Positions 1-38,513 of a stretch of DNA of 38,513 nucleotides are shown one piece after another. The position numbers and the translations under genes were made by a program. The stretch comes from Clostridiaceae bacterium BRH_c20a (GTDB lineage: Bacteria > Bacillota > Peptococcia > Peptococcales > BICA1-8). The stretch's first letter is position 1, and each line of letters opens with the position of its first letter. Below the pieces are notes generated by a model. It saw only the letters and a program-made list of their open reading frames with translations. It was not told where the DNA came from and did no database searches. Location of the stretch: contig LADT01000045.1 in NCBI GenBank assembly GCA_000961765.1, positions 1 through 38,513 on the forward strand, read 5' to 3'.

Positions 1-245
1 GTCTGACAATTACTTATGGGTCTAGCTTTTGCGTCTGACAATTACTTATGGGTCTAGCTTTTGCGTCTGACACAAGCCTGTTTAAGCAAGTGTCAGACGC
101 AATATCTCAACCCCGAAGTATTGTCAGACGCAATATGTTCACTCCGAAGTATTGTCCGACCCAAAATATTTACCAAGGAGTAATTGTCAGACGCAATATT
201 TCAACCCAGGAGTATATCAGACCAAATATGTTGGCCCAGAAGATA
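1..245. repeat. Inverted arrays of 31-32 bp tandem repeats
   Basis: Positions 1-32 and 33-64 are identical 32-base units beginning GTCTGACAATTACTTATGGG, and a third unit starts at 65. From 91 the same motif runs in the opposite orientation as about five degenerate units of 31-32 bases (91, 122, 153, 185, 217), each starting near TGTCAGACGCAATAT. The two arms meet at a perfect 13-bp inverted repeat (61-73 with 90-102, arm TTGCGTCTGACAC). The array continues off the left edge and abuts the terminator of the T-box leader on the right. No gene is visible. Units are directly adjacent with no unique spacers, so this is not a CRISPR array. Confidence 0.85.
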
Positions 246-495
246 AAAAAAATCCCCATCCCCTTGCAGGGACGAGGAGTTCCTCGCGGTACCACCCTGT
301 TACCGATAAATACCGGTCAACTCATTAGCAAAATGCATAGCCCATTAACGAGGGCCAATCGTCCAATCTCTTGGCAATTCTCAGGATGGGCCTGGATTCT
401 AGTAATACCGGGAAGATTGCAGCAGGTTCTTCCCTCTCTGGAGGTGTTAACTAAATCCATCTAATCCTTCAGCGAAATAATATGTAAATTTAATT
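245..495 (-). promoter_or_regulatory. T-box leader, probably for alaS outside the window
   Basis: Read on the minus strand, the T-box core AGGGTGGTACCGCG lies at 298-285. It is followed by a terminator stem (278-253, about 11 bp with wobbles) and eight T (252-245). Upstream, an AGAGAGGG motif and a GGGAAG/CTTCCC hairpin look like the distal part of stem I. The flanking helix pairs about 455-436 with 408-393. A small internal loop reads AGGCCC (393-388) and could present GCC, an alanine codon (391-389), but I cannot exclude another register. Known Bacillota gene order around AI-2E permease and mnmA also favours alaS as the target. The controlled gene lies beyond position 1, on the far side of the repeat array. 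Confidence 0.85.
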
Positions 496-501
496 GAATT
501 A

Positions 502-530
502 ATTATACAAAGTTAAGTTTTAATTGTCAA
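502..530 (-). promoter_or_regulatory. Sigma-A promoter of the left T-box leader
   Basis: On the minus strand TTGACA (530-525) is followed after exactly 17 bases by TATAAT (507-502), a perfect consensus match. The expected start near 495 matches the 5' end of the T-box leader. It lies just past the stop codon of the AI-2E permease gene. Confidence 0.85.
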
Positions 531-533
531 ACA

Positions 534-1577
534 TCAAAGTTCCATTGTTTTCTTGATTATAAAAGTTAATATCACTTTCAAGATACCAGTCAATGGTATC
601 GCAAAAATCATCCCTAAAATACCAAATAAATGTCCTCCCGCAAGTAAGGCCAAAATTATTATCAAAGGATGCAAACCAATACTTTTACCTAAAATTTTTG
701 GAGTTATAATATTACCTTCTATCTGTTGGATTGTAACCATAATTATGAAAACATAAATTGCCATTTTTTTAGACTGAAGTAAGGCTAAAGCTACAGCAGG
801 TATTATACCAAATAATGGTCCAAAATACGGGATGATATTAAAAACTCCTGCAATGAGTCCTAAAACTAGCGCAAACTCCATGCCCACTAAGGATAAACCA
901 ATAGTTGTCAAACCTCCAACAAGGAAGGCAACAATTAGATGTCCACGCAAAAAACTTTTTAGAATTCTATCCATTTGCTGCCCAATAATAATAATATCTT
1001 TACGTGCTACAACAGGTATCAGTTTTAAAAAATATTCCTTTATTTCATCAGAGTCCTTTAAAAGATAGAACGCTAAAATCGGTGCCAAGATAATATCAAA
1101 TATTTTCGTGAAAAAATAAACAAAACCTTGAGCTGCACTTTTAAAAATTGCTATCAAAAAGTTTTCTGCTTGTTCTATAGTATCATCTGTAATAACTCTT
1201 ATGCTTTCAGGTATATCAATCTTACTGTAATTATTTTGCCATATTTTTATATATTCTTGAATCTGTTTGGCATATAGAGGAATTGTATCTGCAAATTTAT
1301 TTAGTTCAAGAATTATTCTGGGAAATCCATAAATAATTCCGGCAGAAATGATTAAAATTAAAGAAGCATAAATAATTAATATCCCCCAAATTCGGCTGAT
1401 GCGCTTTTTTTCAAACCAATCAACTAATGGGTCTAGTACGTATGCTAAAAAAAATGCAATAAAAAAGGGCGTAGTTATCGGCCAAGCCAATATGATAAGA
1501 TATAATAATAAAATAAATAAAATTATCAATATAATTATTCGTATTAATTTTATTTGTTCGGTCTTAATCATTTTCAT
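534..1577 (-). CDS. AI-2E family (UPF0118) membrane transporter
   Basis: A 347-residue polytopic membrane protein. A hydrophobic N-terminus (about residues 11-50) is followed by a longer soluble stretch (about 70-150). Several more membrane spans follow, with the family-typical GVFNIIPYFGPLFG at about 240-255 and a C-terminal block containing GNIITPKILG. The family takes its name from TqsA, reported to export autoinducer-2, but most members have no assigned substrate; some act as ion or small-molecule exporters. The start is the first ATG after an in-frame stop; its ribosome site is poor (AGAGGT is about 17 bases away). A terminator separates it from the upstream YtxH-like gene. Relatives sit next to alaS in other Bacillota, which fits the T-box that follows. 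Confidence 0.88.
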   Translation of the reverse strand: MKMIKTEQIKLIRIIILIILFILLLYLIILAWPITTPFFIAFFLAYVLDPLVDWFEKKRISRIWGILIIYASLILIISAGIIYGFPRIILELNKFADTIPLYAKQIQEYIKIWQNNYSKIDIPESIRVITDDTIEQAENFLIAIFKSAAQGFVYFFTKIFDIILAPILAFYLLKDSDEIKEYFLKLIPVVARKDIIIIGQQMDRILKSFLRGHLIVAFLVGGLTTIGLSLVGMEFALVLGLIAGVFNIIPYFGPLFGIIPAVALALLQSKKMAIYVFIIMVTIQQIEGNIITPKILGKSIGLHPLIIILALLAGGHLFGILGMIFAIPLTGILKVILTFIIKKTMEL

Positions 1578-1644
1578 ACCCCATGTGTATTTTTACCTCT
1601 AAAAGCTCAGCGCTAAAGCTTATTATTGCGCTTATCTAAATGCT

Positions 1645-1666
1645 AAAAAAGCAGCCTACGCTGCTT
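1645..1666 (-). terminator. Intrinsic terminator after the YtxH-like gene
   Basis: Stem AAGCAGC/GCTGCTT (1666-1660 with 1655-1649) with a GTAG loop, followed by a run of T on the minus strand. It overlaps the stop codon of the small YtxH-like gene and ends the PRC-barrel/zinc-ribbon/YtxH unit. Confidence 0.75.
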
Positions 1667-1853
1667 ATTTTTTCTTGATAAGATTTGTTACATCTTTTGT
1701 TACTTCTCCTACTATTTTAGAAGCTCTGCCGGATATTTTTTTTGTTTTACCCATTAAACTTTTCCTTTGCGGCTTAAAATTTCCATTGATCATCAATCCA
1801 ACCATTCCACCTATTAGACTACCGAGCATAATTCCGTTCAAAAAACGCCGCAC
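1665..1853 (-). CDS. Small YtxH-like membrane-anchored protein
   Basis: A 62-residue protein with one glycine-rich hydrophobic segment (about residues 5-24, with GIMLGSLIGG) followed by a basic, probably helical tail ending in KKK. This is the layout of YtxH-domain proteins, small general-stress or envelope-associated proteins of unknown biochemical role. It starts at GTG, with GGGAGGTG seven bases upstream. It follows the zinc-ribbon gene by about 19 bases, so the two are probably co-transcribed. Assignment rests on the layout rather than a catalytic motif. Confidence 0.6.
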   Translation of the reverse strand: MRRFLNGIMLGSLIGGMVGLMINGNFKPQRKSLMGKTKKISGRASKIVGEVTKDVTNLIKKK

Positions 1854-1872
1854 TGTTTTACACCTCCCTTCT

Positions 1873-2058
1873 TTAAATTAAAGTGGCATCAATATCAGCC
1901 ATCTCTAGTTCTTCTAAGGTACCATCTTCTGCAATATCATAGACTTTTATTTGATTCCCCAAACTGCTGTACTCTACAAAACACTCCCAGCAATAAAACT
2001 GATCTGACCCTACTTTCCCCACTGCTCTGCTATTACATATCGGGCAATATTGCTGCAT
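1873..2058 (-). CDS. Small zinc-ribbon protein, function unknown
   Basis: A 61-residue protein with a clear zinc ribbon: CPIC at residues 5-8 and CWEC at 23-26. A short acidic tail follows, with EDGTLEELEMADIDATLI. No catalytic domain is present. Small ribbons of this kind often bind nucleic acid or act as protein adaptors, but nothing here fixes the role. The start is supported by GGGAGAGG upstream of the ATG. It lies 15 bases after the PRC-barrel gene and before the YtxH-like gene, so the three form a small unit. Confidence 0.75.
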   Translation of the reverse strand: MQQYCPICNSRAVGKVGSDQFYCWECFVEYSSLGNQIKVYDIAEDGTLEELEMADIDATLI

Positions 2059-2073
2059 TTATTTTCCTCTCCC

Positions 2074-2535
2074 TTATTCTTCTTTAATTATAACCGCATC
2101 TTCCCCATATGTAATAATCTGGGGAACAGTAAGTAAGCTTCTTCCAGAGACCAAATCCTTTAATAATCCATCAGAAACCTCATATCCTAATATCTTACCT
2201 GAATTATCTTCTACTAATATATCTCCTATCGTACCAAGATATTTTCCACCTTCAGTCATTATGGGAGTACCAATAATATAGCCCGGTAAAAAATTAGGAG
2301 GATTAACAGGGTCTTTATACTTTTCTAAGATTAAATCAAGGTCATCAATTTCTACTATGACAGCATCCTTGCCAAAATTCTTCACCTTACCCAAAGGCAG
2401 AAGTTTATTTTCACAAAGAAATCCATGCAGTATATCATTATCTGCATTCAAAACGACATCTTTAATTGTAGCTAATTGTCTACCTGAGGTTAGGTCAATA
2501 ACGGGAAGATTAATTAGATCCGAAACTTTTCGCAA
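2074..2535 (-). CDS. PRC-barrel domain protein (two repeats)
   Basis: A 153-residue soluble protein with two PRC-barrel-like halves. The first (about residues 3-70) runs from VSDLINLPVIDL through IKDVVLN. The second (about 80-150) runs from IIGTPIMTEGGKYLGTIGDI through GYEVSDGLLKDL. PRC barrels occur in photosynthetic reaction-centre H subunits, RimM and small bacterial proteins, some of the latter linked to sporulation or RNA metabolism. The gene starts at TTG, with AAGGAGG nine bases before it. It lies downstream of the mnmA terminator and leads the zinc-ribbon/YtxH unit. The specific role is unknown. Confidence 0.8.
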   Translation of the reverse strand: MRKVSDLINLPVIDLTSGRQLATIKDVVLNADNDILHGFLCENKLLPLGKVKNFGKDAVIVEIDDLDLILEKYKDPVNPPNFLPGYIIGTPIMTEGGKYLGTIGDILVEDNSGKILGYEVSDGLLKDLVSGRSLLTVPQIITYGEDAVIIKEE

Positions 2536-2579
2536 AGGTTCCTAACCTCCTTAGATATTGTCGTTTTATAGTATTGCCA

Positions 2580-2613
2580 GAAAAAAAAGAAAACATGCGC
2601 TCTCGCACATGTT
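2580..2613 (-). terminator. Terminator of the isc-mnmA operon
   Basis: Minus-strand stem AACATGTGC/GCGCATGTT (2613-2605 with 2600-2592, one G-U pair) with loop GAGA, followed by TTTTC and eight T. The upper edge overlaps the mnmA stop codon. Confidence 0.88.
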
Positions 2614-3700
2614 AAATGCCTTTAACTATTGTTCCGCCACCTACAACATAATCACCTTGATAATAAACCACAGCCTGACCAGGAGTTATTGCCCGCTGGG
2701 CTTCTACAAATTCGACTAAAACTTCTTCCTTATTTAGTGGCTTAAGTATAGCTTTAGCAGGCTTGGCAGAATACCTAATTTTAGCCTCAACTTGGATCTC
2801 ATCATGTAAATCTTCAAACAGAATATAATTATTTTGACAGGCTATTAACTTTCCTTGAAAAACTTCATTGTCTTTGCCAATAATAACTGCATTTTTTTCT
2901 ACATCAATTTTCACAACATATACTGGATAACCTAAAGCTAAACCCAAGCCCTTTCTTTGACCTATTGTATAATTGGGCAATCCCTCATGGGTTCCTATCC
3001 AATTGCCTTGGGTGTCTAAAAAAGGTCCTGGTCTAAAATGCTCTTGACCAACTCTGTTTTCAATAAAATTTTTATAGTTATTGTCTGTAACAAAGCATAT
3101 TTCCTGACTATCAGGTTTGTTAGCCACCCTTAATTCAATTGAAGCGGCAATTTCTCTTATTTGTGGTTTTGCATAGTTTCCTAAGGGTAATAGGGTGTGG
3201 GCCATCTGTTCTTGAGTAAAATTATATAAGGCATATGTCTGATCTTTCATTGTATCCACAGCCTTTTTTAACACAAATCTCTTTTTAGTATTATCATAAA
3301 GTAATTTTGCATAATGACCTGTTGCAATATAATCCGCCCCTAATTGTTTCGCTTTAGTCAAAAACCCTTCAAACTTGATCTTTTTATTACATGCAATACA
3401 AGGATTAGGTGTTCTTCCTTGCAAATATTCATTAGTAAAATAATCTATTACTTCAATTTCAAATAAGTCCCTAAAATTCATCACATAAAAAGGGATTCCC
3501 AATTTATCAGCAACCCTGCGGGCGTCATTTACAGCTGATAAGGAACAACAGCCTCCTACCCTTTCCTCATCATGTTCAACAGGCCAAATCTGCATTGTTA
3601 CACCGATTACATCATACCCTTGTTCTTTTAGGAGATATGCAGCTACTGAGCTATCCACACCTCCACTCATCCCAACTACAACCGTACCCTTAGAAGACAT
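2612..3700 (-). CDS. mnmA: tRNA 2-thiouridylase MnmA
   Basis: Adds sulfur to U34 of Lys, Glu and Gln tRNAs, using ATP to adenylate the base. With the chosen start the protein is 362 residues, the usual size. The PP-loop MSGGVDSS is at residues 11-18. The catalytic cysteine C101 lies in [11 protein letters not shown], and the second active-site cysteine C202 in PDSQEICF. I start at the ATG at 3700 ([10 protein letters not shown]) with AAAGGTTGG upstream. The longer frame from 3757 would overlap iscU and add 19 residues unlike the family. The gene lies 16 bases after iscU and downstream of iscS, the natural sulfur donor, so sulfur supply and tRNA thiolation are made together. A strong terminator follows. 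Confidence 0.97.
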
Positions 3701-3716
3701 CCATTTACACCAACCT

Positions 3717-4079
3717 TTACTTGCTTTTATAGTCTTCAATAGCTTTATGAAGAGCATCGGCTGCTAAATTGGAGCAGTGCATTTTAGCTGGTGGCAATCC
3801 ACCTAAAGCTTCAGCTACAGCTTTGTTTGTTACTTCTAAAGCTTCATCAATAGTTTTTCCTTTGACCATTTCAGTAACCATGCTGCTTGTTGCAATTGCG
3901 GCTCCACACCCAAAGGTCTTAAACTTTATATCTTTTATTTTATTATCTTCAACATCTAGATATATCCTCATAATATCACCGCATTTAGCATTTCCTACTT
4001 CCCCAATACCGCTAGCCTTGTCAATCTCTCCTACATTTCTAGGATTAGAAAAATGGTCCATTACTTTGTCAGTGTACAT
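3717..4079 (-). CDS. iscU: Iron-sulfur cluster scaffold IscU/NifU-like
   Basis: A 120-residue scaffold on which [2Fe-2S] clusters are assembled from IscS sulfur and iron. The three ligand cysteines are present: C33 (NAKCGD), C58 (FGCGAA) and C102 (MHCSNLAAD). The family motif [17 protein letters not shown] is intact. The conserved aspartate near C33 (D35) suits an assembly rather than a storage role. The start codon overlaps the 3' end of iscS by 19 bases, so the two are probably translationally coupled. No iscA, hscA, hscB or ferredoxin gene accompanies it, which is typical of the reduced Clostridia-type ISC set. Confidence 0.96.
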
Positions 4080-5269
4080 TTAGAACACTCCTCTCTATTC
4101 TCTATCTGCATTGAATTAAACAAAGGTGACATACTTCTAAGCTTTTCCACTATCTCCGGTAATACTTCTAGGACATAATCAATATCTCCTTCTGTATTGA
4201 TCTTACCTAATGTTAACCTTAATGAGCCGTGGGCTATTTCGTGGCAAATACCCATAGCCATTAAAACATGGGATGGATCTAATGAACCCGAAGTACAAGC
4301 AGAACCACTTGATGCAGCTATTCCTTTCATATCTAGCATTAGTAGTAAACTTTCTCCTTCAATGTATCGCAAGCTGACATTAACATGACCAGGTAGTCTC
4401 TTAGTACGACTACCGTTTAATTGGGATTCGGGAATTTTTTCCAAAATGCCATCTATTAATTTATCTCTGAGCATAGTCAATCTAATACTTTCAGCTTCCA
4501 TTTCTTTTCCTGCTAACTCTGCTGCTAAACCAAACCCTACAATGCCTGGTACATTTTCTGTTCCAGGACGGCGTTTCCGCTCTTGTGAACCACCAAAAAA
4601 CAGCGGTGATAGTTTAATACCTTTGCGCAGATATAGACATCCTATACCTTTAGGAGCATATATTTTATGACCTGAAGCTGAAAGAAGGTCAATATTCATC
4701 TCATTAACGTCAATAGGAATTTTACCAAAACTTTGTACTGCATCAACATGCAAAATAATATTCTTTTCTTTAGCTATTTGTCCCACTTCTTTTATTGGCA
4801 GGATAGTTCCTACTTCATTATTCACATGCATAATTGTAATTAAAATTGTATCTTCCCTAATTGCATTTTTTAGTTGGTTTAAATCAATATTTGCATCATC
4901 ACTTACAGGTAAATATGTGACTTCAAAGCCTTGTTTTTCTAAATAATGGCAAGTATCTAAAACAGCATGATGTTCAATTTGAGTAGTAATTATATGCTTA
5001 CCCTTATCACGGTTAGCCATTACTGTCCCAATAATAGCCATATTATCAGCTTCTGTCCCACCACTGGTAAAAAAAATTTCTTCAGGTTTAGCTTTAATTA
5101 GACTAGCAATCTGCTCTCGGGCATTTTCTACTCCTTTTCTAGCATCTCTTCCATAAGCATGGACACTAGAAGCATTCCCAAAAGTTTCTGTGAAATATCC
5201 TGTAACCAATTGTGCTACTTCAGACCGAACTGGTGTTGTTGCACTATGGTCCATATACACTCTACGCAT
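4061..5269 (-). CDS. iscS: Cysteine desulfurase IscS/NifS
   Basis: A PLP enzyme converting L-cysteine to alanine and enzyme-bound persulfide for iron-sulfur assembly and tRNA thiolation. It has 402 residues. The N-terminus YMDHSATTPV is typical. The PLP lysine is K202 in SASGHKIYAPKG, and the persulfide cysteine C325 lies in the mobile loop SSGSACTSGS, of the long-loop group I type. The C-terminus carries an extra CxxC (ECSKC) a few residues from the end; its 3' end overlaps iscU. Order iscR-iscS-iscU-mnmA implies one transcript. Confidence 0.96.
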   Translation of the reverse strand: MRRVYMDHSATTPVRSEVAQLVTGYFTETFGNASSVHAYGRDARKGVENAREQIASLIKAKPEEIFFTSGGTEADNMAIIGTVMANRDKGKHIITTQIEHHAVLDTCHYLEKQGFEVTYLPVSDDANIDLNQLKNAIREDTILITIMHVNNEVGTILPIKEVGQIAKEKNIILHVDAVQSFGKIPIDVNEMNIDLLSASGHKIYAPKGIGCLYLRKGIKLSPLFFGGSQERKRRPGTENVPGIVGFGLAAELAGKEMEAESIRLTMLRDKLIDGILEKIPESQLNGSRTKRLPGHVNVSLRYIEGESLLLMLDMKGIAASSGSACTSGSLDPSHVLMAMGICHEIAHGSLRLTLGKINTEGDIDYVLEVLPEIVEKLRSMSPLFNSMQIENREECSKCTLTK

Positions 5270-5285
5270 AAAATCCTCTCCTAAC

Positions 5286-5732
5286 TTAGATATAATACAT
5301 ATAACTTTGTTCTTGAAGGTTTTTTGATTCTTCCAGCATATCTTTTAATGTAATAGAATCCAACACCTGAGCTACACTATCCCTAACCTTAGCCCAGATA
5401 TTTCTGGTTATACAAAAATCAGCGTTTTCACAGTGCTCAGGTTCATCTTCATTAACACAATCAACCGGAGCAATAGGTCCCTCTAAAACACGGATAATAT
5501 CACCAACTGTAATTGTTTCTGGTGACTTACTTAATATATACCCACCCTGCGCTCCTCTTACACTTTTAACTAAACCCGCTTTTCTTAAAACTGCAATTAG
5601 CTGCTCTAAATAATGCTCCGAGATATTATTCCTCCGTGCTATATTATTTAAAGGAATAGGCCCACTTCCATAATTTTGGGCTAAATCAAACATGGCTTTT
5701 ACCCCATACCTACCTTTGGTTGATAGCTTCAC
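5286..5732 (-). CDS. iscR: Rrf2-family regulator, IscR-like
   Basis: A 148-residue Rrf2-family winged-helix repressor. The N-terminal DNA-binding domain has MKLSTKGRYGVKAM and the recognition region NISEHYLEQLIAVLRKAGLV, followed by the family motif GAQGGY (residues 60-65). Three cysteines, C92, C101 and C107, sit where IscR binds a [2Fe-2S] cluster. Spacing here is C-x8-C-x5-C rather than the C-x5-C-x5-C of E. coli IscR. Their presence favours an iron-sulfur sensor over the cysteine-metabolism regulator CymR, which lacks them. It starts at GTG with GAGGTG five bases upstream. It leads iscS-iscU-mnmA, 16 bases before iscS, and probably regulates its own operon. Confidence 0.88.
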   Translation of the reverse strand: MKLSTKGRYGVKAMFDLAQNYGSGPIPLNNIARRNNISEHYLEQLIAVLRKAGLVKSVRGAQGGYILSKSPETITVGDIIRVLEGPIAPVDCVNEDEPEHCENADFCITRNIWAKVRDSVAQVLDSITLKDMLEESKNLQEQSYMYYI

Positions 5733-5782
5733 TATATCACCTCAACTTATTTCCTACTGATTTGCTCGGCTTTCTTTTTTAG

Positions 5783-5810
5783 ATTATCATAGGACTTATG
5801 CTCTGGTCAA
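5783..5810 (-). promoter_or_regulatory. Probable promoter of the isc operon
   Basis: Minus strand TTGACC (5810-5805), 16 bases, then GATAAT (5788-5783). It lies in the gap between rarA and iscR and is the best sigma-A match there. Inverted hexamers GCCGAG (5818-5823) and CTCGGC (5765-5770) flank it; whether a regulator binds them is unknown. Confidence 0.5.
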
Positions 5811-5827
5811 TAAAATTGCCGAGTTAT

Positions 5828-7156
5828 TTACTCTGTTTTTTTATCATATTTAAATAAATTATTTTTATACAGTTCTTGTTCCCTACCTTCTCCTGAAGGA
5901 ACATAGTATTTTTTATCAGATAAACCATCAGGTAAATACTGTTGTTCTACATAATGACCTGGATAATCATGGGGATACAAATAACCCTTGCCATGTCCTA
6001 ACATATGGGCCCCCTTATAGTGGCTATCCCGCAAATGCTGTGGTACTGGTCCAATAACTCCTTTTTTTACATCATTTAAAGCTTCATCTATGCCTCTTAG
6101 AACAGAATTGCTTTTAGGGGCAACTGCAATATACAAAGCAGCCTGAGCTAAGACAAGTCTACCTTCAGGAAGACCAATAAAATTTAAAGCTTGAGCCGCA
6201 TTTTGAGCTATGATTAATGCTTGAGGATCAGCAAGGCCTATATCCTCTGCTGCATGAATTACAATCCTTCTGGCTATAAAACGGGGATCTTCTCCAGCAT
6301 CGAGCATTCGTGCCAGATAGTGAAGGGTAGCATGGGGATCAGAACCCCGCATACTTTTTATAAAAGCAGAAATGACATCATAGTGTTGATCACCTGTTTT
6401 GTCATATAAAACAGCCGGTCTTTGAATAGATTCTTCAACGGTTTCTAAATTAATCTTCCTAATACCTTTATGATCAGGCTGAGTTGAAAGGACAGCTAGT
6501 TCTAATCCGTTTAAAGCTATTCTGGCATCACCCTGAGCATAATGAGCTAAATGCTCTAATGCCTCTTCTGATACCTCAATTTTATAATTTCCTAAACCCT
6601 TTTCTTTATCCTCAATGCTTCTTTTGATTAATATCCTGATATTTTTTTCCGATAAAGGGGTTAGCCCAAAGATTAATGACCTAGATAATAGAGCAGAATT
6701 AATACTGAAATATGGGTTTTCCGTAGTCGCACCAATTAAAATTATAACTCCGCTTTCTACAACAGGTAATAGTACATCTTGCTGTGCTTTATTAAAACGA
6801 TGAATTTCGTCAACAAAGACTATTGTAGTTTTTTGATACATACCTAATCTTTCTTCAGCTTCAACAATAAGTTTTCTGATGTCTTGTACTCCTGCAGTTA
6901 CTGCATTAATTTTAGTGAAGTGCCCTTTAGTTACAGAAGCAATAACACTAGCAATTGTTGTTTTTCCTGAGCCTGGCGGTCCATGGAAAATTATAGAGCT
7001 TAACCTATCACTCTCAATTGCCCTTCGTAAAAGCTTACCAGGTGCTAATAAGTGTTCTTGACCTTCAAGTTCATCTAAAGTTTTAGGTCTCATCCGATCT
7101 GCTAGGGGTGAGACTTTTTTTAAATGTTCATCTTTTAGTGTGCTAAATATATCCAT
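5828..7156 (-). CDS. rarA: Replication-associated recombination protein RarA/MgsA
   Basis: A AAA+ ATPase of the clamp-loader group acting at stalled replication forks. It has 442 residues. Walker A is GPPGSGKTT (residues 59-67) and Walker B VFVDEIH (about 113-119). Sensor 1 is GATTEN. The C-terminal MgsA tetramerisation region begins about residue 265 (DVISAFIKSMRGSDPHATLHYLARML) and includes PHDYPGHYVEQQYLP near the end. Bacillus YrvN is the equivalent and likewise sits beside an Rrf2 regulator, with tcdA and aspS nearby. It follows ltaE by 40 bases and may share its transcript. Confidence 0.95.
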   Translation of the reverse strand: MDIFSTLKDEHLKKVSPLADRMRPKTLDELEGQEHLLAPGKLLRRAIESDRLSSIIFHGPPGSGKTTIASVIASVTKGHFTKINAVTAGVQDIRKLIVEAEERLGMYQKTTIVFVDEIHRFNKAQQDVLLPVVESGVIILIGATTENPYFSINSALLSRSLIFGLTPLSEKNIRILIKRSIEDKEKGLGNYKIEVSEEALEHLAHYAQGDARIALNGLELAVLSTQPDHKGIRKINLETVEESIQRPAVLYDKTGDQHYDVISAFIKSMRGSDPHATLHYLARMLDAGEDPRFIARRIVIHAAEDIGLADPQALIIAQNAAQALNFIGLPEGRLVLAQAALYIAVAPKSNSVLRGIDEALNDVKKGVIGPVPQHLRDSHYKGAHMLGHGKGYLYPHDYPGHYVEQQYLPDGLSDKKYYVPSGEGREQELYKNNLFKYDKKTE

Positions 7157-7196
7157 ATTATATCACCAACCATAAGTTTCTTATAGAAACTGTTTT

Positions 7197-8234
7197 CTAA
7201 TTTGGCATAATTTCTGTTATTACCTGGATAGTGAAATCAATGTCTTGAGGAGTAACATCTCTATGGGTGACAAATCTTAATCTTCGCTCATCTACACTGT
7301 TTACTAATATACCCTTATTTTTAAGTAATTTTACACAATCTTGAACATTTGCTTTAGAATTATCTATCTCCACCATAACAATGTTTGTCTGTACTGAATC
7401 CATTTCTATCTTTATACCGGAAAGCTCATTTAGTGCTTGCGCTAATTTCCTAGCCTGTATGTGGTCCTCTTCTAATCTTTCCACCAAATTTTCCAGGGCG
7501 TAGATTCCAGCTGCTGCCAAAATACCAGCCTGTCTTAGGCCTCCACCTAGCATTTTCCGATATTTCCGAGCACGTTCAATAAATTTCCTAGTTCCTACCA
7601 ACATACTCCCTACAGGAGCTCCTAATCCTTTTGATAAACAAAACATTACTGAATCAGCATTTTTTACAAGTTCTTGCACAGGAATTTTCAAATATACAGC
7701 AGCATTGAAAATCCTTGCTCCATCTATATGAACTTTCAGACCATTATTTTTGGCAAATTCAGATAAATTGTCTATTTCTTCCAAGGTATAAACAGTACCT
7801 CCCCCAAAGTTACTGCTATTTTCCAGACAAAGTAAAGTGCCTTGAGGATAATGGATATTCTCCGGCTTAATAGCTTCTTTTAATTGGGATAAGGATATTT
7901 TTCCATTGATACCTATAATAGTATTAGGCATCACTCCTGCCAGCATAGCTATTCCCCCTACCTCAAAAGCATAAATATGGGCGCTTTTTTCCAAAATAAT
8001 CTCATCGCCACGAGAAGTAGAAGCTAAAACTGCCAACTGGTTACCCATTGTTCCACTAGCAACAAAGAGCGCGGCCTCTTTCCCTAACTTTTGTGCTGCT
8101 AAGCTTTCTAACTTAAGCACCGTAGGATCTTCACCATAAACATCATCTCCGACTTCTGCTTCAGCCATTAATTTACGCATAATATCACATGGTTTAGTAA
8201 CTGTATCGCTTCTTAAATCAATATATCTATTCAT
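7197..8234 (-). CDS. ltaE: Low-specificity L-threonine aldolase
   Basis: A PLP enzyme splitting L-threonine or allo-threonine into glycine and acetaldehyde. It has 345 residues, the family length. The N-terminus IDLRSDTVTKP is diagnostic. Aspartate D171 in HIDGARIFNAA contacts the PLP ring, and the PLP lysine is K202 in MFCLSKGLGAPVGS. AAGGAG lies upstream of the ATG. The gene precedes rarA by 40 bases. Its upstream flank is occupied by a MITE-like repeat, so its promoter must lie between about 8235 and 8300; I see no convincing -35/-10 pair there. Confidence 0.94.
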   Translation of the reverse strand: MNRYIDLRSDTVTKPCDIMRKLMAEAEVGDDVYGEDPTVLKLESLAAQKLGKEAALFVASGTMGNQLAVLASTSRGDEIILEKSAHIYAFEVGGIAMLAGVMPNTIIGINGKISLSQLKEAIKPENIHYPQGTLLCLENSSNFGGGTVYTLEEIDNLSEFAKNNGLKVHIDGARIFNAAVYLKIPVQELVKNADSVMFCLSKGLGAPVGSMLVGTRKFIERARKYRKMLGGGLRQAGILAAAGIYALENLVERLEEDHIQARKLAQALNELSGIKIEMDSVQTNIVMVEIDNSKANVQDCVKLLKNKGILVNSVDERRLRFVTHRDVTPQDIDFTIQVITEIMPN

Positions 8235-8301
8235 TTCTTTCCCAGCTCCTTGTATTTTATCACCTTTAAATTCGTTAAAAGCTTGATGGATTCCTGCATT
8301 T

Positions 8302-8525
8302 ATAGTTACTAGTTACTGGTGACTAGTTGTTAGTTGTTAGTCAGAGCGTGTGACCATGAAGGTCTAGCTTTCTTGATGTGTGATCGTGTTACTTGCCACC
8401 AATTAAGGGAATTAGCTATTGAGTTAAGATGAAATACAAAAAAGGGTCAATAATGACCCTTTTCGTCTTATCCTTTACCGGTGACTAGTCACTAGTCACC
8501 GGTCACTAGTCTTACCAGTCACTAT
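8302..8525. mobile_element. MITE-like element with long terminal inverted repeats
   Basis: The left end (8302-8327) reads ATAGTTACTAGTTACTGGTG then ACTAGT. Reading inward from the right end (8525-8491), the other strand begins ATAGTGACTGGTAAGACTAG and ends CCGGTGACTAGT, an imperfect copy with an extra half-unit. The right arm also holds a perfect palindrome with 13-base arms (8477-8489 and 8491-8503, arm ACCGGTGACTAGT). No coding capacity is seen. The body contains the trxA terminator. No clear target-site duplication is visible, so an ordinary palindromic repeat family is possible. Confidence 0.6.
8436..8463 (-). terminator. Terminator of the csoR-trxA operon
   Basis: Perfect stem AAAGGGTCA/TGACCCTTT (8441-8449 with 8454-8462), loop of four, with six T on the minus strand. 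It lies about 130 bases after trxA, inside the MITE-like element. It could also work on the plus strand, but the T run there is shorter. Confidence 0.75.
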
Positions 8526-8530
8526 GCGTT

Positions 8531-8581
8531 GGGGACATTCCTGTCTTGCAGTAAATCAGAAGCTCCCGCAGGTGTGTCCCC
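8531..8581. repeat. REP-like inverted repeat GGGGACA/TGTCCCC
   Basis: GGGGACA (8531-8537) and TGTCCCC (8575-8581) form an inverted pair around about 37 bases, between the MITE-like element and the trxA stop codon. GGGGACA ends of this kind are common in REP-type repeats linked to Y1 (RAYT) transposases in Bacillota. No transposase is present. With 354 bases and no gene between ltaE and trxA, this and the MITE-like element fill most of the gap. Confidence 0.4.
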
Positions 8582-8588
8582 CTCCTCT

Positions 8589-8912
8589 TTACAGTGCCTG
8601 TTCAATAGCTTTAGATAACTCGCCTTTAGGACGGAAACCAACAATCCGGTTTTGTTCTTTACCATCTTTGAATATTATTAAAGTTGGTATACTCATTACA
8701 CCATATTCCTGAGCAGTTTTACCATACTCATCAACATTTAATTTACCAATTTTTGCTTTGCCAGCAAAATCCCCCGCTAATTCTTCTACTACAGGTGTAA
8801 TCATTTTGCATGGTCCACACCATGCTGCCCAAAAATCTACTAATACAGGTTCTTTTGCTTTTAGTACCTCATCTTGAAAATTTTCATCAGTAAAAGTAAT
8901 TAAATTCGCCAT
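8589..8912 (-). CDS. trxA: Thioredoxin
   Basis: A 107-residue cytosolic thioredoxin reducing protein disulfides. The active site WCGPC is at residues 31-35 (C32, C35) after the conserved [13 protein letters not shown]. The cis-proline loop is SIPTL, and the C-terminal strand and helix carry the usual G-F-R-P-K-G-E-L pattern. The start ATG follows TAGGAGG. It lies 32 bases downstream of csoR with no terminator between, so it is probably read from the csoR promoter and may respond to the CsoR signal. No thioredoxin reductase gene is in the window. Confidence 0.96.
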
Positions 8913-8944
8913 ACTACTAACCTCCTAATATAATTTGAAATTTA

Positions 8945-9214
8945 TTATTTAATGAAGCTTGTCAATACTTGCATAAGCTCCTTTACAACATCCTCTTGGG
9001 TTTTATTAGACTCCCTAGAGGATGTTAGGCACTCATTTGCATGATTTTCAAATATTAATGTTCCCGTCTTATTTATAGCAGCTTTTACTGCTGCTATTTG
9101 GATAAGAACATCAACACAGCAGGCATCACGCTCAATCATTTTTTGAATGCCTTTAAGCTGCCCCTCTATTCTCCGTAGTCTTTTTAAAATGTTGCTTTTT
9201 TCATCATTTATCAT
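8945..9214 (-). CDS. csoR: CsoR/RcnR-family metal-sensing repressor
   Basis: A small all-helical repressor of the DUF156 family, 89 residues from the chosen start. It has the family core ILKRLRRIEGQLKGIQKMI. The three residues that bind Cu(I) in CsoR are present: C33 (DACCVD), H58 and C62 (NHANEC). The histidine argues against the persulfide sensor CstR, although C32 next to C33 is unusual and redox sensing is not excluded. I start at the ATG at 9214 because GGAG sits nine bases before it; the TTG five codons upstream has no ribosome site. A CsoR-type operator and a near-perfect promoter lie immediately upstream, so it is probably autoregulated together with trxA. No copper ATPase gene is nearby. 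Confidence 0.88.
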   Translation of the reverse strand: MINDEKSNILKRLRRIEGQLKGIQKMIERDACCVDVLIQIAAVKAAINKTGTLIFENHANECLTSSRESNKTQEDVVKELMQVLTSFIK

Positions 9215-9230
9215 TTCTACCAACTCCAAA

Positions 9231-9247
9231 ATACCTAGTAGGGGTAT
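9231..9247. promoter_or_regulatory. Candidate CsoR operator
   Basis: The plus strand reads ATACCTAGTAGGGGTAT, an imperfect palindrome with ATACC/GGTAT ends and a G-rich half. This resembles known CsoR sites (ATACCC...GGGTAT type). It lies just downstream of the expected transcription start and upstream of the csoR ribosome site, so binding would block initiation. Confidence 0.65.
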
Positions 9248-9256
9248 CTACGTATG

Positions 9257-9285
9257 ATTATAATTATTCAGGTAGAAGATGTCAA
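9257..9285 (-). promoter_or_regulatory. Sigma-A promoter of csoR-trxA
   Basis: Minus strand TTGACA (9285-9280), 17 bases, TATAAT (9262-9257): exact consensus boxes and spacing. The start would fall near 9250, abutting the candidate operator. Confidence 0.88.
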
Positions 9286-9307
9286 TTAGTATTTAAAAAT
9301 TCTTTAG

Positions 9308-10024
9308 TTAAATATTTAATAAATCACTAATTACTTGACCGGCTATGATTAAACCTGCTGTAGGAGGAACATAAGAAATACTTCCGGGCATCTCCCGCTT
9401 ACCGGAGCTGTTATCCAATTTAACTTTATCTGGTTTAATAATAGGATCAGGTGAATATACAACCTTTACACCATTATGTATTCCTCTTAATCTCAATTCT
9501 TTTCTTATTACTTTTGCTAAGGGGCAAACTCTAGTTTCCCCTATGTCTACAACCTGGAAATTTTTATTGCTTAATTTATTAGCTGCCCCCATGCTTGATA
9601 TTATGGGTATCCCATGTTTTATAGAATGTTCAATAATAGCTAGTTTTCCCGTGATATTATCAATTGCATCAACAATATAATTATATTGTCCCAATAATAA
9701 GTCATTAATATTATCCGGTGTGCAAAAAAATTTTTCTGCCTTAATTTGAGCTTCAGGATTTATGTCATTTAATCTCTGTTGCATTATGTTGACCTTCGCT
9801 TTACCTATAGTTGAAGTTAACGCATGAATTTGCCTATTTATATTGGTGACATCAATAACATCATGATCAATAATAGTCAAGGTTCCGATTCCTGCTCTAA
9901 TTAACGCTTCAGCTGTATATGAGCCAACACCACCTACACCAAATACTGCCACATGGGAGCTTTTTAAAGTCTCAAAACCTTCTTCACCTATTAAAAGCTT
10001 TGTTCTATTAAAAATTTGAGACAT
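9308..10024 (-). CDS. tcdA: tRNA threonylcarbamoyladenosine dehydratase TcdA
   Basis: An E1-like (ThiF/HesA fold) enzyme using ATP to cyclise t6A37 to ct6A in ANN-decoding tRNAs. It has 238 residues, close to Bacillus YrvM. The Rossmann nucleotide-binding loop GVGGVGS is at 29-35. The adenylation motif DHDVIDVTNINRQ follows at about 54-66, and VDAIDN at about 115-120. The region PLAKVIRKELRLRGI and the C-terminal GSISYVPPTAGLIIAGQVI match the TcdA group rather than ThiF or MoeB, and no sulfur-carrier partner gene is nearby. GAGGTGG precedes the ATG. It follows 6S RNA and aspS, the same order as in Bacillus. Confidence 0.93.
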   Translation of the reverse strand: MSQIFNRTKLLIGEEGFETLKSSHVAVFGVGGVGSYTAEALIRAGIGTLTIIDHDVIDVTNINRQIHALTSTIGKAKVNIMQQRLNDINPEAQIKAEKFFCTPDNINDLLLGQYNYIVDAIDNITGKLAIIEHSIKHGIPIISSMGAANKLSNKNFQVVDIGETRVCPLAKVIRKELRLRGIHNGVKVVYSPDPIIKPDKVKLDNSSGKREMPGSISYVPPTAGLIIAGQVISDLLNI

Positions 10025-10077
10025 CCTTCGCCACCTCTTAATTTTCTTAGTTTATTAATTTCAAATTTATTAAAAAA

Positions 10078-10275
10078 AATACGCAGTTAATAACTGCGTT
10101 TTAATACCCCACATATGCCGTGATGCCGGAGTTTTGAACCTGCTCCCGGAGGTGGGTGCCCTCCTGATTGTTTCGTAAGTCCCCCGATGGGCATATACTA
10201 CACAGCCAGAGTTAGGCTCCCAATGTTTAAGTGTTGGCTCAAAACTACCGAATCGCCCCACGAACACCGTAGGGA
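10078..10275 (-). ncRNA. ssrS: 6S RNA (SsrS) with its terminator
   Basis: The 316-base gap between aspS and tcdA has no credible protein gene but strong RNA structure on the minus strand. A long rod pairs GTAGTTTTGA with TCAAAACT further on. A second helix uses GAGGGCACCCACCTCC-like pairing. There is a large central open region, as in 6S RNA, which mimics an open promoter and binds sigma-A RNA polymerase. The 3' end is an intrinsic terminator: ACGCAGT/ACTGCGT (10099-10081) followed by eight T (10079-10072). The position between aspS and tcdA matches Bacillus 6S-1 RNA. The 5' end is estimated; a TATAAC is present near 10283 but the -35 is unclear. Confidence 0.85.
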
Positions 10276-10340
10276 GTTATAGTCTATTTCTTAACAATAT
10301 GTTATCATAAACAACGGCTCTCTTCAAGTTTCCAAAGGTG

Positions 10341-12137
10341 TTATTTATTATTTGCCCGTTTGGAATCTAACATTATGTGCAGTTCCTTTAGCTGCTTAAG
10401 ATTTACTTCAGAAGGAGCATCTGTCATCATATCTGCAGCACTTTGGGTTTTAGGGAAAGGAATCACGTCCCTAATAGTATCCTTACCCGCCATTAACATT
10501 AACAGTCGATCAATCCCAAAAGCTATACCTCCATGGGGAGGTGTACCATACTCAAAAGCCTCTAATAAATATCCAAACTTTTGGTTTGCTTCTTCAGATG
10601 ATAAACCAAGTAAATCAAACATCTTCTCCTGCACTTCCCGTTGGAATATTCTAATACTTCCCCCACCAATTTCCACACCATTTAAAATCATATCATAAGC
10701 TTGAGCCCTAATCTTATCAGGCTTACTTTCCATCAGTTCCAGATCATCAATTACCGGTGAAGTAAAAGGATGGTGCATAGCAAAATACCTTTTTTCCTCT
10801 TCATCCCATTCCAATAATGGAAAATCTACAACCCATAAGAAGTTTAACTCTTCAGAGTTAATTAAATTTAATCTGTTACCTAATTCTAAGCGCAGGTGGC
10901 CTAGGCTATCATTTACAACCTTTTGCTTATCAGCTACAAACAATAGTAAGTCCCCGGATTCTGCTTTTAACTTTTGCAAAAGTGCATTTATCTCTTCATT
11001 AGTAAAAAATTTAGCAATTGGTGATTTAATACCTTCTTCCGTTATGATTATATACGCTAAGCCCTTTGCACCAAAAATATTAGCATATTTAGTTAAGTCA
11101 TCAATTTCTTTGCGGGAATATCCTGCACAGCCTTTTGCATTAATCCCTTTGACCTTACCACCATTTTTAGCAGTTTCGGTGAAAACTTTAAACTGCGAGT
11201 TTCCCACAAGCTCAGTAACATCCTCTAATTCCATGCCAAAACGAAGGTCGGGCTTATCTGAACCATAACGTTCCATTGCCTCAACATACGCCAATCTATT
11301 AAAGGGAGTCCTTATTTCTTTATTTAAAGTCTCTTTAAATACATAGGCAATCATTTTTTCCATCAGAGTTAATATATCATCTCTTTGGATAAACGACATC
11401 TCTATATCTAATTGTGTAAATTCAGGCTGCCGGTCAGCCCTTAAATCCTCATCTCTAAAGCAACGGGCAATCTGAAAGTATTTTTCCATGCCTGCTACCA
11501 TAAGTAACTGTTTGAAAATTTGCGGTGATTGAGGCAAAGCAAAGAATTTACCCTCATGGATACGACTAGGTACTAAATAGTCCCTAGCTCCTTCAGGTGT
11601 ACTCTTGGTTAAAATAGGTGTTTCTATTTCTAAAAAATCATATTTGTCTAAGAAATCTCGGATAGCCTTAACGGTTTTATGTCGCAATATTATATTCTTT
11701 TGCATTTCTGGTCTTCTCAGATCAAGATATCTATATTTTAACCTAATTAATTCATCGGCATCTAATTCATCGGCTATATAAAAGGGTGGGGTTTTAGCTT
11801 TATTTAAAATAACTAGCTCCTTAGCTATAACTTCAATATAACCGCTTGCAATATTGGGATTTATCATGCCCTCAGGACGTAATATTACTTCTCCCCTTAC
11901 AGCAATTACAAATTCTGAACGAATCTTTTCTGCTGACGCAAAAGCTTCATTTTCGATTTCTGGACTAAATACAACTTGGACTATACCAGAACGATCCCTT
12001 AAATCAACAAATATTAATCCACCGTGGTCACGGCGTTTTTGGACCCAGCCCATTACTACTACTTCACTGCCAACATCATTTTTACTGATATCATTTGAAT
12101 TATGAGTACGTTTTAAATGTTGTGCACCATTAATCAT
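10341..12137 (-). CDS. aspS: Aspartyl-tRNA synthetase
   Basis: A class II synthetase of bacterial type, 598 residues. An N-terminal OB anticodon-binding domain (about 15-105) has [20 protein letters not shown]. Catalytic motif 2 contains [22 protein letters not shown] insertion domain lies at about 290-420, and motif 3 is [13 protein letters not shown] near residue 550. The GAD insert identifies the bacterial form. The start overlaps the 3' end of hisS by 8 bases, with GAGGGG upstream, so the two are translated in tandem and aspS falls under the hisS T-box. No obvious terminator follows before 6S RNA. Confidence 0.97.
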
Positions 12138-13404
12138 TCTTAAGTAAGCCCCTCTCTAAATAGCTTAATATGTCATCAATAGGTATTTCTTTTTGTTCAC
12201 TTGTTGCCATTTCTTTAACAATTATCTTATTATTAGCTAATTCTTCTTCACCTAAGATAAGGGTAAATTTTACATCAAACCTATCTGCTGCTTTCATTTG
12301 GGCCTTAAGACTCTTTTCAAAGTAATCTTTCTCTGTACTAATGCCCTTTTTCCTTAATTCCATAGCCAGCCTAAAAGATAACTCCTGGGCTTTGGGACTT
12401 GTTACTGCAATATATATTTCCGGATTAGACAAGAGACCGGTTAAATTAACCTTCTCGTTATTTAATGTTAGGAGAAGCCGTTCAAGTCCCATAGCAAAGC
12501 CTATTCCCGGCATAGGCTTTCCACCACATTGCTCAATTAACCCATTATAGCGCCCCCCGCCGCAGATAGCACTTTGTGCACCTATACCCTGTACTAGTAT
12601 TTCAAAAGCTGTATGTGTATAATAGTCTAATCCTCGAACTAGTTTGGGATCAACTAAATAGTTCACTTCTAATATTTCAAGGTAATTCAAGACCTGTTGA
12701 AAATGACCTTTGCACTCAGAGCAGGCTGAACTTTCGGTAGTGGGTGCACTAATACTTATTTCCTGACAGGTGGAATTTTTACAATCTAATATCCGCAATG
12801 GGTTTTTAGCCATCCTATCCTGACAAGTGTTACATAGCTTGTCTTTTTTATCTTCAAAATATTTAAGTAAATTCACATGATGCTGAGGCCGACATTCCGG
12901 ACAACCTACAGTATTGATATGAACTTTTATGCCTGATAAACCTAATTTCTCCAAGTAAGTACAGGCCAAGCCAATAACTTCCGCATCAACACTAGGATGA
13001 TGGGAGCCAAATACTTCGACTCCATACTGGTGAAACTGCCGATACCTGCCAGCCTGTGGTCTATCATATCTAAACATAGGACCAATGTAATACATTTTTG
13101 TTGGCTGTGGTTCAGCGAAAAGTTTATTTTCTAAAAAGGCTCTAACAGTCGAGGCCGTTCCTTCCGGCCTTAAAGTAATATTTCTTTTGCCCCGATCAAA
13201 AAAGGAGTACATTTCTTTTTCAACAATATCAGTAGTCTCCCCTACTCCCCTGAGAAATAGTTCTGTATGTTCAAATATAGGAGTGCGAATCTCCTGATAA
13301 CCAAAATCCCTACTTACTTTTCTAGCCTCATTTTCTATAAATTGCCACTTCTCAACCTCTCCGGGTAAAATATCATTTGTTCCCCTTGGACGAGTAGTTA
13401 ACAT
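12130..13404 (-). CDS. hisS: Histidyl-tRNA synthetase
   Basis: A class II synthetase of 424 residues. Motif 2 is seen as [23 protein letters not shown]. HisA motifs include [14 protein letters not shown], and motif 3 is [14 protein letters not shown] cysteine-rich insert between about residues 167 and 235 (CPEC, CNTC, DCKNSTC, CSEC) is usual in Bacillota HisRS and may bind zinc. The C-terminal anticodon domain starts about residue 330. AAGGAG precedes the ATG. Expression is controlled by the T-box leader just upstream, whose specifier reads CAC (His). aspS overlaps its end. Confidence 0.97.
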
Positions 13405-13452
13405 GTCTTACTCACTCCTTTAAATTTAACTAATCAACTGTTTACTTAATTA

Positions 13453-13696
13453 TTGGCATAAAAAAAACTCGAACCCAAAAAGACTTTTGGGACGAGACTT
13501 ACCCGCGGTGCCACCCAATTTGGGCATACTTATTATGCCCCAACTTATTCACATTTAACGATGCCCCGGATGCATATGCATCAACTCCAAGGTGTTCTTT
13601 CAATAGGCTTTTTTAAAAACTGTTCTCAATCACGACAGTTTATCCCTGTTAGAAACAATCCTATTTACTCGCCTTTTCATAGTTATTACCTTTATT
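13453..13696 (-). promoter_or_regulatory. T-box leader of hisS-aspS (His specifier)
   Basis: On the minus strand, stem I pairs AAGG and AATAGG on its 5' side with CCTATT and CTT on its 3' side, enclosing a specifier loop that ends GAACAC. The codon CAC is at 13594-13592, which is histidine and matches hisS. The T-box core GGGTGGCACCGCGGG lies at 13516-13502. The terminator stem pairs CTCGTCCCAAAA (13496-13485) with TTTTGGGTTCGAG (13480-13468), followed by eight T. Uncharged tRNA-His should favour the antiterminator and readthrough. This accounts for the whole gap between hemZ and hisS. Confidence 0.95.
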
Positions 13697-13702
13697 TACA
13701 TT

Positions 13703-13731
13703 ATTCTAGCCAAGGCCTAGTATTTTGTCAA
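13703..13731 (-). promoter_or_regulatory. Sigma-A promoter of hisS, inside the end of hemZ
   Basis: Minus strand TTGACA (13731-13726), 17 bases, TAGAAT (13708-13703). The hemZ stop codon TAG is the first half of the -10 box, so the promoter occupies the last codons of hemZ. The expected start is near 13696, the beginning of the T-box leader. Confidence 0.82.
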
Positions 13732-15139
13732 CTTTAGTTTTTATTATTTCGTCTATCCTTTGGCAATAAATAATTAAATCTTTGGGATTATATGTATTAA
13801 TGAGGGTCCAATCTCGGGTGTCAACAATTTTAGAGCCGGCTCCTACACCAAGCCCCCAAATAGTCTGTCTCTCCTCTATCATCTGTATATTATAAATACA
13901 CGGTTGTTCACCTAAGCTATAGCCAATATTTTCTTGGTTTCCTAAAATTTGTTTTTGCCTGTATAAATAGTAGGGTAAATATCCATTATCCTTACACCAA
14001 TCCTCAGTAAATGCAAACATTTTATCCAACTGGTTATCTAAATAGGGTTCAGTTTGTCCCTTTAGTTTCGCTGTTCTTTTAATAGCTAACGCATGCAGAG
14101 TCAAGTTTTCTGGTTTTAGATACCCAATTTTCCCTAAAGTATATTTAATGTTTTGTAATCCTTCATCAGGTAATCCAATAATCAGATCCATATTGATATT
14201 CTTAAATCCTATATTACGGGCCATATTAAATTTTTCAAGAATATCCTGGGGGGAATGGTTTCTGCCAATTTTTTGTAAGGTCTTTGCCCACATGGTCTGA
14301 GGGTTAATGCTAATCCTATTTACATTATAGTTCAATAATAAAGTCAGTTTTTCCTCATCAATAGTATCTGGCCGGCCTGCTTCAAAGGTATATTCTATTG
14401 TATCTTGGGAGAAAAAACTTTCTTTAATACCGTTCAATAAAATTTTTAACTGCTTTAAATTAAGTGTGGTAGGAGTCCCGCCTCCAACATAAATGGTTTG
14501 GATTTTAATATCAGATCTTTTAATGGCTTCCCCGACCCCTTTGATCTCTTTTAATAAATACTGCAGGTAATTTTCAACCTCATTAGGCCCAGTCGAAAAG
14601 GCGGGGAAAGAACAATAGCTGCATCTTGTAGGACAGAAAGGAATGCTAATATAGATGCTAACTAACTTTTTTGCTTCCTCTGAATTCAGAAGATATTTTC
14701 TTTGTAATTGGGTTATCTGAATAAGCTTCTTCGCTTTTTCAGATGCCAATAAGTATCTACCCTGGAGGATTTCTGTAATCTTTTCCTTTGTTAAATCTTG
14801 TTCCCAAAAACGATGCACAATTTTTGTTGGCCTAATGCCGGTCAAGATACCCCATGGGCTGGCTTTATACATTAAAACTTCTGTAAATAAACGATAAACA
14901 GCTAATTTAATTGTTCTTTTAACCTCGTTTTCGTCGGAACTTTCAAGATCCTCTACTATACTTGGACCAGTACAAAATCCAATAACAACCTCACTATTAT
15001 CTACTCTTATAAATAGATTATTATCAGTATTATTTTCACCTACTAATTGCTGCCAATGTAATTGGGGTAAAAAAATTCTAATAACATCAAATACTATTCG
15101 AGCATATTTTCTACTATCTTGGGTTAAGGAAATAATCAT
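13706..15139 (-). CDS. hemZ: Coproporphyrinogen III dehydrogenase-like radical SAM protein HemZ
   Basis: A 477-residue radical SAM protein of the HemN/HemW superfamily. After an N-terminal domain (about 1-160) comes the [4Fe-4S] motif CPTRCSYCSF with C169, C173 and C176. The SAM-binding YVGGGTPTTL and a C-terminal HemN-like region follow (AIKRTAKLKG, PYYLYRQKQILGNQENIGYS). The Bacillus homologue is named HemZ, an oxygen-independent coproporphyrinogen oxidase candidate for haem synthesis, though the biochemistry of this group is not fully settled. The start overlaps nothing and lies 12 bases after the metallo-hydrolase, with AGGGA upstream. It is the last gene of the recJ-to-hemZ run; no terminator precedes the hisS promoter. 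Confidence 0.88.
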   Translation of the reverse strand: MIISLTQDSRKYARIVFDVIRIFLPQLHWQQLVGENNTDNNLFIRVDNSEVVIGFCTGPSIVEDLESSDENEVKRTIKLAVYRLFTEVLMYKASPWGILTGIRPTKIVHRFWEQDLTKEKITEILQGRYLLASEKAKKLIQITQLQRKYLLNSEEAKKLVSIYISIPFCPTRCSYCSFPAFSTGPNEVENYLQYLLKEIKGVGEAIKRSDIKIQTIYVGGGTPTTLNLKQLKILLNGIKESFFSQDTIEYTFEAGRPDTIDEEKLTLLLNYNVNRISINPQTMWAKTLQKIGRNHSPQDILEKFNMARNIGFKNINMDLIIGLPDEGLQNIKYTLGKIGYLKPENLTLHALAIKRTAKLKGQTEPYLDNQLDKMFAFTEDWCKDNGYLPYYLYRQKQILGNQENIGYSLGEQPCIYNIQMIEERQTIWGLGVGAGSKIVDTRDWTLINTYNPKDLIIYCQRIDEIIKTKVDKILGLG

Positions 15140-15151
15140 TTTATCCCTGCT

Positions 15152-15778
15152 TTATTTTAAGAATGGATTAATAGCCTTTTCTTCTCCAATTGTGGAGCTA
15201 GGACCGTGACCAGGATATATTTTAACTTCATTTGATAAGTTTATTAGTTTATCCTTTAAGGAATTTGTTAATGTTTTATAATTACCTCCTGGCAGGTCTG
15301 TTCTGCCAACTGAACCATTAAATAAGGTATCTCCCGTAAAGCAAATCTTTTTAGTGGTATTTAAAAGGCAAATACAGCCCGGCGTATGCCCCGGAGTATG
15401 CAATACTTTTAGTGTAATATTACCAAAACTAATTATATCCCCATCTGTGAGTTCCTTATCTGCTTTTGGTTCAGTTGTCTTCTCCCCCAGATAATGGGAG
15501 AGATTCCGGGAGGGGTCTGTTAACATAGCTGCATCTGAAGTATGAATTAAAATTTCTGCTCCTGTGGTTTCTTTAACTTCCTTATTTGCCTTAATGTGAT
15601 CATGGTGCCCGTGGGTATTTATAATATATTTTATTCTGATTCCTAAGTTAGTAATAGCTTCTACCAGTTTTGCACCTTCATCACCAGGATCTATTACTAC
15701 TCCCTCCTTTGTATCTGGACAATAAGCTATGTAGCAATTTGTTTCAATTGGTCCTACTATTAGTGTTTTAATCTTCAT
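15152..15778 (-). CDS. Metallo-beta-lactamase fold hydrolase (GloB-like)
   Basis: A 208-residue glyoxalase II-like metallo-hydrolase. The dinuclear-metal motif THGHHDH is at residues 55-61. Further ligands are H131 (TPGHTPG), D150 (FTGDTLF) and H191 (YPGHGP), so the metal site is complete. It is shorter than true glyoxalase II and lacks its C-terminal substrate domain. It resembles Bacillus YqgX, for which a hydroxyacylthiol hydrolase role is suggested. The ribosome site TAGGAGG overlaps the dtd stop codon, showing tight coupling to dtd upstream and hemZ downstream. Confidence 0.9.
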   Translation of the reverse strand: MKIKTLIVGPIETNCYIAYCPDTKEGVVIDPGDEGAKLVEAITNLGIRIKYIINTHGHHDHIKANKEVKETTGAEILIHTSDAAMLTDPSRNLSHYLGEKTTEPKADKELTDGDIISFGNITLKVLHTPGHTPGCICLLNTTKKICFTGDTLFNGSVGRTDLPGGNYKTLTNSLKDKLINLSNEVKIYPGHGPSSTIGEEKAINPFLK

Positions 15779-15790
15779 ATCCCTAACCTC

Positions 15791-16240
15791 CTAAAATATC
15801 TTTTTGCTTTCTAAAAGTATAGTTACTGGGCCATCATTAATTATTTCAACCTGCATATATGCTTGAAATACACCCTTTTCCACCTCTATGTTTAATCCTT
15901 CTAGATACTGATTGAATTTATTATATAATTCTTCAGCTAATTTAGGATAAGCCGCTTCTGTAAAACTTGGCCGCCTGCCTTTTCGGCAGTCACCATATAG
16001 GGTAAATTGAGATACCGATAGAATTTTTCCTTTGATATCCAGTAATGATAAGTTTAATTTATTATTTTCATCTTCAAAAATTCTTAAGTTAGTTATCTTT
16101 TCTGCTAAATACTTAGCATCTTCCTCGGTATCGTCATGGGTAATACCTAAGAGCACAACTATGCCCTGATTTATCTTTCCAACAATTTTTTCTTCTACTG
16201 ATACTGATGCTTTTTTTACCCTTTGGATAACAGCACGCAT
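15791..16240 (-). CDS. dtd: D-aminoacyl-tRNA deacylase
   Basis: Removes D-amino acids (and glycine from tRNA-Ala) mischarged onto tRNA, using a tRNA-based mechanism. It has 149 residues, the standard length. It starts [13 protein letters not shown]. The two signature loops are [17 protein letters not shown] (about 77-93) and the cross-subunit NDGPVTI near the C-terminus, equivalent to the Gly-cisPro dipeptide. The gene lies 15 bases after relA, the usual arrangement in Bacillota. Confidence 0.96.
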
Positions 16241-16255
16241 TATCTCACCTAACTT

Positions 16256-18436
16256 CTAGTAATTATTAGGAGTTACCCTTCTTACTTCTACAATATCCTT
16301 AACTCGTTTTATTTTCACAATTAAAGCATTTAATTGTTCAAGATTGTTAATTTCAATTTTTAAATCAATTACTGCACTACCATTTTTTCTCGCCCGGGCA
16401 TTTAGAGCATTTATATGAATTTTAGCATCATTAACTATATTAATAACATCCATGGCAAGCTTAGCGCGATCTAAAGCAGAAATAATAATTTCTACCTGGA
16501 AAGAAGATTTTTCGGTTTCATCCCAGGCCGCCTCCACCAACCTCTCAGGCTCTTCTCTGATATATAGCTTAACATTAGGACAATCTCCCCTATGGACTGA
16601 AACTCCCCTGCCTCTAGTTATATACCCAATTATTTTATCCCCAGGTAAAGGATTGCAGCAGCGAGAAAAGCGGATCATAACATCATCTACGCCCTTTACC
16701 CTAACACCTTGAGAGCTTTTTTTTGTATCACCGGTTCTTTTAACCTCTTTAGGAAAACCCAAAGTACTTTCGTCATTTTCAATCTTATAGGATTTGTCAT
16801 ATTCTTCTCTTAGTTTAAATTGCACGTGCAACGGACTAATTGTCCCATCCCCTATGGCAACAAATAAGTCCTCAGCCATACTAAGACCTAGTTTTTTTGC
16901 AATATTATTTAATCTCTCTGTTTTGGTATAATAACCAATTTCAAGACTATGTTTTTTTAGTTCTTTTTCTAAGAGTTCCCGGCCCTTTAGGTAATTTTCC
17001 TCCCTTTTTTCTCTTTTAAACCATTGTCTAATCCTGTTCTTAGCCTGAGAACTATTGACAATCTTTAACCAATCCCGGCTAGGACCATTGGCTTGTTTTG
17101 AGGTTAAAATTTCAACTATATCTCCTGTTTTAAGCTCATACTCTAGGGGGACAATCCTACTGTTGACTTTGCTCCCTATACATCTATGGCCTACTTCTGT
17201 ATGAACTCGATAGGCAAAATCGATAGGGGTAGAACCAGCCGGAAGTTCAAACACATCACCTTTGGGGGAAAAAACAAAAACAACATCTGAAAACAAATCT
17301 ATTTTTAAAGTTTCGACAAATTCCTTGGAGTCTTGTAATTCATTTTGCCATTCACTAATCTGCTTCAACCAAGTAAAAGTCTCATCAAATTTAGTTTTTT
17401 GTTTAACAGTCTCCTTATAAAGCCAATGGGCAGCAATACCATATTCTGCAGTACGATGCATGTCCCAGGTTCGAATCTGGATTTCAAAGGGTTCACCCCT
17501 AGGTCCAATAACGGTAGTATGCAGAGACTGATACATATTGGGTTTAGGCATGGCAATATAATCTTTAAATCTGCCTGGTATGGGCTTCCATAAAGTATGA
17601 ATAATACCTAAGGTTCCATAACAATCTTTAACACTATCAACTATTATTCTAACTGCAATTAAATCATATATTTCATTAAGGTCTTTATCTTTTTTCTCCA
17701 TTTTATTATAAATGCTATAAAAATGCTTAGGTCTGCCGCTAATATCAGCTTTAATACCAGCTTGAGACAAATCATTATCCAAAATATGCATAACCTCATT
17801 CATATATTCTTCCCGTTCTTTGCGTTTCATAGATATCTTTTCTACAAGATCATAATATTTGTCAGGCTCAAAATAACGGAAAGAGAGGTCTTCTAACTCC
17901 CATTTAAATTTAAAAATTCCCAATCTGCTTGCCAGTGGTGCAAAAATTTCTAACGTCTCCTGAGCTATCTCCCTTTGTTTCCAGAAGCTTTGATGTTTTA
18001 AAGTCCGCATGTTATGGAGTCGATCCGCTAGCTTGATTAATATAACCCGAACATCTTTTGCCATTGCCAGAAACATCTTGCGGTAATTTTCTACTTGACG
18101 CTCTTCTTTTGAGTAATATTCTATTCTACTTAATTTTGTAACTCCATCAACTAATAAAGCTATTTCCTCACCGAATATTTCACGAATCCTTTTGAGCTCA
18201 ATGTTTGTATCTTCAACAACATCATGTAAGAGTGCGGCTGCAATTGTTGTATCATCTAAACCGAGGTTAGTTAAAATGATACTAACTGCTAAAGGATGGA
18301 TGATATATGGTTCCCCTGAATTACGCAACTGTCCCTCATGAGCATTTACAGCAAAATCATATGCTTTTTTGATTAACTCAGTATTTGCTTTAGGGTTTAA
18401 TTTTAATAGTGTTTCCAATAACTCCGTTAGGGACAT
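16256..18436 (-). CDS. relA: (p)ppGpp synthetase/hydrolase RelA/SpoT (Rel)
   Basis: A bifunctional Rel of 726 residues. The HD hydrolase domain contains HDVVEDT (H71, D72) and ADRLHNMRTL. The synthetase domain (about 235-350) has YDLIAVRIIV and PKPNMYQSLHTTV. A TGS domain (about 385-447) begins DVVFVFSPKGDVFELP. A CC/zinc-finger-like region with RCCNPLPGD and a C-terminal ACT domain (about 650-726) follow. Intact HD residues mean it should both make and degrade (p)ppGpp. I start at the ATG at 18436: AAGGAGG lies six bases before it, whereas the GTG at 18442 overlaps that site. It lies 17 bases after apt. Confidence 0.97.
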   Translation of the reverse strand: MSLTELLETLLKLNPKANTELIKKAYDFAVNAHEGQLRNSGEPYIIHPLAVSIILTNLGLDDTTIAAALLHDVVEDTNIELKRIREIFGEEIALLVDGVTKLSRIEYYSKEERQVENYRKMFLAMAKDVRVILIKLADRLHNMRTLKHQSFWKQREIAQETLEIFAPLASRLGIFKFKWELEDLSFRYFEPDKYYDLVEKISMKRKEREEYMNEVMHILDNDLSQAGIKADISGRPKHFYSIYNKMEKKDKDLNEIYDLIAVRIIVDSVKDCYGTLGIIHTLWKPIPGRFKDYIAMPKPNMYQSLHTTVIGPRGEPFEIQIRTWDMHRTAEYGIAAHWLYKETVKQKTKFDETFTWLKQISEWQNELQDSKEFVETLKIDLFSDVVFVFSPKGDVFELPAGSTPIDFAYRVHTEVGHRCIGSKVNSRIVPLEYELKTGDIVEILTSKQANGPSRDWLKIVNSSQAKNRIRQWFKREKREENYLKGRELLEKELKKHSLEIGYYTKTERLNNIAKKLGLSMAEDLFVAIGDGTISPLHVQFKLREEYDKSYKIENDESTLGFPKEVKRTGDTKKSSQGVRVKGVDDVMIRFSRCCNPLPGDKIIGYITRGRGVSVHRGDCPNVKLYIREEPERLVEAAWDETEKSSFQVEIIISALDRAKLAMDVINIVNDAKIHINALNARARKNGSAVIDLKIEINNLEQLNALIVKIKRVKDIVEVRRVTPNNY

Positions 18437-18453
18437 AACCACCCTCCTTTAAT

Positions 18454-18966
18454 TTAATATTTAATTAATGAAATTATATCATAACCAGCCAAATTATTAC
18501 TTCCTTCCAAAAAGGAAAGTTCAATAAAGAAACCTAGTCCAACTACTTGTCCCCCTAATTCTTCAATCAAATTGATAGTTGTCTTCATAGTTCCGCCGGT
18601 TGCTAATAAATCATCAGCAATAAATACCCTTTGGCCCGGCTTTATGGCATCCTTATGGATTTCCAATTCGTCTTTACCGTATTCTAATTCATATGTGGCA
18701 CTTATTGTATCTGCAGGAAGCTTCCCTTTTTTTCTAATAGGAACAAAGCCGCACTCCAGCTTGTAAGCCAAAGGACCGCCTATTACAAAACCCCGTGCTT
18801 CAGGACCAACAATGATATCGATCTTTTTATCCTTAATTTCTGTGATTAACTGATCTACAGCGTACTTAAAAGCTTTCCCATCTCCTAGGAGTGGGGTAAT
18901 ATCTAAAAAACGAATACCTTCTTTGGGAAAATCCGGAATAACTCTAATATACTCTCTTAAATCCAT
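18454..18966 (-). CDS. apt: Adenine phosphoribosyltransferase
   Basis: Converts adenine and PRPP to AMP in purine salvage. It has 170 residues. The N-terminal [15 protein letters not shown] is typical, [14 protein letters not shown] follows, and the PRPP-binding motif [14 protein letters not shown] lies at about 123-136. It is sandwiched between recJ and relA, the classic Bacillota order, which links adenine nucleotide supply to (p)ppGpp metabolism only by position. Confidence 0.97.
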
Positions 18967-18994
18967 TCACATCTACTCCCTCAATAGTATAATT

Positions 18995-21622
18995 TTATAA
19001 GGCAATTTGCACATAATCTAAGAATTTGTTTCTTTCCGTAATAGCTTTTTGATATCTTAAGGAACATTCCAGATTTACTTTGGGTTGAGTAGTGGGTAGA
19101 TAAATGCTTTGAGTTATACCCTCTATTTCACGTTTTATTATATCTAATTCTTCAAGAATATCTAACCAAATTCCAATATTGTTAGCGTGAATACCAACTA
19201 TTTTATATATATTTGCCCATTGTGCCAATTGGCTATTAGTTATATTTATTGGATTAGTCTTTTCTGTCAGTTTCTTTAGCAAAAGGAAAAATAAAGCTAA
19301 CTGCTCACGGTTGGGGGAAGTACCCGCTAATAACAACTGGTTTAACTCCCTATCTTGGGAGCCATAAAGCAGATGAATTTTTGTTTCTATATTTGACTGG
19401 GCCCAGCCTGCCACATGGTTATGCTCTTCCTGGGAAAAACACATGTGGTAGAAGATTACATTTTTTATATCGGGGATATCCATCCCTAAACTAAATGCAC
19501 TTGTTGTTACAATAAACTGTATTTTTCCTTCCCTAAGTAAATCCTCAACACTTTGACGATCTTCGTTATTTAAACCAGCGTTATAATACCCAAACTTTTC
19601 TTTATACATAGGGAGATCTCTACGCAAATCCGCTGCTAGGTAGTATGACGCGTTTCTACTATTGACATAGATTATACTCTTTTCTCCTGTTCTTACTATG
19701 TTTTTTATATATCCAATTTTATCATTAAAGCCTCGTACGTCAATGCAGACTAATTTATCTTGGATAAAAGGGTCAATAACCTTACTTTGTTTATCCTTAT
19801 TTTCTAGATATTCTTTGATATATATTTCTTGATCATTATCTTCCATTATATACTTTGAACCATTTATAAATAAGTGCTCTAAAAAGTCCTGTTTTATGTA
19901 TGGATTATCAGGTTGGGTACAAGATTTAATATCTTTTAAAACTAATTGCAGTGTTGTTTTCCCGTTCCAGTTATTTTTATCTAAGGTAAAAGCAATATCT
20001 AATGGCTTCTGGGCTGCGGCTAACTCCAAATAACAAGACATATTAAAGCCTATTGCATCCCATAAAGTGTTGCCAGCTTTAATTTTTAACTTTAAGTGCC
20101 CCCCATTATTTCCTACCTCTTTATATTCTTTCACTTCACTTCGCCGGTAAACTAAAAGAGGCTCTGAATTGCCGCATCCGAAAGGTTCTAGTTTAGCAAT
20201 TTCTTCTACCAGGTTAAAGTCTGCCTCTGTAAGATTTATCTCACCATCCAAATTTAAGCTCGGTATATAGTCTTCATCTTTCAGCATTTCGGATGCTAAG
20301 TAATTTATACGATTTATAAAATTCTCAATATTTTCTTCTCTTAAGCTTAAGCCAGCAGCTTGGCTATGTCCGCCAAATGATTCCAGTAATTCTTGACAAT
20401 CAGTCAATGCCTGGTGTAAATCAAAACCGGGAATACTTCGACTAGAGCCTTTGTAAATACCATTTTGTGTTGTTAAAATTATTACCGGCCGATAATACCT
20501 ATCAACTAAACGGGAAGCAACAATACCAATTACACCTTGATGCCAGTCCTTTCCAGCAAGCACAATAACTTTGTTTTTATTTAAATCCATTAATTCTGCC
20601 ATTTCAATAGCTTGGCTTGTGATTTTGCCTTCAATATTCTGCCGATTTTGGTTTTCTAAGTTTAACTTATTAGCTAGTTCTCGGGCTTCATCCTCACAAT
20701 CAGTTAATAATAACTTTACCCCCATTCTCGCATCACCAATACGCCCACAGGCATTAAGCCTGGGTGCTAAAAAGTATCCTATGCTATTGGAAGTTATATT
20801 TTTATAATCAATATTAGCACACTCACATAAAGCTCTAATTCCAATCCTTTTTCCTTTAGCAATTTGTTCTAAACCGTATTTAACAATAATCCTATTTTCC
20901 CCTGTTAAAGGAACAATATCAGCTATAGTTCCTAATGCCGCTAAATCAAGATAATCTAAAATGTTATTTGAGTTTGTAGTATTATAAAAATTTTCAAGTA
21001 AGCCCTGTGCTAGTTTTAATGCTACTCCCACGCCAGATAAATGTTTCCATGTGTAATTTTCTTTTTCTATTTGGGGATTAATAATCAGACAATTTGGTAG
21101 TTCATCAGGGGGTTGATGATGGTCAGTTATAATAAAATCCAAACCAAGATCCTTGCCTATCTCTACTTCTTCTTTTGAACTTATTCCGCAATCAACGGTT
21201 ATTATTAATTGAGCCCCTTTATCTGCTAACATTTTTAATGCTTCTTTATTTAAACCATACCCCTCCTCAATTCGGTCAGGTATGTAATATTCGACCTCTA
21301 TGCCTAATGTTTTAAAAACATCGGTTAGTAATGCAGTACTTGTAATACCATCGACATCATAATCACCATAAATAACAATTTTTCTATTTTCTTTAACTGC
21401 TTTCCTAATTTTTTCTAAAGCTTCAGACATATTGTGTAGTTTCAAGGGGGACACTAGAGAATTTAGTTTAGGTTCTAAAAAGTTTAGCGCCTCGCGATAA
21501 TTATCGTAACCTCTATTTATTAAGAGCAAAGCTAATGTGGGTGAAATATTTAATTCTTTTACCAAGCTTTCTTGAGTTTTCCATTCTGTTTTTTTAACAT
21601 TCCATATTTTTCTGTTATCCAA
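18995..21622 (-). CDS. recJ: Single-strand DNA exonuclease RecJ with helicase-like C-terminal domain
   Basis: A 5'-3' single-strand exonuclease for recombination and mismatch repair. With the chosen start it has 875 residues, long for RecJ. The DHH core includes YGDYDVDGITSTAL, TVDCGIS and ITDHHQPPDELP. DHHA1 carries GGHSQAAGLSL, and an OB-like region follows to about residue 575. The C-terminal third resembles the second lobe of an SF2 helicase: SIIYVNSRNASYYLA, then TTSAFSLGMDIPD, then a degenerate motif VI region near HNHVAGWAQ. I start at the TTG at 21622 because GGAGG lies seven bases upstream; the ATG at 21628 is one base from it. Confidence 0.93.
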   Translation of the reverse strand: MDNRKIWNVKKTEWKTQESLVKELNISPTLALLLINRGYDNYREALNFLEPKLNSLVSPLKLHNMSEALEKIRKAVKENRKIVIYGDYDVDGITSTALLTDVFKTLGIEVEYYIPDRIEEGYGLNKEALKMLADKGAQLIITVDCGISSKEEVEIGKDLGLDFIITDHHQPPDELPNCLIINPQIEKENYTWKHLSGVGVALKLAQGLLENFYNTTNSNNILDYLDLAALGTIADIVPLTGENRIIVKYGLEQIAKGKRIGIRALCECANIDYKNITSNSIGYFLAPRLNACGRIGDARMGVKLLLTDCEDEARELANKLNLENQNRQNIEGKITSQAIEMAELMDLNKNKVIVLAGKDWHQGVIGIVASRLVDRYYRPVIILTTQNGIYKGSSRSIPGFDLHQALTDCQELLESFGGHSQAAGLSLREENIENFINRINYLASEMLKDEDYIPSLNLDGEINLTEADFNLVEEIAKLEPFGCGNSEPLLVYRRSEVKEYKEVGNNGGHLKLKIKAGNTLWDAIGFNMSCYLELAAAQKPLDIAFTLDKNNWNGKTTLQLVLKDIKSCTQPDNPYIKQDFLEHLFINGSKYIMEDNDQEIYIKEYLENKDKQSKVIDPFIQDKLVCIDVRGFNDKIGYIKNIVRTGEKSIIYVNSRNASYYLAADLRRDLPMYKEKFGYYNAGLNNEDRQSVEDLLREGKIQFIVTTSAFSLGMDIPDIKNVIFYHMCFSQEEHNHVAGWAQSNIETKIHLLYGSQDRELNQLLLAGTSPNREQLALFFLLLKKLTEKTNPINITNSQLAQWANIYKIVGIHANNIGIWLDILEELDIIKREIEGITQSIYLPTTQPKVNLECSLRYQKAITERNKFLDYVQIAL

Positions 21623-21655
21623 AATCATGCCTCCAATCAAAAAGCAGCCAAGCTA

Positions 21656-22015
21656 CTAAACGGTATTGGTAGCTTGCACTGCTTCTTCCTCAGTCTTATT
21701 TTCATTATTAGTTTTTTTCTCTACTTCCACCATAGCTTCTTGATTTAGTTTGTCTTCTAATTCTTTGATTTTTTCACCTTGAAGTTTATTTTTCCCTTCA
21801 AGCTCCCTTTGCTTTCGCCAGTAACCGAAATTTTTAAACATACCTACCAAAAATACACATAATGCACCAAGACTTGCTGCACCTAAAATTACTAGAACTA
21901 AAGATATATTGAATTCCCACAATAAAAAACTAATTGTTACCATTAATGTATTTTGGACAGCAAAAACTGCTACCAATAATGCAAAAATTAATGCGCCCAC
22001 AAGATATAATTGCAT
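21656..22015 (-). CDS. LapA-domain membrane protein
   Basis: A 119-residue protein with two hydrophobic helices (about 3-22 and 37-60) containing the DUF1049/LapA pattern FAVQNTLMVTISFLLWEFNISLVLVILGAASLGAL. A charged, probably coiled-coil tail (about 64-119) follows. In E. coli LapA works with LapB in lipopolysaccharide control. This organism group usually lacks that system, so the role here is unknown. It lies 33 bases before recJ on the transcript and after the secF terminator, and so probably begins the recJ operon. Confidence 0.8.
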   Translation of the reverse strand: MQLYLVGALIFALLVAVFAVQNTLMVTISFLLWEFNISLVLVILGAASLGALCVFLVGMFKNFGYWRKQRELEGKNKLQGEKIKELEDKLNQEAMVEVEKKTNNENKTEEEAVQATNTV

Positions 22016-22113
22016 TTTAAATACACCACCTTCTTTAACTTTAAGTATTCGTTATCTATGCTCATTTTCCTGCTTAGTGCTGTCAGTTCAGCAATATAAT
22101 AATTAAGTGGTAG

Positions 22114-22143
22114 AAAAGCACCTAATGATTTCTCATTAGGTGC
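22114..22143 (-). terminator. Terminator of secD-secF
   Basis: A perfect 11-bp stem, GCACCTAATGA with TCATTAGGTGC (22143-22133 with 22128-22118) and loop GAAA, followed on the minus strand by TTTTCT. It lies 13 bases after the secF stop codon. Confidence 0.85.
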
Positions 22144-22156
22144 CAATACAACTATA

Positions 22157-23029
22157 TTATGCCAGTGCCTTTTTTAAAGATTTATTTTTACCTATACGTC
22201 TTAAGTCAATCCAAAGAGGACTAGAAAGGAATATTGAAGAATAGGCTCCGCTAGTTATACCTATTAAAAGAGCCAGCACTAAATTCTTTGTTGTTTCTCC
22301 TCCGAAGAAAAATAAAGCAAAAAGAACAAACAATGTCGTTACGGAAGTAATAATTGACCTGACCATGGTTTGCATGATACTAGTATTGACCAAGCTAGGC
22401 AGTTCATGCTTCTTGCTCTTTTTCATATTTTCCCTGACCCTATCAAAAATAACAATGGTAGCATTAATAGAATAACCAAAGATCGTTAATATTGCAGCAA
22501 TAAAAGCAACATCTATCTCAATTTGTAAAATAGAGAAAAATGCTAGAGTTACCAAAATATCATGCAGAAGTGCAATAATAGCTGCTACCGCAAACTTAAA
22601 TTCAAAACGGAAGGTTATATAAACCACCATCAATAAAATTGCAACGCCTAAAGCCAAAAAGCCAGACCTTCTTAACTCTTTACCTATAGTTGGGCCAACT
22701 TTTTCACTCCGTTGAATTTCTAGTTCACCCAATTCCTTTTCTAAAGTACTAACCAAATTATCTTGTTCAGATTCTTCCATAACTTTTGTCTTAATTATAA
22801 AGGAATTATTATCCGATGCTTGTATTCCACTATCCTGCAAATTAATGGTGCCTAAAGCACTACGAACTTCCGCTGTTGTCACATTCTGGGTAAAGTCTAC
22901 TTGAATTAAATTGCCACCTGCAAAATCTATACCTAGATTTAAACCTTGAATTGCTAAAGAGAATAGTCCAGGGACAATTATTAATAATGATATGATATAC
23001 CAAATCTTCCTTTTACCGACAAAATCCAT
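22157..23029 (-). CDS. secF: Protein translocase subunit SecF
   Basis: The partner of SecD in the SecDF complex that uses the proton gradient to help pull proteins through SecYEG. It has 290 residues and six predicted membrane helices. GIDFAGGNLIQVDF follows the first helix, and GYSINATIVIFDRVREN is the conserved helix 4-5 signature. I start at the ATG at 23029 (MDFVGKRK): AAGGGGAG lies seven bases upstream, and the longer frame from 23056 would overlap secD. secD ends 16 bases before this start. Confidence 0.96.
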   Translation of the reverse strand: MDFVGKRKIWYIISLLIIVPGLFSLAIQGLNLGIDFAGGNLIQVDFTQNVTTAEVRSALGTINLQDSGIQASDNNSFIIKTKVMEESEQDNLVSTLEKELGELEIQRSEKVGPTIGKELRRSGFLALGVAILLMVVYITFRFEFKFAVAAIIALLHDILVTLAFFSILQIEIDVAFIAAILTIFGYSINATIVIFDRVRENMKKSKKHELPSLVNTSIMQTMVRSIITSVTTLFVLFALFFFGGETTKNLVLALLIGITSGAYSSIFLSSPLWIDLRRIGKNKSLKKALA

Positions 23030-23045
23030 TAACAAACTCCCCTTT

Positions 23046-24290
23046 CTACGCTCCATACAATTTATTATTGTTTGTTATTTTAGCTAAAGCTAATTGTCGA
23101 AGAATGAATCGAGTAAATGATATGGCTGTAAACATACTAGCCAAGATACCAATACTTAGTGTTAATGCAAAGCCTCGAATTGAGCTCGTACCAAAATAAA
23201 TCAGTACAGCAGAAGCAATCAGGGTTGTTACATTTGCATCAAAAATAGTCCAGAAGGCCCTGGAAAAACCGGCATCAACGGCAGCCCGTAAGCTTTTGCC
23301 GTTTTTCAATTCTTCCTTAAGTCTCTCATAAATAATAACATTAGCATCAACCGCCATACCCATTGACAATAGGAAACCTGCGATTCCCGGCAATGTAATA
23401 GTTGCGTTTATCCCTATTAGAATACCCCAAACAATAAGGGTATAAAGAACCAAGGAGAAACCGGCAACAATTCCAGGTATTCTATAGTAAACTATCATAA
23501 ATAATAAAATACTGGCAATACCGTAAAGAGCAGCATTTTGACTTTTGACTAAAGAATCCAGACCTAGTTTGGGTCCAACAGTTCTTTTTTCAATTATATC
23601 AAGAGCAACCGGTAAAGCACCAGAACTAAGTAAGATTGCTAAATTATGGGCTTCCTCGAGGGTACTAAAACCTCCCGATATACTAGCCTGCCCATTTGTA
23701 ATAACAGATCCTACCAAAGGTGCTGAAATCAACCGGTCATCTAAAAATATTGCAATGACTCTATTGGGGTCATTTTCATTTTCACTATATTTATCAACCA
23801 ATTCTCTTGTTACTGCTGCAAACTTCTTAGCACCCTCGGCATTAAGTTCTAAACCAACAAAATTCTTTTTACCAGGATCAGGTTCACTAGGATCCATTCC
23901 CTCTTTGGCAGTTTTTAAATCCTTACCGGTTATAACTGTTTCTAAAGTGTCCACCCTTTTAAATTCTAATAAAGCAGTTTTGCCAATCAAATCAACTGCT
24001 TCTTCCGGATTATTAACACCAGGTAATTCAACAAGGATTCTATTATCACCTTCTCGGCGTATTTCAGGCTCAGTTACACCTAAGCTATTAATTCGATTAT
24101 CAATAATGGCTATTGCTTTTGCCATATCTTCATCAGTAGCATTTTCAGGAGCTTCTAGGCGAACCAAAACGCCACCTTTTAAATCAAGACCCAATTTAAC
24201 ATTGTTTTGAAATGGTTCAATAGCAGCAAATGTTAGTACAGCTATAATAAGAACGGTTATTAATACTAATAGCAATCTTTCCCAACGCAT
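23046..24290 (-). CDS. secD: Protein translocase subunit SecD
   Basis: A 414-residue membrane protein. After the first helix (about 6-24) comes KLGLDLKGGVLVRLEAP. A shortened periplasmic P1 domain follows, then five further helices with GMAVDANVIIYERLKEEL. The first periplasmic region is smaller than in E. coli SecD, as usual in Bacillota. AGGAGGAG precedes the ATG. A TTGAAA-17-TATAAT promoter lies upstream and secF follows, so secD-secF is a two-gene unit. yajC is not adjacent here; the ParM-like gene lies between. Confidence 0.97.
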   Translation of the reverse strand: MRWERLLLVLITVLIIAVLTFAAIEPFQNNVKLGLDLKGGVLVRLEAPENATDEDMAKAIAIIDNRINSLGVTEPEIRREGDNRILVELPGVNNPEEAVDLIGKTALLEFKRVDTLETVITGKDLKTAKEGMDPSEPDPGKKNFVGLELNAEGAKKFAAVTRELVDKYSENENDPNRVIAIFLDDRLISAPLVGSVITNGQASISGGFSTLEEAHNLAILLSSGALPVALDIIEKRTVGPKLGLDSLVKSQNAALYGIASILLFMIVYYRIPGIVAGFSLVLYTLIVWGILIGINATITLPGIAGFLLSMGMAVDANVIIYERLKEELKNGKSLRAAVDAGFSRAFWTIFDANVTTLIASAVLIYFGTSSIRGFALTLSIGILASMFTAISFTRFILRQLALAKITNNNKLYGA

Positions 24291-24311
24291 AGCTTCTCCT
24301 CCTATCTAATT

Positions 24312-24353
24312 AAAACACTGTTTTATTATATACCTGTACAAAAATTATTTCAA
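24312..24353 (-). promoter_or_regulatory. secD promoter with overlapping palindrome
   Basis: Minus strand TTGAAA (24353-24348), 17 bases, TATAAT (24330-24325). Immediately downstream, over the expected start, lies a perfect 13-base palindrome AAAACACTGTTTT (24312-24324). The promoter is well supported; the palindrome may be an operator or chance in AT-rich DNA. Confidence 0.75.
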
Positions 24354-24407
24354 TTGAGTTATTATTACCTTTTTAAAGAATTACAAAATTGATTAACTTT
24401 CTTAAGC

Positions 24408-24439
24408 AAAAAAAAATTACGCGTTTTAAGCGTAATTTT
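24408..24439 (-). terminator. Terminator of the ParM-like gene
   Basis: Stem AAAATTACGC/GCGTAATTTT (24439-24430 with 24422-24413), loop of seven, then a long T run. The 5' arm begins in the last codons of the gene and the loop holds its stop codon; the T run falls after the stop. Confidence 0.85.
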
Positions 24440-25460
24440 CATCGACAAACTTATATGCACTTTTATATAAGTTGGAGCACAGCTTTTGGTACCCTCGCAC
24501 ATTGGCAAACTGAGCACCCTTTATCAATTCCATGTTACCAAACTTAGGTAATAGATACTTGGAAATTGCCTCTCCTCCGCCACCAGTTAAAATTATTCTG
24601 TCTAAATCCCTTTTTTCCCAGATAGAATTTATTTCAGTAGCAATTTTATTAGTCACAATGGAAAAAGCCTCATTGATATGCTCTTCCACATTTATTGATT
24701 CCCCCGCAACCCTTAGAATGCCGGTTTCTACAACTTTATCCAGTTGATAGCTTTCTTTATTAATTAAATATTTTTCACGGAATTTCTCGGTTAGAAAGTT
24801 AAATGCTGTGCTCATAGCAATATCAGTAGAGCTACTAAGCTTATCAATAAATTCCAAACTATCAGCTACTGCAAAATCCGATGTTTTAAAACCTATATCA
24901 ACAATACCAAGCTTTAGCTCACCGAATGTTTGATCCTTTATTTCGCCCTCATCGTTGAGTATTTTATCATAAAGAGTACCAAAGGGCTGCGGAATAATTT
25001 GTAGTTTTTCAATTTTAATTATTTTACTTTTTTCTTGTTGACCATTATCGATTTTAATAGCATGCATTCCCAGCATTAACTCAGACCAATCATCTCTAAA
25101 GTTGGAGTAATAATCAACAGGCAGACCTGTAATTACATTAAAACTCTGATCTTCCTTATCAGCATATAAAGCTAAAGCCGCTAACAATAATACCTTAGCG
25201 CTGGTGTCTTCAATTCTATTTCTACCTAAAGAACGAGAAACTACTTCGCTTTGTTTGATAGCCAGCTCTCCAACAAAATACTTTTTATTATCAACAGTTA
25301 TTGCCAGATTGTCAGTAGGTTTACTAAAACTAGTTAACAAACTTTTAAATCTGATTTTTTGACCGATACCTACGGTACTAGGAAATACATGTGCAGTTTG
25401 ACCATCAGTTACTTTAACATAGCCATATCCTAAATCAATTCCAATATTTTTCCCGAACAT
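24426..25460 (-). CDS. ParM/Alp-like actin homologue, chromosomal
   Basis: A 344-residue actin-fold ATPase of the ParM/StbA and archaeal Ta0583-like group. Phosphate-1 is GIDLGYGYVKV (residues 7-17). Phosphate-2 is GIVDIGFKTSDF (185-196). The adenosine loop is LTGGGGEAIS (291-300). These cover the nucleotide site, so ATP binding and filament formation are plausible. Plasmid ParM works with the adaptor ParR and a centromere; neither is next to this gene. It has its own candidate promoter and terminator, so it is monocistronic between yajC and secD. AGAGGAGG lies six bases before the ATG. Filament partner and cargo are unknown; a cytoskeletal or segregation role is inference only. Confidence 0.8.
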   Translation of the reverse strand: MFGKNIGIDLGYGYVKVTDGQTAHVFPSTVGIGQKIRFKSLLTSFSKPTDNLAITVDNKKYFVGELAIKQSEVVSRSLGRNRIEDTSAKVLLLAALALYADKEDQSFNVITGLPVDYYSNFRDDWSELMLGMHAIKIDNGQQEKSKIIKIEKLQIIPQPFGTLYDKILNDEGEIKDQTFGELKLGIVDIGFKTSDFAVADSLEFIDKLSSSTDIAMSTAFNFLTEKFREKYLINKESYQLDKVVETGILRVAGESINVEEHINEAFSIVTNKIATEINSIWEKRDLDRIILTGGGGEAISKYLLPKFGNMELIKGAQFANVRGYQKLCSNLYKSAYKFVDENYA

Positions 25461-25490
25461 TATATTCCTCCTCTTTTACGCCCTATAACA

Positions 25491-25556
25491 ATTATAGATT
25501 ATTTCCAAAGCTTGTCCTAGTAGCTTTAGACCCATCATTCTAGGACTGGAGTCCTA
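25491..25556 (-). promoter_or_regulatory. Candidate promoter and operator of the ParM-like gene
   Basis: Minus strand AGGACA (25518-25513), 16 bases, TATAAT (25496-25491). About 22 bases upstream is a perfect 16-base palindrome, TAGGACT-GG-AGTCCTA on the plus strand (25541-25556). A further copy of its half-site, TAGGAC, overlaps the -35 box (25519-25514). The arrangement suggests a dimeric regulator, but none is encoded alongside. Confidence 0.45.
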
Positions 25557-25575
25557 TTAATAGAAATTTAACATA

Positions 25576-25597
25576 AAAAAGCCCTATAGGGCTTTTT
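25576..25597 (-). terminator. Terminator after yajC
   Basis: A perfect stem AAAAAGCCC/GGGCTTTTT with loop TATA directly after the yajC stop codon. The T run is within the stem on both strands, so it could act in both directions. Confidence 0.8.
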
Positions 25598-25599
25598 AT

Positions 25600-25914
25600 T
25601 TATCTTTCATCATCATCATTAGTTGTATTCGCTTCAGATAAAAGAGGCTTTTCATCTTGCTCATCATCTTCAATTACTTGGCCAATAGAAGTTTTCAAAA
25701 AGGTAATATTTACACCTTTTGCCACATCTAAGACAATTCTATCTTCATTAATAGTCTTGATAACGCCTTCAATCCCGCCAATAGTAATTACTTTATCACC
25801 TTTACGCAGGTTACTTAACATTTCTCGCCGTTTTTTTTGCTGTTTTTGCTGTGGTCTGATCATCATAAAATAAATCAGAGCAAAAAACATTGCTAATAGA
25901 ACAAAATTATTCAA
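25600..25914 (-). CDS. yajC: Preprotein translocase subunit YajC
   Basis: A 104-residue accessory subunit of SecDF. One N-terminal membrane helix (about 3-18) is followed by the signature MIRPQQKQQKKRREML and the soluble core LRKGDKVITIGGIEGVI. The C-terminus is acidic. The order queA-tgt-yajC is widely conserved in bacteria; normally secD follows directly, but here the ParM-like gene is interposed. Confidence 0.95.
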   Translation of the reverse strand: MNNFVLLAMFFALIYFMMIRPQQKQQKKRREMLSNLRKGDKVITIGGIEGVIKTINEDRIVLDVAKGVNITFLKTSIGQVIEDDEQDEKPLLSEANTTNDDDER

Positions 25915-25983
25915 CTAAATACCTCCTAGATTCATAAATTTGTTAGGATAACTATATTATTCTATAAAGCTAGATTAAATCCT

Positions 25984-28133
<2,150 letters not shown>

Positions 28134-28142
28134 TTTTTTCTC

Positions 28143-29609
28143 CTACTTCAACTGGCCGGTGTACATGCCGATTGTTAATTTACCGTCATAATTATTGTTG
28201 TTATAATAGTATTTTAATATCTGCAAATAATTATAACCCTGAACTGCCAAACCTCTAGCTCCCCACTGACTCATACCTAATCCATGACCATAACCTTTAC
28301 CATTAAAGGTTATGGTCGAAAGTTTTTTGGGGACAGCTCTTATTTCATCAACTTCCTGCACATAATAACTAGAACTATTTCCGTTAATCTTTTCCGAGAG
28401 TCCATTGAGTCCAACAGCAAGAAGTCCCTCTCCAGAGTTAGTAATTTTTAAGCCCGCCGCTGATATTATTTCTACTGTTGAGTCAAAGAAAACATCAAAA
28501 AGGGAGCTTCGCAAATCAAATACACTGCGAATACCATCGCGAAAAAATGTTTTGGTTCCTTGTGTTCCCACAATTTCTAATTCCGTAACCCTTGATGAGA
28601 GAGTCTCATTTTGCATATACTGTCTAGGCGAAGTATTAGGATCTACACATAAGCGACTAATTCTCATGTCAATAATATTTCCTACTTGCAGAGGGTTTTC
28701 CGGATAATCCTTATTATATGCAATAATTTGTTTCTCTAGTTCGGAAGAACTAAAGGTCTTTGTCCATTGGTAGGTATTAGCAGGCCATCCGCCTTCCTGT
28801 ACAGGATAGTTAAGAGCATATAAATCACCAGGTGAAGGCACAGCACGGATATACGGAATAAATGCCCACCACACATTTTCACTATTTTCTGTAAAACCAC
28901 CAGAATTTGCATGGAAAAATGCCTGAATTAATGAACCCTCGTAAGTTATTACTTGACCCTTTGTGCTATCTACAGCGTTTATTACCCTTTGCCCTGACTG
29001 AACCTCACTGTCATATCCCCCGTATACCTGCCAACGGGTACTTATGCCCACATCATACCCCATTTGAGGATTTTCTTTATAGTAAAGGGCGTAAGATCTG
29101 GAGGCTACAGCTTGGGCTTTAAGAGCCTCATCTGGAGCATTAGCACCTATCTCGGCACCAACTACTCCATATAAATATTTCTCAACACTAATTAAATTTA
29201 TAACGTTTAATTTACCGTTTACATTCTCAATAAGTAAACTATCTCTATATCGCTTACCTTGGAACTTAAAAACATTTAATTCGGAAGGGTTTTTAGGCCT
29301 TAGCATTAATAAATGCCCGCTCAACTTAGATACCGATTGCCCATTTCTAGAAGTCTGTAAACTTGTTTTGCCAACAGGAGTGATTAACCAGGAGGTATCT
29401 TGTGTCGAGTCCCCAAGGTTTAACTGGGTCAACAGGTCCACCATCTCGTAATTTCCATCAGTAATAAGAAATTCTGCTGAATTAATACTAGTATTTAAGG
29501 CAACTCTAAGTTCATCCAAGGTAATAGGTAAACTAGCTGCATTTATTTGTATCGCAAATGTTAAATTGATGGAAATAATAAAAACTATCATTTTACTAAT
29601 AGCTTTCAA
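28143..29609 (-). CDS. SpoIID/LytB domain protein
   Basis: A secreted or membrane-anchored SpoIID/LytB protein of 488 residues. A signal peptide or anchor (about 1-26) ends at NAASLP. The domain contains YLYGVVGAEIGANAPDEALK, AQAVASRSYAL, FHANSGGFTENSENVW and a C-terminal GYGHGLGMSQWGARGLA. SpoIID is a lytic transglycosylase in spore engulfment. This copy, beside queA rather than in the spoIID-murA locus, may be a vegetative or germination LytB-type homologue. Start: TTG at 29609, eight bases after AAGGAGG; the GTG at 29618 overlaps the ribosome site. Confidence 0.9.
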   Translation of the reverse strand: MKAISKMIVFIISINLTFAIQINAASLPITLDELRVALNTSINSAEFLITDGNYEMVDLLTQLNLGDSTQDTSWLITPVGKTSLQTSRNGQSVSKLSGHLLMLRPKNPSELNVFKFQGKRYRDSLLIENVNGKLNVINLISVEKYLYGVVGAEIGANAPDEALKAQAVASRSYALYYKENPQMGYDVGISTRWQVYGGYDSEVQSGQRVINAVDSTKGQVITYEGSLIQAFFHANSGGFTENSENVWWAFIPYIRAVPSPGDLYALNYPVQEGGWPANTYQWTKTFSSSELEKQIIAYNKDYPENPLQVGNIIDMRISRLCVDPNTSPRQYMQNETLSSRVTELEIVGTQGTKTFFRDGIRSVFDLRSSLFDVFFDSTVEIISAAGLKITNSGEGLLAVGLNGLSEKINGNSSSYYVQEVDEIRAVPKKLSTITFNGKGYGHGLGMSQWGARGLAVQGYNYLQILKYYYNNNNYDGKLTIGMYTGQLK

Positions 29610-29718
29610 TAGTAACACCTCCTTGGATTTTTTAGTTAATTTTCGACAATTTCACCAATTAATCCTGCTAAAAATATAAAATTGCTCCATTATTTTCATA
29701 TAACTGAGTAAATGAATT

Positions 29719-29770
29719 AGAAAAAAGAAGAAAGGATCGCTTTAAAAAGCGATCCTTTCTTCTTTTTTCT
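29719..29770 (-). terminator. 24-bp perfect hairpin terminator after rsgI
   Basis: 29719-29742 pairs perfectly with 29747-29770 around a four-base loop. The core is AAAGGATCGCTT and the outer parts are A- and T-rich. It begins two bases after the rsgI stop codon. The T run is inside the stem on either strand, so it may stop transcription in both directions. Confidence 0.85.
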
Positions 29771-29772
29771 TC

Positions 29773-31344
29773 TTACTTCTTCTTATTTATTTCTCGTTTC
29801 ATAAGCTCCATAAGCATTAATCTGATATCTTCAGGTAATTCGTTAAGATTTATCCCCTTATATTTGGCGAGACCCTTTAACCTTACCTGAGTATTATTTG
29901 GGTTATCACTATCTGAGCTCATTTTATCTTGCGAATTATTATTAAGCGCTTGAATTTTATCTTTATCATCCTCTTCATCTATTTCTTCATTTTGCTGAAT
30001 TTCATCCCGGTTATCATTTTTATTATTCTTATCTTGCTTATCTTCTGTTTCTTCCTCATTCAGCTCTTTTTCTCTGTTATTGTTGTTATCCAGGTTATGT
30101 TCAGCTTCATTTGAAGGATGATATTTTTCTTTACTTTCTGATGCATTATTTTCTTGAGAATTTTTTTCTTTATTAACATTATTTCCGATCCCGTTATCAG
30201 TGTCTGGCTTTACACCATTTCTTTCTTCAATATTGTTCTTGGAATCGGAATTGTTTATATCCTTTTGATTTTCATTTTCCACTTTGGCTTCATCACGCTC
30301 TTTGTCATCATTTTCAACCGATTCTGCCTCACCCGTACTATCATTAACTTTAAGAAGATCTTCATCTTCGGCATCTATTCTTAAAGAATGGGGTTTCTGA
30401 GTAACGACCCTATTTTCTGGTTTGTTAATACTGTCACCTTGACCATCCTTTAAAAACTCATTTTTATCCTTTGTTTTCAGTTCTTTGAGTCTTGCTTCAT
30501 ATTTTAAAGTAAGGTGTTCTAGTTCATTAGCACTATGATTTTTTTGTTTTACCTGACTGATAAACTCACCTGGATTAACTCCTGTTTCTTTAATAGAAGA
30601 GATAATATTATTAACCTTAATACTTTCATGAGAAATTTCTATGCCTTCGTCCCATGCCTCTAACATTAATGTATATTTACCAGTAGATATTCCCAACTCA
30701 CTAGCCTCAGCACGGGCCTTGTCACTTACATTAATTAATTCGACAATAGCCTTCTGTTGATTACGCTCAATAACCTCAATTATTTTATCTTCTAAAATAT
30801 TTTCTTCAAGCTTTATTTCTGCACTGGAAATTGTAGAGGATAGTTCTTCATTTTTTTTAGTTGGTTTTTGGGGAGAATAACTTATAATAATAGCGTTTTC
30901 CTTATCGATGTTAATATATCTTTCTTTAATGGCCTCCTCTGTAACAATTTCTAAAGCTTTATCAACAGGGAGCTTCTTAATCTGTATTTTATTTAATAAG
31001 TTTATACCTTCCTGATTTAAACCCTGGACTGTTGTAACTTTGTCATATTTATTTAAACCTAACTCTATACTTGGATTAATATCAACAGTAACATAAGCTA
31101 CCGTCATTTGAGGATAGATGAATAATTGCAAAACTAATATGGGGATAAATATGAGTGCAAATATAGCGACTATCCCTATTTTTGACCAAGCCGGCCAATT
31201 AACTTGAAAAGTATTTAGATCTATTTCAGAACCAATTTGAGGCGGTTTCCCGGCAAACTTTTTTTCTAGAAACTCTCCATCATTAGTTAAAACTATTGCC
31301 TTATCCCTATTTATTTCCAAGACAAGTCCTTTGGATATTTTCAC
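29773..31344 (-). CDS. rsgI: RsgI-like anti-sigma-I factor with long acidic tail
   Basis: A transmembrane anti-sigma factor of 523 residues. The cytosolic RsgI-N domain (about 1-48) begins MKISKGLVLEINRDKAIVLT. One membrane helix spans about 54-77. An extracytoplasmic domain has the family signature YVTVDINPSIELGLNKYDKV (84-103). From about residue 300 to 490 the chain is low-complexity, rich in N, D, E and K, and probably disordered. It ends in a short helical basic segment (LMLMELMKREINKKK). Start GTG overlaps the sigI stop codon as GTGA, so it is translationally coupled to its sigma factor. No carbohydrate-binding or protease domain is seen in the tail, unlike cellulolytic Clostridium RsgI proteins. 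Confidence 0.9.
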   Translation of the reverse strand: MKISKGLVLEINRDKAIVLTNDGEFLEKKFAGKPPQIGSEIDLNTFQVNWPAWSKIGIVAIFALIFIPILVLQLFIYPQMTVAYVTVDINPSIELGLNKYDKVTTVQGLNQEGINLLNKIQIKKLPVDKALEIVTEEAIKERYINIDKENAIIISYSPQKPTKKNEELSSTISSAEIKLEENILEDKIIEVIERNQQKAIVELINVSDKARAEASELGISTGKYTLMLEAWDEGIEISHESIKVNNIISSIKETGVNPGEFISQVKQKNHSANELEHLTLKYEARLKELKTKDKNEFLKDGQGDSINKPENRVVTQKPHSLRIDAEDEDLLKVNDSTGEAESVENDDKERDEAKVENENQKDINNSDSKNNIEERNGVKPDTDNGIGNNVNKEKNSQENNASESKEKYHPSNEAEHNLDNNNNREKELNEEETEDKQDKNNKNDNRDEIQQNEEIDEEDDKDKIQALNNNSQDKMSSDSDNPNNTQVRLKGLAKYKGINLNELPEDIRLMLMELMKREINKKK

Positions 31345-32105
31345 TCCATATTTCCTCCTTTCGCTAGACTACCAAGATAAGTTTGTAAATAATCAAAGTT
31401 ACCATTTAAAATGATAACTAAAGCAATAATATACTTTCTTTGACGTTCTAAGGTTTTTCTACTCACATCTACCCTTTCTTCAATTTTCTTTAGAGGTAAT
31501 GACTTCTTTTCCAATAAATTATGCAGTAAATCAGGACTATCAAAAATAATTTTGGCAACCTCATAGGCTCTAGTACGAGCATCATGATGCTTTGGTGATA
31601 ACTTTACAATTTCAGTTAGTGTTATATCAAAATCAGCTAAAGTTTTCGTGAATTGAAGAATCTCTTCCCTTTTATAAAAGGCTTCTTCCTCTATTTGATG
31701 TGCCTTACAGGCTTCTTTTACTTCTAGCAGTATTTCCTGTTCTTGATTTTCAGTATCTTGAAAATTAGATAAAGGAACGACATTATTGGTGAATCTGCTT
31801 TCTTTACGATAATAATCAGTTAGGCGTCTTTTAATAACAATTTCTGCAAATGTTAAGAACTTTGCTCCTTTATCCTCGGAATATTTATCTATAGCCTCAT
31901 TAAATGCTACCAAGCCAATACTCGCTTCATCATCCTGACCCATAACCAAATAACGGTTACACATATTAGATGCAACACGTAAAATAAATGGAGTGTATTG
32001 CTTTATTAGAGTTTCTCTAATATTTTCATTTCCAAGCTGTGCTTGAATTACCATGGAAGTCATTTCATCAAAAATTTCGGTTCTTTTCCGGAAAAGAAAC
32101 CCCAA
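31341..32105 (-). CDS. sigI: RNA polymerase sigma factor SigI
   Basis: An alternative sigma-70-type factor of 254 residues from the chosen start, matching the usual 240-255. Region 2 contains TPFILRVASNMCNRY, DDEASIGLVAFNEAIDKY and GAKFLTFAEIVIKRRLTDYYRKE. The C-terminal SigI-specific domain carries SLPLKKIEERVDVSRKTLERQRKYIIAL. In Bacillus SigI responds to heat and envelope state under RsgI. Start: TTG at 32105, six bases after GAGGTG. The in-frame extension to 32258 is rejected because it runs through a terminator hairpin. rsgI overlaps its end. Confidence 0.9.
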   Translation of the reverse strand: MGFLFRKRTEIFDEMTSMVIQAQLGNENIRETLIKQYTPFILRVASNMCNRYLVMGQDDEASIGLVAFNEAIDKYSEDKGAKFLTFAEIVIKRRLTDYYRKESRFTNNVVPLSNFQDTENQEQEILLEVKEACKAHQIEEEAFYKREEILQFTKTLADFDITLTEIVKLSPKHHDARTRAYEVAKIIFDSPDLLHNLLEKKSLPLKKIEERVDVSRKTLERQRKYIIALVIILNGNFDYLQTYLGSLAKGGNME

Positions 32106-32111
32106 TTTTTT

Positions 32112-32146
32112 CACCTCACTTATACTAGAGGTTTCGTAAAACCTCT
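32112..32146 (-). promoter_or_regulatory. Hairpin in the sigI leader able to compete with the ribosome site
   Basis: On the minus strand AGAGGTTT (32146-32139) pairs with AAACCTCT (32134-32127) around TACG, just upstream of the sigI ribosome site GAGGTG (32117-32112). The ACCTC in the 3' arm is also complementary to GAGGT of the ribosome site, so two exclusive structures are possible: one leaves the site open, the other closes it. Confidence 0.45.
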
Positions 32147-32194
32147 CATGAATTTGACGGTATCTAAGTTTTCTCCTAATTACATGAATAAAAG

Positions 32195-32223
32195 AGCAAC
32201 TGTTGATATAAAAAACAGTTGCT
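32195..32223 (-). terminator. Terminator of the DUF2905 gene
   Basis: A perfect 10-bp stem AGCAACTGTT/AACAGTTGCT (32223-32214 with 32204-32195), nine-base loop, then CTTTTATT. It lies 36 bases after the DUF2905 stop codon and upstream of sigI. Confidence 0.75.
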
Positions 32224-32258
32224 GACATGTATTTAATAAATATAAAAGCAATTTGCAA

Positions 32259-32483
32259 TCAACGCCTAAAAAATATATTTAAGATGACAGTTATTATTAT
32301 ACTAATAATAATTGAAGTAACGATAGGGAAATAAATGGTAAAATTCCCTTTGGAATAATATATGTCACCAGGGAGCCTTCCGATACCAAAAAATTTACCA
32401 AGACTCCAAATAACCAACCCTAAAACAACAAGAAATATACCCACACTTACAAGGGTTTTCCCAAAAGATGACCAGTCTCCCAT
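32259..32483 (-). CDS. DUF2905 small membrane protein
   Basis: A 74-residue protein with two membrane helices (about 8-30 and 50-70). Between them is the family signature GRLPGDIYYSKGNFTIYFPI (about 35-54). The function of DUF2905 is unknown. Its place directly after ruvB is conserved in many Clostridia, which supports the call. AGGAGG lies seven bases before the ATG. The DNA immediately upstream is a GGTTAA hexamer repeat. Confidence 0.9.
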   Translation of the reverse strand: MGDWSSFGKTLVSVGIFLVVLGLVIWSLGKFFGIGRLPGDIYYSKGNFTIYFPIVTSIIISIIITVILNIFFRR

Positions 32484-32496
32484 AAAGTTCCTCCTA

Positions 32497-32532
32497 GGTT
32501 AAGGTTAAGGTTAAGGTTAAGGTTAAGGCTAA
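32497..32532. repeat. GGTTAA hexamer tandem repeat
   Basis: Five exact GGTTAA copies followed by one GGCTAA (32497-32532), just upstream of the ribosome site of the DUF2905 gene. A related inverted stretch, AACCTCAACCTTTACCTTAG (32542-32561), follows, so the transcript could form an imperfect hairpin. The copy number may vary between strains. Confidence 0.85.
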
Positions 32533-32613
32533 GTATTTTTTTAACCTCAACCTTTACCTTAGTTATTAATAGACTATCTGTATGCCCCGATGGGACCGTG
32601 GTTAACAAAAAGC

Positions 32614-33633
32614 TTAAAATAGTTTTTCTTGTAAATCACCCTCAACATTTATCCCCAAGTGGTTATATGCTAAAGGGGTGCAAACTCTACCTCTGGATGT
32701 TCTATTAAGAAAACCAATCTGCATAAGATATGGTTCAAATACATCCTCTATCGTATCAGCTTCTTCATTTATAGCTGCTGCTAAAGTGTCTAATCCAACT
32801 GGTCCACCATTAAATTTTAATATTATTGCTTCTAGCACCCTGCGGTCTATTTTATCTAAACCTAACTGGTCTACCTCAAATAAATCAAGTGCTTTAGAAG
32901 CAATTTCCTGGGAAATCATACCATTTGCTTTGATTTGGGCATAATCTCTAACTCGCCTTAATAAACGATTAGCAATACGAGGTGTTCCCCGAGAACGGCT
33001 GCCAATTTCTCCTGCACCTTGTTTATCAATAGGAACTCCTAATAATTTTGCAGCTCTTTGTACAACTTTAACTAATTCTTCCTCTGAGTAAAATTCCAAC
33101 CGGTTTACAACCCCAAACCTATCCCTTAATGGAGAAGTCAAAAGACCAGCTCTGGTTGTAGCACCAATTAGAGTAAAAGGTTGTAATTCTATCCTAATTG
33201 AACGAGCACTAGGCCCTTTTCCGATAATTATATCCAAAGCGAAATCCTCCATAGCAGGGTATAGAACCTCTTCTACGCTTCTGTTTAGCCGGTGAATTTC
33301 ATCAATAAATAGAACATCATGGGCTTCAAGATTGGTAAGTATAGCTGCTAAATCTCCGGGTCTCTCTATCGCTGGCCCTGATGTTGTTTTTATTTGCACA
33401 TTCATTTCATTAGCTATTATATTAGCCAATGTAGTCTTTCCTAACCCCGGAGGTCCATATAGTAAAACATGATCCAATGCTTCTCCCCTTATTTTAGCTG
33501 CCTCAATAAATATGGAAAGGGTTTCCTTGATCCGTTCCTGTCCAATATATTCTACAATGGTTTTAGGTCTTAAATTTACAACTTCATCATAATCTTCATT
33601 TTTATACTGGGGCGAAACCAATCGTTCCTCCAT
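32614..33633 (-). CDS. ruvB: Holliday junction helicase RuvB
   Basis: The AAA+ motor that drives branch migration with RuvA. It has 339 residues. Walker A is GPPGLGKTT (60-68), Walker [10 protein letters not shown] (about 108-116), sensor 1 GATTRAG, and the arginine finger region SPLRDRFG. The C-terminal winged helix contains [11 protein letters not shown]. It follows ruvA by 10 bases. Confidence 0.98.
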
Positions 33634-33643
33634 TAGTAGCCTC

Positions 33644-34234
33644 CTATATTCTAGCTAATATTTGTAAAGCCTTTTTAATTAAAAAAGCTTCATCGGAATT
33701 GGGGTAATCTTTTAATAGTAGAGGAATGATTTTTTTAACCTCTAAAGGCTGATACCCCAATGATACTAAAGCTGCTAATATCGCATTACCCGTTATAGTG
33801 CTTTCACTTTTTACTTCTTCAAAATTATAAATAGTCTTAGGTATTTTATCTTTTAGTTCTATTATCAGCCTTTGTGCTGTTTTTTTCCCAATGCCGGGAA
33901 GTTTAGTTAATACATTTATATCTTCTGTCACAATTGCTGCCTTCAACTCTTCAATAGAAACATGAGACAAAATTGCTAGAGCCCCTTTGGGACCTACCCC
34001 TGAAACATTAATAAGTAATAAAAATATTTCTTTTTCGTCCCAGCCTGAAAAACCATATAACTGGATCAAATCCTCCCTAATATGTAAATAAGTCACTAAT
34101 TCTATTTCTTCTCCATCTCGGTATTTATAAAAACTATTGGCCGGAACATAAATCTCATATCCTAATCCATTATTTTCCATAATTAAGCTTGTTGCATTTT
34201 TCTTTAATATTTTTCCTTTAATATAAGCGATCAT
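33644..34234 (-). CDS. ruvA: Holliday junction DNA-binding protein RuvA
   Basis: The tetrameric junction-binding partner of RuvB, 196 residues. An N-terminal OB domain ([20 protein letters not shown]) is followed by paired helix-hairpin-helix motifs with [14 protein letters not shown] and [19 protein letters not shown]. The RuvB-binding C-terminal domain has [17 protein letters not shown]. The start overlaps the ruvC stop by four bases (ATGA). Confidence 0.97.
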
Positions 34235-34725
34235 AGCATGTTTCTCCTTGTAATAGTTTGATTAAAATGGGCGTGACATATTGCAACCGCTAAAGCATCT
34301 GCTGCATCATCTGGTTTCGGAATTTCCTTCAAGCTAAGGAAAACTTTTACCATTTGCTGCACTTGTTGCTTGTCTGCCCTACCATAACCTACTACAGACT
34401 GCTTTACCTGTAATGGAGTATACTCGCAAATTGGAATCCCTCTAAGGGCCCCGGCTAATAGAAGAACCCCTCTTGCTTGTCCTACACTTAAGGCGGTCTT
34501 AATATTTTTATTAAAGAACAGTTCTTCTACCGCCATCTGGTCCGGTTGATATTCATCCAGCAAAGCACAAGTTTTTTCATATATTTTTTTTAGTCGTATT
34601 TCACTATTATTTTCCGGCTCAGTGTAAATACAACCATGTTCTAAAGAATAAAACTTGTTTCCTTCAACTTTTATAATACCATAGCCCGTAATTGCAGTGC
34701 CCGGGTCTATACCTAATATTATCAT
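34231..34725 (-). CDS. ruvC: Holliday junction resolvase RuvC
   Basis: The endonuclease that cuts Holliday junctions. It has 164 residues. Catalytic acids are visible: D7 ([12 protein letters not shown]), E67/E68 (MAVEELFF), and D140 and D143 in [21 protein letters not shown] precedes the ATG. It leads the ruvC-ruvA-ruvB cluster, separated from the BofC-like gene by a terminator. Confidence 0.97.
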
Positions 34726-34816
34726 AATTCACCTCAATATGTTTATTTCTACCCGAACATAAGTTTTCCTCTTTTAAAAATTATGATATCAAAAGAGTAA
34801 TTAAGTTTATTTTAAT

Positions 34817-34847
34817 CAAAAATAAAAGAACCAGCTATGGCTGGCTC
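34817..34847 (-). terminator. Terminator of the BofC-like gene
   Basis: Stem GAGCCAGC/GCTGGTTC (34847-34840 with 34835-34828, one G-U pair), loop CATA, then TTTTATTTTT on the minus strand. Confidence 0.85.
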
Positions 34848-34858
34848 ACTAATTTCTA

Positions 34859-35470
34859 TCATTGCCCAAAATATTCACTGAAACTATCCAGGGTTGCTAT
34901 TAGTTCCTCTTCCTGAGTAAATTCCATTGCATGTTTCCTTACTTTTTCTTGATATTGTAAGGGAAGTTTAGATACAGGAATTTCTGTAACTTTATATATA
35001 CCGCCTTCATTCTTTACCTCACTAGGTCCATAATAAACTGCAACATAGTCACCATTATTATTATCACCTAAATGCCATATTTTTTTATGGTCTGAACAAA
35101 GCCCATTTTCCCATGATATAATATTAATTATATCTTTACTTTTTTCAATCGTCTTATTTTCTTTAGCATATTTTTTTTGCAGTTCTTCTAGATTTAATCC
35201 CCTTATGCCATTTTTTTCTTCAACAGTCATCTCTGTTTCTTTTACTGAACATTTTAATTGATATTTTTCACAAACCAGATTCTTTTTCAACAAAATCACT
35301 TTTGTTTCTTCTGTTACTTTAAAAACTTCTTCTGTGGGTTGTTTTAATACACTAATTTTTGGTTTATTTTGAGGCTGCAAATTTGTCATCCAGTAAAAAG
35401 ACAATCCACTACTGAGTATAAAAGCGAATAATAAACCTAAATAGATATATTTGTATTTTTCCCAAGCCAT
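34859..35470 (-). CDS. BofC-like anchored protein
   Basis: A 203-residue protein with one N-terminal membrane helix (about 8-27) and an exported soluble part. The C-terminal 75 residues resemble the BofC C-terminal domain: YYGPSEVKNEGGIYKVTEIP, then PLQYQEKVRKHAMEF and a helix ending DSFSEYFG. BofC is a forespore checkpoint protein acting on the SpoIVB protease. Bacillus bofC also lies by ruvAB, which supports the call. The middle part (about 55-110) has CEKYQLKCSV and no recognised domain. AGGGGAGG precedes the ATG. A YabN-like or other DUF4446-type protein cannot be excluded. Confidence 0.6.
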   Translation of the reverse strand: MAWEKYKYIYLGLLFAFILSSGLSFYWMTNLQPQNKPKISVLKQPTEEVFKVTEETKVILLKKNLVCEKYQLKCSVKETEMTVEEKNGIRGLNLEELQKKYAKENKTIEKSKDIINIISWENGLCSDHKKIWHLGDNNNGDYVAVYYGPSEVKNEGGIYKVTEIPVSKLPLQYQEKVRKHAMEFTQEEELIATLDSFSEYFGQ

Positions 35471-35622
35471 TTTTTCCTCCCCTAGCTTCTAAATAAAATA
35501 GGCTAGATGTTATTAAAGTATCATTTCCATTTATGCCCAATAATATACTTTAATAAATTTACTGAAACATAAATAGTGGAAACTATATAATAAAAAATTA
35601 AAATGAAATATACCTTCCAACT

Positions 35623-35644
35623 AAAAAAACGCCCTAAGGCGTTT
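35623..35644 (-). terminator. Terminator after nadE
   Basis: Stem AAACGCC/GGCGTTT (35644-35638 with 35633-35627), four-base loop, seven T on the minus strand, 10 bases after the nadE stop. It may also terminate weakly on the plus strand. Confidence 0.85.
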
Positions 35645-35654
35645 CTCTTGATAA

Positions 35655-36401
35655 TTAAAGTTTAGGCGGTTGGGGAGGCATCTCTCTTTTATGATATGAA
35701 ATTTTGTGCAATTTTTCAATAATTAACCTGTCTTTTTCAGGAACTTCTTTTCCTTCAATAAAGTCATCAATCATATCATATGTTGTTCCCATTTCTACTT
35801 CATCGGTTTGGTTTAACCATAATCCGGCGGATGGTTGTTTTTCAATTATTTCCTCCGGTACACCAACTTCACGAGACCATTGACGAACTTCCCTTTTAGT
35901 TAATTTAGCAATAGGAAGGATATCAACACCACCATCTCCGTACTTAGTAAAATAACCTGTATAGGCTTCAGCCGCATTATCAGTTCCTACCACAAGATAA
36001 TTAAGAGCATTAGCTACTGCATAAAGAGTGCTCATCCGAAGTCTCGCTTTTAGATTTGCTTGAGAAATGTTTAGATTAAAATTTCTATCTTTAAAATCTT
36101 CAAGATTATCTTTTACCTGCACAAATAAATCCCTGTGAGTGTCGCATAGATCAATTGTAAGATATTTTAAACCGCAGGTAGTAACAACCTTTAAACCATC
36201 TTCTTTATCTTGAGGATTACTATCACATGGCATAATTAGTCCTAGGGAATTATTGGGAAAGGCTTTTTTAATTAAAAAGCTGCACAATGCACTATCTATC
36301 CCACCACTGACCCCAACAATTAACCCTTTTGTTCCTGAATTTTCAACCTGATTCCTTAACCAGTCAATAGTATATTGTATTTTTTCTGATATCTTCTTCA
36401 T
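35655..36401 (-). CDS. nadE: NAD+ synthetase, ammonia-dependent
   Basis: Amidates deamido-NAD+ to NAD+ with ATP and ammonia. It has 248 residues. The P-loop GVSGGIDSAL lies at about 30-39. VVGTDNAAEAYTGYFTKYGDGGVDILPIAKLTKREV covers the NaAD-binding region; PSAGLW and a C-terminal HKREMPPQPP follow. No glutaminase domain is present, so free ammonia is the nitrogen source. GGGAGGAG precedes the ATG, and it lies 24 bases after the 3D-domain gene, likely on one transcript. Confidence 0.96.
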   Translation of the reverse strand: MKKISEKIQYTIDWLRNQVENSGTKGLIVGVSGGIDSALCSFLIKKAFPNNSLGLIMPCDSNPQDKEDGLKVVTTCGLKYLTIDLCDTHRDLFVQVKDNLEDFKDRNFNLNISQANLKARLRMSTLYAVANALNYLVVGTDNAAEAYTGYFTKYGDGGVDILPIAKLTKREVRQWSREVGVPEEIIEKQPSAGLWLNQTDEVEMGTTYDMIDDFIEGKEVPEKDRLIIEKLHKISYHKREMPPQPPKL

Positions 36402-36425
36402 AGTTATACTCCTCCCAAGTCTATT

Positions 36426-37226
36426 TTAATTCAAAATATGAACTCTCACAGACCGCCGTCCCCATTTTAGAGCTTCACTTTGTGTTTCCATAAACAAGTC
36501 AATTTTATCCCCTTTAATGGCACTACCAATATCTTGAGCAACAGCAAAGCCATAACTATCAATATATAACTTACTCCCTAAAGGAATTACCTTAGGGTCC
36601 ACAGCTACGGAACCTTTTTGAGGCCAAACACCTGTATATGTTTTGTTTCCGGTATGAGAATAAGCTGTCGACTTCATAATTAATGTTTTCGCAACGTCCA
36701 GGTTTTTACCTGCTCTTTGAACTATTTGCCTTGTCCCTACAGCAATAATTTCAGGTTGTGGCTCCACAATTATATCTTTTTTAATCAATTCTCTATTTGT
36801 TTCAATACTGTCATGATATGTAACTAAATATGTCTTGGAAACAATCCCCTCCTTGCCCTTTCTGATAACTTTTTTTTGCCCTGTTGTTATTGAATTATCA
36901 TTTATATATTCTTTTTTATAAGTAATATTTTCTTTTAGAATAAATTCCTCTTCTTTTACTCTAACAATCCTAATTATTAATTCCCCTGCCAAACCTTCAG
37001 CTTGCTCCAGGTCCGCAGTTAATGGAGGGCTAATACTATCATTTTCATTAATTACTAATTTTAATTCTCGAACTGCTCCTTCTACGGTATCAGCTTTTGT
37101 CCAATATTGGATTAATTTATTATCAACCATAATAAGTAATTTTGCAAAACCGTTAAACCAACTAAGAGAGATTGCAATTATAAACATTAACATAATTAAA
37201 ATTATATACTTTCTATTTTTAGCCAT
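36426..37226 (-). CDS. YabE-like cell-wall protein: DUF348, G5 and 3D domains
   Basis: A 266-residue exported or anchored protein. An N-terminal membrane helix or signal (about 7-24) precedes a DUF348 ubiquitin-like segment (about 33-75). A G5 domain follows (about 95-165), with KVIRKGKEGIVSKTYLVTY. The C-terminal 3D domain (about 183-266) has VAVDPKVIPLGSKLYI and AQDIGSAIKGDKIDLF. The three aspartates that name it are D210, D232 and D243, matching the MltA/RpfB-type catalytic site. Such proteins cleave peptidoglycan in germination or cell-wall turnover. Only one DUF348 copy is present; Bacillus YabE has more. GGGGTGG precedes the ATG. Confidence 0.9.
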   Translation of the reverse strand: MAKNRKYIILIMLMFIIAISLSWFNGFAKLLIMVDNKLIQYWTKADTVEGAVRELKLVINENDSISPPLTADLEQAEGLAGELIIRIVRVKEEEFILKENITYKKEYINDNSITTGQKKVIRKGKEGIVSKTYLVTYHDSIETNRELIKKDIIVEPQPEIIAVGTRQIVQRAGKNLDVAKTLIMKSTAYSHTGNKTYTGVWPQKGSVAVDPKVIPLGSKLYIDSYGFAVAQDIGSAIKGDKIDLFMETQSEALKWGRRSVRVHILN

Positions 37227-37327
37227 TTATCCACCCCAAGATTTTAGAAGTCACTTACTATATTCGATATTATCATAAACAAAACCTTTGGTAGCTTAAT
37301 CCATTTCTTTTCTAAATTCACCATTTA

Positions 37328-37753
37328 TTATGATAAATGTAAAAACACAGGCTCAAGAGCCTGTGTTTTATCCACCACATTACCAACATTTTTTATTTTA
37401 TCCAAAGCTTTTGCAAACTCAAAATTAAAAACTTCCAAAAAGTTTTTTTCACCACTTTCACAGTATTCTATAAGCTTAACATATGTAGTCGCAAGTTTAC
37501 TTAGTGCTTCTGAGAGTTCTATATCCCCTAATTCATTTGCCTTTACACTATATTCAGTAACTTTACTCCATGTTTCTCTAGCTAATTTTCCATCCCTTTC
37601 CAAAATAGCCTTCTGAGTATCACCTACAATGTTATCTACAAGCTTGGGAATTACCTCACGCTTGACTTTTTCTGAGTCACTGCAACCGAAAGTAAATAAG
37701 GAGAAGCTAATTATAAAAAAAATAATTAATAACTTGTTTACTCGTATTTTCAT
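37328..37753 (-). CDS. Small lipoprotein, function unknown
   Basis: A 141-residue predicted lipoprotein. The signal peptide (about 5-23) ends in TFGC with C24 the lipidation site; F at -2 makes this lipobox imperfect. The mature part is helical and charged with no recognised domain. Start: ATG at 37753 with AAGGAG eight bases upstream; the longer frame to 37783 is rejected. A strong terminator hairpin lies inside the reading frame 12 bases before the stop codon (see separate entry), so the mRNA may end before the stop. The gene stands alone between the 5S region and the 3D-domain gene. Confidence 0.75.
   Translation of the reverse strand: MKIRVNKLLIIFFIISFSLFTFGCSDSEKVKREVIPKLVDNIVGDTQKAILERDGKLARETWSKVTEYSVKANELGDIELSEALSKLATTYVKLIEYCESGEKNFLEVFNFEFAKALDKIKNVGNVVDKTQALEPVFLHLS
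37341..37369 (-). terminator. Terminator hairpin inside the lipoprotein reading frame
   Basis: A perfect 12-bp stem, AAAACACAGGCT with AGCCTGTGTTTT (37369-37358 with 37353-37342), loop CTTG, then T at 37341. It encodes the segment KTQALEPVF. The stop codon is at 37330-37328, beyond the T run. No other terminator is visible between this gene and the 3D-domain gene. Confidence 0.7.
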
Positions 37754-37869
37754 CTTACACACTCCTTTTTTACCGACAGGCAATTAGTAAGTATAATTAT
37801 AATTATTCGCTAAAAATTTAAAAAGACCTGCATTCAATATGGATTTATGTTAACTTCTTTAGGATACTT

Positions 37870-37933
37870 GTATTTACTTGTGGGTTGAGATTTGAGGTCC
37901 GTCTATGCGTCTATTCGTGAGCGCGTGAGCGCG
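37870..37933. repeat. Flank repeat A, copy 1
   Basis: Begins TATTTACTTGTGGGTTGAGA, continues through GTCCGTCTATGCGTCTATTC and ends in GAGCGCGTGAGCGCG. The same sequence recurs at 38421-38483, next to the intact 5S gene, and in shortened form at 38121-38153. The stretch 37784-37870 shows nothing I can name. Confidence 0.85.
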
Positions 37934-37945
37934 AAAATTAAAACA

Positions 37946-37977
37946 TCTAAAAACCACCTAGTAAAGGTGGTTTGGTT
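37946..37977 (-). terminator. Terminator, downstream copy
   Basis: Stem AAACCACC/GGTGGTTT (37973-37966 with 37958-37951) followed by a short T run. Nearly identical to the 5S terminator at 38162-38190, and it follows the 5S fragment in the same way. Confidence 0.7.
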
Positions 37978-38050
37978 GAATTATTGCTTTTTTAACTCGC
38001 CCACGCGCCCACTGACATGCAGTATAGCAGTGGAGTAAGACGAATAGACG

Positions 38051-38076
38051 CATTTATCCATGCAAATGGATAAATG
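38051..38076 (-). repeat. Perfect 11-bp hairpin, also beside the intact 5S gene
   Basis: CATTTATCCAT (38051-38061) pairs perfectly with ATGGATAAATG (38066-38076) around four bases. An identical copy at 38270-38295 lies five bases 3' of the intact 5S gene; this copy lies five bases 3' of the 5S fragment. It may be a processing site for the 5S 3' end. Confidence 0.7.
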
Positions 38077-38081
38077 AAGTT

Positions 38082-38115
38082 CCTGGCAACGACCTACTCT
38101 TCCAGGACCCTGCGG
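38082..38115 (-). pseudogene. 5S rRNA 3'-end fragment (34 bases)
   Basis: Identical to the last 34 bases of the intact 5S rRNA at 38301-38334 (plus strand CCTGGCAACGACCTACTCTT onward, to CCTGCGG). The homology ends abruptly at 38115, after which a shortened flank repeat A begins. A non-functional duplicate. Confidence 0.9.
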
Positions 38116-38120
38116 ACTTA

Positions 38121-38153
38121 GCGTCTTTCCGTCTATTCGTGGGCGCGTGAGCG
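38121..38153. repeat. Flank repeat A, shortened copy 2
   Basis: Contains CGTCTATTCGTGGGCGCGTG and the AGCGCG end of flank A but lacks its first half. It lies between the truncated 5S fragment and the 5S terminator, so it is the scar of a duplication with internal deletion. Confidence 0.75.
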
Positions 38154-38161
38154 CGAAAATC

Positions 38162-38190
38162 AAAAATAAACCACCCAGTAAAGGTGGTTT
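38162..38190 (-). terminator. Terminator of the 5S rRNA transcript
   Basis: Stem AAACCACC/GGTGGTTT (38190-38183 with 38175-38168), seven-base loop, then TATTTTTG on the minus strand, about 110 bases after the 5S 3' end. A CGCCCACGCGCCCAC block (38215-38229) lies between and is the inverted partner of flank A. Confidence 0.8.
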
Positions 38191-38269
38191 GGTTGAAACT
38201 TATTTATTCTTAGCTCGCCCACGCGCCCACGGACATACTGTATAGCAGTATAAGTAAGACGAATAGACG

Positions 38270-38295
38270 CATTTATCCATGCAAATGGATAAATG
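38270..38295 (-). repeat. Perfect 11-bp hairpin at the 5S 3' end
   Basis: CATTTATCCAT (38270-38280) with ATGGATAAATG (38285-38295), loop of four, five bases downstream of the 5S rRNA. Duplicated at 38051-38076. Its position suits a 3' processing or protection structure. Confidence 0.7.
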
Positions 38296-38300
38296 AAGTT

Positions 38301-38416
38301 CCTGGCAACGACCTACTCTTCCAGGACCCTGCGGTCCAAGTACCATCAGCGCTGGAGGGCTTAACTTCTGTGTTCGGTATGGGAACAGGTGTGGCCCCTC
38401 CGCTATTGTCACCAGG
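38301..38416 (-). rRNA. rrf: 5S ribosomal RNA
   Basis: A complete 5S rRNA of about 116 bases on the minus strand, from CCTGGTGACAATAGCGGAGG to GACCGCAGGGTCCTGGAAGA and the closing GTTGCCAGG. Conserved CCGAACACAGAAGTTAAGC (loop B/helix III) is present, and the ends pair (CCTGG/CCAGG). It is followed by a processing-type hairpin and a terminator and preceded by flank repeat A. The 23S gene is expected just beyond the right edge but is not in the window, so whether this 5S belongs to a full rrn operon cannot be seen. Confidence 0.97.
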
Positions 38417-38420
38417 AACT

Positions 38421-38483
38421 ATTTACTTGTGGGTTGAGATTTGAGGTCCGTCTATTCGTCTATCCGTGGGCGCGTGAGCGCGA
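38421..38483. repeat. Flank repeat A, copy 3, upstream of the 5S rRNA
   Basis: TATTTACTTGTGGGTTGAGA onward, almost identical to copy 1 at 37870-37933, ending GTGGGCGCGTGAGCGCG. It lies between the 5S gene and the right edge. The last 30 bases are unassigned AT-rich sequence. Confidence 0.85.
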
Positions 38484-38513
38484 AATACGAATTGACAAAT
38501 CATCGGATTTATT

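Follow-up and report, generated by a model that had tools for sequence, protein, structure and literature searches.

Genes and signals at the locus

The window, by which the whole analysed stretch of 38,513 nucleotides is meant, lies on a contig of the core chromosome and carries at positions 24426..25460 on the minus strand a parM-like actin gene, which starts with ATG, encodes 344 amino acids and is recognized by its open reading frame, by profile matches and by an AlphaFold model. The open reading frame reported at these positions in an earlier note on this DNA, which gave no strand, is real and is read from the minus strand; a plus-strand reading is ruled out, as stops occur throughout and no open reading frame is left. 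The protein matches the Pfam domains ALP_N (1.1e-36) and MreB-like_C (6.5e-13), and its best PHROGs family is phrog_691, 'partition protein' (5.1e-72), matches that are all far beyond chance. It scores 118 bits against a cut-off of 417 with the NCBIfam ParM equivalog NF010498 (PRK13917), 101.2 bits against 214.8 with PRTRC system protein D (TIGR03739) and 59.2 bits against 300 with the FcmB model (NF052678), remaining below the cut-off of each. In the 4.5-Mb genome, the gene is the sole ALP_N gene; three genes of the MreB type are also present.

Upstream, yajC (25600..25914, minus strand) is found at a distance of 139 bp and downstream, secD (23046..24290, minus strand) at a distance of 135 bp, with no other open reading frame of note on either side, such that the gene splits the yajC-secD pair as had been claimed. 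An intrinsic terminator (24412..24440, minus strand) is located on the stop codon, which bears out the description of the gene as having a terminator of its own, and a further terminator with a symmetrical stem lies between yajC and the parM-like gene (25576..25597). Co-transcription with yajC or secD was rejected on account of these terminators on both sides. The candidate sigma-70 promoter AGGACA-16-TATAAT (25491..25518, minus strand), likewise named in the earlier note, is present but weak, with a consensus match of only 10/12, and promoter-like matches are common in the region (14 found versus 8.3 expected from shuffling).

Compared with the DNA upstream of an 85%-identical ortholog (G004), the DNA upstream of the gene is unconserved except for the Shine-Dalgarno sequence GAGGAGGAA (25465..25473, minus strand), and iterated or centromere-like repeats, sought on both sides of the gene, were not found. 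With yajC and secD as the neighbours, the adjacent ParR and the adjacent centromere repeats of a ParM-ParR-parC system are both lacking, in agreement with what the earlier note had concluded. A riboswitch or known RNA was equally sought in the flanks, where nothing came close to the gathering score. At the end of the contig, a 5S rRNA gene is located at 38300-38416 (minus strand), part of which recurs as a direct copy at about 38034-38115, 219 bp away.

Nucleotide site and fold of the protein

The protein possesses the ASKHA nucleotide site with its three motifs exactly at the residues described before, namely the phosphate-1 motif at residues 7-17 (GIDLGYGYVKV, with D9; 25410..25442, minus strand), the phosphate-2 motif at residues 185-196 (GIVDIGFKTSDF, with D188; 24873..24908, minus strand) and the adenosine motif at residues 291-300 (LTGGGGEAIS; 24561..24590, minus strand). 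In a 48-member family alignment, D9 is invariant or nearly so and D188 and G293-G295 are invariant; the key residues are kept in the relatives, and the loss of the site that the earlier note had named as evidence against its reading did not occur. Q158 of PQPFGT (24987..24989, minus strand) occupies a column that is at least 90% conserved; by motif and from knowledge of the fold, we take it to be in the position and role of the catalytic glutamine of actin.

An AlphaFold2 model calculated from the family alignment has a mean pLDDT of 88.6 and a pTM of 0.87. Its best structural match is Dh-cParM1 (Z 38.5 over 338 residues), followed by CorM (33.0), pCBH ParM (32.8), Ta0583 (31.8), which is presumably a stand-alone chromosomal actin, and Alp7A (31.6). 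Profile comparison with solved structures points in the same direction, with pCBH ParM at 2e-76 and Dh-cParM1 at 7e-45, and with pSK41 ParM, CorM and Ta0583 among the further matches. The structure prediction proposed in the earlier note therefore places the global fold nearest to ParM and not to a non-polymerising ASKHA protein. That the protein is such an ATPase after all, Hsp70-like or sugar-kinase-like and resembling ParM in looks only, has very little probability: Hsp70 nucleotide-binding domains do align at Z near 24.6-25.3, within the range of about 24-26 that also holds MamK, MreB, eukaryotic actin and even R1 ParM (25.9), but most ParM-type structures score at 28-38.5, the N-terminal Pfam domain is of the ParM type and the longitudinal plug positions are hydrophobic in the subclade of the window protein.

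These plug positions, L41 and F45, are part of a subdomain-2 loop (residues 41-45; 25326..25340, minus strand) delineated by pairwise alignments, and align by eye with two hydrophobic residues of pCBH ParM that its non-polymerisable mutant (6IXW) has changed to Asp. They are mostly hydrophobic in the subclade of the window protein, not in the rest of its branch. As Dh-cParM1 polymerises, through a ball-and-socket contact of subdomain 2 as in pCBH ParM (PMC12270681), and as the plug positions are hydrophobic in the subclade, the window protein is likely to polymerise as well.

Close relatives, history of the site and constraint

In another genus of the family (G004), the 85%-identical gene lies immediately before secD, with the contig ending such that the yajC side is out of view. 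Between yajC and secD of G003, a second genus, which by SecD identity to the window (85% versus 76% for G004) is the closer relative, only about the last 80 codons of the parM-like gene are left, and at the yajC-secD site of G001 and G002, two further genera of the family, blastx detected no trace of it. In G037, a 58%-identical gene is cut down to a 62-residue remnant, while orthologs of 54-61% identity in other families of the class are found in unrelated locations. These remnants and absences indicate that the yajC-secD site is common within the family and that the class has seen more than one loss of the gene, which is dispensable at least in some relatives. Since the position between yajC and secD marks the family of the window and orthologs elsewhere reside in unrelated places, the Sec neighbourhood is uninformative on function.

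Where it is kept, the gene evolves slowly and is under constraint. Between the window and G004, its dN of 0.082 is the lowest of eight neighbourhood genes (RelA 0.096, MBL 0.136, SecD 0.150, Dtd 0.150, Apt 0.194, SecF 0.210, RecJ 0.271), with no ratio given as dS is saturated. This constraint bears on the possibility that a mobile element left the gene behind as an orphan motor, which would act only with the ParRs of visiting plasmids or phages, if it acts in any way, as a helper or by interference. The many plasmid, phage and integrative-element relatives in the family, the orphan state, the patchy distribution and the recent losses are in line with such an origin; on the other hand, slow protein evolution, an active site intact across families at 54-85% identity, the failure to find a plasmid or phage record with a relative at 60% identity or above and the persistence of the family mostly as single chromosomal copies argue against it, and we consider it improbable.

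Phylogeny and neighbourhoods of the family

In a scan for the family, named genomes provided 80 loci, and trees were built with 84 rows (first tree) and with 71 rows including an added sample (second tree), from both of which the published chromosomal ParMs are absent as named rows. The trees part three groups, (i) an integrative-element type from Thermoanaerobacter, Sporosarcina, Oceanobacillus and others, in which ParM is followed by a ParR-like ribbon-helix-helix gene, (ii) a mostly solo branch that includes the window protein and (iii) a long-branched clade linked to bactofilin. The second tree puts clade iii beside two solo genes, L131 and L136 (support 96/88). L140, L152 and L153, each of which has a ribbon-helix-helix-like gene immediately after ParM, group there with ii and iii, not with i. 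A Moorella stamsii row (L105) is placed outside ii and iii, and four viral contigs (L111-L114) encode ParM-like proteins of 26-28% identity. A partition cassette that lost ParR and afterwards gained new partners would be the simplest reading of these relationships, in trees with long branches and a root that is not fixed.

Across Bacillota, window-type relatives mostly stand alone in unrelated neighbourhoods. The survey of gene neighbours for a constant partner, suggested in the earlier note, was thus answered in two ways: within 2.5 kb, no constant partner was found for the solo branch beyond close relatives, but the sister clade has one, a bactofilin. The window gene itself, located between yajC and secD, has no bactofilin directly downstream and is placed in the solo branch. 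Several solo-branch neighbourhoods are worth recording. In L040 (7839-9020) and L041 (1957-3141), a solo ParM gene has a ParB/Noc-like gene on one side and the chromosomal soj-spo0J (parAB) pair on the other. In L032 (6034-7956), L033 (3791-5713) and L026 (9895-11817), the solo ParM follows a gene for a 640-amino-acid protein that is apparently secreted; L026 is the locus of G037, where the ParM gene has decayed to a remnant. PH28_bin88 (contig LAKY01000016.1) harbours both a solo-branch ParM (L043) and a bactofilin-linked one (L062), about 45 kb apart.

A bactofilin-linked sister clade

In clade iii, which in the first tree comprises L048-L070 and L109, a bactofilin-like gene follows directly downstream on the same strand, no more than about 150 bp from the ParM stop codon, in 21 of the 24 loci, the exceptions being L053, L060 and L109; the truncated L102 also has one. 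Seven out of seven downstream genes tested from the clade score above the Pfam Bactofilin cut-off. A second sample, which covers 398 genomes of the phylum and overlaps the first in part, showed the downstream bactofilin in 11/11 clade-iii loci and in 0/19 others. The genes beyond the ParM-bactofilin pair differ among the loci. With one to a few bactofilins per genome and about 2,500 genes, we estimate that adjacency by chance would be on the order of one in a thousand. Furthermore, the distances among clade-iii ParMs and among their bactofilins are correlated (Mantel r 0.90 for 20 pairs; 0 of 5000 permutations), which fits a long history of joint inheritance. In the open-access literature, where absence is not proof, no report of a ParM-bactofilin pair was found. 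In two loci, a second, short and tail-less bactofilin comes after the tail-bearing one downstream of ParM (L067:6165-7309 and L068:8966-10177), and upstream of both ParM genes lies a very large gene (about 1,555 codons) that begins like a protein kinase.

This pairing suggests that actins of the sister branch have been recruited for jobs beyond the movement of plasmids. Of the chromosomal or envelope cargo that the earlier note had envisaged, it would favour the envelope for the family, by analogy only. An unlinked bactofilin as the partner of the window protein itself, which would create an envelope-associated scaffold, is a special case of the reading preferred below. The linked bactofilin of the sister clade, a solo-branch locus (L042) with a bactofilin-domain gene upstream that ends 44 bp away from ParM and the one clear bactofilin in the genome of the window (G000:C23) speak for such a partner, but G000:C23 does not have the C-terminal tail of the linked type and about two thirds of the phylum have bactofilins anyway, which makes this partnership rather unlikely. 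The mere presence of a bactofilin in solo genomes was discarded as support, being uninformative when a bactofilin above the cut-off is present in 124/199 genomes of the phylum.

C-terminal tails and an Hfq-fold partner

Among 28 distinct ParM-linked bactofilins, 25 have a variable linker followed by the C-terminal motif F-x-x-[ST/V]-[YF/I]-COOH, for example FYSSY, FHSSF, FINSY or FQTVF; L051, L066 and L142 are without it. Among unlinked bactofilins, the motif was seen in none of 40 fetched controls and none of five others at hand. It was the linked set that first revealed the motif, which was then tested on the controls, and the difference (Fisher's test, 1e-16) is to be read with the kinship of the rows in mind, of which 18 form eight groups at 70% and five groups at 60% ParM identity.

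Another partner is encountered in the wider branch of the window, at about 40% identity to the window protein, where a gene for an Hfq-fold protein overlaps the 3' end of ParM including its stop codon (L045:9043-9438, L046:9043-9465 and L047:2256-2690). The Pfam Hfq match of 0.004 is below the cut-off and the mean pLDDT of the AlphaFold model, derived from three sequences, is low at 59.8, but its core of a helix and five strands reaches 70-90 and fits Hfq at about 0.7-0.9 Å in many top PDB entries. Beyond the core, a disordered linker leads into a C-terminal helix. By eye and in six short sequences, the tails of this partner (such as RLDNLVRNW and RLDHLVKNL) seem to resemble those of the ribbon-helix-helix ParR-like proteins (KLDNLISNF in L153, KVDLLVDQF in L140 and KINNIIENL in L152). 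Docking by a C-terminal tail has a precedent in R1 ParM, which has been solved with a C-terminal peptide of ParR (PDB 4A62), and we infer that the bactofilin, Hfq-fold and ParR-like tails dock onto their respective actins.

Search for an adaptor in the genome of the window

With no ribbon-helix-helix, Hfq-fold or bactofilin gene beside its own, the window protein would use an adaptor encoded elsewhere or work without one. An unlinked protein with a tail of the ParR/Hfq type was not recovered by a DNA pattern from five genomes (G000, G004, G026, G030 and G031), where the hits overall were no more numerous than in a reversed control and none was a convincing gene. Equally, a profile of ten ParR-like proteins, run without a positive control, gave no match in the own genome, and a ParR can be too divergent for a profile of ten proteins. 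These searches bear on a role in chromosome segregation, in which an unlinked, diverged ParR and chromosomal parC sites would engage the filament to aid the nucleoid, as proposed for cParMR cassettes. Chromosomal ParMs with ParR do exist, one with a ParR-binding chromosomal parC (PMC12270681), and the solo genes of L040 and L041 reside next to soj-spo0J; however, besides the profile result for a ribbon-helix-helix ParR, the lack of repeats near the window gene and the different neighbours of other family members make this role improbable.

Interpretation and significance

Integrating these observations, the window protein is probably a domesticated, filament-forming ATPase of the ParM lineage that serves a non-plasmid task within an adaptor-exchanging family. 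It would bind and hydrolyse ATP and very probably assemble into dynamic filaments. It may descend from a motor that drove a mobile ParM-ParR-parC partition cassette and that was subsequently retained on the chromosome while the linked ParR and the centromere were lost. The filament might now perform a cell-biological task other than plasmid partition, such as positioning or cytoskeletal support, and a putative adaptor encoded elsewhere would dock onto it via a C-terminal tail as ParR does.

Related branches encode, where the ribbon-helix-helix partner would be expected, a bactofilin or an Hfq-fold protein with a conserved C-terminal tail. A more far-reaching and tentative proposition, to which we give less credence than to domestication itself, is that the docking tail has been kept while the cargo domain was exchanged from ribbon-helix-helix to an Hfq-fold ring or a bactofilin, that a partition motor has thereby become an envelope- or RNA-associated module and that solo members including the window protein use unlinked adaptors of this sort.

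The clade-iii bactofilin with its C-terminal peptide offers a concrete partner that can be put to the test, and a membrane or cell-wall scaffold as a possible cargo. If confirmed, the actin-bactofilin couple would be an example of a plasmid motor turned to cell biology, and the solo member in the window poses the complementary question of whether an actin works with an unlinked adaptor or with none.

Comparison with known systems

Species free of plasmids have already been reported to carry chromosomal ParMs, one of which is without ParR; such ParMs are known to polymerise, with their job as an open question (PMC12270681, JBC 2025), and a ParM-derived shape actin, FcmB, is known (PMC12645912). 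The bare observation of a chromosomal ParM without ParR is consequently not new in kind; the new part is the family context with its exchanged partners, and the main text of PMC12270681 mentions neither bactofilin nor secD.

Dh-cParM1 (PDB 8X1I) shares with the window protein the ParM fold, the chromosomal location and the origin from Bacillota, with 24% identity over the structural alignment, but differs by a conserved downstream cParR, whereas Nt-cParM2 appears to be without ParR like the window gene (PMC12270681). The closest solved sequence, pCBH ParM of a Clostridium botulinum plasmid (PDB 6IZR, 6IXW; 26-27% identity), is equally hydrophobic at the subdomain-2 plug positions, yet is plasmid-borne. 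The best phage match, the SPO1-type partition protein gp27.9 (about 32% identity), is, unlike the window gene, carried by large Bacillus phages. Ta0583 of Thermoplasma (PDB 2FSJ) has the ParM-like actin fold of the window protein, but is archaeal and only 19% identical. CorM of Anabaena (PDB 9RMI; Z 33.0) belongs to the ParM lineage like the window protein, its filament having been solved, however, in the presence of CorR. Finally, FcmB of Nostoc, of the ParM lineage and chromosomal, has been shown to control cell morphology and differs from the window protein by a linked FcmC that is annotated as ParR (PMC12645912).
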